Shown here piece after piece: positions 1 to 60,051 of a DNA stretch of 60,051 nucleotides. The stretch's first letter is position 1. Every line of letters begins with the position of its first letter. The notes under the pieces are model-generated. The model saw nothing but the letters and a program-made list of their open reading frames with translations. It was not told where the DNA came from and ran no database searches. Source of the DNA: an uncultured Granulosicoccus sp. (GTDB taxonomy: Bacteria; Pseudomonadota; Gammaproteobacteria; Granulosicoccales; Granulosicoccaceae); assembly GCA_937991945.1 (NCBI GenBank), contig CALKLO010000021.1, positions 1 through 60,051 on the forward strand. Reading direction: 5' to 3'. Both the position numbers and the translations under genes were made by a program.

Positions 1-1118
1 GCAGCAATACGAAACGCGTGAGCGGCCATCGTGCTCAATGATTTACGTCGACCTTTTTCAAGTGAACGCATCATCTCCAAACTGGCAACGTGCACAGACT
101 CAATAGAATTAGGCGCTTCGGAAGCTACGTAATATTCCATAACAGGAAGATTGATATGCACTTCATGAACTGCTTTTCCGCGCCTGCCGGAGAGTCGTTC
201 AAGCTTGCGAGAATCATCAAGAGCATCGCGTACAGCCATCAATAATGTATTTCTTAATGGCTCACGTAACGCGTAGTGATCGACTCCATTCAATTTAAAC
301 GCAGCAATCGTTAGCTCGTAATGCTTTTTAAGCATGGGGCGTTCTGGGAATTCGCAGGAACAATCGACCCCCACTGCACTGAGCTCACTGCGCATGTCTG
401 CATCCATAAAGCTGATGACTTTATCGCCTGCAGCTCTGGCTACAAGACGTAAACGACTCGCTTGGATAGCCGCAATAGCGGTGGCTATTTCAGGTGTCGG
501 CGGCTCAGGTATTTCTAGCTCGCCGGTGACAGCCTCATTGAAAGCCAACAGGTAGTCATTAATAGCCACGACCAATTTAGCCACCGAATCGCCAAACCAA
601 GTAAACACATACGTGCTGTCTACAATTTCGTTGTCTTCAGTTGAGAAAGCCCCGTACCGATGTGCCTTGCCGTAAGAATCTTGCAGCATGGTGGCAACGA
701 TAATGTCATGCGACATGGAAGGCATGCCTTTGCCGTGTGTGCCGTACAACCGAACGCCCAATAAAATATTGGCTGACAACACAGCCTGATGGATTGTCGG
801 CTCCAACTTGGGCAGTCGGTTAGTGTTGATTAGCTGCTCTCGGCCTGCCCCTCTAATATCGAGCTCGGCCGGACAGATTGTTTCTGGGTCAATATCCTGG
901 TTGGAGAAAAACTCGGTCGCTAGGATGTCTCTACCGCGCTGTGTTTCAAACAAGCGCTCGGGCAGCGAGGACAGAGGCACGAAGTGCTCTACCTCCTTGG
1001 CAATCCAGTTGCGTGACAAGGTGCCCGCAATTACGCGCTCCATATCAGAGGTTCCGGCAAGAACACCGTAGGCTCTGACGAGCTTGACTAAATCCGTGAG
1101 CGGGTATGAGCGCGCCAC
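1..1118 (-). CDS. Unrecognised protein, partial (runs off left edge)
   Basis: An open frame on the minus strand runs without a stop from just after the histidine kinase gene to the left edge, about 370 codons. It is therefore a real gene whose C-terminus lies outside the window. I chose the GTG at 1118 (reads M-A-R-S-Y-P-L-T-D), preceded by GGAA with a 9-base gap; a GTG at 1169 in the same frame is the alternative. The product looks soluble, with no signal peptide or membrane segment. It contains G-T-H-G-K-G-M-P-S-M-S-H near the middle and an R-R-G-K-containing basic stretch later. I do not recognise the family. It lies 3' of the response regulator and kinase on the same strand, so it may be part of that operon. 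Confidence 0.7.
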   Translation of the reverse strand, partial: MARSYPLTDLVKLVRAYGVLAGTSDMERVIAGTLSRNWIAKEVEHFVPLSSLPERLFETQRGRDILATEFFSNQDIDPETICPAELDIRGAGREQLINTNRLPKLEPTIHQAVLSANILLGVRLYGTHGKGMPSMSHDIIVATMLQDSYGKAHRYGAFSTEDNEIVDSTYVFTWFGDSVAKLVVAINDYLLAFNEAVTGELEIPEPPTPEIATAIAAIQASRLRLVARAAGDKVISFMDADMRSELSAVGVDCSCEFPERPMLKKHYELTIAAFKLNGVDHYALREPLRNTLLMAVRDALDDSRKLERLSGRRGKAVHEVHINLPVMEYYVASEAPNSIESVHVASLEMMRSLEKGRRKSLSTMAAHAFRIA

Positions 1119-1254
1119 AATGACAATTTCCAGTGAATGAATCTGACTAGTCTTAGAGGATAGCAACACATCGACCGAATGAAATGTAACTTTCAGTGAC
1201 CAGCTGAACCGTAATGTTTCATCGGCGTGTCTAAGCCCTAAACGCTCGACCCCG

Positions 1255-3423
1255 TCACCCTTTTTTCACGGCGGGTAATTGAACTTCAAAGTGACTGCCT
1301 TGCATTGCCTCCGAGTGGACTCGAATGTCGCCTCCAGATCTGCGTACGATGCCGTAGCTTACCGAGAGACCTAAGCCCGTGCCTTGTACCTTTCCATGCG
1401 TAAAAAATGGATCAAAAACGCGCGGCAAATGCTCACGCTCAATACCACAGCCCGAATCTCTAACCGATACAACGACATGGCGCTCATCCATATCGTAGGT
1501 ACTGATATCGATGTGCTGAACCTCTTCCAGCGAAACTCCTGCATTGCCAAGGTCGTTGTTTTTTTGACGAATAGCGTCCGTTGCATTGGTAATCAAGTTA
1601 ACCAACACCTGCTGTAATTCTTGGCGATCGATGAGCGCTAAACGCGACGCTGAGTAAGACTGGCTGACGTCAATGGATTGCCCTTCAAATTCATGCAGCA
1701 ACATGCGCAAGGTATCGTCAACAACCGAATCCAAATCAACTGGCGCAATCGGGGACTGCTCGTAGTCCATCTGCATTGGGCTAATGTCGGAGCGAATACC
1801 TCCACTTGAAAGTTTCGCGTCGCCCCCCTGTACTTCAGATCTGGAATATTGTAGAAGCCTGTCTGTAATAGAGCGAATACGATAAACCTGCTCAATAATA
1901 AGGTCGATTTCTGTTTGCACGTTTTCTCGGGAGTCGCCAAGGTCGGCAACTAATACGTCCATGTTGCCCAAAATGACGGCTGTCGGATTATTGATTTCAT
2001 GAGCCACCCCTGCCGTTAGCTCACCCAATGCTGCCAACTTTTCCGCATTCGCCAATTGCTGGCGTGTCTGGTGTAGTAAATCAATCGAATCGTGAAGGCG
2101 CTGATTTTGCGTCTCTAGTTCAGCGGTACGATGCTGCACCTTATCTTCCAGAACAGCGGCATCGTGCTCTATGCGCTCACGGTGTGATTCGAGCGTATCC
2201 AACATGGCATCGAACTGTAACGCCAACTCACCAATTTCATTGGGCGAGGATATGGGACCAATGCGCTCGTGTTGGCCAGCAGCTGTTGCGCGTACCACGG
2301 ATGTCATTGTCTCGATTGGCGTGAATATAGATCGAGCTCCCATTATGGCCGCACCGACTGCTAACAAACTGCCCCCTAAAACCAGAGCGGAAAGCACCGC
2401 AATGGCTTTAATGAGCTCGGCTCGGAAAGGCGCCTCGAGGTAACCGGCGTATAACATTCCAACCCGTTGCCCCGCGACATCGAGGATGGGTTCATACGCT
2501 GAAATGTACCAGTCGTTCACAACAAAAGCCCTGTCTATCCAAGACTCACCACGTGCCAACACGGCATCCCGAACTTCTACTGACACGCGAGTACCTAGCG
2601 CTCGAGATTCATCTCGTTTGGGCACGTTGGTGGTTATTCGAACATCTTCAAGAAATACCGTAACGGTGCCTCGACTGCCTGGCGCAAGGCTGCCGGGGCC
2701 ATAAACCAAGTCTCGAATTTCGTCTACAAATTCGAAGTTTCGATTTAACAACAGCCCGCCCTCAAGAATGGCTATGCGTTCGTTAAGGTTGTTAAACACC
2801 GGTTGAAGCGTTCTGATAATCATCGCTCTGTCTTCTGCGACGCGACTACTCGGTGCAGCACGAGCGGTGGCCACTAATGGCAGTATGACCTTCGAAGCCA
2901 CGATGTGAGGCTCACGCTGCCAATCGATGGCCACGTATATCTCAATACCGGTCATGCCCGATGGCGAAATAGTTTGTTCAGATGCCATCAACTGATCAGT
3001 CAGCGGTGACTGTCTAATACTGTGTGATGCCCACCCATCCGCTTCCAGTATTTGCCCTCCATTGGCCGAGAGTAGTTTGACGAAATCGAAGTTGTACGCT
3101 GATCGATAGCTATCGAGTAGTTGGCTTAATGCCTTAGCGTTTTGTGTCGTTAACAACTCAGACATTTGCGAGCTAGTGGCTAACGCTGACAGAATTTGTT
3201 GGCCATCTTTTTGTATGCGCTGGAAGCTTTCACCTGCAACACGAAGGTCTGTATTAACCTTGGTAAATAACTGCTCGTAGGTGTAGTCCGTTGACCATCT
3301 GGATGCTAACAACACCACCGTCCCTGTCAGCAGTAGCAGCGGCACCAACACCAAGGCAAGCAAGCGATATCGTAAATTCGAAAACCGTTTGAGGAAAAGC
3401 TTGGCTTGGGTTTTTTGAGTCAC
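1255..3423 (-). CDS. Cache/HAMP sensor histidine kinase
   Basis: A membrane sensor kinase of 722 residues. TM helix 1 spans about 18-42, a periplasmic Cache-like sensing region about 45-335, TM2 about 338-362, then HAMP to about 415 and a coiled coil to about 465. The HisKA H-box AGVAHEINNPTA puts the phospho-His near 475. The HATPase domain has N-box NLITNATDAI, G1 DSGCGI and G2 GTGLGLS, so every catalytic motif is intact. The region near 525-560 is a hydrophilic insertion between HisKA and HATPase. The response regulator gene ends 17 bases upstream on the same strand, so the two form a pair with the regulator transcribed first. The ligand is unknown; Cache domains of this type usually bind small organic acids or amino acids. 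Confidence 0.9.
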   Translation of the reverse strand: MTQKTQAKLFLKRFSNLRYRLLALVLVPLLLLTGTVVLLASRWSTDYTYEQLFTKVNTDLRVAGESFQRIQKDGQQILSALATSSQMSELLTTQNAKALSQLLDSYRSAYNFDFVKLLSANGGQILEADGWASHSIRQSPLTDQLMASEQTISPSGMTGIEIYVAIDWQREPHIVASKVILPLVATARAAPSSRVAEDRAMIIRTLQPVFNNLNERIAILEGGLLLNRNFEFVDEIRDLVYGPGSLAPGSRGTVTVFLEDVRITTNVPKRDESRALGTRVSVEVRDAVLARGESWIDRAFVVNDWYISAYEPILDVAGQRVGMLYAGYLEAPFRAELIKAIAVLSALVLGGSLLAVGAAIMGARSIFTPIETMTSVVRATAAGQHERIGPISSPNEIGELALQFDAMLDTLESHRERIEHDAAVLEDKVQHRTAELETQNQRLHDSIDLLHQTRQQLANAEKLAALGELTAGVAHEINNPTAVILGNMDVLVADLGDSRENVQTEIDLIIEQVYRIRSITDRLLQYSRSEVQGGDAKLSSGGIRSDISPMQMDYEQSPIAPVDLDSVVDDTLRMLLHEFEGQSIDVSQSYSASRLALIDRQELQQVLVNLITNATDAIRQKNNDLGNAGVSLEEVQHIDISTYDMDERHVVVSVRDSGCGIEREHLPRVFDPFFTHGKVQGTGLGLSVSYGIVRRSGGDIRVHSEAMQGSHFEVQLPAVKKG

Positions 3424-3440
3424 GAAATAGGCATCGTTAG

Positions 3441-4847
3441 TTATGATGCTTCGTCAGCGCTGTGCCATAAAGTTTGTTTTCTTTCCAGCGTCTTTCGTGA
3501 CACACCCAGCAATCTTGCAGCAGCCGACTTGTTGTTGTTAACAGAATCTAGAACCAATTCAATGTGTGCTCTTTCAACAGCTTCCATTGTCCAATCTAAT
3601 GGGTAACCAGATTCATTCCATGCAGGGGTGTCAGTTGTGTTGCGCAAACTATCCATTGGCAACGATCCAAGCAACAAGGTACGTTCAATAACATTTCGTA
3701 ACTCTCGTACATTACCGGGCCATGAATATTCGTTAAGCACTTCCCAGTCTTTATGCAACAGATCTACGCACTCTAATCTCATTTCGGATGAGAGTCGCTC
3801 CATGAAATAGTTCGCTAGCAACTGTAAGTCATCGCCTCTGTCCCTCAACGGAGGAACCTTTATCGATAGCACGTTAAGCCGATAGAGCAAATCGCTGCGC
3901 AGGATACCGGACTCATCTAACGGCTCTATATTTTGGCTAGTAGCCGCAATAAGTCGAATATCAACAGGGATATCACGCCCACCCCCTACCGGTCTTACTA
4001 GTCCAGTCTCTAGACACTCTGCGAGTTTCGATTGCACTCTTTCAGGTAAACAACCTACCTCATTTAAAAATAAAGTCCCCTTGTCGGCGTGCACAAAAAG
4101 CCCATCGGCATGATGCAGTTTTGCTGTCTCACTACCGTCGGTGATACCAAACAATTCTTGCTCAAAGTCGTCTTCATTAAGACTGGCGCAGTTGAGCGAA
4201 ACGAACGAACCGCTGCGGCGACTCATTGAATGTATAGCTCGAGCAATGATGGCCATACCGGTACCCGTTTCGCCTTGGATAAGGACTGGGGATTGTATCG
4301 GTGCTGCGCGTTGCGCTAACGTCAACATTTGCTTCATGACATCGCTGCTTGCCACCAAACCACTGTCATCTTGCATCTGCTGCAACTGTAATCGCAGTAA
4401 GGAATTTTCCCTTAAAATTTGACGTCGCAAAAGCGTTCTTTGCATAGACAGCAGCATTTGCTCAGTGCGAAACGGTTTCATAATGAAATCATCTGCCCCA
4501 TTGCGCAAAGCGGCTATGGCCATTTCTAAATCAGCATAGGCCGTCATGTAGATAACGTGGGTTCGAACACCACGCTCGCGCAATTTACTCATCCAATCTA
4601 AACCCGATAACCCAGGCAATCGAATGTCCACTAACAACATGTCGAAGTGATATCGCAACCTTAAGGCCTCGGCCTCTTCAGCACTTCCAGCAACCTCTAA
4701 CAAGGCGCAGCGATTCTCTAACGCACGCTTTAAAAAGTTACGCATGCCAGGCTCATCATCAACGACCAAGATGGCCGCTGATTTCAACAAGCGATTGAAC
4801 TCAAGATCGTCGTTGACATCGTTTTTAGGATGATTAGACGACTGCAC
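3441..4847 (-). CDS. NtrC-family response regulator with degenerate AAA+ domain
   Basis: 468 residues: receiver domain (about 24-135), AAA+ domain (about 165-395) and a C-terminal Fis-type helix-turn-helix (about 430-460). The receiver is complete, with the acidic pair VDDE, the phospho-Asp in LLVDIRLPG near 74, and K in IMKPF. The AAA+ module is damaged at decisive points. Walker A reads GETGTGM, with Met replacing the invariant Lys. Walker B reads LFLNEVG, with Asn replacing Asp. The sigma54-contacting GAFTGA loop is replaced by ITDGSETAK. The DLLYRLNV and PPLRDR regions remain. It probably still binds DNA and receives phosphate from the adjacent kinase but is unlikely to hydrolyse ATP or activate sigma54 in the usual way. 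It may act as a sigma70-type regulator or repressor (inference). Confidence 0.9.
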   Translation of the reverse strand: MQSSNHPKNDVNDDLEFNRLLKSAAILVVDDEPGMRNFLKRALENRCALLEVAGSAEEAEALRLRYHFDMLLVDIRLPGLSGLDWMSKLRERGVRTHVIYMTAYADLEMAIAALRNGADDFIMKPFRTEQMLLSMQRTLLRRQILRENSLLRLQLQQMQDDSGLVASSDVMKQMLTLAQRAAPIQSPVLIQGETGTGMAIIARAIHSMSRRSGSFVSLNCASLNEDDFEQELFGITDGSETAKLHHADGLFVHADKGTLFLNEVGCLPERVQSKLAECLETGLVRPVGGGRDIPVDIRLIAATSQNIEPLDESGILRSDLLYRLNVLSIKVPPLRDRGDDLQLLANYFMERLSSEMRLECVDLLHKDWEVLNEYSWPGNVRELRNVIERTLLLGSLPMDSLRNTTDTPAWNESGYPLDWTMEAVERAHIELVLDSVNNNKSAAARLLGVSRKTLERKQTLWHSADEAS

Positions 4848-5031
4848 TATTTTGTACTCAGATTTTTCACAGCGAGCTTGGAGCGTTATTGTTATCCATA
4901 GACGGTCATTCTACGGGCAGCAGCGTATCAACACCAGATTGACGTCACGATGATCTGTCGCAAATGCGGACCTTACCTCTGATTGCACCTAACAGGCTGT
5001 GCCGAACAATCTAGCCACCTACTTCCCGTCA
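4848..5031. other. Intergenic region between regulator and nth
   Basis: 184 bases without a coding signal. It should hold the promoter of the two-component operon. I could not identify a convincing -35/-10 pair or a terminator by eye. Confidence 0.4.
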
Positions 5032-5787
5032 CTACTTAGCGACTTTAGAGGGTACTTTTTTCTTAGCTTGTGACGGTTTTTTAGACGATTTCTTTTTAGA
5101 TGTTTTGCGCGCATATTTAGCAGCGCCGCTGGTTCCCGCAACTTGTGCCTCTTTTAACACCGTCTTAGGTTTGTAATCGCATAGGTCACTGACCGAACAC
5201 TCAGGGCATTTCGGCGTACGAGCCAAGCAGACATAACGCCCGTGCAAGATTAACCAGTGATGGGCGTCCAGCAAGTACTCCTTGGGGACAAACTTAAGCA
5301 ACTGCTTTTCAACAATCAGCACATTTTTACCAGGCGCTAAACCTGTGCGGTTAGAGACTCTGAATATATGCGTATCCACCGCCATGGCAATATGTCGAAA
5401 CGCGGTATTCAAAACAACATTGGCTGTCTTTCGCCCTACTCCCGGCAATGCCTCTAGCGCCTCCCTGTCTTCAGGTACGCAACCATCGTGCAATGTGCAT
5501 AACCGCTCACAGGCTGCAATAACGTTTTTGGCCTTAGTGTTGAACAACCCTATTGTGCGAATGTAAGGCGTTAAGCCTTCAACACCCAGAGCGAAAATAG
5601 CCTCTGGTGTATTGGCGACAGGATACAAAAGTCGCGTTGCTTTGTTCACGCTGACATCCGTTGCTTGCGCCGACAATATGACGGCTATCAACAACTCGAA
5701 AGCATTGCTGTATTCCAGCTCAGTTTTCGGCTCAGGGTTAGCCGCTTTAAAGCGGCTGAACATAGCTTCGCGCTTGTCAGAATTCAT
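5032..5787 (-). CDS. nth: Endonuclease III (base-excision repair)
   Basis: DNA glycosylase / AP lyase that removes oxidised pyrimidines. The helix-hairpin-helix LPGVGRKTANVVLN carries the catalytic Lys, and AVDTHIFRVSNR carries the catalytic Asp. The C-terminal [4Fe-4S] ligands are C-x6-C-x2-C-x5-C (from CLARTPKC to SDLC). At 251 residues it is about 40 longer than the E. coli enzyme. The extra length is a Lys/Ser-rich tail after the cluster (about 207-251), probably an unstructured DNA-binding extension. It stands alone, with its promoter in the gap shared with the divergent gene at 6144. Confidence 0.96.
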   Translation of the reverse strand: MNSDKREAMFSRFKAANPEPKTELEYSNAFELLIAVILSAQATDVSVNKATRLLYPVANTPEAIFALGVEGLTPYIRTIGLFNTKAKNVIAACERLCTLHDGCVPEDREALEALPGVGRKTANVVLNTAFRHIAMAVDTHIFRVSNRTGLAPGKNVLIVEKQLLKFVPKEYLLDAHHWLILHGRYVCLARTPKCPECSVSDLCDYKPKTVLKEAQVAGTSGAAKYARKTSKKKSSKKPSQAKKKVPSKVAK

Positions 5788-6143
5788 AGCAGTAAATGTG
5801 CGGGTACAACTATTGAGATGATCATTATAGTGCAGCGGCCTATGGGCGTTACTTTAAGGTTATTTGCGCAGTTACGTGGCAATTTGCGTTACGCCAAGCA
5901 TGTTACAGCGTCAGAAAAACAACACACCTAAAAAATGCATAAAACTGCGCTATTCCACTGCTGCTATGGGTTGCCTTTCTTCGATATCATGTTACATTGC
6001 TTAAATGCATTACGAGTTAATTGGAACGTCGTTAACTCAATATTGAGAAGTATGAAAGGAAGTTGTGCGAGTGGCTTCCCCAAGTTAAAAACGCTGATTC
6101 GTCCCACTTCCCGCCAAGCTCAAAGTCAGGTACAACCCACCAG
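5788..6143. other. Divergent intergenic region
   Basis: About 355 bases between nth (minus) and the next gene (plus). It must contain both promoters. A short plus-strand frame at 5935-6198 has no plausible protein character and overlaps the next gene, so I left it out. If that gene instead starts at the TTG at 6063, the region is shorter. Confidence 0.4.
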
Positions 6144-7313
6144 ATGCACAGAACGTCACAAACGGAAGGCCAACCTCAACCTGACCAACGTCAAATAATT
6201 GATGCGTTAAGCGCGGTGCTTGAATCAGACAAATTCACTGCGGCTCCTCAAATGTCAGCCTTCCTAAAGTACGTGGTTGAGCAGGCAGCTTCCGGCAACA
6301 TGACTCGCATCAAGGCTTACACCGTAGCTATTGACGCCTTAGGTAAACCTGACTCTTTCGACCCACAGAATGATCCTGTTGTTAGGGTTTTGGCGGGCAG
6401 ACTTAGAGCGGCACTGGCCTCTTATTACGAAGCACATCCGGATACGGATATTCGCATTACCATGCGACCGGGCTCCTACGTCCCTTCGTTCATTTTTCGC
6501 TCGTCAATTAAGCAAGCTGAAAAAGCTCACGCGGCATCCGACAATAATCCGGCAACACTGAGCACGGTTAATACACAGGATGCAGCGCCGATTAGCACCC
6601 ATGCGAAAACTCAGCACGCAAGAACGAACCAAAATGATTCTCACGCTCGCGTAGCGACAGTAGAACCCGAAGCGCTGTCCAACCAAACGACTGCAAAACC
6701 AAACGCTGCACAGATAAGCAACACGGACAACAACGACCGTGGTGCATTGATACGCTGGATGTTTCGATTACCAACCGTTGGAATTGCATTAGCTGCTGTA
6801 GGCTTTTTCGTTGGAACGCAACTGACCAACTACCGCGTTCAATCAGCTACACAGCCTGCCGTATCTTCAGCCGCTACAGCGGTTGAGCCCAGTGTGCCTA
6901 TGCGAGACAGACCCGGAAAGGTATCTCTTTTTATAAGCGCTCTTGATCAGGGGAATTCTCTCAATGATCAGTTAAACACTATGATAAGCGGCGTTTTCTC
7001 TGAATCAGAGGAACTGCGCGTGTATCGGATTTTAGAGACAACTAATGTTTCGCAGCACTGGCCTGAGGACTACCTTGTATCAGTCGATGTACTTCCCTTG
7101 CCCAGCGAAACACGCGTCAGTATTCAATTAGTAGAGGCGCAAACCGGCAGAATCAGCCATGCGGAAAACCTCTCTTTAAGTAAACAAGCTTCAGAAGGAC
7201 TCAGTGCCGGTGAGTTTGACACCATTACACAATTTGCTCGCGACCTCGTTAGTGACGAGGGTCCGTTGTTTAATGATTATCGGATAAAACAAACTGTCGC
7301 TAATGCCCAGTGA
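6144..7313 (+). CDS. Single-pass membrane protein with cyclase/TPR-family N-terminal domain
   Basis: About 389 residues from the ATG at 6144. A TTG at 6063 would add 27 residues, but AAGGA lies too close to it and those residues look unconserved. The N-terminal region (about 15-120) carries SFDPQNDPVVRVLAGRLR followed by a GSYVPSF motif. This module is known at the N-terminus of alphaproteobacterial adenylate-cyclase/TPR proteins and resembles a winged-helix effector domain. A Thr/Asn-rich linker, one TM helix (about 207-227) and a C-terminal TolB/FlgO-like domain (LFISALDQGNSLND, then RVSIQLVEAQTGRI) follow. There are no TPRs or cyclase domain, so it is a stripped-down family member. Cytoplasmic DNA binding with periplasmic sensing, as in ToxR, is an inference. 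Confidence 0.75.
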   Translation: MHRTSQTEGQPQPDQRQIIDALSAVLESDKFTAAPQMSAFLKYVVEQAASGNMTRIKAYTVAIDALGKPDSFDPQNDPVVRVLAGRLRAALASYYEAHPDTDIRITMRPGSYVPSFIFRSSIKQAEKAHAASDNNPATLSTVNTQDAAPISTHAKTQHARTNQNDSHARVATVEPEALSNQTTAKPNAAQISNTDNNDRGALIRWMFRLPTVGIALAAVGFFVGTQLTNYRVQSATQPAVSSAATAVEPSVPMRDRPGKVSLFISALDQGNSLNDQLNTMISGVFSESEELRVYRILETTNVSQHWPEDYLVSVDVLPLPSETRVSIQLVEAQTGRISHAENLSLSKQASEGLSAGEFDTITQFARDLVSDEGPLFNDYRIKQTVANAQ

Positions 7314-7330
7314 CTTAGCGACATTTTTTT
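7296..7330 (+). terminator. Rho-independent terminator overlapping the stop codon
   Basis: A perfect 8-bp stem, GTCGCTAA (7296-7303) with TTAGCGAC (7315-7322), is followed by seven T from 7324. The loop contains the TGA stop of the upstream gene, so the last codons form one arm. Confidence 0.75.
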
Positions 7331-7402
7331 GACTTAAATTAAGCACTACAACATCTTGCAGTAGTAATTACTTAGTACAACCTGGGCAGCCCAACATTTC
7401 GT

Positions 7403-7438
7403 CTTAGACTGGACTATAGCTTTGAGCTGGAGTCTAAG
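7403..7438 (+). promoter_or_regulatory. Inverted repeat just upstream of a start codon
   Basis: CTTAGACT (7403-7410) and AGTCTAAG (7431-7438) form a perfect 8-bp inverted repeat with a 20-base spacer, ending two bases before the ATG at 7441. It could be an operator or a translational hairpin. Its function is unknown. Confidence 0.35.
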
Positions 7439-7440
7439 GC

Positions 7441-8388
7441 ATGAGCCTATTACCGGAATCCCAAATCGGGATCTGGCTAAATACGCCAATTAAATTCATT
7501 GATACGAGATCAAATAAACAATCTCGTGTTGCGCAAAACGATTCTGACTGGGGTTTGGCGTCTGTGGCTAATAGCCGCCACTCAAACGCAACAGACGTTG
7601 AGTTGAGCTCAATGTTTTTCAATAGGACTACCGCTGCCCGAAGACCTCTATCCGGCGAGCAATCAGTCGAACACAACCCGTCGAGAACTCTCTACGCCCA
7701 CGTAAAGTACAATTTACTGTGCGATGTTTTGTGTCGTCATAATTTATTAGAGAAGCAATCTGATGCTTCTTACAAGCTTACGACCCTCGACTTGGGATGC
7801 TCGCAACAGCTTATTCGACGTCATTTAAAAAAGCGCATTGCAGACTTGGACTACGTGGGGCTTGACCGCTTGCCTCTCGTCTATCCTGATTTGTTGAGCG
7901 ACCTTACTCACTCCGAGAGCAGTGAAGCATTCTCATTGATACAGCCCAACACCGTCATGGCATTGGATGTTATATCCGAGCTTCACACGTCAGTCGGTGA
8001 TTTACAGCAAACGCTCGCCCAATGGGTTACCGCAAGTAAGGACACCGCACCTTTGTTTTTATTTACTGTCCCGCAAAACGGCAAGTCTGAGTCAGACAAA
8101 CTGACGATGAACTCCGAGGAATGGCAAGCCTTACTGGAGCGACACTTCGTTATAGAAGCGGTGCACAGTATTGGCTTTTTATCAGCGCTACCCTACTGGC
8201 TAGGAAGCAACGATAGAGTGCGTGAACCTAGTTGGACGCAGCGACTACTGGACGTGCTTAAAGAGCCGATGTACAACTCCCCCGTACTCAAGAGCATTGA
8301 TCTGATTATGACCAAAGCATTGGGAAAAGTAGGCTTTCTACGACGCTACTCTCACAGTGTATTGTTTGTTGCTCGCGCTAAGACTTAG
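7441..8388 (+). CDS. Methyltransferase-like protein (class I SAM fold)
   Basis: 315 residues. The stretch TTLDLGCSQQLIRRHL (about 112-127) looks like motif I of a class I SAM methyltransferase (D-L-G-C). DYVGLDRLPL follows as a motif II-like acidic end of beta2, and TVMALDVISELHTSVGDL resembles motif IV/post-I of ubiE-type enzymes. The first about 90 residues match no known domain that I recognise. The substrate is not predictable. No operon partner is evident: a terminator lies upstream and a convergent small gene downstream. The annotated start has no strong ribosome-binding site, so a later start is possible. Confidence 0.6.
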   Translation: MSLLPESQIGIWLNTPIKFIDTRSNKQSRVAQNDSDWGLASVANSRHSNATDVELSSMFFNRTTAARRPLSGEQSVEHNPSRTLYAHVKYNLLCDVLCRHNLLEKQSDASYKLTTLDLGCSQQLIRRHLKKRIADLDYVGLDRLPLVYPDLLSDLTHSESSEAFSLIQPNTVMALDVISELHTSVGDLQQTLAQWVTASKDTAPLFLFTVPQNGKSESDKLTMNSEEWQALLERHFVIEAVHSIGFLSALPYWLGSNDRVREPSWTQRLLDVLKEPMYNSPVLKSIDLIMTKALGKVGFLRRYSHSVLFVARAKT

Positions 8389-8410
8389 AGTCTAACGACA
8401 ACCTTTCTCA

Positions 8411-8629
8411 CTAGTAGGAAGAGTTATTGGCTTGATCGGGATGAATCTCATCAGCAACTTCGTCAGGATCCACATCGTTCATTAGCAGGACTTCTCTAAC
8501 GAGCTCAATATCGTCGATAATTTGCTCTACCCTGCCTGGGAAATCAAACTCATTGACATCGTTTGCCTGCGGCATATAGCAGAAAGCGGTTTTGAGCGCG
8601 GTCAAGGATTGCTCGTCTAATGAACTCAT
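8411..8629 (-). CDS. Small acidic hypothetical protein
   Basis: 72 residues, strongly acidic in the C-terminal half (IIDDIELV, DVDPDEVADEIHPD). The ATG is preceded by AGG with a short gap. There is no signal peptide or membrane helix. I do not recognise the family. It lies immediately downstream of lexA on the same strand, 70 bases away, so it may be co-transcribed with it. That would make SOS control possible, but this is only inference from position. Confidence 0.55.
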   Translation of the reverse strand: MSSLDEQSLTALKTAFCYMPQANDVNEFDFPGRVEQIIDDIELVREVLLMNDVDPDEVADEIHPDQANNSSY

Positions 8630-8698
8630 AAGTACCTGCTAGTGGTTAGTGAATGATTGATAGTCGCAAAATTTTAACCACTTTTAACGGCAATATCA

Positions 8699-9436
8699 TC
8701 AATAACTGCGCAGTTGACCCACTAGAACCCCTTGGAAGCTGACTCGGCTGGCATCGTAGCGCATAGTCGCCATTGCCGCGTTTTCAGGTATCAGCTGCAC
8801 AACGCCTTTATCGGTTTCGCCTAACCGCTTTAGCGTCGCCTCTTGCCCGTCTATAAGCGCCACGACGATATCACCGGTGCTCGCAGTATTCTGCTTGCGC
8901 AAAATGACCGTATCCCCGTCTAAGATGCCTACATCCATCATGGACTCGCCCGTGACTCTAAGTGCGTACCGATCAGGCCCAATAAAAAACGCCGCTAAAT
9001 CGAGATAATTAGCGTCTTCAATGGCCTCAATAGGTTGACCCGCTGCGATTCTGCCGAGCAACGGAATACGAAAGTCTCCCGTTGTCTCCTTCGACATTTC
9101 TGCTGGAACACTCATGGGGCGCTCCACGTTGGAATCAGACCAAAGATGGCTTAACGTGGCCGATTTAGACGAAGTAGGCAAGTGCTCAACGTTTGAATTG
9201 GGCGAAGGCATAGCCAACCCAACAATACGCAAACCTCTCCAGCCGTTACCGTGTCTTTCTAAGCGCCCTTTGGCAATTAGTGACTGTACATAGCGATGAA
9301 CAGTACCTTTTGACTTCAATCGGAGGTTATTGGCTAGTTCCGATATAGTTGGGGCAACACCTTCGGCACGAATATGGCGTTCAATAGCAGCGAGTACACG
9401 TGCTTCAAGGTGTGTAAGCGGATTTAACGACTCCAT
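8699..9436 (-). CDS. lexA: LexA-type SOS repressor, long-linker form
   Basis: Repressor/autoprotease of about 245 residues, longer than the usual 200. The N-terminal winged HTH (about 5-68) includes APTISELANNLRLKSKGTVHRYVQSL. A long Ser/Pro-containing linker (about 70-125) precedes a peptidase S24 domain. In that domain the cleavage site is Ala-Gly in GRIAAGQP, the nucleophile is Ser in GESMMD, and the general-base Lys is in ATLKRL. I chose the ATG at 9436 because GGAG sits 7 bases upstream. The longer frame from 9490 would run through the operator repeats. The recognition-helix region differs from the E. coli type, which fits the absence of a CTGT-N8-ACAG box here. Confidence 0.9.
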   Translation of the reverse strand: MESLNPLTHLEARVLAAIERHIRAEGVAPTISELANNLRLKSKGTVHRYVQSLIAKGRLERHGNGWRGLRIVGLAMPSPNSNVEHLPTSSKSATLSHLWSDSNVERPMSVPAEMSKETTGDFRIPLLGRIAAGQPIEAIEDANYLDLAAFFIGPDRYALRVTGESMMDVGILDGDTVILRKQNTASTGDIVVALIDGQEATLKRLGETDKGVVQLIPENAAMATMRYDASRVSFQGVLVGQLRSY

Positions 9437-9483
9437 AAACGTTCTCCAAAGATTCTCCATAAGAATAGAGAACGTTTGGAGAA
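9437..9483. promoter_or_regulatory. Putative LexA autoregulatory operator (repeat cluster)
   Basis: A perfect 10-bp inverted repeat, AAACGTTCTC (9437-9446) and GAGAACGTTT (9468-9477), is overlaid by three TTCTCCA elements. Two are direct copies exactly 11 bases apart (9442 and 9453) and one is inverted (9477-9483). It lies between the lexA start and the divergent cupin gene, and includes the lexA ribosome-binding site. Autoregulation is inferred. Confidence 0.55.
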
Positions 9484-9548
9484 ATTTCAATGTATTATTC
9501 TGACTAAATTTCCTAATACAAACACGATAGGAAAATGTTCTTCGCCCA

Positions 9549-10355
9549 ATGACAACAAGAGATAACGACAGTCATTCCCTTAAAGCAGGGTTAGAGCTAC
9601 CTTGGTGGCTCACTGCGGCAATGGACCCTGTCAACGAGGATTTCTCGCAGCGAATCGTCAGCTTGCCGCTTCACTCCCTATGGCGTGCGACCCAGCTCGA
9701 TGGCATTCATCTGCGAGTTTTAGAATATATACCGGGCAGCAAGCCACGCCTGACAGCGCAACTGCGCCTAGACCCTGCTTTCTCCCCAGCCATGCTGGGA
9801 GACAATCCAGATTTAGAAATTCTGATGCAACGCGGTGAGTTGGAATCTGCGGCTGGAATCTACCCTGCAGGACTGTACCTACGGCTGCCGGTTACCGGCG
9901 AAGAACATTTTCAAACGCTCACCTTACGAAGCTCTGCACCACACACTGTCACCGAAACAAACCCAGAGAACAATGTAGAGCCTGCACTTCTGTACCTGGC
10001 AGCGGGGCAAATGTTAATGAGCGATGCCGAGCAACGCAGGATGAATACCTACGATGAGTCGCGTTGGCTACCTGGCCCAGCGGACGGCACTGAAGTCATG
10101 CCCTTACATGGTCACGGCAGCGGCAACGTCATGCTAATACGCTGGACGAAAGCGGCCACCTTCAAGCCTGGACTCGATCCAATGGGCGACGAAATATTAG
10201 TGCTCAATGGCGTTCTGCATGATGAGCACGGCGAATACCCAACGGGTAGCTGGATCAGAAACCCCGTCAAAACATGGCAATCATGGAGCGCCACGGCCGG
10301 TACAGTCGTTTACTATAAGAACGGCCACTTCCCAGCACCTACCGATACTTTGTGA
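9549..10355 (+). CDS. ChrR-like cupin anti-sigma-type protein
   Basis: 268 residues with two tandem cupin-like halves. The second (about 175-265) has PLHGHGSGNVMLIRW and GDEILVLNGVLHDEHGEYPTGSW, the typical ChrR-type cupin signature, with His/Glu ligands for a metal. The first half is the degenerate counterpart. ChrR proteins bind Zn and restrain ECF sigma factors responding to singlet oxygen. Here there is no zinc-binding anti-sigma N-terminal domain and no sigma factor gene beside it, so it may simply be a free-standing cupin. It is divergent from lexA with 112 bases between starts. The downstream queG overlaps its stop by 4 bases, so the two are translationally coupled. Confidence 0.8.
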   Translation: MTTRDNDSHSLKAGLELPWWLTAAMDPVNEDFSQRIVSLPLHSLWRATQLDGIHLRVLEYIPGSKPRLTAQLRLDPAFSPAMLGDNPDLEILMQRGELESAAGIYPAGLYLRLPVTGEEHFQTLTLRSSAPHTVTETNPENNVEPALLYLAAGQMLMSDAEQRRMNTYDESRWLPGPADGTEVMPLHGHGSGNVMLIRWTKAATFKPGLDPMGDEILVLNGVLHDEHGEYPTGSWIRNPVKTWQSWSATAGTVVYYKNGHFPAPTDTL

Positions 10356-11425
10356 CCATTGCCCCCTCCCCTGATCAAGCTGCAGACATTGCCCAGTTCA
10401 TAAAAGATACGGCGTCACGTCTAGGTTTATCACAGTGTGCTATCACTGATACGGACCTTGGAGCCCATGAAACCCATTTACTCAACTGGCTCAAAGATGG
10501 CTTCCACGGTGAAATGGACTACATGGAGCGGCATGGCACGAAACGCAGCCGGCCAGCAGACCTACTCGAGGGCACCGTACGAATTATTTCAGTAAGACTC
10601 GACTATTTCCCACCGGACGCCTTAGACGCCAACCATGTTCTTGAGTCACCGGAGTTGGCTTATGTGTCTCGCTATGCATTAGGGCGTGATTATCACAAAG
10701 TACTGCGAAATAGACTGCAGCAATTAGCCAGCGAAATTGTTTCTAAATACGGAAACTTCGGTTATCGCGCATTCGTTGATAGCGCACCGGTACTAGAAAA
10801 AGCGATTGCTGAAAAAGCCGGACTAGGCTGGATAGGAAAGCACAGCAATCTATTATCTAACGAAGCAGGCAGTTGGTTCTTCCTAGGCGAGCTCTACACG
10901 GACTTACCTCTTCCCGTAGACCCTCCAAGAAAACAATCGCACTGCGGGAGTTGCACAGCCTGTATATCTGCATGCCCAACAAATGCAATTGTTGCTCCTT
11001 ATAAAGTTGATGCAAGGCGTTGTATTTCATATCACACGATTGAATTGAAGGGCCCTATTCCTATTCAATATAGAAAAGCCATGGGCAACAGAATTTATGG
11101 CTGCGACGATTGCCAGCTTGTCTGCCCTTTCAATAAGTTTTCAAACGACACAACCGAAACCGATTTTGCCGTTAGACATAATCTTGATTCCGAGAGTCTG
11201 GTAAATCTCTTTTCTTGGACAGAAACACAATTCAAAACGCGTATGGCAGGAAGCCCTATTTATCGTATTGGCTACGAGCGATGGTTACGCAACATTGCTG
11301 TGGCTTTGGGTAACGCACCTTCTACACTAGCGGTACTCGAATCACTGTCAGCACGTGTTAATGATTCATCAGAATTAATACGCGAGCATGTTGAATGGGC
11401 TTTGGCCGAACATGCCACCCTTTAG
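10352..11425 (+). CDS. queG: Epoxyqueuosine reductase
   Basis: Catalyses the last step of queuosine biosynthesis on tRNA, reducing epoxyqueuosine with a cobalamin cofactor and two [4Fe-4S] clusters. The 357 residues fit the family. The ferredoxin-like cluster motifs are HCGSCTACISACPTNAI (about 196-212) and CDDCQLVCPFNK (about 250-261). The substrate-site region around YHKVLRNRL and the catalytic Asp region FVDSAPVLEKA are present. It starts with GTG overlapping the cupin stop (GTGA). Cobalamin dependence is notable because a lower-ligand assembly operon (cobT, cobS, cobC) lies at 35-38 kb. Confidence 0.96.
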   Translation: MTIAPSPDQAADIAQFIKDTASRLGLSQCAITDTDLGAHETHLLNWLKDGFHGEMDYMERHGTKRSRPADLLEGTVRIISVRLDYFPPDALDANHVLESPELAYVSRYALGRDYHKVLRNRLQQLASEIVSKYGNFGYRAFVDSAPVLEKAIAEKAGLGWIGKHSNLLSNEAGSWFFLGELYTDLPLPVDPPRKQSHCGSCTACISACPTNAIVAPYKVDARRCISYHTIELKGPIPIQYRKAMGNRIYGCDDCQLVCPFNKFSNDTTETDFAVRHNLDSESLVNLFSWTETQFKTRMAGSPIYRIGYERWLRNIAVALGNAPSTLAVLESLSARVNDSSELIREHVEWALAEHATL

Positions 11426-11463
11426 CGTTCTGTATAGCTTACCCATCAATAGGCACCTCAACC

Positions 11464-12360
11464 ATGAACGCTAACGCTCAGAGCACGAGGAGCCGAGCCG
11501 TAGTGCTCATGCTCGGAGCTACGCTTATGTTGGCATCTATGCATGGTTTAGTCAGACTACTGAGTAGCGACATGCATCCGTTCATGATTGTGTTTTTTCG
11601 CAACCTGTTCGGTTTAGTTGCGGTCATGCCACTTCTGCTTCGTGCTGGCATAGGCTCTCTTAAAACCCAACACCCAAAGCTGCATATGATTCGGGCAGGT
11701 GTCGGAGTTGTTGCCATGCTAGGTTGGTTCTATGCGTTATCTAAAGTCCCTATAGCCAATGCCACCGCCTTGAGTTTTAGCACCACTATTTTTGCAACGG
11801 TTAGTGCTTGGCTATTCCTAGGTGAGCAATTACGGTGGCGTCGATCAGCAGCCATTGTCGTTGGCTTGATTGGCGTATACGTTGTATTAAGACCCTCTGC
11901 CGAAGGGTTTAATATTTACGCCCTATTGGTGTTACTCACATCAATAGCTTGGGGCTTATCACTAACAATCGTTAAACACCTATCTAAAACCGAAACCCCT
12001 ACAAGTATTGTTAGCTGGATGGGAATTACATTGGTTATTTTGTCCTTCTGGCCCGCATTAACCGTTTGGCAAACACCCACCACTGAACAACTATTATGGT
12101 TATTCCTTGTTGGAGCACTTGCTACTGCCGGACACTTGCTGATGACAACGTCCATCCAAATGGCAGACACGTCTCTCATCATGTCCGTCGACTTTACGCG
12201 GCTTATCTGGACAGCACTAATCGGCGCCTACTTCTTTAACGAGGTGCTTGATGCTTGGACGTTTGTCGGCGCTAGTATTATATTCTTAGCGGGTTGGTAT
12301 ATAGTTTTTCGTGAGTCTCGTATGAGTGATATTCCGGATGCTCGTGGTATTGGTCGTTAA
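11464..12360 (+). CDS. EamA-family drug/metabolite exporter
   Basis: A DMT-superfamily inner-membrane exporter of about 298 residues with ten predicted TM helices in two EamA repeats. The second repeat begins near FNIYALLVLLTSIAWG. I chose the ATG at 11464, since a longer frame from 11395 lies inside queG. It is 38 bases downstream of queG on the same strand and may be co-transcribed. The motif FRNLFGLVAVMPLL near the start of repeat 1 resembles RhaT/YdcZ-like S-adenosylmethionine-uptake relatives, but the substrate cannot be assigned. Confidence 0.85.
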   Translation: MNANAQSTRSRAVVLMLGATLMLASMHGLVRLLSSDMHPFMIVFFRNLFGLVAVMPLLLRAGIGSLKTQHPKLHMIRAGVGVVAMLGWFYALSKVPIANATALSFSTTIFATVSAWLFLGEQLRWRRSAAIVVGLIGVYVVLRPSAEGFNIYALLVLLTSIAWGLSLTIVKHLSKTETPTSIVSWMGITLVILSFWPALTVWQTPTTEQLLWLFLVGALATAGHLLMTTSIQMADTSLIMSVDFTRLIWTALIGAYFFNEVLDAWTFVGASIIFLAGWYIVFRESRMSDIPDARGIGR

Positions 12361-12416
12361 TTTATGGAATGAATTAGGCTGAAAAGCACTGTGACCAACT
12401 GCACTTTCTAGAGCTT

Positions 12417-12797
12417 TTAGTAAGGTAATTCATCAGGCTGTTTTCCAACATGATCCGGCTCATGAAGCTCAGAAAATCTAACAGCTGAAATAGTGACATG
12501 TGCTTCGAGAAAGGCTTTACATACTCTATGCATACCATCCATGACCCTACCTTCCGGGCAAAGGATAATTGGATATGAGATATCCGCCTCATAGATTTGT
12601 TTGGCATGTTGCGCGATATCCTCACTAATTGGCGGAGCACCCAGCCCAAACCAATATGTTTCTTTTAACTCTCGAATCTCACTCAAAGGCACTTGAACTA
12701 TTTCAAAATCTTTTGAGAGTTCAATCAGTTTCAAAACATCCCATGCAAGCAATCCTTTTTCTGATTTTCTAAAATGATATTGCTGATGTAATTTCAT
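12417..12797 (-). CDS. ParB/Srx-like domain small protein
   Basis: 126 residues. The region ISYPIILCPEGRVMDGMHRVCKAF (first part about 72-82, then GRVMDGMHR) matches the ParB N-terminal fold in which a DG-x-HR motif binds nucleotide. There is no HTH and no partner ParA, so it is not a chromosome-segregation protein. Free-standing small ParB-like proteins are often annotated as hypothetical. The length and intact reading frame argue for a real gene. Its promoter should lie in the 418-base gap upstream. Confidence 0.7.
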   Translation of the reverse strand: MKLHQQYHFRKSEKGLLAWDVLKLIELSKDFEIVQVPLSEIRELKETYWFGLGAPPISEDIAQHAKQIYEADISYPIILCPEGRVMDGMHRVCKAFLEAHVTISAVRFSELHEPDHVGKQPDELPY

Positions 12798-13215
12798 TCG
12801 AAACCCTAACTGTTAAATAGGCAGAAACTTAGCTCTATCGCTAAACATTAGCCTTAATACCAACCATGGAGAACAGCTGATTGTAGCCGAGAGCCCAGTT
12901 ACATAGCAGTATAGAGAACAGCTGGAAAGTGCCCGCACCAGTCCTAAAAACTGCGCACTCAGAATCAAGCAAACAACACATACATCGCAGCGACAATGCG
13001 ATCACCTTCGGAACGCAGAGAAACAACTTTCTCTCCAAACAGGTTCTTGTTCACAACAACACGAGATAATTCTGTGAACATTCAGAATAGTAGAAGCAGC
13101 CATAATCTTTACTCGAGCGTAGATCGCTTACAGTGTATGACCCTCAGCAAAGTCGCGCAAAGCAGATTATCGGATTTTATAAGCTGACCATCAGGCTAAG
13201 CTAACTTACACCAAC
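12798..13215. other. 418-base gap with a spaced direct repeat
   Basis: No convincing gene. The small frames on both strands look random. An 11-base sequence, GAGAACAGCTG, occurs at 12869-12879 and again at 12914-12924, 45 bases apart. The second copy with its flank (ATAGAGAAC...TGGA) partly resembles the repeat region in front of lexA. That may be chance. Confidence 0.4.
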
Positions 13216-13977
13216 CTACTCCACCTCATTTTTCACATGAGCAAACGCTGAAAACAAATCCCCGGGTGAGCGTTCATTACCCAAGTCCAGCTTCTCCTCT
13301 ATATGCACAAGGTGACGATCCATTACCTCTTGCGCTGCACTTACATCTCCGGTGCTTATAACATCGATGATATCGAAGTGCTCTTGATGAGAACAAAGGG
13401 TGTGGTGGGGAGTTTGATACATTGCGATGATCAAAGAGGTTTGGGGCACCAGCTCTTTTAAATAACTCAGCAATGTCGAGTTGTTAGACAACTGCGCTAA
13501 GCGAATATGAAAATCACCCGACAGACGTAACCCACTTCCAATGTGCTGGCGTCTAACTTGATCTCTTTCACTTTCAACGCATAGCTTTAGTGCGTTGAGT
13601 GATTCAGGTGTAGCAGCCAACGTGGCTTCTTTTATGAGCTCTCTTTCAATGAGCCTACGCACACCTAAAATCTCACGAGCCTTGTACACATCTGGACGAA
13701 TTATCGTAGCGCCACGGTTGGGCTGCATGTCGACAATTCTGTCATGGGCTAAGCGAAGAAGGGCTCGCCTTACAACTGTACGACTAACGGAAAAAATACT
13801 CGATAGCTCATCTTCTTTTAGCTTAACGCCCGGGCTCAATCGGTGATCAAGAATGGCATCCAAAATTTCGTTATACAAACGACCATCTTGTGTCTTGCTC
13901 ATCGCGTCTTCAATCGAAGACACCGAAGAGTCAGACTCTTTCAGGGTAATAGGGTTTTTTTTCAATTTTGAAGCCAT
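13216..13977 (-). CDS. GntR/FadR-family regulator, probably of urate catabolism
   Basis: About 253 residues from the ATG at 13977 (a GTG at 14001 would add 8). The N-terminal winged HTH (about 28-90) includes [27 protein letters not shown], followed by an FCD effector domain with the metal-binding His pattern GDFHIRLAQLSNN and later DRHLVHIEE. FCD regulators respond to carboxylic acids and often repress adjacent catabolic genes. It sits directly downstream of puuD on the same strand, with the uraD-puuE fusion and a permease nearby. I infer that it controls the purine cluster through the TTGTAYACAA-like sites. The effector could be urate, allantoin or a downstream ureide. Confidence 0.85.
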   Translation of the reverse strand: MASKLKKNPITLKESDSSVSSIEDAMSKTQDGRLYNEILDAILDHRLSPGVKLKEDELSSIFSVSRTVVRRALLRLAHDRIVDMQPNRGATIIRPDVYKAREILGVRRLIERELIKEATLAATPESLNALKLCVESERDQVRRQHIGSGLRLSGDFHIRLAQLSNNSTLLSYLKELVPQTSLIIAMYQTPHHTLCSHQEHFDIIDVISTGDVSAAQEVMDRHLVHIEEKLDLGNERSPGDLFSAFAHVKNEVE

Positions 13978-14005
13978 GCAATGATAATAACGCACACCCA
14001 CTGAA

Positions 14006-14013
14006 TGTACACA
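14006..14013. promoter_or_regulatory. TGTACACA operator-like site upstream of the GntR gene
   Basis: AATGTACACAACAT lies just before the regulator start. The same core recurs in front of uraD-puuE (15455) and the permease (18500 and 18534). It is consistent with a GntR-family palindrome and autoregulation, as inference. Confidence 0.45.
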
Positions 14014-14046
14014 ACATTGAGGCGTTAACTAACCCCCAAAACAGCC

Positions 14047-15255
14047 CTACTCTCGCGGCGCGCCCGATAAAAACCATTGATCGATAGCAGCACGCTCCTC
14101 ATCCGTAATTTGCGTTAAATTGCCTATTGGCATGGCGCGAGTTACCACCACCTGTTGATGAATAATCTGAGCTTGACGCACAGTATCCTCAATTGTTTCA
14201 AACACCATGCCTTTGGGTGGTGCACTGAAACCAGCTTGTGTAGGCGCTTTTGCATGACAGCTTACACAACGAGCTTCCATAATTGATTGCACTTCAGCTG
14301 CGCTTACAACAGCTGCACCTTCAGTATTCGCAGTTGAGACTATTCTTGGCTCTGGCGCTATAGCGGCTGCTATTGCCATAATTAAGAGCGCAGCAATAAC
14401 CAAAGGTATAGGCGTTTGCTTACCGTGATGACGTTGAACAAAGTACACGCGTATCAATGCACCCGCTATGGATAAGCCAATGAGTATTAACCAATTGTAT
14501 TCGTGCCCCCATGTCATTGCGTAGTGATTACTGATCATGACGAACAGAACCGGCAACGTAAAATAGGTGTTGTGTACAGAACGTTGTTTAGCGCGCACAC
14601 CGTGCATAGGGTCAGGCGTACGTCCTTCACTCTTTGCCGCCACCAAATCACGCTGCCCTGGCATGATGACAAAGAAAACGTTCGCAACCATGATGGTTCC
14701 GAGCATGGCGCCGTAGTGCAAATAAGCCCCTCTACCACTAAAGACTTGGCAAAGACCCCACGCCACGAGCGACACAAAGATGAGCATGACAGCACTTAGC
14801 TTTGACTCTTGCGTACCTATAGGTGACTTGCAGATTTGATCGTAGGCTATCCAGCCGATGATCAAAACCAGCATACCAATACCCACAGCGACAGGTTTAC
14901 TCAACGCCATAACACTGGGATCAATCAAATAGAACTCTGCTTGATACCAGTACAACAACGCAATAAGGAACATGCCTGTTATCCAGGTCGTGTAGGCCTC
15001 CCATTTAAACCAATGCAAGTTATCAGGAAGTACCGGCGGTGCGACTTTATATTTTTGCGCGTGGTAAAAACCACCACCATGAACTGACCAAATTTCACCG
15101 CCCACGCCACTGTCAATATCAGCAGCGCTTTTCGGTGTTTCCAGATGATTGTCCAACCACACAAAGTAGAACGAGGCGCCTATCCAAGCAATGCCCGTTA
15201 CAAGGTGTACCCATCGGCCTAGTAAACTAAGCCATTCCAGTATGTAACCTTCCAT
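14047..15255 (-). CDS. puuD: Membrane urate hydroxylase (PuuD-type, cytochrome c-fused)
   Basis: Oxidises urate to 5-hydroxyisourate in the inner membrane, passing electrons to the respiratory chain instead of to oxygen directly. Of the 402 residues, the N-terminal about 300 form eight or more TM helices starting GRWVHLVTGIAWIGASFYF, typical of the PuuD family. The C-terminal about 80 residues are a cytochrome c domain with the haem motif CVSCH and a later MPIGNLT providing the distal Met. It is transcribed away from uraD-puuE, whose product acts two steps later. The gene for 5-hydroxyisourate hydrolase is not in the window. Confidence 0.92.
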   Translation of the reverse strand: MEGYILEWLSLLGRWVHLVTGIAWIGASFYFVWLDNHLETPKSAADIDSGVGGEIWSVHGGGFYHAQKYKVAPPVLPDNLHWFKWEAYTTWITGMFLIALLYWYQAEFYLIDPSVMALSKPVAVGIGMLVLIIGWIAYDQICKSPIGTQESKLSAVMLIFVSLVAWGLCQVFSGRGAYLHYGAMLGTIMVANVFFVIMPGQRDLVAAKSEGRTPDPMHGVRAKQRSVHNTYFTLPVLFVMISNHYAMTWGHEYNWLILIGLSIAGALIRVYFVQRHHGKQTPIPLVIAALLIMAIAAAIAPEPRIVSTANTEGAAVVSAAEVQSIMEARCVSCHAKAPTQAGFSAPPKGMVFETIEDTVRQAQIIHQQVVVTRAMPIGNLTQITDEERAAIDQWFLSGAPRE

Positions 15256-15575
15256 CGATACGACCTATATTTGTGCAATTGGTAAAATTTGAGTTTGGCG
15301 TCTGAGCAGTCTCAATAGCTGTTAATACTATTGGCTAGTATCAAGCGATACCACACCCTATTAAAGAGGTTTTGAAGCACATACTAAAGAGGGTTTAGCC
15401 CACTTTTGATACTGACATTCTGTCCGCATTGTTGCATATTAAATGTATTTATATTTGTATACAATGCTACTTATCGAACAATATTACTGACTAAACACAA
15501 CTATTCGCCCACCCTGTTTTAAGATCGTCATTACAGACAACGATGCTATTTCCAGTTAGCTAAAGTGAAACAATC
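15256..15575. promoter_or_regulatory. Divergent puuD / uraD-puuE control region
   Basis: 320 bases without a gene, AT-rich, between two divergently transcribed urate genes. It contains the perfect palindrome TTGTATACAA at 15455-15464, which I take as the operator of the nearby GntR regulator. Both promoters must lie here. I could not assign -35/-10 boxes with confidence. Confidence 0.5.
15455..15464. promoter_or_regulatory. TTGTATACAA palindrome (putative GntR operator)
   Basis: A perfect 10-bp palindrome in the puuD/puuE divergent region, 112 bases before the uraD-puuE start. It shares TGTAyACA with the sites at 14006, 18500 and 18534. It fits the short palindromes bound by FadR-like GntR regulators (family knowledge). 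The assignment to this regulator is inference. Confidence 0.5.
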
Positions 15576-17018
15576 ATGAATCTTGATCTTTCCACAAAAC
15601 GTTTCGAAGAATCACCCTCAACCCTATCAAAAGATGTTTTTGTAGCCAATTTTGGCAGCATCTATGAGCATTCTGCGTGGGTCGCTGAACGTTGCTGGGT
15701 TGATGGCATCAATGAGTCTCATGATGAAATTGCCACGCTTGCGAACGCAATGGCGTCAGTATTGAGCCGTGCATCAGATGAAGAGAAGCTTCAACTTATT
15801 CGAGCACATCCGGATCTTGCCGGCAGAGCTGCTCGCCAAGGCACACTGACTAATGATTCAACCACGGAACAAGCTAGTGCAGGACTGGACCAATGTACAG
15901 CTGAAGAACTCTCACGCTTCCAGCAATTGAACGATGCGTACAAAGCTAAGTTTGACATCCCGTTTATCATGGCAGTACGAGGCAGCAACCGACACCAAAT
16001 ATTACAAGGGTTCGAAGATCGCCTGCCCAACGATCAGCAAATTGAAGTTGCAAGAGCATTGCAGGAAATAGACAAAATAGCCTTACTCAGACTATCAACG
16101 ATGGCAGCCACCCCCTACCCTCGCGACCTAGTGGGATATGGCAACAAACCACCAGTGGCCGAGTGGCCAAACAACGCAAAAATTGCCATCCAGTTTGTTA
16201 TCAATTACGAAGAAGGTAGCGAGAATTGTGTGCTGCATGGCGATCATGCTTCCGAAGCATTTTTATCCGAAATTGTTGGCGCTCAAGCACACGCCGGTGT
16301 TCGGCATATGAACATGGAATCTATATACGAATACGGTTCACGCGTTGGGTTTTGGCGTTTGCACAAACTATTCACACAGCGAGAATTACCGGTTACCGTT
16401 TTCGGCGTTGCCATGGCCTTGGAGCGAAACCCAGAAGCGGTGGCTGCTATGAAGTCTGCCAATTGGGAAATCGCAAGCCACGGCTATCGATGGATTGATT
16501 ATCAGTTCATTGATGAAGAAACTGAAAAACAGCACATGCAGAAGGCTATCGACATACACACACGTGTCACTGGAGAGCGACCAAAAGGCTGGTACCTGGG
16601 TCGGTGCAGCCCTAACACTCATAAGCTTGTGGCAGAGGAAGGCGGGTTTACTTATAACGCCGATAGCTATGCAGACGATCTACCCTATTGGGATCACATG
16701 CACGGCGATAAGCCACAGTTAGTCGTGCCTTATACCCTTGATGCCAATGATATGCGCTTTGCTTCACCGCAAGGATTCAACGCAGGCGATCAGTTCTTTA
16801 ACTACTTGAAAGACAGCTTCGATATTTTATATGACGAAGGTTTCGAGACACCTAGAGTGTTATCAATCGGTTTGCATTGCAGACTCGTCGGAAGACCAGG
16901 CCGAATAGCCTCACTTGCACGCTTTCTTGATTACATCAAGCAATTTGAAGATGTCTGGGTGGCTAAACGTATAGATATTGCTGAGCATTGGATAAAAAAC
17001 CATCCTCCACAAAGCTAA
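15576..17018 (+). CDS. puuE: UraD-PuuE fusion: OHCU decarboxylase / allantoinase
   Basis: A bifunctional 480-residue enzyme of urate breakdown. Residues about 15-170 are an OHCU decarboxylase domain, with HPDLAGRA carrying the catalytic His and later FIMAVRG, which turns OHCU into (S)-allantoin. Residues about 180-478 are a PuuE-type allantoinase of the polysaccharide-deacetylase fold (YPRDLVGYG, VINYEEGSENCVLHGD, ASHGYRWIDY). It hydrolyses allantoin to allantoate without the metal-amidohydrolase fold. Separate genes are common; the fusion should channel the unstable intermediate. It is followed by a strong terminator. Start is the ATG at 15576. Confidence 0.94.
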   Translation: MNLDLSTKRFEESPSTLSKDVFVANFGSIYEHSAWVAERCWVDGINESHDEIATLANAMASVLSRASDEEKLQLIRAHPDLAGRAARQGTLTNDSTTEQASAGLDQCTAEELSRFQQLNDAYKAKFDIPFIMAVRGSNRHQILQGFEDRLPNDQQIEVARALQEIDKIALLRLSTMAATPYPRDLVGYGNKPPVAEWPNNAKIAIQFVINYEEGSENCVLHGDHASEAFLSEIVGAQAHAGVRHMNMESIYEYGSRVGFWRLHKLFTQRELPVTVFGVAMALERNPEAVAAMKSANWEIASHGYRWIDYQFIDEETEKQHMQKAIDIHTRVTGERPKGWYLGRCSPNTHKLVAEEGGFTYNADSYADDLPYWDHMHGDKPQLVVPYTLDANDMRFASPQGFNAGDQFFNYLKDSFDILYDEGFETPRVLSIGLHCRLVGRPGRIASLARFLDYIKQFEDVWVAKRIDIAEHWIKNHPPQS

Positions 17019-17022
17019 ACGT

Positions 17023-17048
17023 AAAAAGGGCCCGCAAGGGCCCTTTTT
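17023..17048 (+). terminator. Strong Rho-independent terminator after uraD-puuE
   Basis: AAAAAGGGCCC and GGGCCCTTTTT pair around a GCAA tetraloop. The symmetrical A/T tails would let it work in both directions, ending both uraD-puuE and the convergent permease gene. Confidence 0.93.
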
Positions 17049-17110
17049 ACTAATGGGTAAACGCAACTAGTTACTTATCTGCGCCCACCCTTTCGATAAA
17101 ACGTTCCTAT

Positions 17111-18469
17111 TTATTCCTCTGGCGCTGCTTCTTCGTCATCTTCTTCTGGAATAATCAAGTTAAGAACGATAGCGATTATCGCTGCCGGTAACAATCCTGA
17201 AGACATCAACACTTTCAACGTTGATGGCAAGTGTTGCAGTGCACCCGGCTCTAACTGCAAACCCAGTCCAATTGACAATGCGATAGCAAAGATCATCATG
17301 TTGCGACGGTTCCAGTTAACTTCAGAGAGCATGCTTGCTCCAGCTGCTGCAACCATTCCGAACATAACGATAACGCCGCCACCAAGAACCGCTATTGGCA
17401 TGCTGGAAATAACCGCACCGAATTTTGGTACTAAGCCACAAGCAACAAGAAAGACAGCACCAATAGTGACAACGTGCCGACTCATAACTCCAGTCATTGA
17501 AATCAAGCCTACGTTCTGACTGAACGATGTGTTTGGCAAAGCTCCGAAAATACCAGACAAAGCGGTACCGAAACCATCTGCCAATGTACCACCTGTGATT
17601 TCTTTGTCAGTTGCTTCACGCTGAGCTCCGCCTTTAGTGATACCTGAGATATCACCTACTGTTTCGATAGCTGATATGACACCCATCAAACACATGCCAA
17701 TGATAGCCGCTGCGTTAAATTCGATACCGAAGTGAAGTGGGTTAGGAGGAGAGAACCAAGCAGCTCTGCCCACGTTTTCGAAACTAACCATACCCATGGC
17801 ATACGCAACCGCGTAACCGGCTAGAAGACCTAGCAATACGGCAGACACTGACAACATGCCACGGGTGAAGAACTTGAGTCCGAGCGTTACGACGATAACA
17901 ACCATGGCTAGACCCCAGTGCATCATCGTTCCGTACTCAGGCTTGCCCATTAAAGGAACACCACCTGCTGCGTATTGAATACCGACTTTAACTAATGCAA
18001 GTCCAATCATTAGAACAATCAGCCCCGTGACCAATGGTGGTAACCAATGTCTAATACGACCGATGAAGGTGCCTAAGAAAAAGTGGAATATACCTCCAGC
18101 TACTATGCCGCCCATTAAGGCAGGCATCCCAAACTGGATAGCAATAGGAATCATGATTGGAATAAACGCGAAACTTGTTCCCTGCACCACTGGGAGTCGA
18201 GCGCCCATTGGGCCAATACCGATAGTTTGGATCAGGGTTGCAATACCAGCGAACACCATCGACATTTGGATCATGTAGATCATGTTGGAAATGTCGCCTG
18301 AGCCAAAGCCGAAACCGGCTGCTCCAGAGACAATGATGGCTGGCGTGACGTTGCTTACAAACATCGCCAGCACATGCTGAATGCCTAGCGGCGTGCCTCT
18401 AATAATGCCAGGGAAATAATTCGGATCGCGCATTTGCGCGCGAGTCATACCGCCTTTCGAGTGGGCCAT
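17111..18469 (-). CDS. NCS2-family nucleobase/urate permease
   Basis: Inner-membrane proton symporter, 452 residues with about 14 TM segments. The NAT/NCS2 signature region QNVGLISMTG (about 318-327) and the TM1 region LGIQHVLAMFVSNVTPAIIV are present. In this family the residues after QNxG separate uracil carriers from xanthine/urate carriers. Its position in the urate cluster makes urate or xanthine the likely substrate. It ends with an acidic cytoplasmic tail (EEDDEEAAPEE). Two TGTACAC-like sites lie upstream, so it is probably under the same GntR control. Confidence 0.9.
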   Translation of the reverse strand: MAHSKGGMTRAQMRDPNYFPGIIRGTPLGIQHVLAMFVSNVTPAIIVSGAAGFGFGSGDISNMIYMIQMSMVFAGIATLIQTIGIGPMGARLPVVQGTSFAFIPIMIPIAIQFGMPALMGGIVAGGIFHFFLGTFIGRIRHWLPPLVTGLIVLMIGLALVKVGIQYAAGGVPLMGKPEYGTMMHWGLAMVVIVVTLGLKFFTRGMLSVSAVLLGLLAGYAVAYAMGMVSFENVGRAAWFSPPNPLHFGIEFNAAAIIGMCLMGVISAIETVGDISGITKGGAQREATDKEITGGTLADGFGTALSGIFGALPNTSFSQNVGLISMTGVMSRHVVTIGAVFLVACGLVPKFGAVISSMPIAVLGGGVIVMFGMVAAAGASMLSEVNWNRRNMMIFAIALSIGLGLQLEPGALQHLPSTLKVLMSSGLLPAAIIAIVLNLIIPEEDDEEAAPEE

Positions 18470-18499
18470 CGGGTTCTCCAGTGATATCCTGAACCCGAA

Positions 18500-18542
18500 T
18501 GTACACTAATGAAATAGCTATTGCATACTTCTTTGTACACAA
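18500..18542. promoter_or_regulatory. Two TGTACAC operator-like sites upstream of the permease
   Basis: AATGTACACTAAT (core 18500-18507) and TTTGTACACAAA (core 18534-18541) are about 34 bases apart, roughly three helical turns. A 7-bp inverted repeat, TGCATAC / GTATGCA, at 18522 and 18557 flanks the second. They match the core seen in the other urate promoters. Confidence 0.45.
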
Positions 18543-18598
18543 AAAACAAGTGTCAGTGTATGCATATCTATTTTAGAATTTGAATCAGCAATAGCGCG

Positions 18599-19126
18599 TC
18601 AAATGGACTTTTGCAAAAATAATGCGTGCCCTGTCGTATCGTCCAGCGTGTAGGCTTCAAAACCAAAATGCTCATACGAACGTCTTGCCCTGGCGTTGCC
18701 AGTGAGCACTTCTAGTGTGACTTTACAGGCACCCAGTTGCTTTGCTTGTTCCTCGACGAACGCAAGCATCTGCTGACCAGCCTGCCGACCTCGAGCATCG
18801 GGCAAAACAGCTAAGTCGTGAATATTAACTATCGGCTTACAGGCAAACGTTGATAACGTCGTAAAGCAGTTAGCCAAAGCCACAGGCGTCTCACCTAGAA
18901 AACCAATAGCTGAGAAAGCCCCGGGCGTTTTCGCCATTGAAGCTGCCAAGTTCTCTCTTGCATAGGTAGATAAGGGAGCCGCCCCCCCCATTGCATCTTG
19001 TGCATAGGCATCTAGCAAGTTGACAACAATCTCACCGTCGGCTGAATTGCTCCAGTCCGCGCAACGGATGACCAAATTTACTGCTCTAGCACTGCCAGCC
19101 ACACTCTGCTCCCTGTCGAAGTTCAC
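18599..19126 (-). CDS. GNAT-family N-acetyltransferase
   Basis: 175 residues. The acetyl-CoA-binding loop of motif A is visible as NIHDLAVLPDARGRQAGQQML, with the R-G-R-Q-A-G pyrophosphate-binding pattern (about 108-120). Motif B, ARRSYEHFGFEAY, follows near the C-terminus. The GTG start overlaps the rarA stop by one base (TAGTG), so it is translated from the rarA message. The acyl acceptor is unknown. Confidence 0.85.
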   Translation of the reverse strand: MNFDREQSVAGSARAVNLVIRCADWSNSADGEIVVNLLDAYAQDAMGGAAPLSTYARENLAASMAKTPGAFSAIGFLGETPVALANCFTTLSTFACKPIVNIHDLAVLPDARGRQAGQQMLAFVEEQAKQLGACKVTLEVLTGNARARRSYEHFGFEAYTLDDTTGHALFLQKSI

Positions 19127-20460
19127 TACGTTTTACTTTTTTCGTTTTGCCGGCGTAAATCCAATAACCGCTCACGAATTCGAATTTCCAAACCGCGTTC
19201 AACGGGTTCGTAGAACCTGACGGCCTCCAACGTATCGGGAAAATAATGAGCCCCTGCTGCAAACCCATCTATTTCATCGTGGGCGTACCGATAGCCGTCA
19301 CCGTGGCCTAGCTCTTTCATTAATTTAGTGGGCGCATTGCGCAAACTCATGGGAACCGGCTGGTTGCCAGACTCACGCACAAATGCCATTGCACTCTTAT
19401 AAGCACTATAAACCGCGTTACTTTTAGGTGCGCAGCTCATAAAGATTATTGCATGAGCAATAGCCAACTCCCCTTCTGGACTTCCTAATCGAGAATACGC
19501 ATCCCACGCATACAGTGCGTGCTGAGCCGCTCTGGGATCTGCATTGCCGATATCTTCTGAGGCAAAGCGCAACACTCGTCTTGCGATGTATAGAGGGTCA
19601 CAGCCACCGTCTATCATGCGACAGAACCAATACAATGCGGCATCAGGGTCGGATCCTCGCATGGATTTATGCAAGGCCGATATTTGATCGAAAAAGTGAT
19701 CTCCACCCTTATCGAACTGTCTAAAGGAATCTCGTGTGACTTCCTGAATCACGCGCTCATCAATCACGTGACGATCACCTTCAATTCGAGCGCAGTCAGC
19801 TGCCAGCTCCAACAACACCAATGCATGTCGTCCATCGCCATCAGCCGTGGCCGCGAGTAAATCCCTGTGTGACTCATCCATGTCGATATTGGCATTACCC
19901 AAGCCATATTCTTTATCAACCAGCGCTCTATCGATAATGCTTCGGATATCGCTTTTTTCCAGATGCTTCAAGACATACACACGCACTCTGGACAACAACG
20001 CATTGTTGAGTTCAAACGAGGGGTTTTCTGTCGTTGCACCGACGAAAAATAACGTGCCGTCTTCAATGTGCGGCAAAAAAGCGTCTTGCTGAGATTTATT
20101 AAATCGGTGGACTTCATCGACGAAGAGCACGCTACGCTGGCCCGACGTCGCCAGCCTATCCTTCGCCTCGGCAACTTTTTCACGGATGTCTTTCACTCCA
20201 GCAAGCACCGCTGAGATGTTCATGAAATGCGCATCGCAATGTTTGGCGATCATGCGTGCAAGGGTTGTCTTACCGGTACCCGGCGGCCCCCAAAAAATCA
20301 TGGAGTGCAGACGGTTTTTCTCCAACGCCTGACGCAGAGTGCTATCAGGCCCCAGCAGATGTGTTTGCCCTGAGAATTCTGATAAGTCTTTAGGACGTAG
20401 CCGATCCGCTAAAGGTCGAACCGAATCATCTGCTGTGAAGAGTTGCCCGCTACTGCCCAT
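19126..20460 (-). CDS. rarA: Replication-associated recombination ATPase RarA
   Basis: AAA+ clamp-loader-like ATPase (MgsA/WRNIP1 family) acting at stalled replication forks. The 444 residues include Walker [12 protein letters not shown] (about 58-68), Walker [11 protein letters not shown], sensor 1 GATTENPSF and the C-terminal MgsA region ([17 protein letters not shown]). It lies between lolA and a GNAT gene on the same strand and overlaps lolA by 11 bases, so lolA-rarA-GNAT form one transcript. The order ftsK-lolA-rarA is standard for gammaproteobacteria. Confidence 0.97.
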
Positions 20461-21106
20461 CGAAACCGATCACATCAACGCCATCGGGCACAACAAACTC
20501 GAACAACGAATCAGAAAATTCGATGCCAGCCTGAAATTCAGTAAATATAATTTGGGTCGCTTGACCAAAATTATCACGCAACTCCATCGCTGCTAGATCG
20601 GTACCCTTCATACCAATAAAAACTTGTTCAAAATCTGACGACGTAGCTTTGGGCGTCAGTTCCACCCAGTTGATTCCGTCAGATTGCCCTAATTCATTAA
20701 TTGTAAAAGAGTCGCCCAGCGGTGCAGCACGCATAAGCAACACTAAGGGTGTTCCAGCAATTCTGTCATCGATAGTGTTGACGGTGACCTGCTCTAGATC
20801 TTTGTCATACATCCAGATGCGCTCACCATCAGCAACAATTTGCTGCTCTTCTGGCGAGAAGTAGGTCCAAATAAATTTACCGGGCCGTTTGAGCCGGATG
20901 TTGCCAATCGACTTTTGCAGGGGTTCTGAATCAGCGTCATATAACGTCTGTTCAAAATTGGCCTCAAACGTCTCGATATCCTGAATGAACGAGTTGAGCT
21001 GATCTAGCGCTTCACCGGCATTTACGCTAGGGACGACAAAACAGGAAGCCGCGCACAGCGCGATGCGCGCCGCCTTTATCAATCGCCAGTTCGAAATAGA
21101 GATCAT
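20450..21106 (-). CDS. lolA: Outer-membrane lipoprotein carrier LolA
   Basis: Periplasmic chaperone that carries lipoproteins from LolCDE to LolB. 218 residues with a signal peptide ending near SVNA-GEA (about residue 30). The mature part has the LolA beta-sheet pattern: FEANFEQTLYD, then RLKRPGKFIWTYFSPEEQ, and DGERIWMYDKDLEQVTV. It sits between ftsK and rarA on the same strand. Confidence 0.95.
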   Translation of the reverse strand: MISISNWRLIKAARIALCAASCFVVPSVNAGEALDQLNSFIQDIETFEANFEQTLYDADSEPLQKSIGNIRLKRPGKFIWTYFSPEEQQIVADGERIWMYDKDLEQVTVNTIDDRIAGTPLVLLMRAAPLGDSFTINELGQSDGINWVELTPKATSSDFEQVFIGMKGTDLAAMELRDNFGQATQIIFTEFQAGIEFSDSLFEFVVPDGVDVIGFDGQ

Positions 21107-21191
21107 GAGTCAATCCTGTGCTGTTGCGTCATAGTGTACTTGACGCCGAACAGGTACCGAAAGTTTCCAGTGTAAAACGTGTTGTCGACCC

Positions 21192-24110
21192 TTAACCAGG
21201 GGGTGGCGCTATCACTTCACGCGTACCACTTGAGGTCACTTGACTCACAACACCCGCCGCTTCCATATCTTCAACCATTCTCGCTGCACGGTTGTAACCG
21301 ATCTTCAAGCGGCGCTGCACATAGGATATAGAGGCTTTACGAGACTCTAGAACAATCGATACGGCCTGGTCATACAGTACGTCAGACTCCGCTCCACCGC
21401 CCTCAGCTTCACCGCCAGAAAGGCCAGGAATCATAGCTGTGTTCTCTTGCAGTATTTCTTCTATGTAATTGGGTTCGCCAGTTTGTTTGATATGAGCAAT
21501 GACGTTCTGGACTTCATGATCATCAACAAACGCACCGTGTACTCGAACAGGCAATGCCGTGCCCGGTGGCAAATACAACATGTCACCGTTGCCGAGCAAT
21601 GACTCTGCCCCACCCTGATCTAGGATAGTTCGCGAATCAATTTTTGAAGAGACCTGGAACGCGATACGGGTAGGTACGTTGGCCTTAATCAAGCCGGTAA
21701 TAACGTCTACCGATGGACGCTGAGTAGCAAGAATTAAGTGAATACCCGCCGCTCTTGCCTTTTGCGCTATGCGTGCAATAAGTTCTTCAGCCTTCTTGCC
21801 AACCTGCATCATCATGTCGGCAAACTCATCAACAACAACAACGATAAACGGCATTGGCTCAAGTGTTGGCGGTGCAGCTGTCGGTGTTAGCGATAGCTCA
21901 GCTTGGTACAGGGGGTCAACAATAGGCGTGCCGGCTTCAATCGCTTCATTGACCTTCTTGTTATAGCCAGCAATGTTTCGCACTTTGAGCGACGCCATCA
22001 CCGTATATCGACGTTCCATCTCACCAACACACCAACGTAAGGCATTAGCAGCCTCTTTCATGTCTGTAACAACAGGCGCTAGCAAATGTGGAATACCGTC
22101 ATAGACGTTCAGTTCCAACATCTTCGGATCAATAAGAATCAAGCGAACATCTTTTGCGGTCGCCTTGTACAGCAAACTGATTAGCATGGAATTGACCGCT
22201 ACCGACTTACCTGAGCCTGTTGTACCTGCCACTAGCAAGTGGGGCATACGCCCAAGGTCTGCGGTAACTGATTGACCGCTGATGTCCTTACCCAAGGCCA
22301 AGGTTAACGGTGACTTCTTCTCGATATACTGCGGGGATTGCAGCATTTCAGTGAGCTGTACAACTTCGCGATGCTCGTTAGGCACCTCAATGCCGATAGT
22401 TGATCGGCCAGCAATAACCTCAACGACACGTACGCTGACTAACGACATTGAACGGGCGATATCTTGTGATAAGCCAGTGATACGACTGGCTTTTATGCCT
22501 GGCGCCAACTGCATCTCGAAGCGCGTGATAACTGGCCCTGGATGAACAGCAACAACCTCAACAGTAATTCTGAATTCAGCCAATTTTTGCTCGAGCAGAC
22601 GCGATAACGCCTCAAGATCCGAATCTGAAAACCCAGGACGCTGAGGCTCTGGTGCATCTAATAAGGATAATGGCGGTAAATCGGAATCAGGCACATCTAG
22701 AAACAACTTGGCTTGCTTGTGCTCTGCAACTCGCGGCTTGATCGCAATTTTCTTTTTACGAGCCGTCGGATCAACGGTAGGCAATACCGTTTCATGTACA
22801 GGTGGCGCCGTAGGCTCTGCAACAGGCTTAGCCTTGACTGGCTTGTGCTTACCCAAAACAACGGTCGCTGCATCAGAATCATCGAGATGATTCAAGGCTT
22901 CAGCAGCCGCAGCATCGATACGGGCAGCCTCGTCCGAATCGTCGAGCATTAATGCGTCGTCAATGGAATCGCCCATGGTGTCCATGCGTGAGTCCGCTGC
23001 ACGAACCGAATTAAGCTGGCTAGCCGCACTTTTCGCAGCGCCTGCTGAGAGCTTGGCTTTTTCACGCGCGGTGGCCAACGCTGCTGCTAAACCAGTGCGT
23101 GGCGGGCTGTCAGCATCGATGTCGAGGAGAGGATCCAACTCAGGCACAGTGGCCGCCCCTGCCAATCGCTCGCGCAGAGTTGGTCCGCGCTTAGCAACCG
23201 GTTCCGGTTCAGGCTTTGGGTGTAAGGCTTGCAAACGCTCTTCCCTAGCTCGGTCTGCCGCTTTAATTTTAGCGTGCTCGTTGTGAGATTCCGTCATGGA
23301 CAACACCCAGCCGTGGAATTTTTCCACAGCCCCGACAACCATGCCGCCGATATTTTCTATGAGCTGCATCCAAGAAGTACCGAAAGCAAGCGTCAGACTG
23401 CTGAAGAACACCGCTAACAACAGGAGGGTCGTTCCCAGATGATGTAAAAAACCAACAAGGCGCCAAGCAACCGCGGTACCCAAAATGCCCCCACCAAAAA
23501 TATTTTGTGGCAAAGAGCCTTCGGGCACGTTGAAATGCAAGTCAGCTAGCCCACTGGCACTAACTAGCATCAAGGCCACACCAATAATGCGGACAAAAGC
23601 AAACGGCTTATAAGCGGAAGAAGGGACTTTTCGCTGATCCCTGAATAGCATCCAACCACTGATGCCCAGCACCATAGGGATTAAAAATGCCATAAAACCG
23701 AATAACGAGAATGTCACATCAGCAAACCACGCACCTACACGCCCTACGCTGTTTGAAACAACTTGCCCAGCACCCGTGCTCGACCAGCCCGGATCGTTGA
23801 TATCGAACGAGAACAAGGAAAGCAGACCAATGACTGCTGCAAATGCGCAGACAATGGCTCCCACTTCACGCAACAAGCGCCCCATGTGTCCAAGAGCTTG
23901 GGTGTTGGCGATACTGGCAGTGGCTGCGGCACGATTACGAGCTGCAGACTTTTTGGTCGCCGCGGGGCTACTTTTACGAGACGCTCCGGCGGCTGTACGA
24001 CGCCCAGCAGTCGCTCGCCGGCTCGTCACCTTCGTCGCTGCGGCGCTCTTACGTGTTGCTGGCGCCTTTTTGCGGCGAGCCGCTGCGCGTTTTTTGGTTG
24101 CTTGAGCCAA
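21192..24110 (-). CDS. ftsK: DNA translocase FtsK
   Basis: Septal DNA pump that helps chromosome-dimer resolution. I start it at the TTG at 24110 (972 residues) because AAGGA lies about 8 bases upstream; the longer frame from 24173 adds 21 residues without a site. An unusual Ala/Lys/Arg/Thr-rich H1-like tail (about 1-70) precedes four TM helices (about 80-240). A Pro/Asp-rich linker leads to the motor with Walker [12 protein letters not shown], Walker [12 protein letters not shown], and the C-terminal gamma winged helix ([21 protein letters not shown]) that reads KOPS. Divergent from trxB. Confidence 0.96.
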
Positions 24111-24265
24111 AAAAACTATCCTTGCCTTTGTTAATTTGAAACGCTGACACCAATGCAGATAATGACATTGCAAAAGAGTGCGCGGAACATGAAAGTGTAG
24201 CAGAGGAACCGAACAGTACTTGCCGCGCCTACTGGGTTTACAGGTACTATTCGTTACATATTTAG

Positions 24266-25255
<990 letters not shown>

Positions 25256-25294
25256 GGATAAACCTAACTGCCACCTGAGCCGTAACAGTCGAAC

Positions 25295-26578
25295 ATGACG
25301 TCGACACTACAAATTGAAGTTCGCGACACTCTGGCAGATATCCCGCCAGAGGCTTGGAATGCCCTCAACGACGACGGCAATCCATTCCTGTTGCATGAAT
25401 TTCTGCACTCGTTAGATGCCACCGGCTGCCTAGGAGAGGCAACCGGTTGGTATCCACGATATTTTCTTCTGTGGAATACCGAATCAGATACTCACGATTT
25501 GATAGCAGCAGTTCCTACGTATGTGAAGACCAACTCCCGCGGAGAATTTGTTTTCGACTTCGCGTGGGCCGAAGCATTTGAGCGCCATCAACTTGAGTAC
25601 TACCCAAAGTTAGTGTCCAGTGTTCCATTTACGCCCGCCACCGGTCGGCGTTTATTAATTCGCAACGATCAGCCGTTTGAGCAAACCCTCACACTTTTAG
25701 CCAGTGCTATACGGCAGTTTGCCATTGGGCAAAACTATTCTGGCGTGCACTATTTATTCGTAACCGAAGCTGAAAGTCGCGTGCTTAGCGCCGTAGCTCC
25801 ACTTAAGCAAGAGCCGGTAGACGAACAAGACTCAGAAGGCGATTCGGATCACAGCACTGACACAATGGTGTTGGAGGGTATCGACAACGCAACTGATCAT
25901 TTAAAGCGCCTTGACTGTCAGTACCACTGGCAGAACGATGCTTACACTGACTTTGATGATTTTCTATCGCGCTGTACCTCTAAACGACGCAAAACAATCC
26001 GTCGTGAACGCCGTCATGTCAGCGATGCCGCGTTAAGAGTTGAGCAACGCCTAGGCAACACTCTAAGCGAGCGTGAGTGGCGTTGGGTGCATGGATTTTA
26101 TCAATCCACCTTCGATCGAAAATGGGGTAACCCTTCCCTCACCCAAGATTTTTTTGAACGTGTTGGTGAGTTGATGGGGGAGAAAATGTTGATCGTATTT
26201 GCTTACGATGACAATGACCCCATGCCCGAATGGCCGGTGGCCTGCTCTATCATGTTCATCGGAACAACCACACTCTATGGACGCTTTTGGGGCTGCCGAG
26301 AAGAGTTCAATTCACTGCATTTTGAAGCCTGTTATTACCAAGGCATCGAGTATTGTATTAAGCATGCCATCGAAACGTTTGAACCGGGTGCTCAAGGAGA
26401 GCATAAGATAACGCGGGGTTTTGTTCCTACCCTGACTCGCTCTGCTCACTACATTGACCACCCAGGCTTTCGCGATGCCATCGCTAATTACTTAGAACAA
26501 GAACGGCCACATGTAGAAGAACGCTGCACAGGGCTAAACGATTTGCTACCTTTTAAGTCCGACTCTATTTCTTTGTGA
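25295..26578 (+). CDS. FemAB-like GNAT-fold protein (DUF482)
   Basis: 427 residues of the COG3146 / FemAB-like family. The start pattern, PEAWNALNDDGNPFLLHEFLHSLDATGCLG, is typical (first part about 18-30). So are the RRKTIRRERR basic motif (about 230-240) and FDRKWGNPSL with a TLYGRFWGC motif. The fold resembles the peptidyl transferases that add amino acids to peptidoglycan precursors, but the substrate in Proteobacteria is not established. It is very commonly found beside aat, and here aat starts 7 bases later, suggesting co-translation and perhaps a link to aminoacyl-tRNA use. Confidence 0.88.
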   Translation: MTSTLQIEVRDTLADIPPEAWNALNDDGNPFLLHEFLHSLDATGCLGEATGWYPRYFLLWNTESDTHDLIAAVPTYVKTNSRGEFVFDFAWAEAFERHQLEYYPKLVSSVPFTPATGRRLLIRNDQPFEQTLTLLASAIRQFAIGQNYSGVHYLFVTEAESRVLSAVAPLKQEPVDEQDSEGDSDHSTDTMVLEGIDNATDHLKRLDCQYHWQNDAYTDFDDFLSRCTSKRRKTIRRERRHVSDAALRVEQRLGNTLSEREWRWVHGFYQSTFDRKWGNPSLTQDFFERVGELMGEKMLIVFAYDDNDPMPEWPVACSIMFIGTTTLYGRFWGCREEFNSLHFEACYYQGIEYCIKHAIETFEPGAQGEHKITRGFVPTLTRSAHYIDHPGFRDAIANYLEQERPHVEERCTGLNDLLPFKSDSISL

Positions 26579-26585
26579 TTGCTTA

Positions 26586-27281
26586 ATGCCCATTCCTTTT
26601 CTGGCTCACGATGACGACATCACGCCGTTCCCATCTGTGAGTACAGCATTAAGTGAGCCCAACGGATTGTTGATGGCTGGTGGCAATTTAAAACCAAGGC
26701 GACTTATTTCAGCCTATCGCTCTGGTGTGTTTCCTTGGTTCGAGGCCGGCGAACCTATACTTTGGTGGTCACCTGATCCGCGCTGCGTTATCTATCCTGC
26801 AGACATCCGTATCAGTCGCAGTTTACGAAAAACTATTCGTAACGGGCCTTTCACGGTTACGCAAAACACCGTCTTTCGAGAGGTCATGACAGAATGCGCG
26901 GCACCGCGCAAAGACAGCCAAGGTACATGGGTCACTGATGACATGATTGACGCCTACTGCCAACTTAACGAAATGGGCGTAGCAGCCTCCGTGGAGGTGT
27001 GGTCAGGCGACACATTGGTTGGTGGCTTGTATGGCATCAAGCTTGGGCGTGTGTTTGTTGGAGAGTCGATGTTCTCCAGACAAAGTGATGTCTCTAAAAT
27101 TGCCCTGGTGCATCTGGCTACATCGGAAAAATACGACTTAATTGATTGCCAATTAGAGACAGCCCATTTGAATAGCATGGGTGCAACAACAATTAAGCGT
27201 GAACGCTATATCGAGCACCTAAATCAGTGGGGAGATCTGGATGCTGACCTGCGCCATTCGACGCAAGCCAACACCGAATAA
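26586..27281 (+). CDS. aat: Leucyl/phenylalanyl-tRNA-protein transferase
   Basis: Adds Leu or Phe from aminoacyl-tRNA to proteins with N-terminal Lys or Arg, marking them for ClpSAP degradation. 231 residues. Signature regions: GVFPWFEAGEPILWWSPDPRCV (ending about 62), then GCAAPR-like ECAAPRKDSQGTWV, VGGLYGIKLGRVFVGESMFS, and DCQLETAHL. It ends 4 bases from the convergent thrC stop, with no terminator visible between them. Confidence 0.96.
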   Translation: MPIPFLAHDDDITPFPSVSTALSEPNGLLMAGGNLKPRRLISAYRSGVFPWFEAGEPILWWSPDPRCVIYPADIRISRSLRKTIRNGPFTVTQNTVFREVMTECAAPRKDSQGTWVTDDMIDAYCQLNEMGVAASVEVWSGDTLVGGLYGIKLGRVFVGESMFSRQSDVSKIALVHLATSEKYDLIDCQLETAHLNSMGATTIKRERYIEHLNQWGDLDADLRHSTQANTE

Positions 27282-27285
27282 GCGA

Positions 27286-28422
27286 TTACAGGTGCGAAAG
27301 AATGGCAGCTTTTACTGCTTCTAATTCTGCCGGCACCGTCTGCACCGCTTCTTGACCACGAATGGCTATATCTGGATCTTTTAAACCATGGCCTGTGAGT
27401 GTGCAAGTGATAATACTTCCTGCAGGAATAAGCCCAGATTTTATGTCACGCAATGCACCACAAAGCGATACCGCCGAGGCTGGCTCACAGAAGACGCCTT
27501 CTTTTTTAGCTAATAAACTTTGCGTCGCAAGAAGCTCTTCATCGCTCACTTCATCAAACCAACCACCCGACTCATTGACCGCTGCGTGCGCTAAATCCCA
27601 ACTTTGCGGGTTGCCAATGCGAATGGCTGTTGCCAATGTTTCTGGATCCTCTACCGGCTCGTCTCGCAAGAATGGCGCAGCGCCATCGGCCTGATAGCCA
27701 ACCATGATGGGACGCTTATCGGTCATTGGATTGTCCAAGTAAGGGCACTCACCATTGCACAACGTGCACGACGCGGTGTTTTTTCCGCAAGCTTCACTAA
27801 AGCCAATCCAGTAACCTGAAATGTTGCCTGCATTGCCCACGGGAATGCAGTGGTAGTCGGGGGCCCGACCTAAGGCTTCAACGATTTCGAAAGCGGCTGT
27901 TTTCTGCCCTTGTAAACGGTACGGATTAATTGAATTTACAATCGCCACAGGCGCTTCACCTGCAACTTCTTTAACCAGTCGCATGCCATCGTCAAAGTTG
28001 CCTTTGATTTGCAATACAACCGCACCGTGAGCAATAGCTTGAGCAAGCTTACCCATCGGGATTTTACCTTCGGGGATCAACACAAATGCTGTCATACCGG
28101 CACGTGCGGCGTAGGCAGCAGCAGCAGCAGACGTATTACCCGTTGAGGCACAGACAATCGCTTTAGCGCCCGCTTCTGCCGCTTTAGTTACGGCCATGGT
28201 CATGCCACGATCTTTAAACGATGCCGTCGGATTCAGGCCTTCGTACTTAACGTAAATTTCACCGTCAAAGCCAATATCTTTGGGGATATTGATCAGTTTG
28301 ATCAACGGGGTATCGCCTTCGTTCAACGATACAATGGGCGTGTTTTCATCGACCGGCAATCGGTCTCTGTAACGGTCGATCAAGCCCTTGTAGTGAGCAG
28401 AGCGATTTGATGGTGCAGACAT
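27286..28422 (-). CDS. thrC: Threonine synthase with Cys-rich insertion
   Basis: PLP enzyme converting O-phosphohomoserine to threonine. 378 residues, the short class. The PLP Lys is in PTASFKDRGMT (about residue 70), the phosphate loop is GNAGNISGYW, and STGNTSAAAAAYA is typical. Between about 214 and 235 there is an insertion with four Cys spaced C-x6-C-x2-C-x3-C (CGKNTASC then CNGEC). This is absent from the short-class enzymes I know and suggests a bound metal or a redox-sensitive element. It follows hom on the same strand after a 112-base gap. Confidence 0.94.
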   Translation of the reverse strand: MSAPSNRSAHYKGLIDRYRDRLPVDENTPIVSLNEGDTPLIKLINIPKDIGFDGEIYVKYEGLNPTASFKDRGMTMAVTKAAEAGAKAIVCASTGNTSAAAAAYAARAGMTAFVLIPEGKIPMGKLAQAIAHGAVVLQIKGNFDDGMRLVKEVAGEAPVAIVNSINPYRLQGQKTAAFEIVEALGRAPDYHCIPVGNAGNISGYWIGFSEACGKNTASCTLCNGECPYLDNPMTDKRPIMVGYQADGAAPFLRDEPVEDPETLATAIRIGNPQSWDLAHAAVNESGGWFDEVSDEELLATQSLLAKKEGVFCEPASAVSLCGALRDIKSGLIPAGSIITCTLTGHGLKDPDIAIRGQEAVQTVPAELEAVKAAILSHL

Positions 28423-28534
28423 GAGTAACTCGCGGACCCTTTTAGGGTCTATGGGTTCAGTGGCAAAGGCAAGGAAGGCTTGCCCATGCTCATGGGTGTT
28501 AGTCAGATAAAGGCGCTGTAAACGTTATGATAAA

Positions 28535-29857
28535 TCACAACGTCTCGACACGTATTCGGGTTACCGGTTCAATAATGGTATCCAACGCCTGCACCTTGGC
28601 TATGGCTTGATCAATAAGCCCCTCTTGCACCAAACCTGTCAGTAAGATAATGGGCACAGTGGCCTTGTCTGAACCAACCAAGGCTGCCGCATCGGGCTCT
28701 TTTTGCAAGATAGCCTCAATGCTGATTCCCAACTCGCCAAAAATTCCACTAACGGTTGCCATTACACCTGGCTGGTCCAACGCCTGTAGGCGAATATAGA
28801 ACGCAGCACGGTAGTCCGCCGCTTTTAGAATGGGTAGAGGTGCGATCGCATCAGGCTGAAACCCCAATGTGGGTACTCGGTGCATAGGATCTGCATCCAT
28901 ACCGCGTACGACATCAATAATATCTGCCACTAACGATGACCCGGTTGGCTCAGAGCCGGCTCCAGCTCCGTAGTACAACGTTGGGCCAACAGCATCACCG
29001 TGGACAACAATAGCGTTCATGACACCGTTAACGTTGGCAAGAAGCCGCTTCTCGGGAATCAATGTGGGATGTACGCGAAGCTCTATGCCCTCATCACGAC
29101 GTCTAGCCACGCCCAAATGCTTTATGCAGTAACCCAATTCTGCGGCAAACTCAACATCTTCACGGCTAATTTTACTGATTCCTTCAGTGTAGACACCGTT
29201 GAAGGACAACGGCATACCGAATGCGACGGAGGCCATGATAGTTAACTTATGCGCCGCATCGATACCTTCTACATCGAAGGTAGGGTCGGCTTCAGCATAG
29301 CCAAGCGCCTGGGCTTCGGCCAATACATCTTCAAACGATCGACCTTTTTCTGCCATCTCGCTGAGAATAAAATTACCCGTGCCGTTGATGATGCCAGCCA
29401 ACCACTCAATGCGGTTTGCAGCCAATCCCTCACGAAGAGCTTTGATGATAGGGATTCCCCCAGCAACCGAAGACTCGAAAGCCACCGACACGCCCTGTTC
29501 TCGGGCTTTGTCGATCAGATCGTTGCCATGAACGGCGATAAGCGCTTTATTCGCCGTAATAACATGCTTTTTGTTATCGATAGCAAGGTTTAAGAGCGTC
29601 AACGCAGGTTCATCCCCACCCATAGCCTCGCAAATAATATCAATGTTAGGGTCCGTCACCAAGCTCTGGCTGTCGGTCGTGACATCGATGCCAAGCTCAA
29701 GCGCCTCAGCTTTACCTTGATTTCGCACTGCAGCCCGCGTGACTATTATGTCTCGACCGGTGCGGCGTTTAATCTCATCTGCGTTACGTATTAGGATGTT
29801 GGCCACTCCCTGCCCAACAGTTCCTAACCCAAGTAATCCGATGTTTACCGGTTTCAA
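28535..29857 (-). CDS. hom: Homoserine dehydrogenase
   Basis: Reduces aspartate semialdehyde to homoserine, the branch point to threonine and methionine. 440 residues, a stand-alone enzyme not fused to aspartokinase. N-terminal Rossmann motif GLLGLGTVGQGV, NKALIA and the catalytic region AGIINGTGNFIL are present. The catalytic-domain stretch EADPTFDVEGIDAAHKL follows. A C-terminal ACT domain (about 355-435, starting AFYIRLQALDQPGVMA) mediates threonine feedback. thrC lies downstream. Confidence 0.97.
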   Translation of the reverse strand: MKPVNIGLLGLGTVGQGVANILIRNADEIKRRTGRDIIVTRAAVRNQGKAEALELGIDVTTDSQSLVTDPNIDIICEAMGGDEPALTLLNLAIDNKKHVITANKALIAVHGNDLIDKAREQGVSVAFESSVAGGIPIIKALREGLAANRIEWLAGIINGTGNFILSEMAEKGRSFEDVLAEAQALGYAEADPTFDVEGIDAAHKLTIMASVAFGMPLSFNGVYTEGISKISREDVEFAAELGYCIKHLGVARRRDEGIELRVHPTLIPEKRLLANVNGVMNAIVVHGDAVGPTLYYGAGAGSEPTGSSLVADIIDVVRGMDADPMHRVPTLGFQPDAIAPLPILKAADYRAAFYIRLQALDQPGVMATVSGIFGELGISIEAILQKEPDAAALVGSDKATVPIILLTGLVQEGLIDQAIAKVQALDTIIEPVTRIRVETL

Positions 29858-29924
29858 AACAATCTCCTGCCAATAAAAGAACCAACAAGTACTCTGTTGG
29901 CGTCTGGGCGCTTATTATAGCCCC

Positions 29925-30314
29925 ATGAAAATGCATCTAGAGACTTCTGATCAAAACCTGATCAGCAACTACGGAAAAGGCGTCCTGAGCGTTAATGGCC
30001 AGGATTTTCACAGCAATATTCTGATCACCAAGACTCGAGTGGTTGAAGACTGGTTCAGTGGGGACATAAGCGAGCTCACGCTCGCCCACTTTGCCCCTTT
30101 GTTTGACGACGTTGAGGCGGAAAAACCCGAGATTGTGGTCTTTGGATCAGGCCATGCCCACGTATTTCCATCATTTTCCCTGATGGCTGAGCTAAAGCAG
30201 CACGGCATAGCGCTGGAAGTCATGAATACACGTGCGGCCTGTCGCACCTATAGCGTTCTGGTTAACGAATATCGTCCAGTAGCCGCAGCACTGTTGCAAA
30301 TCAACGAACTTTAG
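29925..30314 (+). CDS. Mth938-like domain protein
   Basis: 129 residues, the single-domain Mth938-like (DUF498/598) family. Its core motifs are VVEDWFSGDISELT, PEIVVFGSGHAHVFPS and GIALEVMNTRAACRTYSVLVNE (last part about 100-121). The fold is known, and mammalian and mitochondrial relatives assist complex I assembly. The bacterial role is not established. It is divergent from hom and followed by a bidirectional terminator shared with rpoS. Confidence 0.88.
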   Translation: MKMHLETSDQNLISNYGKGVLSVNGQDFHSNILITKTRVVEDWFSGDISELTLAHFAPLFDDVEAEKPEIVVFGSGHAHVFPSFSLMAELKQHGIALEVMNTRAACRTYSVLVNEYRPVAAALLQINEL

Positions 30315-30387
30315 AAGGCTGGGCACAAACATAATTCCTCTAGGAAGACTACGAGGACAAGGTTGTCGCTTTACGCCTTAAAACAAA

Positions 30388-30415
30388 AAGGGCGCCATGT
30401 AGGCGCCCTTCGTTT
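30388..30415. terminator. Bidirectional terminator between Mth938-like gene and rpoS
   Basis: AAGGGCGCC (30388-30396) and GGCGCCCTT (30402-30410) form a perfect 9-bp stem with a 5-base loop. An A-run lies before it and a short T-run after it. Confidence 0.9.
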
Positions 30416-30436
30416 TACGACCCGATGCGTAAAGCA

Positions 30437-31411
30437 TTACGCCATAAAGAGGTTTTCCGCAGAATAGCCGCTGCCTTCTAGAATTCTACGAAGACGCTTC
30501 AATGCTTCCATCTGGATTTGTCTAACACGCTCACGTGTGACACCCAGCTCCTGCCCCACTTCTTCAAGTGTGCATTTTTCATGTCCGTGCAGGCCAAATC
30601 GTCGAACCAATACTTCACGCTGCTTTGATTCGAGCTTGAGCAACCAATCGTTAATGTTGGAATTCACAGTCTCATCTTGAAGAACCATTGACGGATCAAC
30701 GTTGTTCTCGTCAGGGATGATGTCGAGTAGAGGACGCTCTCCGTCTTTACCGATAGCAACATCGACTGATGTGACGCGATCTCGTAAGCCCAACAAACGT
30801 ATGACATCTTCGACAGGACGCTCTGTTAGCGCTGCGATATCTTCTGCGGTTGGCTCACGATCGAGCGATTGCTGAAGACGTCGTTCCGCTTTGATATACA
30901 CATTCATTTCTTTCACAACATGAATGGGCAGACGGATAGTCCGAGTTTGGTTCATCAAACCACGCTCGATAGTCTGGCGAATCCACCAGGTAGCGTAGGT
31001 CGAGAAGCGAAATCCACGCTCAGGATCGAATTTTTCAACCGAATGAATCAAGCCTAAGTTGCCCTCTTCTATAAGGTCCAACAAAGCCAAGCCGCGATTC
31101 ATGTATCGGCGTGCAATTTTGACCACAAGTCGCAAGTTGCATTCGATCATTTTGGCGCGAGATTTCTCACAGCCTTTCTGAGCTAGACGGGTGTAACTCT
31201 TTTCCTCGTCAGCGGTCAGAAGCTCTGAATGCTCGATTTCTTTTAAGTAAAGTCTAGTCGCATCCATCTCCTTGCGGGACAGATCACGCAGCTTACTAGC
31301 TGTGATCTTCTCGCTCGGTTCACTATCGTCTGTCTCGACGGTAGTGGTTGATGCGGATGAACCATTGTCGACGCTTCTCCGGTTCCAACCGGTGCGTTCG
31401 TCAGTGGTCAT
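30437..31411 (-). CDS. rpoS: Stationary-phase sigma factor RpoS
   Basis: General stress sigma factor of about 324 residues. The ATG at 31411 is preceded by GGGGA 9 bases upstream; an upstream ATG at 31438 would add 9 residues. Region 1.2 is [21 protein letters not shown]. Region 2 is [39 protein letters not shown], of which the last part binds the -10 element. Regions 3 and 4 end with [19 protein letters not shown], which reads -35. The surE-pcm-nlpD-rpoS order identifies it as RpoS and not RpoD or RpoH. Confidence 0.97.
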
Positions 31412-31565
31412 CGTGAAATTTCCCCAATGCTGTGTCATGTGACACTCTCAATTTTTTTTATATATTAAAGGAACTTAGCGCAACTTGCTAATGCAAATTC
31501 GCTCGTTTTCGGTTTTTTGTAACCCTTATACGGTTACACAATGAAGCATGTAATATGGCACCGTG

Positions 31566-32561
31566 TTACCGGGCACTTAAGAACTCCATAGGATTCAACG
31601 CATTACCGTCTTGACGAACTTCAAAACGCAGAACTGATTCTTGCTGTGGGTTTGCACCCAATGTTGCAATCGGATCTCCGGCCTTAACGCTGTCATTTTC
31701 GGCAACGTATAGATCCCGAGTGTGCGAGTAAGCCGTGAGTAAATTGTTGTTATGACGCACTAATACCAAGTTACCTACGCCACTTGGATCTTTACCGGAG
31801 TAAGCGACCACGCCGTCAAGCACCGCAACCACGGCCTGACCGGGTACGCCTGCGATATCAACACCATGTCGGGCTTCGGTTTTCGGCGCAAAGCCTCTGG
31901 CAATTTGACCTTGGGTTGGCCAAGTCCACCCAGCTCGTTGATCTTTAAGACCGCGATCAGCCTCTCGAGTAGCAATCGGTACATCGCGGTTGTGTATATA
32001 TTCTTCTTCGACGATCTCTTGACCGGCGTACGTAATAGTTTCCATTACCCCGTTACGCATTACCTGATCACCAGCTGCAGATCCTGAGTCCAGAAGCACG
32101 TTGTCACTGACGACAGTGCCACCCTGCCCGTAACCGGCATTGCTGGATGCTGCGATTTCTACTGCGCGTGGCTGGTAGATAGGTTGGGTGACTGCGGCGC
32201 TACCTGCATTACTGCGGGTGTTGGCTACAATGACTCCGTCGCGTAAACGACTGGGCGCAGGTGCGGAGTAGGAATGCGCTTGCGTTGATCTAGCAACTTG
32301 CTGCTGGATAGGTGCACGTACATAGAGTCGCGTACCTGATTTCAGGTATCGACCGAGTCCAGGATTCAACGTTGCAAGTTCTTGCGGCGATAGCTCGTAG
32401 CGGAACGCCACGCTTTCGAGTGTCTCCCCGGCACGCGCGATGTAGGTGTCAGAGCCGAGCTCTAAGCTCTGCAAACGGGAGTCTATTCCGGACACGGACT
32501 GGCAGGCTGCTGCAGAGAGAGCCAAAAAACCAATACAGCAAGCTCTAGGCAATTGCTTCAT
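31566..32561 (-). CDS. nlpD: NlpD-type murein hydrolase activator lipoprotein
   Basis: 331 residues. The lipobox LSAAAC at about 15-20 marks an outer-membrane lipoprotein. A LysM peptidoglycan-binding domain (about 40-85, YIARAGETLESVAFRYELSP) is followed by a low-complexity linker with TRSNAGSAA. The C-terminal M23/LytM domain (about 215-330) has lost the zinc ligands: RHGVDIAG has a displaced His, and the final HxH is LRFEVR. This is normal for NlpD, which activates AmiC instead of cutting peptidoglycan itself. In E. coli rpoS promoters lie inside nlpD, and the same is likely here. Confidence 0.95.
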   Translation of the reverse strand: MKQLPRACCIGFLALSAAACQSVSGIDSRLQSLELGSDTYIARAGETLESVAFRYELSPQELATLNPGLGRYLKSGTRLYVRAPIQQQVARSTQAHSYSAPAPSRLRDGVIVANTRSNAGSAAVTQPIYQPRAVEIAASSNAGYGQGGTVVSDNVLLDSGSAAGDQVMRNGVMETITYAGQEIVEEEYIHNRDVPIATREADRGLKDQRAGWTWPTQGQIARGFAPKTEARHGVDIAGVPGQAVVAVLDGVVAYSGKDPSGVGNLVLVRHNNNLLTAYSHTRDLYVAENDSVKAGDPIATLGANPQQESVLRFEVRQDGNALNPMEFLSAR

Positions 32562-32650
32562 CGATCACTCAGTAAACGGTTCTAAAAGAGAACAACTTCG
32601 GTTAAGCGAGTACGACTACCCGCTTGCGATTAAAGAGTGTAGTAGGCAAT

Positions 32651-33340
32651 TCAAGACTTACCAGAAAGAAACGGAACAAATTTCACATCACTCTCTTGGC
32701 GATGCGTAAATCCACCTCTTGTACGGGTAATGATAGTCAGTGATTGTCCGCCATCTTGCCCTCCAACCGGCACAATCATGCGTCCGCCAATTGCCAACTG
32801 CTCTAAAAGTGGCATTGGAACTTTCGCAGGTGCCGCCGTTACCATGATTGCGTCGAAGGGTCCGTTACTTCCCCACCCCCAACTACCATCGCTGTAACGT
32901 GTGTGAATGTTACGGTATTGAAGTGCGCGAAAACGCTGTCGCGCCTTATCTAGCAAGCTTCTGATTCTTTCAACCGTAAAAACAACGTCGACGAGCTGCG
33001 ATAAAACAGCAGCTTGATAACCCGAGCCTGTGCCTACTTCCAAAACGCGCTGAACAGGCCCTTCTTCTAACAATATTTCTGTCATACGAGCAACCGCAAA
33101 AGGTTGCGAAATAGTTTGCCCCTCACCGATAGGTAGCGCTACGTCCTCATATGCCCGTGTTGAGATAGCTTCATCAACAAACATATGCCTGGGCACTGTG
33201 GCCAGAACTTGAAGCAACGCTTCATTTTCAATACCTCTGTCGATCAACCGCCGAATCATTCGAGTACGGGTACGCTGCGAGGTAAAACCGATACCAGCGA
33301 TTTGATGGGCACTCGCGATCACGTCAATTGCTCCAGCCAT
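32651..33340 (-). CDS. pcm: Protein-L-isoaspartate O-methyltransferase
   Basis: Repairs isoaspartyl damage in proteins using SAM. 229 residues. SAM motif I is VLEVGTGSGYQAAVLSQL. The substrate region is PIGEGQTISQPFAVARMTE, and post-I is FTVERI. It overlaps surE by 22 bases and is followed by nlpD, the canonical order. A start a few codons later is possible. Confidence 0.96.
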   Translation of the reverse strand: MAGAIDVIASAHQIAGIGFTSQRTRTRMIRRLIDRGIENEALLQVLATVPRHMFVDEAISTRAYEDVALPIGEGQTISQPFAVARMTEILLEEGPVQRVLEVGTGSGYQAAVLSQLVDVVFTVERIRSLLDKARQRFRALQYRNIHTRYSDGSWGWGSNGPFDAIMVTAAPAKVPMPLLEQLAIGGRMIVPVGGQDGGQSLTIITRTRGGFTHRQESDVKFVPFLSGKS

Positions 33341-34068
33341 TCGGCTACTGGCGCAACACTTTCGCGCTTGGTTAAATCAATTTGCAAAGGGGTCACTGAA
33401 ACAAAGCCTTCTCTGACGGCGCTGAAATCAGTACCTGGTCCATCGTCAGCGATGTCTCCGGCAGCGCCTATCCAAAAAATAGTTTCGCCACGGGGACTGA
33501 GCTGTTGTATGGCACTCTTCGATGGATGCCGCGTGCCTAAACGAGTAGCTCGTAAACCTTGCAGAGAGTCATAAGCCATGTCTGGCACATTGACATTCAA
33601 TATGGTGTCTGCCGGCAATGGCACTGATTTCAACTGTGCAACCAAATTGGCTGCTACCCGCGCCGCTGTCTCGTAGTGTGTAGGCTCATGGCTTGCCATA
33701 GACACGGCAATTGCCGGGTGGCCTAAGTGCCTACCTTCCATCGCAGCGGCCACAGTCCCCGAATACAAGACATCATCACCCATATTCGGTCCATCGTTGA
33801 TACCGCTAACAACCATGTCAGCGCCATCTTCTAAGAGGCCATTAAGCGCAATATTGACGCAATCCGTTGGCGTGCCTTCTAATGAATAAATAGAAGCTTC
33901 ATGCTTGATGGCATGAACTGGATGCGACAAAGTCAGTGAGTTACTGGCACCGCTGCGGTTTCTATCAGGTGCGACGATGGTTGCGCTTCCCAATTGCTGC
34001 ATTGCCGCATAGAGGGCACGAATGCCTGGCGACAAGTAGCCGTCATCGTTAGAGATAAGGATACGCAT
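33319..34068 (-). CDS. surE: 5'/3'-nucleotidase SurE
   Basis: Survival-protein nucleotidase, 249 residues. The N-terminal metal-binding motif ISNDDGY (Asn-Asp-Asp-Gly), the second loop APDRNRSGASNSLT, the metal-binding Asn in VSGINDGPNMGDDVLYSGTV and SVTPLQIDLT at the C-terminus are all present. It is the first gene of the surE-pcm-nlpD-rpoS block. Confidence 0.97.
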   Translation of the reverse strand: MRILISNDDGYLSPGIRALYAAMQQLGSATIVAPDRNRSGASNSLTLSHPVHAIKHEASIYSLEGTPTDCVNIALNGLLEDGADMVVSGINDGPNMGDDVLYSGTVAAAMEGRHLGHPAIAVSMASHEPTHYETAARVAANLVAQLKSVPLPADTILNVNVPDMAYDSLQGLRATRLGTRHPSKSAIQQLSPRGETIFWIGAAGDIADDGPGTDFSAVREGFVSVTPLQIDLTKRESVAPVAEWLEQLT

Positions 34069-34249
34069 TGAGCTGAAGGTTTTCGCAACGTTATAAAGAG
34101 TCAGAGTGAATTTAGTCTGACTTAGCGGTTAAGCAACACCTTATTTGTACTGATTTACCACCAACAGCGAAAAAACACTGAATTCCGACATATAAAATGG
34201 GTCTGGTAGACTCACTTTCCCATTTCGCAAGCATTGCAACGCTAACCTC

Positions 34250-35209
34250 GTGCCTATTATTAAGAGTCAGTTTGCCCCTACAGGCCTGCTAATTAACCCG
34301 CACCTACAAACAGTGCTTGCGTCTAAGATATTTAAACCCGTCAGTGTATCCACGGTGCGTGAACGTATCGATACGCCGGATGGCGACTTTATCGATATCA
34401 ATTACACCCCGAATTCATCCAACGACATCGTTGCGCTTTTTCATGGATTGGCAGGTGGTGTAGACAGCCCTTACATACAAGGGGTCCTCGCAGAATTCGC
34501 CGCACAAGGTTTCAAAGCTGTAGTAATGCATTGGCGCGGATGCAGTGGAGAGCCCAACCGCCTGGCGCGTGCCTATCACTCAGGTGCTAGCGACGACATC
34601 GACTGGTTTATCCGTTATTTGAGAACTCGGTTCGAGGGCACTAACGTGTACGCCGCTGGATATTCATTAGGTGGTAATGCGCTACTCAAGTACTTAGGTG
34701 AAGCCGGCAACGACTGCCCACTCAAAGGCGCGATGGCGATCTCTCCGCCCTTAGTTCTCGCGGAAGGTGCTAATCAGCTAGACACAGGATTTGCAAAAAT
34801 CTACCAAAGACACCTACTCAACCTCATGCGTCAGCAGCATGAGAGCAAACGATTGCGCTACCCGATGCTTAATTTAGTTGAGGCACACACGGGGCTAAAT
34901 ACGTTTTGGAAATTTGACGACGCTATCACCGCACCAATACATGGCTTCACGGGAGTAGACGACTATTATGATCGTTGTAGTGCCCGACAATATTTGTCAT
35001 CCATTTCGATGCCCACTCGCATTCTGAGTGCGCGTGACGATCCCTTTTTCACCGAAGCCATTTTGCCAAAAGCCTCTGAGCTATCAGCAAGTACAACATT
35101 GGAAATTGCTGAGAACGGCGGGCACGTGGGGTTTCTACAAAACGGGAAACGCTGGCTCGATCAGCACGTAGCGCAGGTTTTTGCCGACTTTAGGCGTGAC
35201 GCGAGTTAA
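34250..35209 (+). CDS. yheT: YheT-family alpha/beta hydrolase
   Basis: 319 residues. The nucleophile elbow is GYSLGGNALLKYLGE (about 142-156), preceded by HGLAGGVDSPYIQG and VVMHWRGCSGEPNRL. The C-terminal catalytic Asp and His lie in SARDDPFF and GGHVGFL. It starts with GTG. The YheT family includes mammalian ABHD1/3-like lipases; the bacterial substrate is unknown. Convergent with cobC, overlapping it by 20 bases. Confidence 0.9.
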   Translation: MPIIKSQFAPTGLLINPHLQTVLASKIFKPVSVSTVRERIDTPDGDFIDINYTPNSSNDIVALFHGLAGGVDSPYIQGVLAEFAAQGFKAVVMHWRGCSGEPNRLARAYHSGASDDIDWFIRYLRTRFEGTNVYAAGYSLGGNALLKYLGEAGNDCPLKGAMAISPPLVLAEGANQLDTGFAKIYQRHLLNLMRQQHESKRLRYPMLNLVEAHTGLNTFWKFDDAITAPIHGFTGVDDYYDRCSARQYLSSISMPTRILSARDDPFFTEAILPKASELSASTTLEIAENGGHVGFLQNGKRWLDQHVAQVFADFRRDAS

Positions 35210-35828
35210 TCATTCGAACTCGCCAGGGCCCTGTCACTTCGACTTGTTGAAGCCAGCACAATGACGCGGGATCGATGTTAAACGTCATTGCATCAGAAAG
35301 CTCCCAGCCCAAACATATACACAACAGCGCGCGTATTGAGCCACCGTGAGAAACAACCATGGCAGAGGCATCCTGATCAGTCCCAACGGCTTGCAACCAA
35401 CTATCCAACCACTGATTGCAACGCTGGCATTGCTCACCAAATGTCTCACCATTGGGAGGACTTCTCCGCACCCAATCCTCTCCCCAAGTATGCAGAAGAT
35501 CAGGGGAATCTTTATGTACCTGATCCCAGGTTTGTCCTTCCCAGTCACCAAAATTGAGCTCAACTAAACGTTTATCAAGTGCAATTTTTGGCAGGGGCTG
35601 AGCCGGTGTCTGTTCCATAGCAGAACGCAAAATAGATGACGTCTCTTGGGTTCGACTCATCGGACTACAGAACCAATGGGTGAACTGTTTGTCGCTGTGA
35701 AATGTCTTAGCAACAGCGCGTACCGCTTCTCGCCCCTTGTCTGATAAATCTATATCGGTGCTGCCAGCAACACCGCCAGTATCGGCCCAAATGGTATGAC
35801 CATGACGCATGAGGTAGAGGTTAATCAC
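35190..35828 (-). CDS. cobC: Histidine phosphatase, probable alpha-ribazole phosphatase
   Basis: 212 residues of the phosphoglycerate-mutase-like superfamily. The RHG motif MRHGHTIWAD contains the catalytic His, and LNFGDWEGQTWDQV is typical of CobC. The second His is in VVSHGGSIRAL. Its stop and start arrangement with cobS (35825 overlaps 35828, ATGA-type) marks the alpha-ribazole-5'-phosphate step of cobalamin lower-ligand assembly. Confidence 0.88.
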   Translation of the reverse strand: MINLYLMRHGHTIWADTGGVAGSTDIDLSDKGREAVRAVAKTFHSDKQFTHWFCSPMSRTQETSSILRSAMEQTPAQPLPKIALDKRLVELNFGDWEGQTWDQVHKDSPDLLHTWGEDWVRRSPPNGETFGEQCQRCNQWLDSWLQAVGTDQDASAMVVSHGGSIRALLCICLGWELSDAMTFNIDPASLCWLQQVEVTGPWRVRMINSRHA

Positions 35829-36601
35829 TGTAGGTACGCCACAACGCTCAACAAAACCACAATTTCAATGATCTGATTTGCGGCCCCTAAACAGTCACCG
35901 GTTATTCCACCAAAAGCGTGTTTGAAACGTTTGGCACACAGCACCGTTGTTAACGCTGCGACTGGCAACAATGCAAACACAAGCATGCTGGAAAATATTC
36001 CTAACAGCGCTAGCAACATTATCGCTGTTAGCGTGGTTTCAAATAAACGCTTTGACGTCACACCTTCAGCGACTACTTTGTTGGCAGCTTCTGGTCGAGC
36101 GTAGGGTTCGGTTGCCATCAAAAGCACACTGCCCCACCGACTCAGCACATGCGAGCTAATGAGAGCAACAAGGCACACGTTAATACCCACTGACAATAAC
36201 TCGGTTAGCAATACGAACTTCCCTAGCACCAATAGTATTAACGCTAAGGCCCCATAGGTCCCGACTCGACTGTCGCGCATGATCTCAAGCTTTCTATCAA
36301 CGCTGAAAGCACCGGCACTGTCAGCCACATCGGCCAAACCGTCCTCATGAAAAGCACCGGTAAGCCTGACGCTCAAAACCAACATGAGAAACACAGCGAC
36401 TGTCGTCGGTAAAATGTGATGAAAAACACCCAGTGAGGCTGCTAGCAGGCATCCAACAACAGCACCCACCAAAGGGAAATAACGCACAGAGACCGACAAG
36501 ACGGTAGCGTCCCCGCTACAAAAGCGCCCTACAGGCAGGCGCGTTAAAAACATCAACGCCGTACCAAAAATAATACTTTGTTCTTTCACGTGTTGAAGCA
36601 T
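35825..36601 (-). CDS. cobS: Adenosylcobinamide-GDP ribazoletransferase
   Basis: Inner-membrane enzyme joining alpha-ribazole to adenosylcobinamide-GDP. 258 residues with about six TM helices. The CobS motif AFHEDGLADVADSAGAF (the conserved Asp pair binds Mg) lies near 80-97, and ITGDCLGAANQI near the C-terminus. Between cobT and cobC on the same strand. Confidence 0.95.
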   Translation of the reverse strand: MLQHVKEQSIIFGTALMFLTRLPVGRFCSGDATVLSVSVRYFPLVGAVVGCLLAASLGVFHHILPTTVAVFLMLVLSVRLTGAFHEDGLADVADSAGAFSVDRKLEIMRDSRVGTYGALALILLVLGKFVLLTELLSVGINVCLVALISSHVLSRWGSVLLMATEPYARPEAANKVVAEGVTSKRLFETTLTAIMLLALLGIFSSMLVFALLPVAALTTVLCAKRFKHAFGGITGDCLGAANQIIEIVVLLSVVAYLQ

Positions 36602-36641
36602 GAGCTAGCTTGCGCCCGTGGATGCGATTCGTTGCTGCACG

Positions 36642-37694
36642 CTATTCAGCCTCGGAAACACCTGCTTGGGCAAAACTTGCCATATCAGACATGACAGCCG
36701 CCGCACCGCGTAAGAGCGGTATTGCCATCGCAGTCGCTGAACCTTCACCTAACCGCATACCCAACTGCAATAAAGGTTCAGCCCCTAAGGTTGTCAGCGC
36801 CAACTTATGACCCATTTCTGCAGACTGATGGGCAAAGAATAAATTATCACGCACTACTGGGCGAATCCGACAAGCTATTAAGGCCGCAGCTGTGACAATA
36901 AAACCATCAACAATAACAACCATTTTGTGAGCTGGCGCTTCGAGCATAGCCCCCACTATTGCGGCAATCTCCAACCCACCTGCTTGCCTTAAACATTCCC
37001 TAGGGTCATCTTTGTGCTCAGCTAAGCGCTGCATTGCCTGCGCTACCACGCGTTGCTTAACTGGCATTTGCTCGTCGCTTAGTCCGGTTCCACGCCCTGT
37101 CACAGCATTCGCTGCCGACTCATCTTCTGCGCACATCAGCCCCGTGAGCACAGCAGCAGATGTTGTGTTGCCGATACCCATCTCGCCTAGCCCGATGCAG
37201 CGAACGCCGTCAGTGGCGGCACGTACAACGGCTTCGCGCCCCACTTGTAAGGCAGAATCCAGCTCTTCATGACTCATGGCCGCGCCTTTCACCAAGTTGC
37301 CAGTACCCAGGCAAACTTTTTGATGAACAATAGATTCAAAAGCGGTTAGGTCGCCATTGACACCGACATCGATGACTTCTAAGGAGGCGTTTGCACTTTT
37401 GCTCAGCACGCAAACCGCTGCGCCTCCAGCCGCAAAATTAGCCATCATTTGGACGGTTACTTCTGCGGGGAATGCACTAACACCCTCTACAGTGACACCG
37501 TGATCAGCACCAAAGACGATGACACGGGCCGGATCGACTGAGGGCTTTAATGTGTTTTGAATAGTCGACAGCTGCACGGCCACCGACTCTAACTGCCCTA
37601 AAGACCCTGGTGGTTTGGTCTTATTATCGATGGCATCTTGTGCAGCGGCCTTAACGTCAGTGAGAACAGCCGCTGGAAAGTTTGTAGAGTTCAT
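36642..37694 (-). CDS. cobT: Nicotinate-nucleotide-DMB phosphoribosyltransferase
   Basis: Makes alpha-ribazole phosphate from 5,6-dimethylbenzimidazole and NaMN. 350 residues. DNKTKPPGSLGQLE begins the active-site lid, FGADHGVTVEGVSAFP binds nucleotide, GEMGIGNTTSAAVL and VDGFIVTAAALIA are the remaining signatures, with the catalytic Glu in the C-terminal region. Cobinamide-activating cobU and corrin-ring genes are absent, so the cluster may serve salvage or lower-ligand exchange. Confidence 0.96.
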   Translation of the reverse strand: MNSTNFPAAVLTDVKAAAQDAIDNKTKPPGSLGQLESVAVQLSTIQNTLKPSVDPARVIVFGADHGVTVEGVSAFPAEVTVQMMANFAAGGAAVCVLSKSANASLEVIDVGVNGDLTAFESIVHQKVCLGTGNLVKGAAMSHEELDSALQVGREAVVRAATDGVRCIGLGEMGIGNTTSAAVLTGLMCAEDESAANAVTGRGTGLSDEQMPVKQRVVAQAMQRLAEHKDDPRECLRQAGGLEIAAIVGAMLEAPAHKMVVIVDGFIVTAAALIACRIRPVVRDNLFFAHQSAEMGHKLALTTLGAEPLLQLGMRLGEGSATAMAIPLLRGAAAVMSDMASFAQAGVSEAE

Positions 37695-37711
37695 TAAGTA
37701 ACATGGAATAA

Positions 37712-38272
37712 TTAATTCTTAATCAATGAACTTTTATCGAGAATTCTTTGCACATGTGCCTCGATGAGTCTTCTGTCTTCATCGCTCATACGCTCAAACA
37801 ACGCCCGATAACTCGGTTCATCCCGCTTTGCCACCTCCGGTGCCTCGTTTCCATCCAGAATACGAGCGTCTGTGCGGATACGAATCCCTGAGGGGAACAG
37901 CGTTAGTGTAATACCAATGAGTTCTCCTGGGCGTAACAACACCGAATCAGAAAAATGAACACCACCGGCGGACAAACTAACCTTGTGCGTAGGTTTAGCT
38001 TGTGAGACATCACCATCAAGCAACAATTGACGGATACGTTCTTCCAAGGCATCGATATAGTTGCCGACCTCAGGAAAATCGCGACGAACAATCGCGTAAC
38101 CCTCAATGTCGTATTTATCGCGCTTTCGCACGGTTTTAGGCGGCTGTGGAGACACAGTTTGTCCAGCAGCTGGCATTTCTGTCAGTTTCTGAATCTCTAA
38201 TCCGACGGCATCGTGGACGCGGACATGCTGGCGGCGATCAGACTGTACTGACGCAGTTTCTTCAGTTTTCAT
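37712..38272 (-). CDS. PilZ-like domain protein
   Basis: 186 residues. The N-terminus has RRQHVRVHDAVGLEI, matching the RxxxR half of a PilZ c-di-GMP site. The second half reads HKVSLSAGGVHFSD, where the usual D/N-x-S-x-x-G has Ser at the first position. A central segment (about 55-95) is inserted between the two halves. c-di-GMP binding is plausible but not secure. It lies 17 bases upstream of cobT on the same strand, so it likely heads the cobalamin operon, an unexpected pairing. It is divergent from tRNA-Arg. Confidence 0.75.
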   Translation of the reverse strand: MKTEETASVQSDRRQHVRVHDAVGLEIQKLTEMPAAGQTVSPQPPKTVRKRDKYDIEGYAIVRRDFPEVGNYIDALEERIRQLLLDGDVSQAKPTHKVSLSAGGVHFSDSVLLRPGELIGITLTLFPSGIRIRTDARILDGNEAPEVAKRDEPSYRALFERMSDEDRRLIEAHVQRILDKSSLIKN

Positions 38273-38360
38273 CTATGGAGGCTTTCCTCAAGGTAACTGA
38301 ATTTAAGTGTAGTTATCTTGCAAGCAAATACTGGGCACATCGGTTACGTATAGAATTAGC

Positions 38361-38366
38361 TATACT
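38361..38366 (+). promoter_or_regulatory. Probable -10 box of tRNA-Arg
   Basis: TATACT lies 17 bases before the mature tRNA end. The -35 region is not a good match to consensus. Confidence 0.4.
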
Positions 38367-38383
38367 ACTTTCTTAAGAGTTGC

Positions 38384-38460
<77 letters not shown>

Positions 38461-38627
38461 TTTATGAAGAACACTACCTCATAAGAGCGATTCGCTAAGT
38501 TGCCCTTAGCACCTCTTAGCTAGTAAACACCTCATCTTTCCGCTTTTAGTAATTACGTTCGTCTTTTGGCTCGCACCCTGTTCCGCCAGTAATTAACTGT
38601 TACCTTAGCTTGAGGTACGTAACACCC

Positions 38628-40046
38628 TTAAGCTTCGGCTAATTCGCGATGGGGCAACTTCTCGAACTCTATAGGGTCTTTCATATACTCATCAATCGGC
38701 ACACCGTACTCTGCAAGCAATGTGGGTAACACTTGCCTGGAATCTACCAGTCTTCGAGAGTCGTCTATCGAATTGCTTTCAGATTGCCAAATTAGAATCC
38801 CATCTGGCTGATGATATCCCGTGCCTTGATCTCTCTCGAAAAGCTTTAACCCAACATCAGAGAGCTGCATTAACTGATCTCCGATTTTGATCTGTTGATT
38901 ATCCACCAAAGCCGAAGTACTCACCAATTTCCTATTCAGTGTAAGCCCCACTGCAGGGTAACCCTCTGGCAGCAATTGCTTACCATCAGTGTCCGTAACC
39001 CTTGAGAGTTGTTGTTCAAATCGTTTCAACGTTATTTCATCTTTAAATTCGAATGCGACATCTGGCTGCATCGCCAAATTTAATTTAACCTCGCCATCGA
39101 AACCTACAGCCAACTTTAATTGCTCAAAGTTAGCTAGCCCTAGCTCCGGCTGATAATCACCTCGATCAATTGCCTGCTGTCCCATACTTGAGCAAACAAC
39201 TATTTTGTAGTCATATCGCTTAGCTATAACTAAAAGCCTACCTAATTGCTCATCAAATACATCCATCGCCTTGATAATGGATTGCCCATGGAATTCGGCC
39301 TTTTTACCGGTAGGCTCACTTTCATCAAAATCTTCAGGGAAAGAATATTTCCAGAAGCGATGCATGATGCCTGCAACATGATTGGAATAAAACGATACGT
39401 ATGCAGGTTGATCAGCCTTAATACAATTCAAAAAAACATCAAAAGCCAACAGAGGCTGAAGAATTGCTCTCCTAGATTTGAATAATGGATTTATAAGCTC
39501 ATTCAAGACATGGATTGAGACTTTTGTAAGTGTCTTTAGTTGAACCCCAGTTCTGAGTAGCGCTAGTGCTTGCTGAAAATCTGATGCAGATATTTTTGAT
39601 GATACTGCTTTGTTAGCACCAGTCTGCGCCAAATTAAACCGTTGAAACGCCTCATATTGCTCAGGATGAGTCTTGGGTTTCGCCGCGAAGGTGTCAGGAA
39701 TATAAAATTTGTTATGTACAGATGTTTTCGGCGGATAACTTTGTAAGCTTCCAAATACGCCAGTTTCTATTTTATTATCAGTCAAAATTTCCCATATCGG
39801 CGGCCATGTATCAGCGACCGACAGATCTTGATTCAAATATTTGATTCCATGCTTCTGGTTAGAAACGCCTCTATGAATAGTTGGCCACGTAGACCAGGGA
39901 TGCAACTCACCCTCGTCAACTGATCGAGTAGTTAAGGAATGCGATTGATCTAACAACATTGCCAAATTCGAATTTGGTCTGTTTGCTAAATAATAGTCAA
40001 TAACCTTCCATGGCACTTCGTTTAGCTCGTAAAACAGTATTCTCAT
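38628..40046 (-). CDS. AlkP-superfamily (type I phosphodiesterase-like) protein
   Basis: 472 residues, no signal peptide. It opens with ILFYELNEVPW, the ELNE variant seen in alkaline-phosphatase-superfamily proteins of polysaccharide gene clusters. Next is HPWSTWPTIHRG (nucleophile Thr region) with KHGIKYLN, a SFYSNHVAGIMHRFWKY motif and VVCSSMGQQAI where ordinary phosphodiesterases have a metal-binding S-D-H-G. The classical Asp/His ligands therefore appear altered. It lies just downstream of tRNA-Arg and looks somewhat more AT-rich than its neighbours, consistent with acquired DNA. The function is unknown; hydrolysis or transfer of a phosphate or sulfate group is a guess from fold. Confidence 0.75.
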   Translation of the reverse strand: MRILFYELNEVPWKVIDYYLANRPNSNLAMLLDQSHSLTTRSVDEGELHPWSTWPTIHRGVSNQKHGIKYLNQDLSVADTWPPIWEILTDNKIETGVFGSLQSYPPKTSVHNKFYIPDTFAAKPKTHPEQYEAFQRFNLAQTGANKAVSSKISASDFQQALALLRTGVQLKTLTKVSIHVLNELINPLFKSRRAILQPLLAFDVFLNCIKADQPAYVSFYSNHVAGIMHRFWKYSFPEDFDESEPTGKKAEFHGQSIIKAMDVFDEQLGRLLVIAKRYDYKIVVCSSMGQQAIDRGDYQPELGLANFEQLKLAVGFDGEVKLNLAMQPDVAFEFKDEITLKRFEQQLSRVTDTDGKQLLPEGYPAVGLTLNRKLVSTSALVDNQQIKIGDQLMQLSDVGLKLFERDQGTGYHQPDGILIWQSESNSIDDSRRLVDSRQVLPTLLAEYGVPIDEYMKDPIEFEKLPHRELAEA

Positions 40047-40425
40047 TTGACATCATCTCAGAATGTCTACGCTCACGCAGACGTACATAAATTCAAAACT
40101 GGTTTTATTCCGACCAAAAACAACGTCGACGATAAAAAAGCGAACTAGTCTTTAGTCTCTGCTAACCACGTCCGTTGGCAGCAATGAACTTAGAAAGAGA
40201 CGTCGCAAACAACTCTCAGGTATCTAAATGTCAGGCTGAGTTAAAGAGTATTACCTTTCGCCTTAGTTGTTATAGAAAATAAATCGTAACCAGTTAATTT
40301 AATAAGTTACATCTACGAGGAATTGGACTTCATGATGTTGGTCAAGTTACTCAGAGCTCAAAATACGCAAAAAGTTATTTAATTACACAACTCCTATCTA
40401 AGCGCATCCTAGACGCTATGTTCGT
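40047..40425. other. 379-base non-coding stretch
   Basis: I see no gene, RNA or repeat here. It is AT-rich and separates the AlkP-like gene from the pseudogene pair. Confidence 0.5.
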
Positions 40426-40690
40426 CTATATTTCTGCCGCTTGGTAAAACAACAGACGAGTAAGCCCGCAACCCAATTTCGCCGCCACCAATACTGCCTC
40501 ATTATTGGTCACACTCCATCTGGGATGTATACGTGCAGAATTTAGAGTCCGGTAGAGGACCGATTCGAACGCTTGCATCAAAGCCCTCTTCCAGGGAATT
40601 GACCACTCGATCAAGTAACGCCACCGAAACCTGTGTCTGAGGATATTGCCGCAGATATTAAACGACATCTGCAAAGCGAAAAACTTGCTA
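40426..40690 (-). pseudogene. LysR-family regulator remnant
   Basis: Pieces of a LysR substrate-binding domain lie in two frames on the minus strand. One frame reads YLRQYPQTQVSVALL then VVNSLEEGFDASVRIGPLPDS. A second frame continues with VTNNEAVLVAAKLGCGLTRLLFY to a stop at 40426. A stop codon precedes the first piece and a frameshift separates the two. The whole N-terminal HTH half is missing. The domain order and spacing match a LysR regulator, so this is decayed, not random. Confidence 0.8.
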
Positions 40691-40726
40691 AAAAGCATTG
40701 GAGAAGCTGACCTCTCAGGTGCCTAG

Positions 40727-41162
40727 GAGCTTAAACGCGCTTGCTGGAATGATGGCACTCAAGATAAACGAAATACGCTGCGGACACTTTTGCATGTCGA
40801 CACAACATCATGGCAATACTACGCCGGTGCTCCAAACAAAAGGCTTCATATGCTTATTCCAGACTCTACCGTGTATGGTCAATCTATTCTTGATCACGAC
40901 GCAGATATCCAATTGGACCTGTTTAAAAGCTACGCTAGCCATGTTGCTTTGTATCCAACTTGGCACTCCTACTTAAAAGAAACTTACCTTGTTAGCAAGT
41001 TGGGGTAAGCACGATCCTTTTTTCCCGCCAGCAGGAGCACTTGCGTTCAAGCGCGATGTTCATGATGCAAAAATTGAATTTGTCGACGCTGGGCATTTTC
41101 CACTTGAAACTCATAGAGTAGAAATTGCTAACAGCATTCGAGATTTTCTCAGCACACTTTAG
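40727..41162 (+). pseudogene. Alpha/beta hydrolase remnant (frameshifted)
   Basis: The C-terminal half of an alpha/beta hydrolase. One frame gives TLLHVDTTSWQYYAGAPN and IQLDLFKSYASHVALYPTWHSYLK. After a one-base frameshift near 40978, the next frame gives TLLASWGKHDPFFPPAG and GHFPLETH, which contain the catalytic Asp and His, ending at a stop near 41162. The N-terminal half with the nucleophile is absent. It faces away from the LysR remnant, as intact regulator/hydrolase pairs usually do. Confidence 0.82.
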
Positions 41163-41209
41163 TCAATACAACGCTCCCAATCGCACGATGAACTGTCGTT
41201 ATGAGGATA

Positions 41210-41236
41210 TTGCCGAGACCACAACGATCTCGGCAA
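41210..41236. terminator. Hairpin between pseudogene and aminopeptidase gene
   Basis: TTGCCGAGA and TCTCGGCAA form a perfect 9-bp stem with a 9-base loop. There is no good T-run on either side, so terminator function is uncertain. Confidence 0.4.
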
Positions 41237-41264
41237 GTGATATCGTGAGTTTTACTAACTTTAT

Positions 41265-42518
41265 TTAATCCTTCTTCTTTGGATCCTTTATTTTTTCAAA
41301 CCCTTGATGAGTAATGGGTGTGGTTTGATCTAATCGCGGATGAGACGTGCGGAAAGAGGCGTACAAATCATCCTCTTTGTCCATAGCTAAGAGCGTATCT
41401 TTCAGTACATGGATAGCTGCCAGCACATCGCCGGTATGCCCAGATTCTGAAATTGTGTGCATATTGCGTGTTGGGAAACCAACAGAGGTTGCTGCACTAT
41501 CAACGCTTGCCAGCACAGCTGCCATACCATCAGTACCGGTATCTCGGCCGCTTACGTCTAACTGCATAGGAATGTCTGCAGCCATAGCTGCGCGCTTGAT
41601 GCGTGCGTTGAGCTGCTCACTGACAATCGCACCCGATGACAATGTGAAGCCTTTACCCATTTCCAATGGCTGCATATTCCGATCACCAATACTTGGCGCG
41701 GCGACGTAGTCATGATTCACATCGATAGCAATTAACACATCGGGTGCCATCTCGCCTGCGATTACCCGACTGCCAAAGCGTCCAATTTCTTCATGTGAGG
41801 CGATAGCGTAAAGCACTCTAATATTGTCAGTACCACCCGCTTCAGCTACTAGCCTTGCAACTTCAGCTGTGACAAAACAACCCAAGCCATTATCAAGATA
41901 GGCGCCGTAAAACGTATCTGGACTAAAACCACGCTTTATGGGTCGGTCAAGAATGATGGTATCGCCTGGCTTCAAACCAAGACGTTTAATTTGATCGGCC
42001 TTGTTCTCGCCGTGGATCTGCAAATCCAAATACAGAGAGTTGGGACGAATACCTTTGTCACCAGTGCGTTGAGCCGCATCAGAAAAATGGATAGCTCCCA
42101 TGGCTTCCACAGTGCCCCCTTTTAGTGATCGATACTCACCTGGCACTTCTGGGTTTTCGCTAAACACAGTGACCTCATGACCAATGAGTGTGCACGGTAA
42201 GAAAGAATCACTATTAATATAGACTTTACCGTCAGCCGCTATTTTGCGCACCTGCATGCGAATTTTATCCGCGTGCCCCACGAGCATGACGCTGAACATA
42301 TCATTCTCATCAGGGTGAGAATCCCAAACGACTCCAGCGTTACCCACAAACTGATGCATATCCCAGCTATCGGGTTTAAAGCTATCAAAATACGGCTTCA
42401 AAACCCCTAAGGTCATGGCGGATTCCAAACCTACCGGGCTTGGTGCTTTGACGATATCCCGCATGATCTCGAACTGATCATCGGGCATTGGGTTCGACCA
42501 AGGTTTGCTTTGAGTCAT
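41265..42518 (-). CDS. M42-family aminopeptidase-like metallopeptidase
   Basis: 417 residues. The dinuclear zinc-site residues are visible: His in LVGHADKIRM, bridging Asp in GAYLDNGLG, catalytic Glu-Glu in ASHEEIGRFGS, Asp in IAIDVNHD, and the last His in MHTISESGHTGDV. M42 proteins are cytosolic, large tetrahedral aminopeptidases that finish off peptides. The Lys-rich C-terminus (KIKDPKKKD) is ordinary. Monocistronic, downstream of a convergent hairpin. Confidence 0.88.
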   Translation of the reverse strand: MTQSKPWSNPMPDDQFEIMRDIVKAPSPVGLESAMTLGVLKPYFDSFKPDSWDMHQFVGNAGVVWDSHPDENDMFSVMLVGHADKIRMQVRKIAADGKVYINSDSFLPCTLIGHEVTVFSENPEVPGEYRSLKGGTVEAMGAIHFSDAAQRTGDKGIRPNSLYLDLQIHGENKADQIKRLGLKPGDTIILDRPIKRGFSPDTFYGAYLDNGLGCFVTAEVARLVAEAGGTDNIRVLYAIASHEEIGRFGSRVIAGEMAPDVLIAIDVNHDYVAAPSIGDRNMQPLEMGKGFTLSSGAIVSEQLNARIKRAAMAADIPMQLDVSGRDTGTDGMAAVLASVDSAATSVGFPTRNMHTISESGHTGDVLAAIHVLKDTLLAMDKEDDLYASFRTSHPRLDQTTPITHQGFEKIKDPKKKD

Positions 42519-42672
42519 ATTGATATCTTCTTGAATCAGTTATTGAGTTGAGACACTACTACGATAGGGACGAAATCTGAAACCACACACTAAGAAAAAA
42601 ACGAACATTTCACCTGGGCTCACTGGTCGTTAACGGCTGTAACCACTGCGCATTGAGCTGTGCATAACCCGA

Positions 42673-43608
42673 CTACTTGCGCTGCCCCAGGCCAATTCCT
42701 ACGAATATTAAGGCCAAAGATACCCACATTGTTACTGAGGGCGTTTGTGACAAAAATATCCAACCCCAGAAAACGGCAAACAGAGGAATCAAATAACCCA
42801 CGTTGGACATAAACACTGCGCCATTGTTCTGCACAATTTGCACGCGTAAAACATAGGCTGTGGCTGTGGGTCCGAGCGCTAAAAATACTAAGGCACTCAC
42901 CGTAGGCGTGGAATAAGCCTGCTCCCAAGGCGGATACCACCAAAGCAAGACAGGTAACAGTATCAACGCAGCGATTGCTAACGAGCTGGCAACTAACAAT
43001 AAGCTAGGCATAGGGCCAAGCCTTCGAATTAAAATGGCTGAGAGTGAGTAGCAACAAGCTGCCACAACAACGACCAGCATACCCGCAAGGCTACCACCAC
43101 CCTCTATCAGTCCCTTCCACATCAGGCACAACACACCCAAAAAACCGAAAGTGAGCCCAATGAGCTTATTCCAAGAAAACCGGTCGTCATCGGTCATATA
43201 GTGAGACAGCAGTAGTGAGAAAAACGGAGAGGAAGCCAGCAAAATTGCGGTCGTGGCACTGTCTATCCGAAGCTGCCCCCACCCAATCAGTGAAAACGGC
43301 ACAACACTATTCAAAAGGCTAATAAGCACTATAAGCACGACGCTGTTCCAGCTCATGGCAGGTTTGAGCCCTTTGCAGACGCAAATCAGGCTCAAAATAA
43401 GTGCCGCCAACGAAATTCGGTACGCAGCGATGGCCACAGGCGAGAAATCACGCAGAGCGATTTCATTCAGCAAGAAGGTGCCACCCCACATACCTGCGGC
43501 GATTAGCAGCAATGTGTAGTCCCAAATACTGGCTTTTCTGAGGCTCAGAGTGTTTCTGTCTTGCAAGGTGTTATCGAGAACTCGAAAAATAGTGGGTTGG
43601 ACAGGCAT
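42673..43608 (-). CDS. EamA-family DMT exporter
   Basis: 311 residues with ten predicted TM helices in two EamA repeats (GMWGGTFLLNEIALRDFSP at the start of repeat 1). The annotated ATG at 43608 makes an N-terminal hydrophilic stretch of about 27 residues and leaves only 31 bases to the divergent GH20 start. A later start near the first helix would give more promoter space. Substrate unknown. Confidence 0.82.
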   Translation of the reverse strand: MPVQPTIFRVLDNTLQDRNTLSLRKASIWDYTLLLIAAGMWGGTFLLNEIALRDFSPVAIAAYRISLAALILSLICVCKGLKPAMSWNSVVLIVLISLLNSVVPFSLIGWGQLRIDSATTAILLASSPFFSLLLSHYMTDDDRFSWNKLIGLTFGFLGVLCLMWKGLIEGGGSLAGMLVVVVAACCYSLSAILIRRLGPMPSLLLVASSLAIAALILLPVLLWWYPPWEQAYSTPTVSALVFLALGPTATAYVLRVQIVQNNGAVFMSNVGYLIPLFAVFWGWIFLSQTPSVTMWVSLALIFVGIGLGQRK

Positions 43609-43639
43609 AATGCCAGTTCAAAAGCTCGATCACATCACT

Positions 43640-46534
43640 ATGAAAAAGATTTTCAGCACAGCCTTCCCCGCGATTGTATTCGCAGCGCTTCTTTTGAGTG
43701 CTTGCGGCGGATCCAGCAGCTCCGACCCTGGAACCACTGATAGCAGCGGAACCGACAGCGGCAACGCCGATTCAGGCGACGGTAGCAGCGATGGCGGATC
43801 AGATGGTGGAACTGACGGCGAGTCAGATGGCGGATCTGACGGCTCGGACCCTACAGTCGGTGAATCGGGGCTAAGCCACGACGGCACCGCTGTTCCGGTT
43901 AATGCGATTGACCCAACCACGACGGCTTTCTTCTCAGCTCGCGGGCGAGACAAGGCTGCTGAATTACCCGACAATCTGGGCGTTGTATTTGATCTTGTTG
44001 AAAATCATGGTGGTGATGCCTTCACGTCCGGCACAACGCCAAACTGCAGTAGCTTAGGTGCGCAATACAGCTCTTGTAGTATTGCCAACATCCATATAAA
44101 AGACGCCACGGGCTCTTTAAACAATGCTGACTGGAAACTCTACTTTCACAGTATTCGCCGCGTGCTGCGAGTGGACAGTAACGAATTTACTGTCACACAC
44201 GTAAACGGTGATTTGAACTACCTCGAACCTTCAGCTGGGTTTACCGGATTTAGTGGTGATGTCAAAACAGTCGGTTTAGTTACCGAATATAGCTACCTCA
44301 TCGAGTCTGACTTCATGCCCCGTTATTGGCTCGTGCGCGACAACGGCACAGTCTCCATCATCAGCAATACCGACGATGATACGGACGAATCGCAATACGC
44401 AACCTCTATTGCAGGAGACAATCGCAGTGCATTCAACGGTGAACCTATTGCACTAGCCACGGCATCAACTCGCTTTACAAAAAATTCAGATGTCGAAACT
44501 GTTGCTGCAACGTTGTCAGCAGACGACATTCAATCACGCATTATTCCAAGGCCTAGCAATGTATCTACAAGCCCTGGCTCGTTGGATATAAGCGGTGGTT
44601 TTTCGTTTACACGCACCTCTCTAGATTCAGGTTCTTTGGCAGGACTCACTCCTCGACAATCGCAGTTTATGAGCACCGCTGATAGCGTACCGTTAACCGC
44701 AATCATTGATCGTTCACTGCCAGCCGACACTTACACGTTGGCTGTTACCAGCACAGGAATCAGTCTTGTCGGTGCTGACCAACCATCATTGTTTTATGCA
44801 GCCCAATCACTGTTGTCGTTAGTACAACCCGGCGTGGGTACAATTCCGTTAGTCACGGTAACTGATACGCCTCGATTCGAATATCGAGGCATGCATGTCG
44901 ATGTCGCCAGAAACTTTCATTCGTTAGCATCAATGCAACGCTTGATTGACCAGATGGCAGCCTACAAGATGAATAAGCTACACATACATTTAAGTGATGA
45001 CGAAGGCTGGCGCTTACAAATACCGTCGCTTCCAGAACTTACCGATATCGGCGCTCGCCGTTCATTCCAGCTCGATGCCTCAGGCAACGTCACTGAAGTC
45101 GCAGGCTTAATGCCTCAACTGGGGTCAGGACCTACCTCTAGCAATCAAGGCACAGGCTTTTATACGCGTGCAGAGTTTGTATCGTTAGTCGAGTATGCAG
45201 AACAACGACACGTTGAGATCATTCCTGAATTTGACATGCCGGCACATGCTCGCGCAGCTGTTGTCGCCATGCGCGTTCGCGCTCAGAACTTGGGCAACGT
45301 TAATGACATAAACGTACGGCTAGATGACCCATCCGATACGTCGCGTTATTTGACTATTCAACACTACAACGATGGCATCTTGAATCCTTGCCTCCCAGGG
45401 ACCTATAACTTCATTGATACCGTTATCACCGATGTACAGTCAATGTACGAAGATGCGGGAGCCACACTTAAAACGTGGCATATGGGTGGAGATGAAGCCA
45501 ACAATGTATTCACTGGCGGTGGTTTCCAGGACGTCAATGCAGACTCCAAAGTGCCTTGGCGTGGAGAAATCACACGTAGCGATTGGGACTACCCTTGGGA
45601 AGCTTCTCCCGCTTGCGAAACATTCATAGCTAATACACCCGGTGTTGATTCGCGTGACGACTTACAACCCTACTTTGTAAAAGAGGTAGCACAACGTGTC
45701 GCTGATGCAGGTATTGCAACGTTTTACGCGTATCAAGATATCTATGAAGATATCGAAGCCAGTGAACTTGCCACACTCAATGCAGGTGTCGGTTACTGGG
45801 AGCCTGTTAGCACATCAGCAGGTTATAACAATATCAATGGTTACTCCAATAGAGGCTTTGACACTCTTGTAGCAGTACCTGATTTTCTCTACTTTGATTT
45901 TCCTCAAGAAGTTGATCCGGAAGAGCGTGGATACTATTGGGCAACTCGATTTACTGATACACGAAAAGTGTTTGGGTTCGCTCCAGAAAACTTACCTCAA
46001 AACGCTGAGACCTCAGTCGACAACAACGGGGCTAGCTGGACAGCTTCTGGAAATGCAGCAAACCAAGGATTTGTTGGTATGCAAGGACAGTTGTGGAGTG
46101 AGACCGTTCGAACCCCTGAGCAATTTGATTACATGGTCTTCCCTCGTCTATTAGCATTGGCCGAACGTGCATGGTCACGTGGCTCTTGGGAATTGGATTA
46201 TGTACCAGGCGTTACCTACTCCGGCAGCACTAACCTCGTAGACAAAAATGCGCTCAATGATGATTACGCTCGCTTCGCGGCCGCTTTAGGTCATAAAGAA
46301 CTTAAAAAATTGGACGCAGCCGGAATCGAATACCGAGTATCGGTACCCGGTGCTAGCATCTCAGGTGGCCAGTTAATAATGAATAGCGACCTACCAGGTC
46401 TGCCATTGGAGTATTCAACCAACGGCACAACCTTTGAACCGTACATTGGAAGCACATCTTCGAATGCGGTTGTTGCCATTCGAGCACGCTCGGCGGATGG
46501 CAGCCGAGTGGGACGTGTTGACTCTATCGAGTAG
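43640..46534 (+). CDS. GH20 beta-hexosaminidase lipoprotein (chitobiase type)
   Basis: 964 residues from the ATG at 43640; a longer frame from 43550 overlaps the divergent gene. The lipobox LLSAC is near residue 18, followed by a 50-residue Ser/Gly/Asp-rich tether. Then come a chitobiase carbohydrate-binding N-terminal domain (about 95-260), a GH20b domain, and the catalytic barrel from FEYRGMHVDVARNFHS. HMGGDEANNVF holds the catalytic Asp-Glu pair, with HLSDDEGWRL earlier. A C-terminal immunoglobulin-like CHB_HEX_C domain ends it. It releases N-acetylglucosamine from chitin oligomers on the cell surface. A terminator follows. Confidence 0.93.
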   Translation: MKKIFSTAFPAIVFAALLLSACGGSSSSDPGTTDSSGTDSGNADSGDGSSDGGSDGGTDGESDGGSDGSDPTVGESGLSHDGTAVPVNAIDPTTTAFFSARGRDKAAELPDNLGVVFDLVENHGGDAFTSGTTPNCSSLGAQYSSCSIANIHIKDATGSLNNADWKLYFHSIRRVLRVDSNEFTVTHVNGDLNYLEPSAGFTGFSGDVKTVGLVTEYSYLIESDFMPRYWLVRDNGTVSIISNTDDDTDESQYATSIAGDNRSAFNGEPIALATASTRFTKNSDVETVAATLSADDIQSRIIPRPSNVSTSPGSLDISGGFSFTRTSLDSGSLAGLTPRQSQFMSTADSVPLTAIIDRSLPADTYTLAVTSTGISLVGADQPSLFYAAQSLLSLVQPGVGTIPLVTVTDTPRFEYRGMHVDVARNFHSLASMQRLIDQMAAYKMNKLHIHLSDDEGWRLQIPSLPELTDIGARRSFQLDASGNVTEVAGLMPQLGSGPTSSNQGTGFYTRAEFVSLVEYAEQRHVEIIPEFDMPAHARAAVVAMRVRAQNLGNVNDINVRLDDPSDTSRYLTIQHYNDGILNPCLPGTYNFIDTVITDVQSMYEDAGATLKTWHMGGDEANNVFTGGGFQDVNADSKVPWRGEITRSDWDYPWEASPACETFIANTPGVDSRDDLQPYFVKEVAQRVADAGIATFYAYQDIYEDIEASELATLNAGVGYWEPVSTSAGYNNINGYSNRGFDTLVAVPDFLYFDFPQEVDPEERGYYWATRFTDTRKVFGFAPENLPQNAETSVDNNGASWTASGNAANQGFVGMQGQLWSETVRTPEQFDYMVFPRLLALAERAWSRGSWELDYVPGVTYSGSTNLVDKNALNDDYARFAAALGHKELKKLDAAGIEYRVSVPGASISGGQLIMNSDLPGLPLEYSTNGTTFEPYIGSTSSNAVVAIRARSADGSRVGRVDSIE

Positions 46535-46564
46535 AGGTTAAAGCAGCGCTTCGACGTCTCTATT

Positions 46565-46601
46565 GCGCACCAACCTCAACCGAGGTCGGTGCGCATTTTT
46601 T
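46565..46601 (+). terminator. Rho-independent terminator after GH20
   Basis: GCGCACC-x2-CCTC pairs with GAGG-x2-GGTGCGC, one internal mismatch pair, then a run of T. Clear terminator for the GH20 gene; it may also stop the convergent MFS transcript. Confidence 0.9.
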
Positions 46602-46664
46602 ATTCTTGATCTGTATTTATATTTGAGAGGCTGCGCCTCCCCCCTGCTCTAGACGTTCAGGAGG

Positions 46665-47885
46665 TTAGGACGCAGAAGACAATCGCTTCAACGGTTGTTC
46701 GTTAATAGGCAAGTGAATGACAGCTGCTAACAGCCCCAGTGCAACACCCGCCCACCACATTCCATCGTAATTTCCACTTACGTCATACAACACGCCACCA
46801 AGCCACACACCTAAAAAGCTACCAATTTGATGGCTTAGAAAGACGATACCGAACAACGTAGCCATGTACCGAATTCCGAAGACCTGAGCGATGATGCCAG
46901 TTGTTAGTGGCACGGTAGACAACCACAACACCCCCATACAGGCAGCAAATGTCAGTATGACCAATGGTGTTTTGGGTGAAAGCATCAGAGCAGTTATGAG
47001 TAGTGCTCTAAGAAAATATATAGCCGACAGGCTCAAGCCCTTGCTATAACGCTGCCCAACGTAGCCGGCTAAAAATGAACCTACGATATTAAACAAGCCT
47101 ATGAGAGAAATACTGTAGGCACCTATCGAACGGTCCAAACCTAGATCGCGAACATAAGCGGGAAAATGTACCGTAATAAACGCTACGTGAAACCCGCAAA
47201 CAAAAAAGCCAATGGTGAGTAGAACAAAACCGCGATGAGAAAACGCCTCTGCTAGGGCGTCTCTAAGACTCTGCTGTACGGCCTGTCTAGATTCTTTATT
47301 CGTCACCGAAGGCATCAGTAAGGCAAGTGGTACCAAAGCCAAAACAATAAAAGCCAAAATTGTCAGCGTTGATGACCAACCCGTGCTCTTTATAAATCCT
47401 TGCGCCAATGGCGAAAATACGACTTGCCCGAAAGAGCCAGCCGCTGTTCCAAGACCGAGGACAATAGTTCGTTTATCGGGTCCAACCACTTTGACCATCG
47501 CAGCTAAGGCTAATGAGAAGGCTGAAAACGCAATACCTAGCCCCATTAAAACACCTGCGCTGAGATACAGCATGGAAGAGGTTTCCACCACGCCCATCAG
47601 ATACAAACCTATTGCGTAAACCAAAGCACCACAGACTATGACTCGAGTCGCACCCAATTTATCGCTTAGCGCCCCAGCAATTGGCAAGCCCAAGCCCCAG
47701 AACAAGTTTTGCAGAGCTAGCGCCAAACCAAACGTTTCTCGCGACCAACCACGCGCTACAGTCATCGGTTCGAGGAACAACCCCAGTGAGGATCGAGCTC
47801 CAAAACCAATGGCTGCGATAAGGCAACCAGCGACAATGACAACAACTGAATTGCGAAGGTTTTCAGTGGACATAGATCTGACCAT
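46665..47885 (-). CDS. MFS transporter
   Basis: 406 residues, 12 predicted TM helices. The loop between TM2 and TM3 reads GALSDKLGATRVIVCG, the MFS signature. The N-terminus (LGLFLEPMTVARGWSRETFGLALALQNLFWG, first part about 32-44) resembles the monocarboxylate/oxalate-like OFA branch. A second ATG at 47873 is possible. Substrate unknown, perhaps an organic acid. It is the only gene between GH20 and astacin loci on this strand. Confidence 0.85.
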   Translation of the reverse strand: MVRSMSTENLRNSVVVIVAGCLIAAIGFGARSSLGLFLEPMTVARGWSRETFGLALALQNLFWGLGLPIAGALSDKLGATRVIVCGALVYAIGLYLMGVVETSSMLYLSAGVLMGLGIAFSAFSLALAAMVKVVGPDKRTIVLGLGTAAGSFGQVVFSPLAQGFIKSTGWSSTLTILAFIVLALVPLALLMPSVTNKESRQAVQQSLRDALAEAFSHRGFVLLTIGFFVCGFHVAFITVHFPAYVRDLGLDRSIGAYSISLIGLFNIVGSFLAGYVGQRYSKGLSLSAIYFLRALLITALMLSPKTPLVILTFAACMGVLWLSTVPLTTGIIAQVFGIRYMATLFGIVFLSHQIGSFLGVWLGGVLYDVSGNYDGMWWAGVALGLLAAVIHLPINEQPLKRLSSAS

Positions 47886-48230
47886 TCAAATATTAATGAA
47901 TAAGAAACAACGCTGTTTTACTCCTCAGGCGCAAATCACTCGCACTGAGAGTGCCGAACCATCACTACGCTGGGACGAACTAAAATGCAAGATCGATCGC
48001 TTTTTGCGAAGTCTGTACGAAATATATTAACGCGAGTTGACAGTTGGCATGTGACCCATACGACAAGCTGCGGCCAATCTGCTGGATAGATCAACTAAAC
48101 AAGGGCCTCAGCTCACAAGTTACCCCCCTGGCGCTTTATTTAAAATGTGTCAAAGACGATACATACCTTAATGGATGAGTTGCGCAAGCAATGACACCAC
48201 ATAAAAACAATAATAAAGTGAGTTCTATCC
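47886..48230. other. 345-base gap, divergent promoters
   Basis: Holds the promoters of the MFS gene and the astacin-like gene. I see only small random frames and no other structure. Confidence 0.4.
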
Positions 48231-49673
48231 ATGCAGAACAATCGCACACTGCAAGTCGTATTGAAACCCATGACCAGCGCATCGTTTCTTGTGCTAATGG
48301 TACTGGCGGGCTGTAGCAGAGCAGACGACCCCGAGCTATTTCGCGCTGACCCCAACCTACTCGATGATCAATCAATTGATTTACCAACAAACGGTAGCTC
48401 TGGCGGGTTCAACTACGAAATCATCCAAGGCTTTGCGGTTTTCGAAGGGGACATCCTTTTGGGCAAAGTCGATAAATCAGGTGGCTTGCCGCTGAAGCTT
48501 GCACCTCGTGGTTTGGGTCGTAGTGATGCGTTCGGGCGCTGGCAGGATGGCGTTGTCCCCTATCTTGCACCGACCGATAACTCAAGCACTCAGCAAGATC
48601 GAATTGCAGAGGCAATAGCTCATTGGACGGAACACACAACGATAACGTTCGTAGAACGCACGGAAGAAAATAAAGATTTATACCCCAACTATATTCGATT
48701 TGACTCAAGCAATAGCTGTGCGTCGTATGTGGGGATGCAAGGCGGCGACCAATCTATTTTAGTCTCCGATGCCTGCTCTATGGGTAGCATCATCCATGAA
48801 ATTGGACACGCACTGGGCTTGTTCCATGAGCACACTCGACCTGATCGAGACAACTTCGCTCAAGTAGACTGGGATCAAATCGTATCGGGCAAGGGGATCA
48901 ATTTCGACATATTAGAAGCTAATGTGGAATCCTTCGGCCCCTATGACTATGGCTCGATCATGCACTACGGAGCTTACTTCTTTAGTGCAACAGGGGATCC
49001 TACAATCATTGTGCCTGACGGCATTGATATCGGGCAAAGAGATGGCCTAAGTAGTCTAGACGCCAGCTCAGTGAACAGTATGTACGCTACTGATCTCGCA
49101 CTGTTTGAACCGACCATAAACACGGTGAATGCAGGACTAGAAATTGACATTAGCATCGCTAACCAAGGTCAATTGGGTGCGCAACAGATAAAGCTGATTG
49201 CCAGTGCCGATGCCAATGCAGAATGGCAAGGGATCTCGCAGGAGAGCGGTTGGAGCTGCACATCAGTGAGCTCGGAGCTCACCTGTACTCGGCCTTTTTT
49301 GATCGAACAATCTGAATCACGTTTTACGTTGCTGCTTGATTCCACGCTTGATTCAGCTAACGTTAGCCTGACTCTTAGCTCTCATACAACTGACACGGAT
49401 CTGACCAACAACACCTTCAACGATCAGATTAGCAGTACTCAATCAGCTCCTCTTGTTCCAGCTGATGAAACGAGTACAGAGACGGCAATAGAACCAGTCG
49501 CTAGCAACGAGCCGGTACCAGAAACCCCTCAACTCGGTGCTGCAGCAGTAAGTGAAGACGCGGCAAGTGGCGGTTCAGATAACGGTGCTCTGGCAGTACT
49601 TGCCAGCCTAACCCTACTATGGAAACGGCGGAAGCGTGTAGCACCCAAGAGCGATGATTCGACGAAAAAATAG
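48231..49673 (+). CDS. Astacin-like (M12A) metalloprotease lipoprotein
   Basis: 480 residues. N-terminal lipobox VLAGC near residue 28. The catalytic domain (about 85-290) has the astacin zinc motif HEIGHALGLFHEHTRPDR and the Met-turn SIMHYG, both intact. A conserved-repeat-like domain (about 300-400) follows, then a Thr/Glu/Pro-rich spacer. The end, SGGSDNGALAVLASLTLLWKRRKR, is a Gly-rich stretch, hydrophobic helix and Arg cluster typical of GlyGly-CTERM sorting signals, cut by rhombosortase in some bacteria. It probably degrades extracellular protein. Having both lipobox and C-terminal tail is unusual. Confidence 0.85.
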   Translation: MQNNRTLQVVLKPMTSASFLVLMVLAGCSRADDPELFRADPNLLDDQSIDLPTNGSSGGFNYEIIQGFAVFEGDILLGKVDKSGGLPLKLAPRGLGRSDAFGRWQDGVVPYLAPTDNSSTQQDRIAEAIAHWTEHTTITFVERTEENKDLYPNYIRFDSSNSCASYVGMQGGDQSILVSDACSMGSIIHEIGHALGLFHEHTRPDRDNFAQVDWDQIVSGKGINFDILEANVESFGPYDYGSIMHYGAYFFSATGDPTIIVPDGIDIGQRDGLSSLDASSVNSMYATDLALFEPTINTVNAGLEIDISIANQGQLGAQQIKLIASADANAEWQGISQESGWSCTSVSSELTCTRPFLIEQSESRFTLLLDSTLDSANVSLTLSSHTTDTDLTNNTFNDQISSTQSAPLVPADETSTETAIEPVASNEPVPETPQLGAAAVSEDAASGGSDNGALAVLASLTLLWKRRKRVAPKSDDSTKK

Positions 49674-49739
49674 TCTGCTAGCGCACCTCTTATGACAACA
49701 AGACCTAACCGTTTAACATCACAAAATAAATAACGTTAC

Positions 49740-49772
49740 CATGGGAGGAATTCTGTATTGAGTCCTCCCATG
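49740..49772 (+). promoter_or_regulatory. Hairpin sequestering the lpxB ribosome-binding site
   Basis: CATGGGAGGA and TCCTCCCATG form a perfect 10-bp inverted repeat with a 13-base loop. The Shine-Dalgarno GGGAGGA sits in the 5' arm, the TTG start (49758) is in the loop and a second possible start, ATG 49770, is in the 3' arm. Both signals would be masked when folded. Confidence 0.7.
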
Positions 49773-50927
49773 AGCTCTACCAACACACTATCTATAATGG
49801 TATCCGCGGGAGAAGCATCCAGCGATGCTCACGCAGCTCATGCACTGGATGCACTTCGTCGTATGGGCGTGCAGTTTGATAGCTTCGGTATGGGTGCAGG
49901 TGCTCTAGAGAGCTCCGGAACTGAACTTGTGGTTGACTGCCGCGACTTAGTCGTGATCGGCTTCGTGGATGTTCTACTCAATTACCACAAATTTTTAAAA
50001 CGTTTGCGCCTGCTGCGCGAACAATTGAAGCTGCGCAAACCAGACGTATTACTGCTGGTAGATTCTCCTGACTTCAACTTAAAACTTGCTGACACAGCCA
50101 AATCATTGGGTATACCCGTGCTGTTCTATGTCAGCCCGCAGGTGTGGGCGTGGCGCTCTGGCAGAGTTCCCAAGATAGGTAAGGTAGTCTCGCACATGGC
50201 CGTATTGTTCCCGTTTGAAGTCGAGATATACGAAAAACATAGTATTCCAGTGACCTATGTTGGCAACCCAGTTGTCGCTGATGCAGTTTCATCAATGACG
50301 AAGGCTGAAGCCTGTCAGTATTTTGAACTGAACGCGGAGCACCCGGTAGTCTCGCTGCTACCAGGCAGCCGCAGCGGCGAAATACAGCGTAATCTTCCGC
50401 CTATGTTGGAAAGCGCACAAATCATAGCGACTCAACTTCCCCACTGCCAATTCCTCCTACCGGTAGCACCCACGCTTGAGTTGTCTTTCATCAACGAGAC
50501 AATAGGTAAGAGCGCATTAAAAAACCTGCACGTACGATGCGAAAACTCACGAGACATCATGCGTGCAGCTGATGTCGCATTGGTCGCGTCAGGTACGGCG
50601 ACTCTAGAAACCGCCCTAATCGGCACACCCATGGTTGTGATGTACATCGTCAACAAGATCAACTACGCAATCATGAAGCGCCTAATTAAAATCCCTAACA
50701 TCTCGTTAGTAAACATAGTCGCAGGTAAACGTGTGGTGCCTGAATTAGTTCAACATGACGCCACACCAGAAGCCATGGCCCACGAAACTTTGTCGCTGTT
50801 GAATGATGGTGCAAAACGCTCCACGATGATTGAAGAGCTGCATCGTGTTAAGGCGCTTATGGGGGATTCAGGTGCGTCAGGTCGAGTTGCCGCTTTGATC
50901 TTGGATCTCGCCAAACCTAAACCATAG
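49758..50927 (+). CDS. lpxB: Lipid-A-disaccharide synthase
   Basis: Joins UDP-2,3-diacylglucosamine and lipid X in lipid A biosynthesis, at the inner membrane. 389 residues. Motifs: SAGEASSDAHAAH, LVDSPDFNLKLA, YVSPQVWAWRSGR, LLPGSRSGEIQRN and ASGTATLETAL. The TTG at 49758 has GGAGGA 8 bases upstream and is preferred to ATG 49770, which would be 20 bases away. Unusually it faces lpxA on the opposite strand, outside the lpxD-fabZ-lpxA operon. Confidence 0.95.
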   Translation: MSPPMSSTNTLSIMVSAGEASSDAHAAHALDALRRMGVQFDSFGMGAGALESSGTELVVDCRDLVVIGFVDVLLNYHKFLKRLRLLREQLKLRKPDVLLLVDSPDFNLKLADTAKSLGIPVLFYVSPQVWAWRSGRVPKIGKVVSHMAVLFPFEVEIYEKHSIPVTYVGNPVVADAVSSMTKAEACQYFELNAEHPVVSLLPGSRSGEIQRNLPPMLESAQIIATQLPHCQFLLPVAPTLELSFINETIGKSALKNLHVRCENSRDIMRAADVALVASGTATLETALIGTPMVVMYIVNKINYAIMKRLIKIPNISLVNIVAGKRVVPELVQHDATPEAMAHETLSLLNDGAKRSTMIEELHRVKALMGDSGASGRVAALILDLAKPKP

Positions 50928-50994
50928 GGTTAAGGTTTAGCTGGCAATAACAGAGCAGATGACTCGCTTTTGTTTCTATAACAACCTCATCGTA

Positions 50995-51765
50995 TTAGCG
51001 AACGACTCCTCGCTCACTCTTTTCGATAAATTCAATCAGACGTGCAACCTCGGCGTACTTTGCAGCTTCATCACTGAGGGATGCTATGGCCTGGCTTCTC
51101 TCTCCATGCTGACGAATGAGTACTTTGTAAGCTCGGTGTAGCGCTGCAATTGCGTCGTCAGTAAATTCTCGTCGTCTTAGCCCGTTCTTGTTAATACCTT
51201 TACCTTCAGCGTAATTACCAACGGCTAGGGTATAAGGACACACATCCCTGTTGGCTACTGAGTTAAGTCCAACAAAAGCATGTTCACCGATTTCACAAAA
51301 TTGATGCACACACGCGAAGCCTGCCAAAATCGCATAATGACCTACGGTGACATGGCCCGCTAATGAAGCACTGTTGGCCATGATGATATGGTCACCAATA
51401 ACGCAATCGTGAGCGACATGAATGTACGCCATGAACAAATTATGGTTACCGATGCGAGTGATTCCACCCCCACCCTCGGTTCCACGGTTTATCGTGGCGA
51501 ATTCGCGAATAGTATTACTGTCGCCAATTTCTAAATGCGTTATTTCACCTGCGTATTTCAGATCTTGAGGATCATCTCCGACCGATGCAAACTGAAATAT
51601 TTTATTATTTGCACCGATAGTCGTTGGCCCTTTTATGACCACATGAGGCCCTACGACCGTACCTGAGCCAATGCTGACATTTGCACCAATGATGCTATAT
51701 GGGCCGATTTCACAATCATCTGCTATTTGAGCAGACGCATCGACAATTGCAGTTGAGTGAATCAA
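50995..51765 (-). CDS. lpxA: UDP-GlcNAc acyltransferase
   Basis: First step of lipid A synthesis. 256 residues, left-handed beta-helix of hexapeptide repeats from [26 protein letters not shown] (first part). The catalytic His lies in [17 protein letters not shown] start overlaps the fabZ stop (TTGA), so the two are coupled. C-terminal helical domain present. Confidence 0.96.
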
Positions 51766-52205
51766 TCGTCTATCTCGTTGCGTGCAATCAGAACCTCCGC
51801 CGAGCAGGCCAAGACATCGTCCACTTTAGCCGTTGCTGCAAAGCGCCAGATCCCTCGTTTTTCTTTTTGCACAGTGACATGAAAAACAATTTGATCACCA
51901 GGAATGACCTGCTTTTTAAAGCGAGCTTTGTCGATACCTACGAGCAAATAGAGCGTTTTTTCACTAGGGTAGCCACCCATGCTCTTAAATGCTTGCAGTG
52001 CACACGCCTGAGCCATTGCCTCTAGAATGAGAACACCCGGAAAAATCGGTGATTGCGGAAAGTGCCCAGTAAAAATCGGTTCGTTAATCGTGACGTTTTT
52101 GATCGCAGTCAACGATTCGTTCGGCTGGAAATCAAGCACGCGATCGATCATCAAGAATGGATATCGATGCGGAAGGTACTTCAGAATTTCTCGGATGTCA
52201 TCCAC
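51762..52205 (-). CDS. fabZ: 3-hydroxyacyl-ACP dehydratase
   Basis: 147 residues, hot-dog fold. [17 protein letters not shown] has the active-site His, and [19 protein letters not shown] the catalytic Glu. Starts with GTG. Dehydrates beta-hydroxyacyl chains in fatty-acid synthesis and competes with LpxA for the same pool. Confidence 0.96.
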
Positions 52206-52236
52206 TGCGTGTGCAAATCCTGTTTGATTTTCAGAG

Positions 52237-53250
52237 TCAATCGATTTTGTTCAGGCGCTCTAAACTGCGCAAGCGTTTGAACAGGTCGTCTAGTTTACCT
52301 AGGTTAACAAAACTACGACGCCAAAGACGCTCTGGTTGCAAAGGAGTTCCAGAACCATACCGCCCCGGCTCCAAAATCGAACGTGAAACCAAGGATGCAG
52401 CGTTAATAACGACCTTATCCGTGATGACTATATGCCCAACAATATTACAGGCCCCACCGATTTGGCAATAGGCACCTATTTTGGTACTGCCAGCAACACC
52501 AACACAACCTGCTATCGCCGTATTCTCACCAATATATACATTGTGAGCTATTTGAATCTGATTATCGAGAATGACACCGTCGGCAATGACTGTGGCATCA
52601 ATCGCACCGCAATCAATGGTGGTATTAGCCCCCACATGCACACGATTTCCAATGTGCACGCCACCCGTTTGCTGTATCTGTGACCACCCACTGTTGGTCC
52701 ATGCATAACCAAATCCTTCACTGCCAATCACGGCACCTGACTGCACTCGACAAGCTTCGCCTAAATGCACGTTGTCATACAGGGTCACCCGAGCAAAAAG
52801 ATGCGTGTTTTGTCCCACTGACACATCACAACCGATTACGGTATGGGCATCGACAATAACCCCTTCTTGGATCGAAGAATTAGCACCAACAACCACACCA
52901 GGACCTATACAGGCACTTTGAGCTATTGTCGAGCTGGGATCTATAATTGCCGAATCGTGTATTCCTGGGGTTTTAGCTGTTGCAGGCTTTAGAATCCACG
53001 ACGCTTTCGCATAAGCCGCATAGGGGTTATCACTCACCAAGTAATTTCCGGGAGCCGAAGCCGCCAAAGATTCAGGAAGAATCACAGCCCCAGCCTTTGA
53101 AGCTCTCAAGGCATCTACAAACTTGGCATTCACCACGAATGCTAGCTCTGTACCGGATGCTCTTTCAATAGGCGCTAACTTTAAGACATCGTGAGATAGA
53201 TCCCCATGCGCCTCTAGCCCTAAGGCCGCTGCCAACTCTCCAAGGATCAT
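52237..53250 (-). CDS. lpxD: UDP-3-O-acylglucosamine N-acyltransferase
   Basis: Third step of lipid A synthesis. 337 residues: N-terminal uridine-binding domain, then hexapeptide beta-helix with the catalytic His in [14 protein letters not shown]. Ends with a helical tail ([14 protein letters not shown]). Same operon as skp and fabZ. Confidence 0.96.
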
Positions 53251-53277
53251 TTAAGGTGTATCCGGCGGGACAACCGC

Positions 53278-53832
53278 TTAGTTCGCCGACTGGAGTCTGT
53301 TGTTCTCGCGAGTCAGTGATTCTAGAATTCGCTCTGTCACATCCACTCGTTTGTTGGCAAACAACACACCGTCGCTCACGATCAAATCGTAATCGTGTGT
53401 TCTTCCGAACTCGCCAATGGCTTCAAGAACGAGAATTCTAACTTTCTTAAATTCATCGTTTTTTTGAATATTCAGCTCTTCACGAAAGTCTTGCTCACTG
53501 CGCTTAATACGCCTCTCCAGACCGCGAGTTTGACGATCGAGCTGGGCGATTTCAACATCCGATAACTCCAAACTGCTATTAGCCAGACGGGCAGCGAGAT
53601 CAGCGAGTTCGGCTCGTTGATCTTCTAGCTCTTCCTGGCGAGGAGCAAATTCTGTCTCTAGACGAAGCTCCGCTTCGAGTGCCTGAGGTGCACGATCGAT
53701 GAGATACGGAATATCTACAAATCCTATGCGCGACTGACTCTCTTGTGCCACGGCAGGAGAGACACAGCAGAAAACCAGTGCAAACAACGCACACAGTGGT
53801 CTTAAGCATCTGACTCCAAATTTACTGTTCAA
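53278..53832 (-). CDS. skp: Periplasmic chaperone Skp/OmpH
   Basis: 184 residues with a signal peptide ending at VAQ/E (about residue 29). The rest is a long charged coiled coil (LRLETEFAPRQEELEDQRAEL..., part), typical of the Skp tentacles, which hold unfolded outer-membrane proteins for BamA. Between bamA and lpxD on the same strand. Confidence 0.92.
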   Translation of the reverse strand: MNSKFGVRCLRPLCALFALVFCCVSPAVAQESQSRIGFVDIPYLIDRAPQALEAELRLETEFAPRQEELEDQRAELADLAARLANSSLELSDVEIAQLDRQTRGLERRIKRSEQDFREELNIQKNDEFKKVRILVLEAIGEFGRTHDYDLIVSDGVLFANKRVDVTERILESLTRENNRLQSAN

Positions 53833-53878
53833 TGGGTCGCCCCCTCGATATTGGCCTTAAGCCCGTTCATCAAATTCA

Positions 53879-56248
53879 TTAGAAAATCGAACCAATCGTG
53901 AATTGGAATCGCTGCAAGCTGTCCCCTTCCTGCTCGTTATAGGGGTTTGCAAGACTGAATGTCAATGGTCCAACCGGTGATAACCACACAAACGCAATGC
54001 CGTAAGAGCCTCTGAATTCATCGACATCAAACGCATCGGTACTGGTAAAAACATTTCCGAAGTCGGTAAACAAACTCAAACGAGTCGCACCTGGCTCCTC
54101 CACAAATGGTGGCGGAAAAATAACTTCCAGGGTGCCCAGAGTCCGGTAATCACCACCTGCCGCGTTATCCAGACTGTCTTGCGGCCCTAAACTGCCCGTG
54201 CGATAGCCACGCAGGGTTCTGACACCGCCAGCAAAATACCGATTAAAGAAGGGCAGTTTTTCAAAATCACCATACCCGTAACCAGAGTCAATTCGGGCTG
54301 ATGTTGAAAATGTGTAGCGATCATTGATTGCCTTAAAATATTCGAAGGCATAACCCAGTTTGTAGTACGTGTATTCACTGCCAGGGATCGCAGCCTCTAA
54401 CGTAAATCGGTTGACCGCACCGCTAGTGGCAAAAACCGTCCGGTTCCTAGTGTCGTAGGTAAATCCTAGATTCAAGTCGAATATATTAAAAACTTCGCCC
54501 TCTTCCGCCACGAAGTTATTGATTTCATCCGGTGTGCCCGATGTTGTTCCAAGCTCGGTCCGCTCGTACCCAAGACCGACTCTAAACGTCGAAAACTCAC
54601 TTAATGGCACACCGAAACGGACACTAGCACCGCGCGTGCTCGCCAAATAGCGAGAAGTGGAATCCTGGTTACTGGTATCAGTTTCTCTGATAAAGGCACC
54701 CACAGTACGGCTGATTCCATCGTCAGTGAAATACGGGTCGCTAAATGATAGGGACAATTGACGAGTCGTCTCTGAATTATCAAATGAGAATTGAAGGCTC
54801 TCACCGGTTCCAAACAGATTGTCTTGTTGAAATGCCAAGTTGACGGTCGCCCCACCATCACTGCCATAACCTAAGCCGGCACTGAATGACCCCGATTGTC
54901 CCTCTTGAACTGTTATTTCTAAATCAACCTGGTCGTCTCTTCCTGGCACGCGAGGCGTTCTGATACTAACGGCCTGCATAAAGGCTAATCGTTGCAATCT
55001 GACGCGTGAACGGTTTACTAACGCAGGTGAAAAACGGCTACCTTCCAGTTGACGCATTTCACGACGTAGCACTTCATCGCGTGTTTTGTATTGACCACTA
55101 AAAGTGATGCGACGCACATAGACTCGCTTACCCGGATCAATGACAAAAGTAAGGTCAACCCGTCGTTCTTCATCATCGATACTCGGGATAACATTGACAT
55201 CGGCAAATGCATACCCGTCTTCGCCTAAACGATCATTGATCGCATTGCTACTTCTGACAATATCTTTACGCGCGAAAACATCGCCATCCTTCACTGTGAT
55301 GAGCGATATCAATTCTTCCTTCGGGATATCAACTTCACCGTCTAGCTGAATGTCACCCAGCGTGTATCGCTCTCCTTCTCGAATATTAATAACGATAAAA
55401 ATGTCGCGCTTATCAGGAGAAATAGAGACTTGAGTAGAGTCAATCTCAAATCGTATGAAACCTCGATCCTGATAATACGAACGTATGGATTCGATATCAG
55501 CCGCTAGCTTTACTTGAGAGTACTCATCCGCTGAACTAAACGGGTTGATTGTTTTCTCTCTTGAGTGCAGTAAATCTAGTAACGTCTTTTCACTGTAGGT
55601 TTGGTTACCCACAATGTTTATGTGTTCGATGCGCGCAACTGCACCTTCAGTAATATTGATATCTAAGGCAACACGATTACGCGGTAATTCAGCGACATCG
55701 ATTTCTATTTCGCTACCGTAGTTGCCAGAGCTGAAATAAACACGTCGCAACTCTCTCTCAACCGTCTCCAAGATAGAACGGTTATAAACGCGTCCCAACG
55801 CGATATCGGATTGTCTCAATGATTTTCTCAACTCATCGCTTTCAACCTTTTTATTACCTGAAATGTTAATGCTGCCGATGGCTGGGCGCTCTTCTACCTC
55901 AAGCAGTAGCGTATCTGCGCCACGTCTTTTAACAAGCACATCGCTGAACAGTCCGGTTTCATATAGCGAACGCAGCACTCTTGGGCTGTCTTCAGCAGGG
56001 ACGAATTGATCACGATTACGCACCGGGAGGTAATTGAGTATGGTTCCCAGGTCAATCCGCTCATTGCCCTCTATAACAATATCAGAGATGACAAAAGCAC
56101 CCGCTTGAGAAGCTGAACTCAACAAAGAAGAATCACGCACTGGATTCTGCACAGGCTCTTGTGCGGTAGTAATTCCTGATACAAAAATCAGCAGCAACAG
56201 GTATTTCACAGATGACGCTACGAAACGTTTCATCGAATTAATCGCCAA
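53879..56248 (-). CDS. bamA: Outer-membrane assembly factor BamA
   Basis: 789 residues. Signal peptide to about residue 30, then five POTRA domains (about 50-400; first begins [20 protein letters not shown]) and a beta-barrel with the VRGF-like [15 protein letters not shown] motif. The protein ends in F (QFTIGSIF), as expected for a self-inserting barrel. It overlaps rseP by 19 bases. Confidence 0.96.
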
Positions 56249-57606
56249 ATGTCATTATAAAAAGCCAGAAACATTAACGCACCAAGCAATGCTATTCCGA
56301 TCTGTTGTCCCCAAATTTGCACAGCATCAGGCAATGGCTTTCCACGAATAGCTTCAGCCGCAAAATACAAAAGATGCCCTCCGTCCAGCATGGGGATAGG
56401 TAGTAAATTCAAGACCGCCAGACTAATACTGATCAGGGCGATAAAATTGATGTAGTGATCGATCCCAATACTCGCTGATTGCCCAGCGTACTGGGCAATA
56501 CTGATGGGACCACTGATATTGTCTAGTGACGCCTCACCTATCAGTAGCTTGCTCAGCATGCGCAGTGTTAACGCTGACATGTCCCAGGTACGGACAACCG
56601 CCTCGCTCAATGCCGGTAATGGCGCAAATTTGACCACTACATTCGCTTTTTCTGAGAGCTGTGCAGATTGGTTTTCCATAACGCCAATTCGACCCACTGT
56701 TGTGTCGCCAAGTTGGAAAGCTTCAGGGGTCAACGTCAATGCTATGAAATTTTCACCACGTTTGAGTTGCACATCCAGAGCAACACCTGCGTTGGGCTGC
56801 ACTGATTGGACTAGCATTTGCCAGCTGTCGATAGCAACATCATTCACCGATATCACCACATCACCTGCTTCAAAACCTGCGGCTTCGGCAGCGCCACCTT
56901 CGACAACCACACCCACGATAGGCTCAACTTCTGGCCACCACGCACGAAACCCAAGATTAGCAACTGCATCGCCGGTAGCTTTCAGCATTTGCTCCTGCGT
57001 CACAGGAAGCTGCCTCATAACTTGCTGACCAGACGCATCAAGCACTTCAATGTTTAGTGGTCCGTTGGCGCTCATGGACGACTCAAGCAAAGCAATGCGT
57101 GCGTCGGTCCAGGTAGGCGTCAATGAGCCGTTCACTGAGATGATACGGTCTTCGTACTGAAAGCCTGCAAGCGCCGCTGGTGAGCTCTCGAGAGGCGCAC
57201 CGACTAACGGTGCCACCCCACTGATGCCTATCATCATGACAACCCAATAAGCGACAATCGCCAACAGGAAGTTTGCCATCGGCCCCGCTATCACTACGGC
57301 GCTTCGAGCCCATAACGGTTTTCGGTTGAAAGCTCGATGTTGTTCGTCTGGCGCGACAGGCGCTTCACGCTCGTCCAGCATTTTTACATAACCGCCCAAC
57401 GGTATCGCACCCACTACATACTCGGTACCGTCCACCTTGCCGCGATACGTAAACAACGGACGGCCAAAGCCGACTGAGTACCGGAGCACTTTTATACCTA
57501 CCCGCCGCGCCACCCAAAAATGGCCGTACTCGTGGATCGAGATGAGTAACCCCAAAGCCACCAAAAAAGCGAGCGCGCTGAAAACTACATTGCTGAACAT
57601 ATACAC
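56230..57606 (-). CDS. rseP: Site-2 protease RseP
   Basis: 458 residues. Zinc motif HEYGH in the first TM helix and [12 protein letters not shown] in the third form the active site. Two PDZ domains lie between. It cleaves anti-sigma RseA and other membrane substrates, and its position before bamA links envelope stress to outer-membrane assembly. Confidence 0.96.
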
Positions 57607-57654
57607 ATCATGGTGGAGAGTTATTTATTGGGTCGATCGTCGGTACATTAGGAA

Positions 57655-58908
57655 TCAAACTATGCCTGACAAGATCAGGTTAGTCGCTGTTTCTCGAGCG
57701 TTTTTATCTGCTTCAATAATAGTGGTCAAATCGCTTGCTGGGGATATTTTTGAGCGACTCAAAGTCTCTTCAACTATCCTCGCGAGTTGTAAAAAAGCAA
57801 CAGAGCCGGATAAAAAGGCATCGACTGCTACCTCATTAGCCGCGTTTAAAATAGTCGGCGCAGTACCGCCAGCACGTTGCGCATCGAACGCTAACTGCAA
57901 CAATGGGAAACGCACCGTGTCTGGTTTTTCAAAATGCAAGCCTGCTAGTTCGAAGAAATTCAAAGGCTCGACACCCGATTGGATACGCTCTGGCCAGGCA
58001 AGACAGTGAGCGATAGGAGTTCGCATATCTGGGCGGCCCATCTGCGCTAGCACTGAGCCGTCTGCGTAGCTGACCATTGAGTGAATAATGCTTTCTGGAT
58101 GAACCACCACCTCGATATCGTCGGCGGCCACTGCAAACAACTGGCAGGCCTCTATGACTTCCAATCCCTTGTTCATGAGGGTGGCAGAATCGATAGATAT
58201 TTTCGGCCCCATTGACCAGTTTGGGTGCTTTAACGCTTGTTGCGCAGTTACAACAGCAAGCTGCTCAACCGTACAATTACGTAATGGACCACCTGATGCT
58301 GTGAGCAATATTTTTTCGATTCCAGACGTATTTACCCCCTCTTTGGTCGCTGGCAGGCTCTGAAAAATCGCATTGTGCTCACTATCGACCGGCAAAATAA
58401 GCGCACCAGCCTGTTTTGCAGCGTTCATTAGGAGCTGACCGCTCATCACTAATGACTCTTTATTGGCCAAAAGCAGCCGTTTACCCGCCTCCGCAGCCGC
58501 TAATGTGGACATCAATCCGGCAGCTCCCACGATCGCTGCAACCACAATATCCACAGTTTTGGCTGAAGCCGCCGCATTTAGCGCTCCTGGACCGCATTGC
58601 ACCTCTGTCGATAACCCTTTAGATACGAATAGATCTTTGAGTCTTTGCGCTGATTTTTCATCGCCCAAGATGGCTACTTCAGGCGTAAATTGCTCACATA
58701 GCGCTAAAAGCTCGTCAACACGAGTATGCGCTGACAGAGCATAAACACGGTAGCGATCGGGGTGCCTAGACACGACGTCCAAAGTACTTTTGCCAATCGA
58801 GCCAGTAGCCCCTAAGACAGTTATTGCTTGCTGTCGGGTAGTCCCACTCGAAGTTTCTTGAATATGAGGTCGGTTTGGAGTCAACCCCACACTCATAACC
58901 ACACCCAT
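57655..58908 (-). CDS. dxr: 1-deoxy-D-xylulose-5-phosphate reductoisomerase
   Basis: MEP-pathway enzyme. 417 residues. NADPH motif GATGSIGKSTLDVV, LANKESLVMSG, PVDSEHNAIFQ and the metal site DSATLMNKGLEVIEA are intact. A 15-residue hydrophilic extension precedes the Rossmann motif; a start two codons or so later is possible. It overlaps cdsA by 16 bases. Confidence 0.96.
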   Translation of the reverse strand: MGVVMSVGLTPNRPHIQETSSGTTRQQAITVLGATGSIGKSTLDVVSRHPDRYRVYALSAHTRVDELLALCEQFTPEVAILGDEKSAQRLKDLFVSKGLSTEVQCGPGALNAAASAKTVDIVVAAIVGAAGLMSTLAAAEAGKRLLLANKESLVMSGQLLMNAAKQAGALILPVDSEHNAIFQSLPATKEGVNTSGIEKILLTASGGPLRNCTVEQLAVVTAQQALKHPNWSMGPKISIDSATLMNKGLEVIEACQLFAVAADDIEVVVHPESIIHSMVSYADGSVLAQMGRPDMRTPIAHCLAWPERIQSGVEPLNFFELAGLHFEKPDTVRFPLLQLAFDAQRAGGTAPTILNAANEVAVDAFLSGSVAFLQLARIVEETLSRSKISPASDLTTIIEADKNARETATNLILSGIV

Positions 58909-59708
58909 GTGAAGGCAAATACGGGCAGTGCCGCCAGAACGCCGTCAATTCGATCTAACACGCCACCGTGGCCGGGCAACAGTTGACTACTGTCTTTCAT
59001 GTCGGCAGCACGCTTGACCCGACTCTCGTAAAGATCACCCAACACGGAGGCACAGGCTGCCAGAACTGTCGCCACTATCAATTTAAATCCATTATCGTCA
59101 GCAAATGGAGCAGCTATCAGAACCACCAGCAAAACCAGTCCGGTAACCGCTAAACCACCGAATACACCTTCCCAAGTCTTACCTGGGCTAATCGATGGGG
59201 CAAGCTTTCGCTTACCGAAGCGACGACCACTAAAATACGCCCCAATATCCATTAACCAGACGATGCTCAGTGCATAAAGCAACAAACCCGATGACGCACC
59301 CGGAAAGAAACTGCGTAAATTTTGTACAGCCATAACGCTGACAATAAAAACGAGCGAACCGGTAATGAGTAGCGGCTCTCTGACGCTATTGATAGCTGGC
59401 ATGCGAGGCAATAGGTAGAACGCAGCAGGCACGCTAAGCCAAAACAAAAAGCCTAGTAAAAACAACCAACGTGCAAACTCTTCACTGTAGGGCAAATACA
59501 GGGCTAGTAACCCTAATAAGCCGACAATAGCTGCAAATGCTGTCTGTACAGTTTCGTCCTTGATGCCGCACAGGCGACTCCATTCCCATGCCGAAGCCGC
59601 GACAATGCCACTTAATAACAAAGCAAAAACATCAACAGATGCGAAGGCCAGCGCACTACTGAAGAGAACGAGTAATACCGCAGCCGTAATGACTCTAGTT
59701 TTAAGCAT
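58893..59708 (-). CDS. cdsA: CDP-diglyceride synthase (phosphatidate cytidylyltransferase)
   Basis: About 271 residues from the ATG at 59708, which overlaps the uppS stop; a longer frame from 59777 lies inside uppS. At least eight TM helices. The CdsA signature SPGKTWEGVFGG and later LLPGHGGVLDRIDG bind Mg and CTP. It supplies CDP-diacylglycerol for all phospholipids. Confidence 0.95.
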   Translation of the reverse strand: MLKTRVITAAVLLVLFSSALAFASVDVFALLLSGIVAASAWEWSRLCGIKDETVQTAFAAIVGLLGLLALYLPYSEEFARWLFLLGFLFWLSVPAAFYLLPRMPAINSVREPLLITGSLVFIVSVMAVQNLRSFFPGASSGLLLYALSIVWLMDIGAYFSGRRFGKRKLAPSISPGKTWEGVFGGLAVTGLVLLVVLIAAPFADDNGFKLIVATVLAACASVLGDLYESRVKRAADMKDSSQLLPGHGGVLDRIDGVLAALPVFAFTWVWL

Positions 59709-60051
59709 TGCTATCTTGTACCTGTTCACCGGTGCGGCCAAAACGACGCTGCCGACCCGCATAGAATTCAAGAGCATGGCCTAATTCGATGTCTGAAAAA
59801 TCAGGCCACAGTACATCAGTAAAATATAACTCTGTGTAAGCAAGGTGCCACAACAAGTAGTTACTGATACGCTTTTCGCCACCTGTTCTGATGAACAGAT
59901 CTGGCTCGTTTACATCACTGAGCGATACGTGCTCCGAAAAAGTAGCCGTATCTATGGTTTCTGGATCCAGTTGACCATCTCGGGCTTTTCGCGCTATCTG
60001 CTTTGCTGCATTAACGATATCCCAGCGCCCGCCGTAATTGACAGCTATCGA
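59701..60051 (-). CDS. uppS: Undecaprenyl diphosphate synthase, C-terminal part
   Basis: Partial: the N-terminus lies beyond the right edge. The readable 116 codons contain NYGGRWDIVNAA, PDLFIRTGGEKRISNYLLW and YTELYFTDVLWPDF, all UppS signatures. Ends at TAA 59701-59703. It makes the lipid carrier for peptidoglycan and LPS. First gene in the order uppS-cdsA-dxr-rseP-bamA. Confidence 0.95.
   Translation of the reverse strand, partial: SIAVNYGGRWDIVNAAKQIARKARDGQLDPETIDTATFSEHVSLSDVNEPDLFIRTGGEKRISNYLLWHLAYTELYFTDVLWPDFSDIELGHALEFYAGRQRRFGRTGEQVQDSNA

Follow-up and report, generated by a model that had tools for sequence, protein, structure and literature searches.

An NtrC-type response regulator with a degenerate AAA+ motor at the formate dehydrogenase locus of Granulosicoccus-like bacteria, and its probable move away from sigma54

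We describe a response regulator whose receiver and DNA-binding domains are conserved and whose AAA+ motor carries substitutions in Walker A, Walker B, sensor I and the sigma54-contacting loop. The reading that we favour, with rather more confidence than doubt, is that its target promoter left sigma54 first, that the motor decayed later and that the protein would now regulate by binding DNA under the control of phosphorylation, probably in partnership with sigma70. The window, by which we mean the whole stretch of 60,051 nucleotides analysed, belongs to a 3.83 Mb assembly of 158 contigs from a Granulosicoccus-like member of the Gammaproteobacteria.

The regulator is read in one uninterrupted frame with no internal stops. 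Pfam returned Response_reg, Sigma54_activat, AAA_lid_14 and HTH_8, each above its cut-off, and the receiver (REC), AAA+ and Fis-type helix–turn–helix (HTH) architecture of sigma54-dependent enhancer-binding proteins is present (Table 1). A preliminary description had reported methionine for the Walker A lysine (GETGTGM) and asparagine for the Walker B aspartate (LFLNEVG), and both readings stand: the Met198 codon is ATG (4256–4254), with alanine next in the motif, and the Asn262 codon is AAT (4064–4062), with the Walker B Glu263 retained. Its statement that DGSETA replaces GAFTGA is right as to the replacement and off by one in register; the in-register hexapeptide is GSETAK (residues 238–243, 4136–4119), in a loop of normal length that still aligns a threonine at place 4 and has F, G and the final A substituted. 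According to the cited part of a family survey, F or Y at place 3 with T or S at place 4 marks a working loop, E at place 4 is listed in one activator and called validated, and the remaining replacements at the two places, a putative D excepted, are inactive; the window's loop, with E for F at place 3, is inactive by this rule (PMC3162934).

Sensor I reads AATSQN, its asparagine gone, and the arginine fingers R317 and R323 and the sensor-II R381 are retained. The roles given here to the arginine-finger, sensor-II and receiver-pocket sites are those general to the family. The predicted structure (mean pLDDT 81.4; below 50 at residues 239–245) matches AAA+ activator domains such as those of NtrC1 and PspF, with a TM-score, normalized by target length, of about 0.85, and VpsR (PDB 7v2b) and FleQ are also among the matches. 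From its sequence, the window's protein is predicted to lack ATP binding and sigma54 contact; since neither its loop nor its Walker residues are those of such a protein, it should not be classed as a sigma54 activator. The receiver, HTH and partner kinase are intact, as had been claimed, with their Pfam domains present and the receiver pocket residues kept.

Table 1. Features of the regulator gene and its neighbours in the window
Feature	Position	Strand	Details
NtrC-type response regulator gene, REC + AAA+ + Fis-type HTH	3441..4847	-	468 aa, GTG start
Receiver domain, residues 24-142; pocket D30 D31 D74 T102 K124 intact	4422..4778	-	Pfam, alignment
Degenerate Walker A GETGTGMA	4251..4274	-	K198M
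Loop 1 GITDGSETAKL, residues 234-244	4116..4148	-	alignment
Degenerate Walker B LFLNEVG	4053..4073	-	D262N
Sensor I residues 303-305 = TSQ; most relatives TNR	3933..3941	-	alignment
Fis-type HTH, residues 418-462, with conserved NKSAAARLLGVSRKTLERK stretch	3462..3596	-	Pfam, alignment
Partner histidine kinase: sCache_3_3, HAMP, HisKA, HATPase_c	1255..3423	-	17 bp downstream of regulator; Pfam
~720-aa conserved gene, N-terminal part	3..1169	-	off contig end; no Pfam match in G015 orthologue
Upstream same-strand neighbour of regulator	5032..5787	-	adjoins regulator in 12 clade genomes

Orthologues were compared across genome group g1 (n=27), hereafter the genus, where the regulator was detected in 22 genomes and not in five. 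The sister species G015 (82% identical) has the same K-to-M and D-to-N changes and a wrecked loop, ASTTSK; its shared losses make a sequencing error very unlikely, an explanation that we set aside. GAFTGA is kept in none of the 12 members of the window's clade (support 100/100), in which place 4 of the loop is A in four members and E in three, is missing from three and is T in the window's regulator and G015, these last two having E or T at place 3. The sensor-I asparagine is absent from 11 of the 12 (G013 keeps it) and present in all 15 other orthologues compared. The window's regulator and G015 have lost both K and D, G007 and G019 have lost D, and the catalytic glutamate has become aspartate in G026, G007, G019 and G013. 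Among the 22 genus orthologues, the cited loop rule (PMC3162934) finds a working loop in six (G002, G010, G014, G017, G020 and G025) and a non-working one in 13, the other three (G011, G018 and G024, all in the window's clade) having GAFEGA.

Outside the genus, all 19 orthologues examined (best matches) carry an undamaged GA[FY]TGA together with K and D, and the motifs are undamaged at five more distant loci too. Fewest-changes counts on a motif-free tree of 26 rows are four for the loop (five if GAFEGA is taken as working), three for Walker A/B and one for sensor I; G019, truncated where its contig ends, was left out of these counts and of the branch-length analysis, and the distant regulators G050, G046 and G043 entered the first tree only. 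It had been proposed that homologues with normal motifs would mark the loss as a one-off: such homologues do exist, but the loss is common to the sister species and is repeated and graded within the genus. At three non-genus loci (L246, L249 and L252, in G293, G242 and G102), K, D and GAFTGA are kept, the receiver phospho-aspartate is absent and the search for a kinase gene next to the regulator gave no match, a decay in the opposite direction. Apart from these orthologues, a second response regulator of the window's own genome, beside a kinase gene (L005:1024-2394, minus strand; G000:C25), presumably NtrX-like by its context, has GESGSGR, no GAFTGA and LFLTDVE, and a third (L006:1087-2415, plus strand; G000:C47), with a kinase directly upstream, has GERGTER, LVLRHPE and a degenerate loop.

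Branch lengths computed by domain on a fixed topology, in changes per site, place the acceleration in the motor: for the window's regulator with G015 they are 0.09 for REC, 0.14 for the HTH and 0.81 for AAA+, an AAA+/REC ratio of 9.0 that rests on few receiver changes. The ratio is 5.3 for G026 with G007, and 1.27 (G025 with G002), 0.82 (G017) and 0.59 (G028) where T/S loops are present; it is high despite intact K and D in G005 (5.4), cladeA1 (3.0), G001 (8.0) and G006 (6.0). In G013 it is only 1.9, because the receiver there is fast as well. This genome lacks the kinase gene between the regulator and the next gene (L166:3355-7249) and has a decayed receiver pocket (D30G, K124T) with a conserved HTH, and the joint loss of kinase and pocket residues points to use by the kinase as the probable reason why other receivers stay conserved. 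Omega is about 0.02 (REC), 0.08 (AAA+) and 0.03 (HTH) in the five most degenerate rows and about 0.01, 0.04 and 0.01 in 11 rows outside the clade (K and D present, mixed loops), values reliable for order of magnitude only because synonymous change (dS) is saturated. Even at that resolution, the low omega of the degenerate rows and the intact frame rule against a pseudogene. A receiver and HTH that stay constrained while the motor decays also lend inferential backing to the earlier suggestion of a repurposed, phosphorylation-dependent and sigma54-independent regulator.

These rates bear on a less constructive reading, in which sigma54 promoters have been lost, the two-component system is nearly useless and the whole is on its way out, motor first. 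Motor decay in several lineages, the five of 27 genomes in which the regulator was undetected and the loss in G013 of both its kinase and some of its receiver pocket would all agree with it. We nevertheless consider it unlikely, since the regulator frame and kinase are intact, the receiver and HTH evolve slowly in the window's regulator and G015 with omega far below 1, and three of the five genomes without a regulator also show no FDH-operon DUF3305 gene (one of them only 74% complete), this gene being seen in the other two.

The window's contig stops within a gene for a protein of ~720 aa, and contig C51 (L178) of the same assembly opens inside that gene; an HTH-PBP regulator and fdhD come next, and then a divergent operon made up of DUF3305, DUF3306, 4Fe-4S, TorD-like and formate dehydrogenase (FDH) genes. 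FdhD, DUF3305 and DUF3306 were assigned by Pfam on the G015 copies; the FDH subunits and the TorD-like gene are presumed from sequence likeness. The order regulator–kinase–FDH locus is the same in sister genomes, and the DUF3305 gene was seen in 21 of the 22 genus genomes with a regulator, the contig of G014 ending at fdhD. Among 18 non-genus loci, FDH-type or tup/mob genes lie near the regulator in 14, with FDH-type genes in 12 (ten family codes), and neither was found near the other four (G031, and G034, G178 and G287 on short contigs). The window's regulator and kinase belong to the FDH locus, as in other gammaproteobacterial families. A stop reported in the G026 kinase was discounted, as the only stops read in its frame fall outside that gene, ahead of its start and past its end. 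The ~720-aa protein (L149:5514-7688 in another copy) lies between the kinase and fdhD, is conserved in many genus genomes and contains an HD-like HDVVED stretch; the product of the gene upstream of the regulator resembles endonuclease III.

The likely target promoter was recognized through a palindrome, at best TGCGACA-N3-TGTCGCA, first found between fdhD and DUF3305 in the genus. Genus FDH and tupA regions were scanned with a matrix of outgroup sites that were picked by eye after the genus palindrome was already known, and the weights of the sigma54 matrix were set by us. The 24 FDH regions comprise 21 genus genomes with the regulator (all but G010), two without it and G028. The palindrome scores at least 14 in 22 of them (the exceptions being G005 with 7.3 and G022 with 10.1), and a sigma54 match of at least 12 lies downstream of it in none, the best reaching 10.2 in G023, where a match of 13.1 is located upstream of the palindrome. 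In the window's own genome the best sigma54 match is 3.4 of 19.3 at the presumed FDH target and 5.9 at tupA. A conserved element, AATAGT, stands 99–103 bp past the palindrome centre in 16 of the 24 regions, and in G002 too when measured from its other copy; a TTCAAC-like sequence 17 bp before AATAGT was read by eye in some clade genomes. Further conserved stretches near fdhD, at L178:3030-3160 and equivalents in clade genomes, include GACTCTTAAAGTC and one containing TGACTT.

At tupA, none of the 26 genus regions has a palindrome of at least 10, and a sigma54 match of at least 12 occurs only in G007 and G019. The six genus members with T/S loops have no such sigma54 match at the five FDH regions available or at their six tupA regions, and the idea that tupA is the target preserving GAFTGA in these members was rejected on the missing palindrome. 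A first scan around the regulator in the genus, at a threshold of 13, gave no convincing sigma54 sites. The palindrome is significant in only three of the 26 regions upstream of the regulator's own gene and was rejected as an autoregulatory site; a search for its exact pattern in 12 genomes was uninformative (five sites in four genomes vs four for the reversed control).

Outside the genus, regions were chosen because they precede tupA or FDH genes; 17 were scanned first and 14 entered the matrix test, those left out being a G242 tupA fragment, G154 Fer4 and the G131 fdhD side (best sigma54 matches 2.7, 7.1 and 8.0). Scanned with a 17-copy genus matrix, the fairer direction, 12 of the 14 contain TGGGWCA-N3-TGWCCCA-like palindromes scoring at least 6.3 (background 0.08 per 400 bp at a score of at least 6), seven of these 12 with a second copy of at least 3.8. 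A sigma54 -24/-12 match of at least 12 of 19.3 occurs in nine of the 14 (background 0.036 per 400 bp), and in 11 of the 12 with a palindrome, from genomes with an intact orthologue, the -12 of the top sigma54 match follows the palindrome at a distance of 61–164 bp. The earlier suggestion of sigma54 independence gains from this comparison, in that the likely target promoter lacks an element that many related loci carry.

The palindrome might instead belong to another factor, the regulator acting elsewhere and still without sigma54. G008 and G016 (92% and 88% complete) keep DUF3305 and the palindrome with regulator and kinase undetected, so that another factor may bind there or the assemblies may miss the regulator gene, and the rarity of the site at the regulator's own promoter points the same way. 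For the reading that we favour, G008 and G016 are the chief evidence to the contrary. Also weighing against it are G260 and G140, which have an intact regulator yet neither palindrome nor sigma54 element before DUF3305, the upstream sigma54 match in G023, the T/S loops kept by six genus members, GAFEGA in three clade members and the high AAA+/REC ratios seen with intact K and D. We judge a separate factor improbable all the same, given the placement of the palindrome ahead of the sigma54 match in the 11 non-genus tupA and FDH regions, and because the neighbouring HTH-PBP regulator, the alternative candidate, was not found in G008.

The favoured sequence of events, promoter first and motor later, may be set out as follows. 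Elsewhere in the Gammaproteobacteria the orthologue, which has the look of a conventional sigma54 activator, would keep its ancestral role at FDH and tungstate-uptake (tup) operons. Within the genus, the presumed regulator site, mostly about 102 bp ahead of AATAGT, is retained at the FDH promoter, with no -24/-12 element to be seen there and no palindrome at tupA. Since even members with an intact loop seem to have no sigma54 element at these promoters, the change in the promoter probably preceded that in the motor; with no sigma54 promoter to serve any more, selection on the motor would have relaxed, the window's clade losing sensor I and the loop, and some lineages, including the window's, the Walker residues. 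The kinase would still phosphorylate D74 and thereby govern how the regulator oligomerizes and binds DNA; once bound, the regulator would control FDH transcription by sigma70 RNA polymerase with no ATP hydrolysis. Activation of FDH is slightly favoured over repression, as the spacing between palindrome and AATAGT is nearly fixed. On a fuller trajectory our confidence is evenly balanced: a sigma54 response regulator would have become an ATP-independent phospho-regulator of sigma70 type, losing the promoter element first, with the enhancer palindrome kept, then sensor I and the loop and then the ATPase, the stages being still represented by sister species and the opposite loss, of kinase and receiver, occurring elsewhere in the orthologue family.

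What the retained parts of the AAA+ domain are for admits two other answers. The pocket may have come to bind another nucleotide or a second messenger (e.g. c-di-GMP, as in VpsR and FleQ) that drives oligomerization, to which the kept fold, arginine fingers and sensor II, the still low AAA+ omega and the structural matches to VpsR and FleQ would be suited; pocket and loop vary between sublineages of the clade, however, three members having lost the loop by deletion, a pattern more suggestive of relaxation than of a site newly acquired in common, and we regard such a pocket as quite improbable. The mixed rings proposed in the preliminary description, by which the protein would act as a dominant-negative subunit poisoning other sigma54 activators, found no support and are barely credible: fold and fingers are retained and the genome holds rpoN and activators with intact motifs, but its other listed activators share 35–40% identity across the matched stretch, deletions have removed the loop region from some clade members and a pure poison would have no need of a conserved HTH.

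Regulators that lack GAFTGA and work with sigma70 are established (PMC3162934, PMC10274813), and the window's protein, which has the intact receiver and HTH without GAFTGA of sigma70-acting NtrC-type regulators, is of this known kind. Closest in outline is NtrC of Caulobacter, likewise an NtrC-type response regulator without GAFTGA, for which the cited text indicates sigma70-dependent promoters and a phosphorylation site that matters; it needs the Walker A lysine and Walker B aspartate for growth on ammonium, whereas both are substituted here (PMC10274813). NtrC of Rhodobacter capsulatus also lacks GAFTGA, is reported to activate with sigma70 and requires phosphorylation, but differs in its essential ATP binding, larger loop deletion and role in nitrogen control (PMC10274813). 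VpsR of Vibrio cholerae has no intact GAFTGA and acts at sigma70 promoters, reportedly free of ATP; it binds c-di-GMP and does not require phosphorylation (PMC10274813, PMC10714721, PMC3162934), whereas the receiver of the window's regulator looks in use. HupR, TyrR and DhaR, relatives of sigma54 activators with loop changes, are described as sigma70-dependent; they serve other regulons, and the survey text cited describes no graded series within a genus (PMC3162934). What is new here is that loop, lysine and aspartate are all lost while the two-component input stays intact, that the locus is one for FDH and that a series of intermediates survives. Among the top matches listed from open-licence papers, we found nothing on a two-component regulator of this FDH/tungstate locus and nothing on Granulosicoccus regulators.

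For annotation, domain matches alone would mislabel 13 of the 22 genus orthologues as sigma54 activators if the survey's loop rule, as cited, is applied (PMC3162934). Escape from sigma54 has so far been described, in the sources cited, as separate end points, namely HupR, TyrR and the NtrC proteins of Caulobacter and Rhodobacter. In the present case a single orthologue within one genus supplies the intermediates, nearly all genomes contain the likely target promoter and the outgroups show what is presumably the ancestral state, which together make it testable whether promoter or activator changed first.
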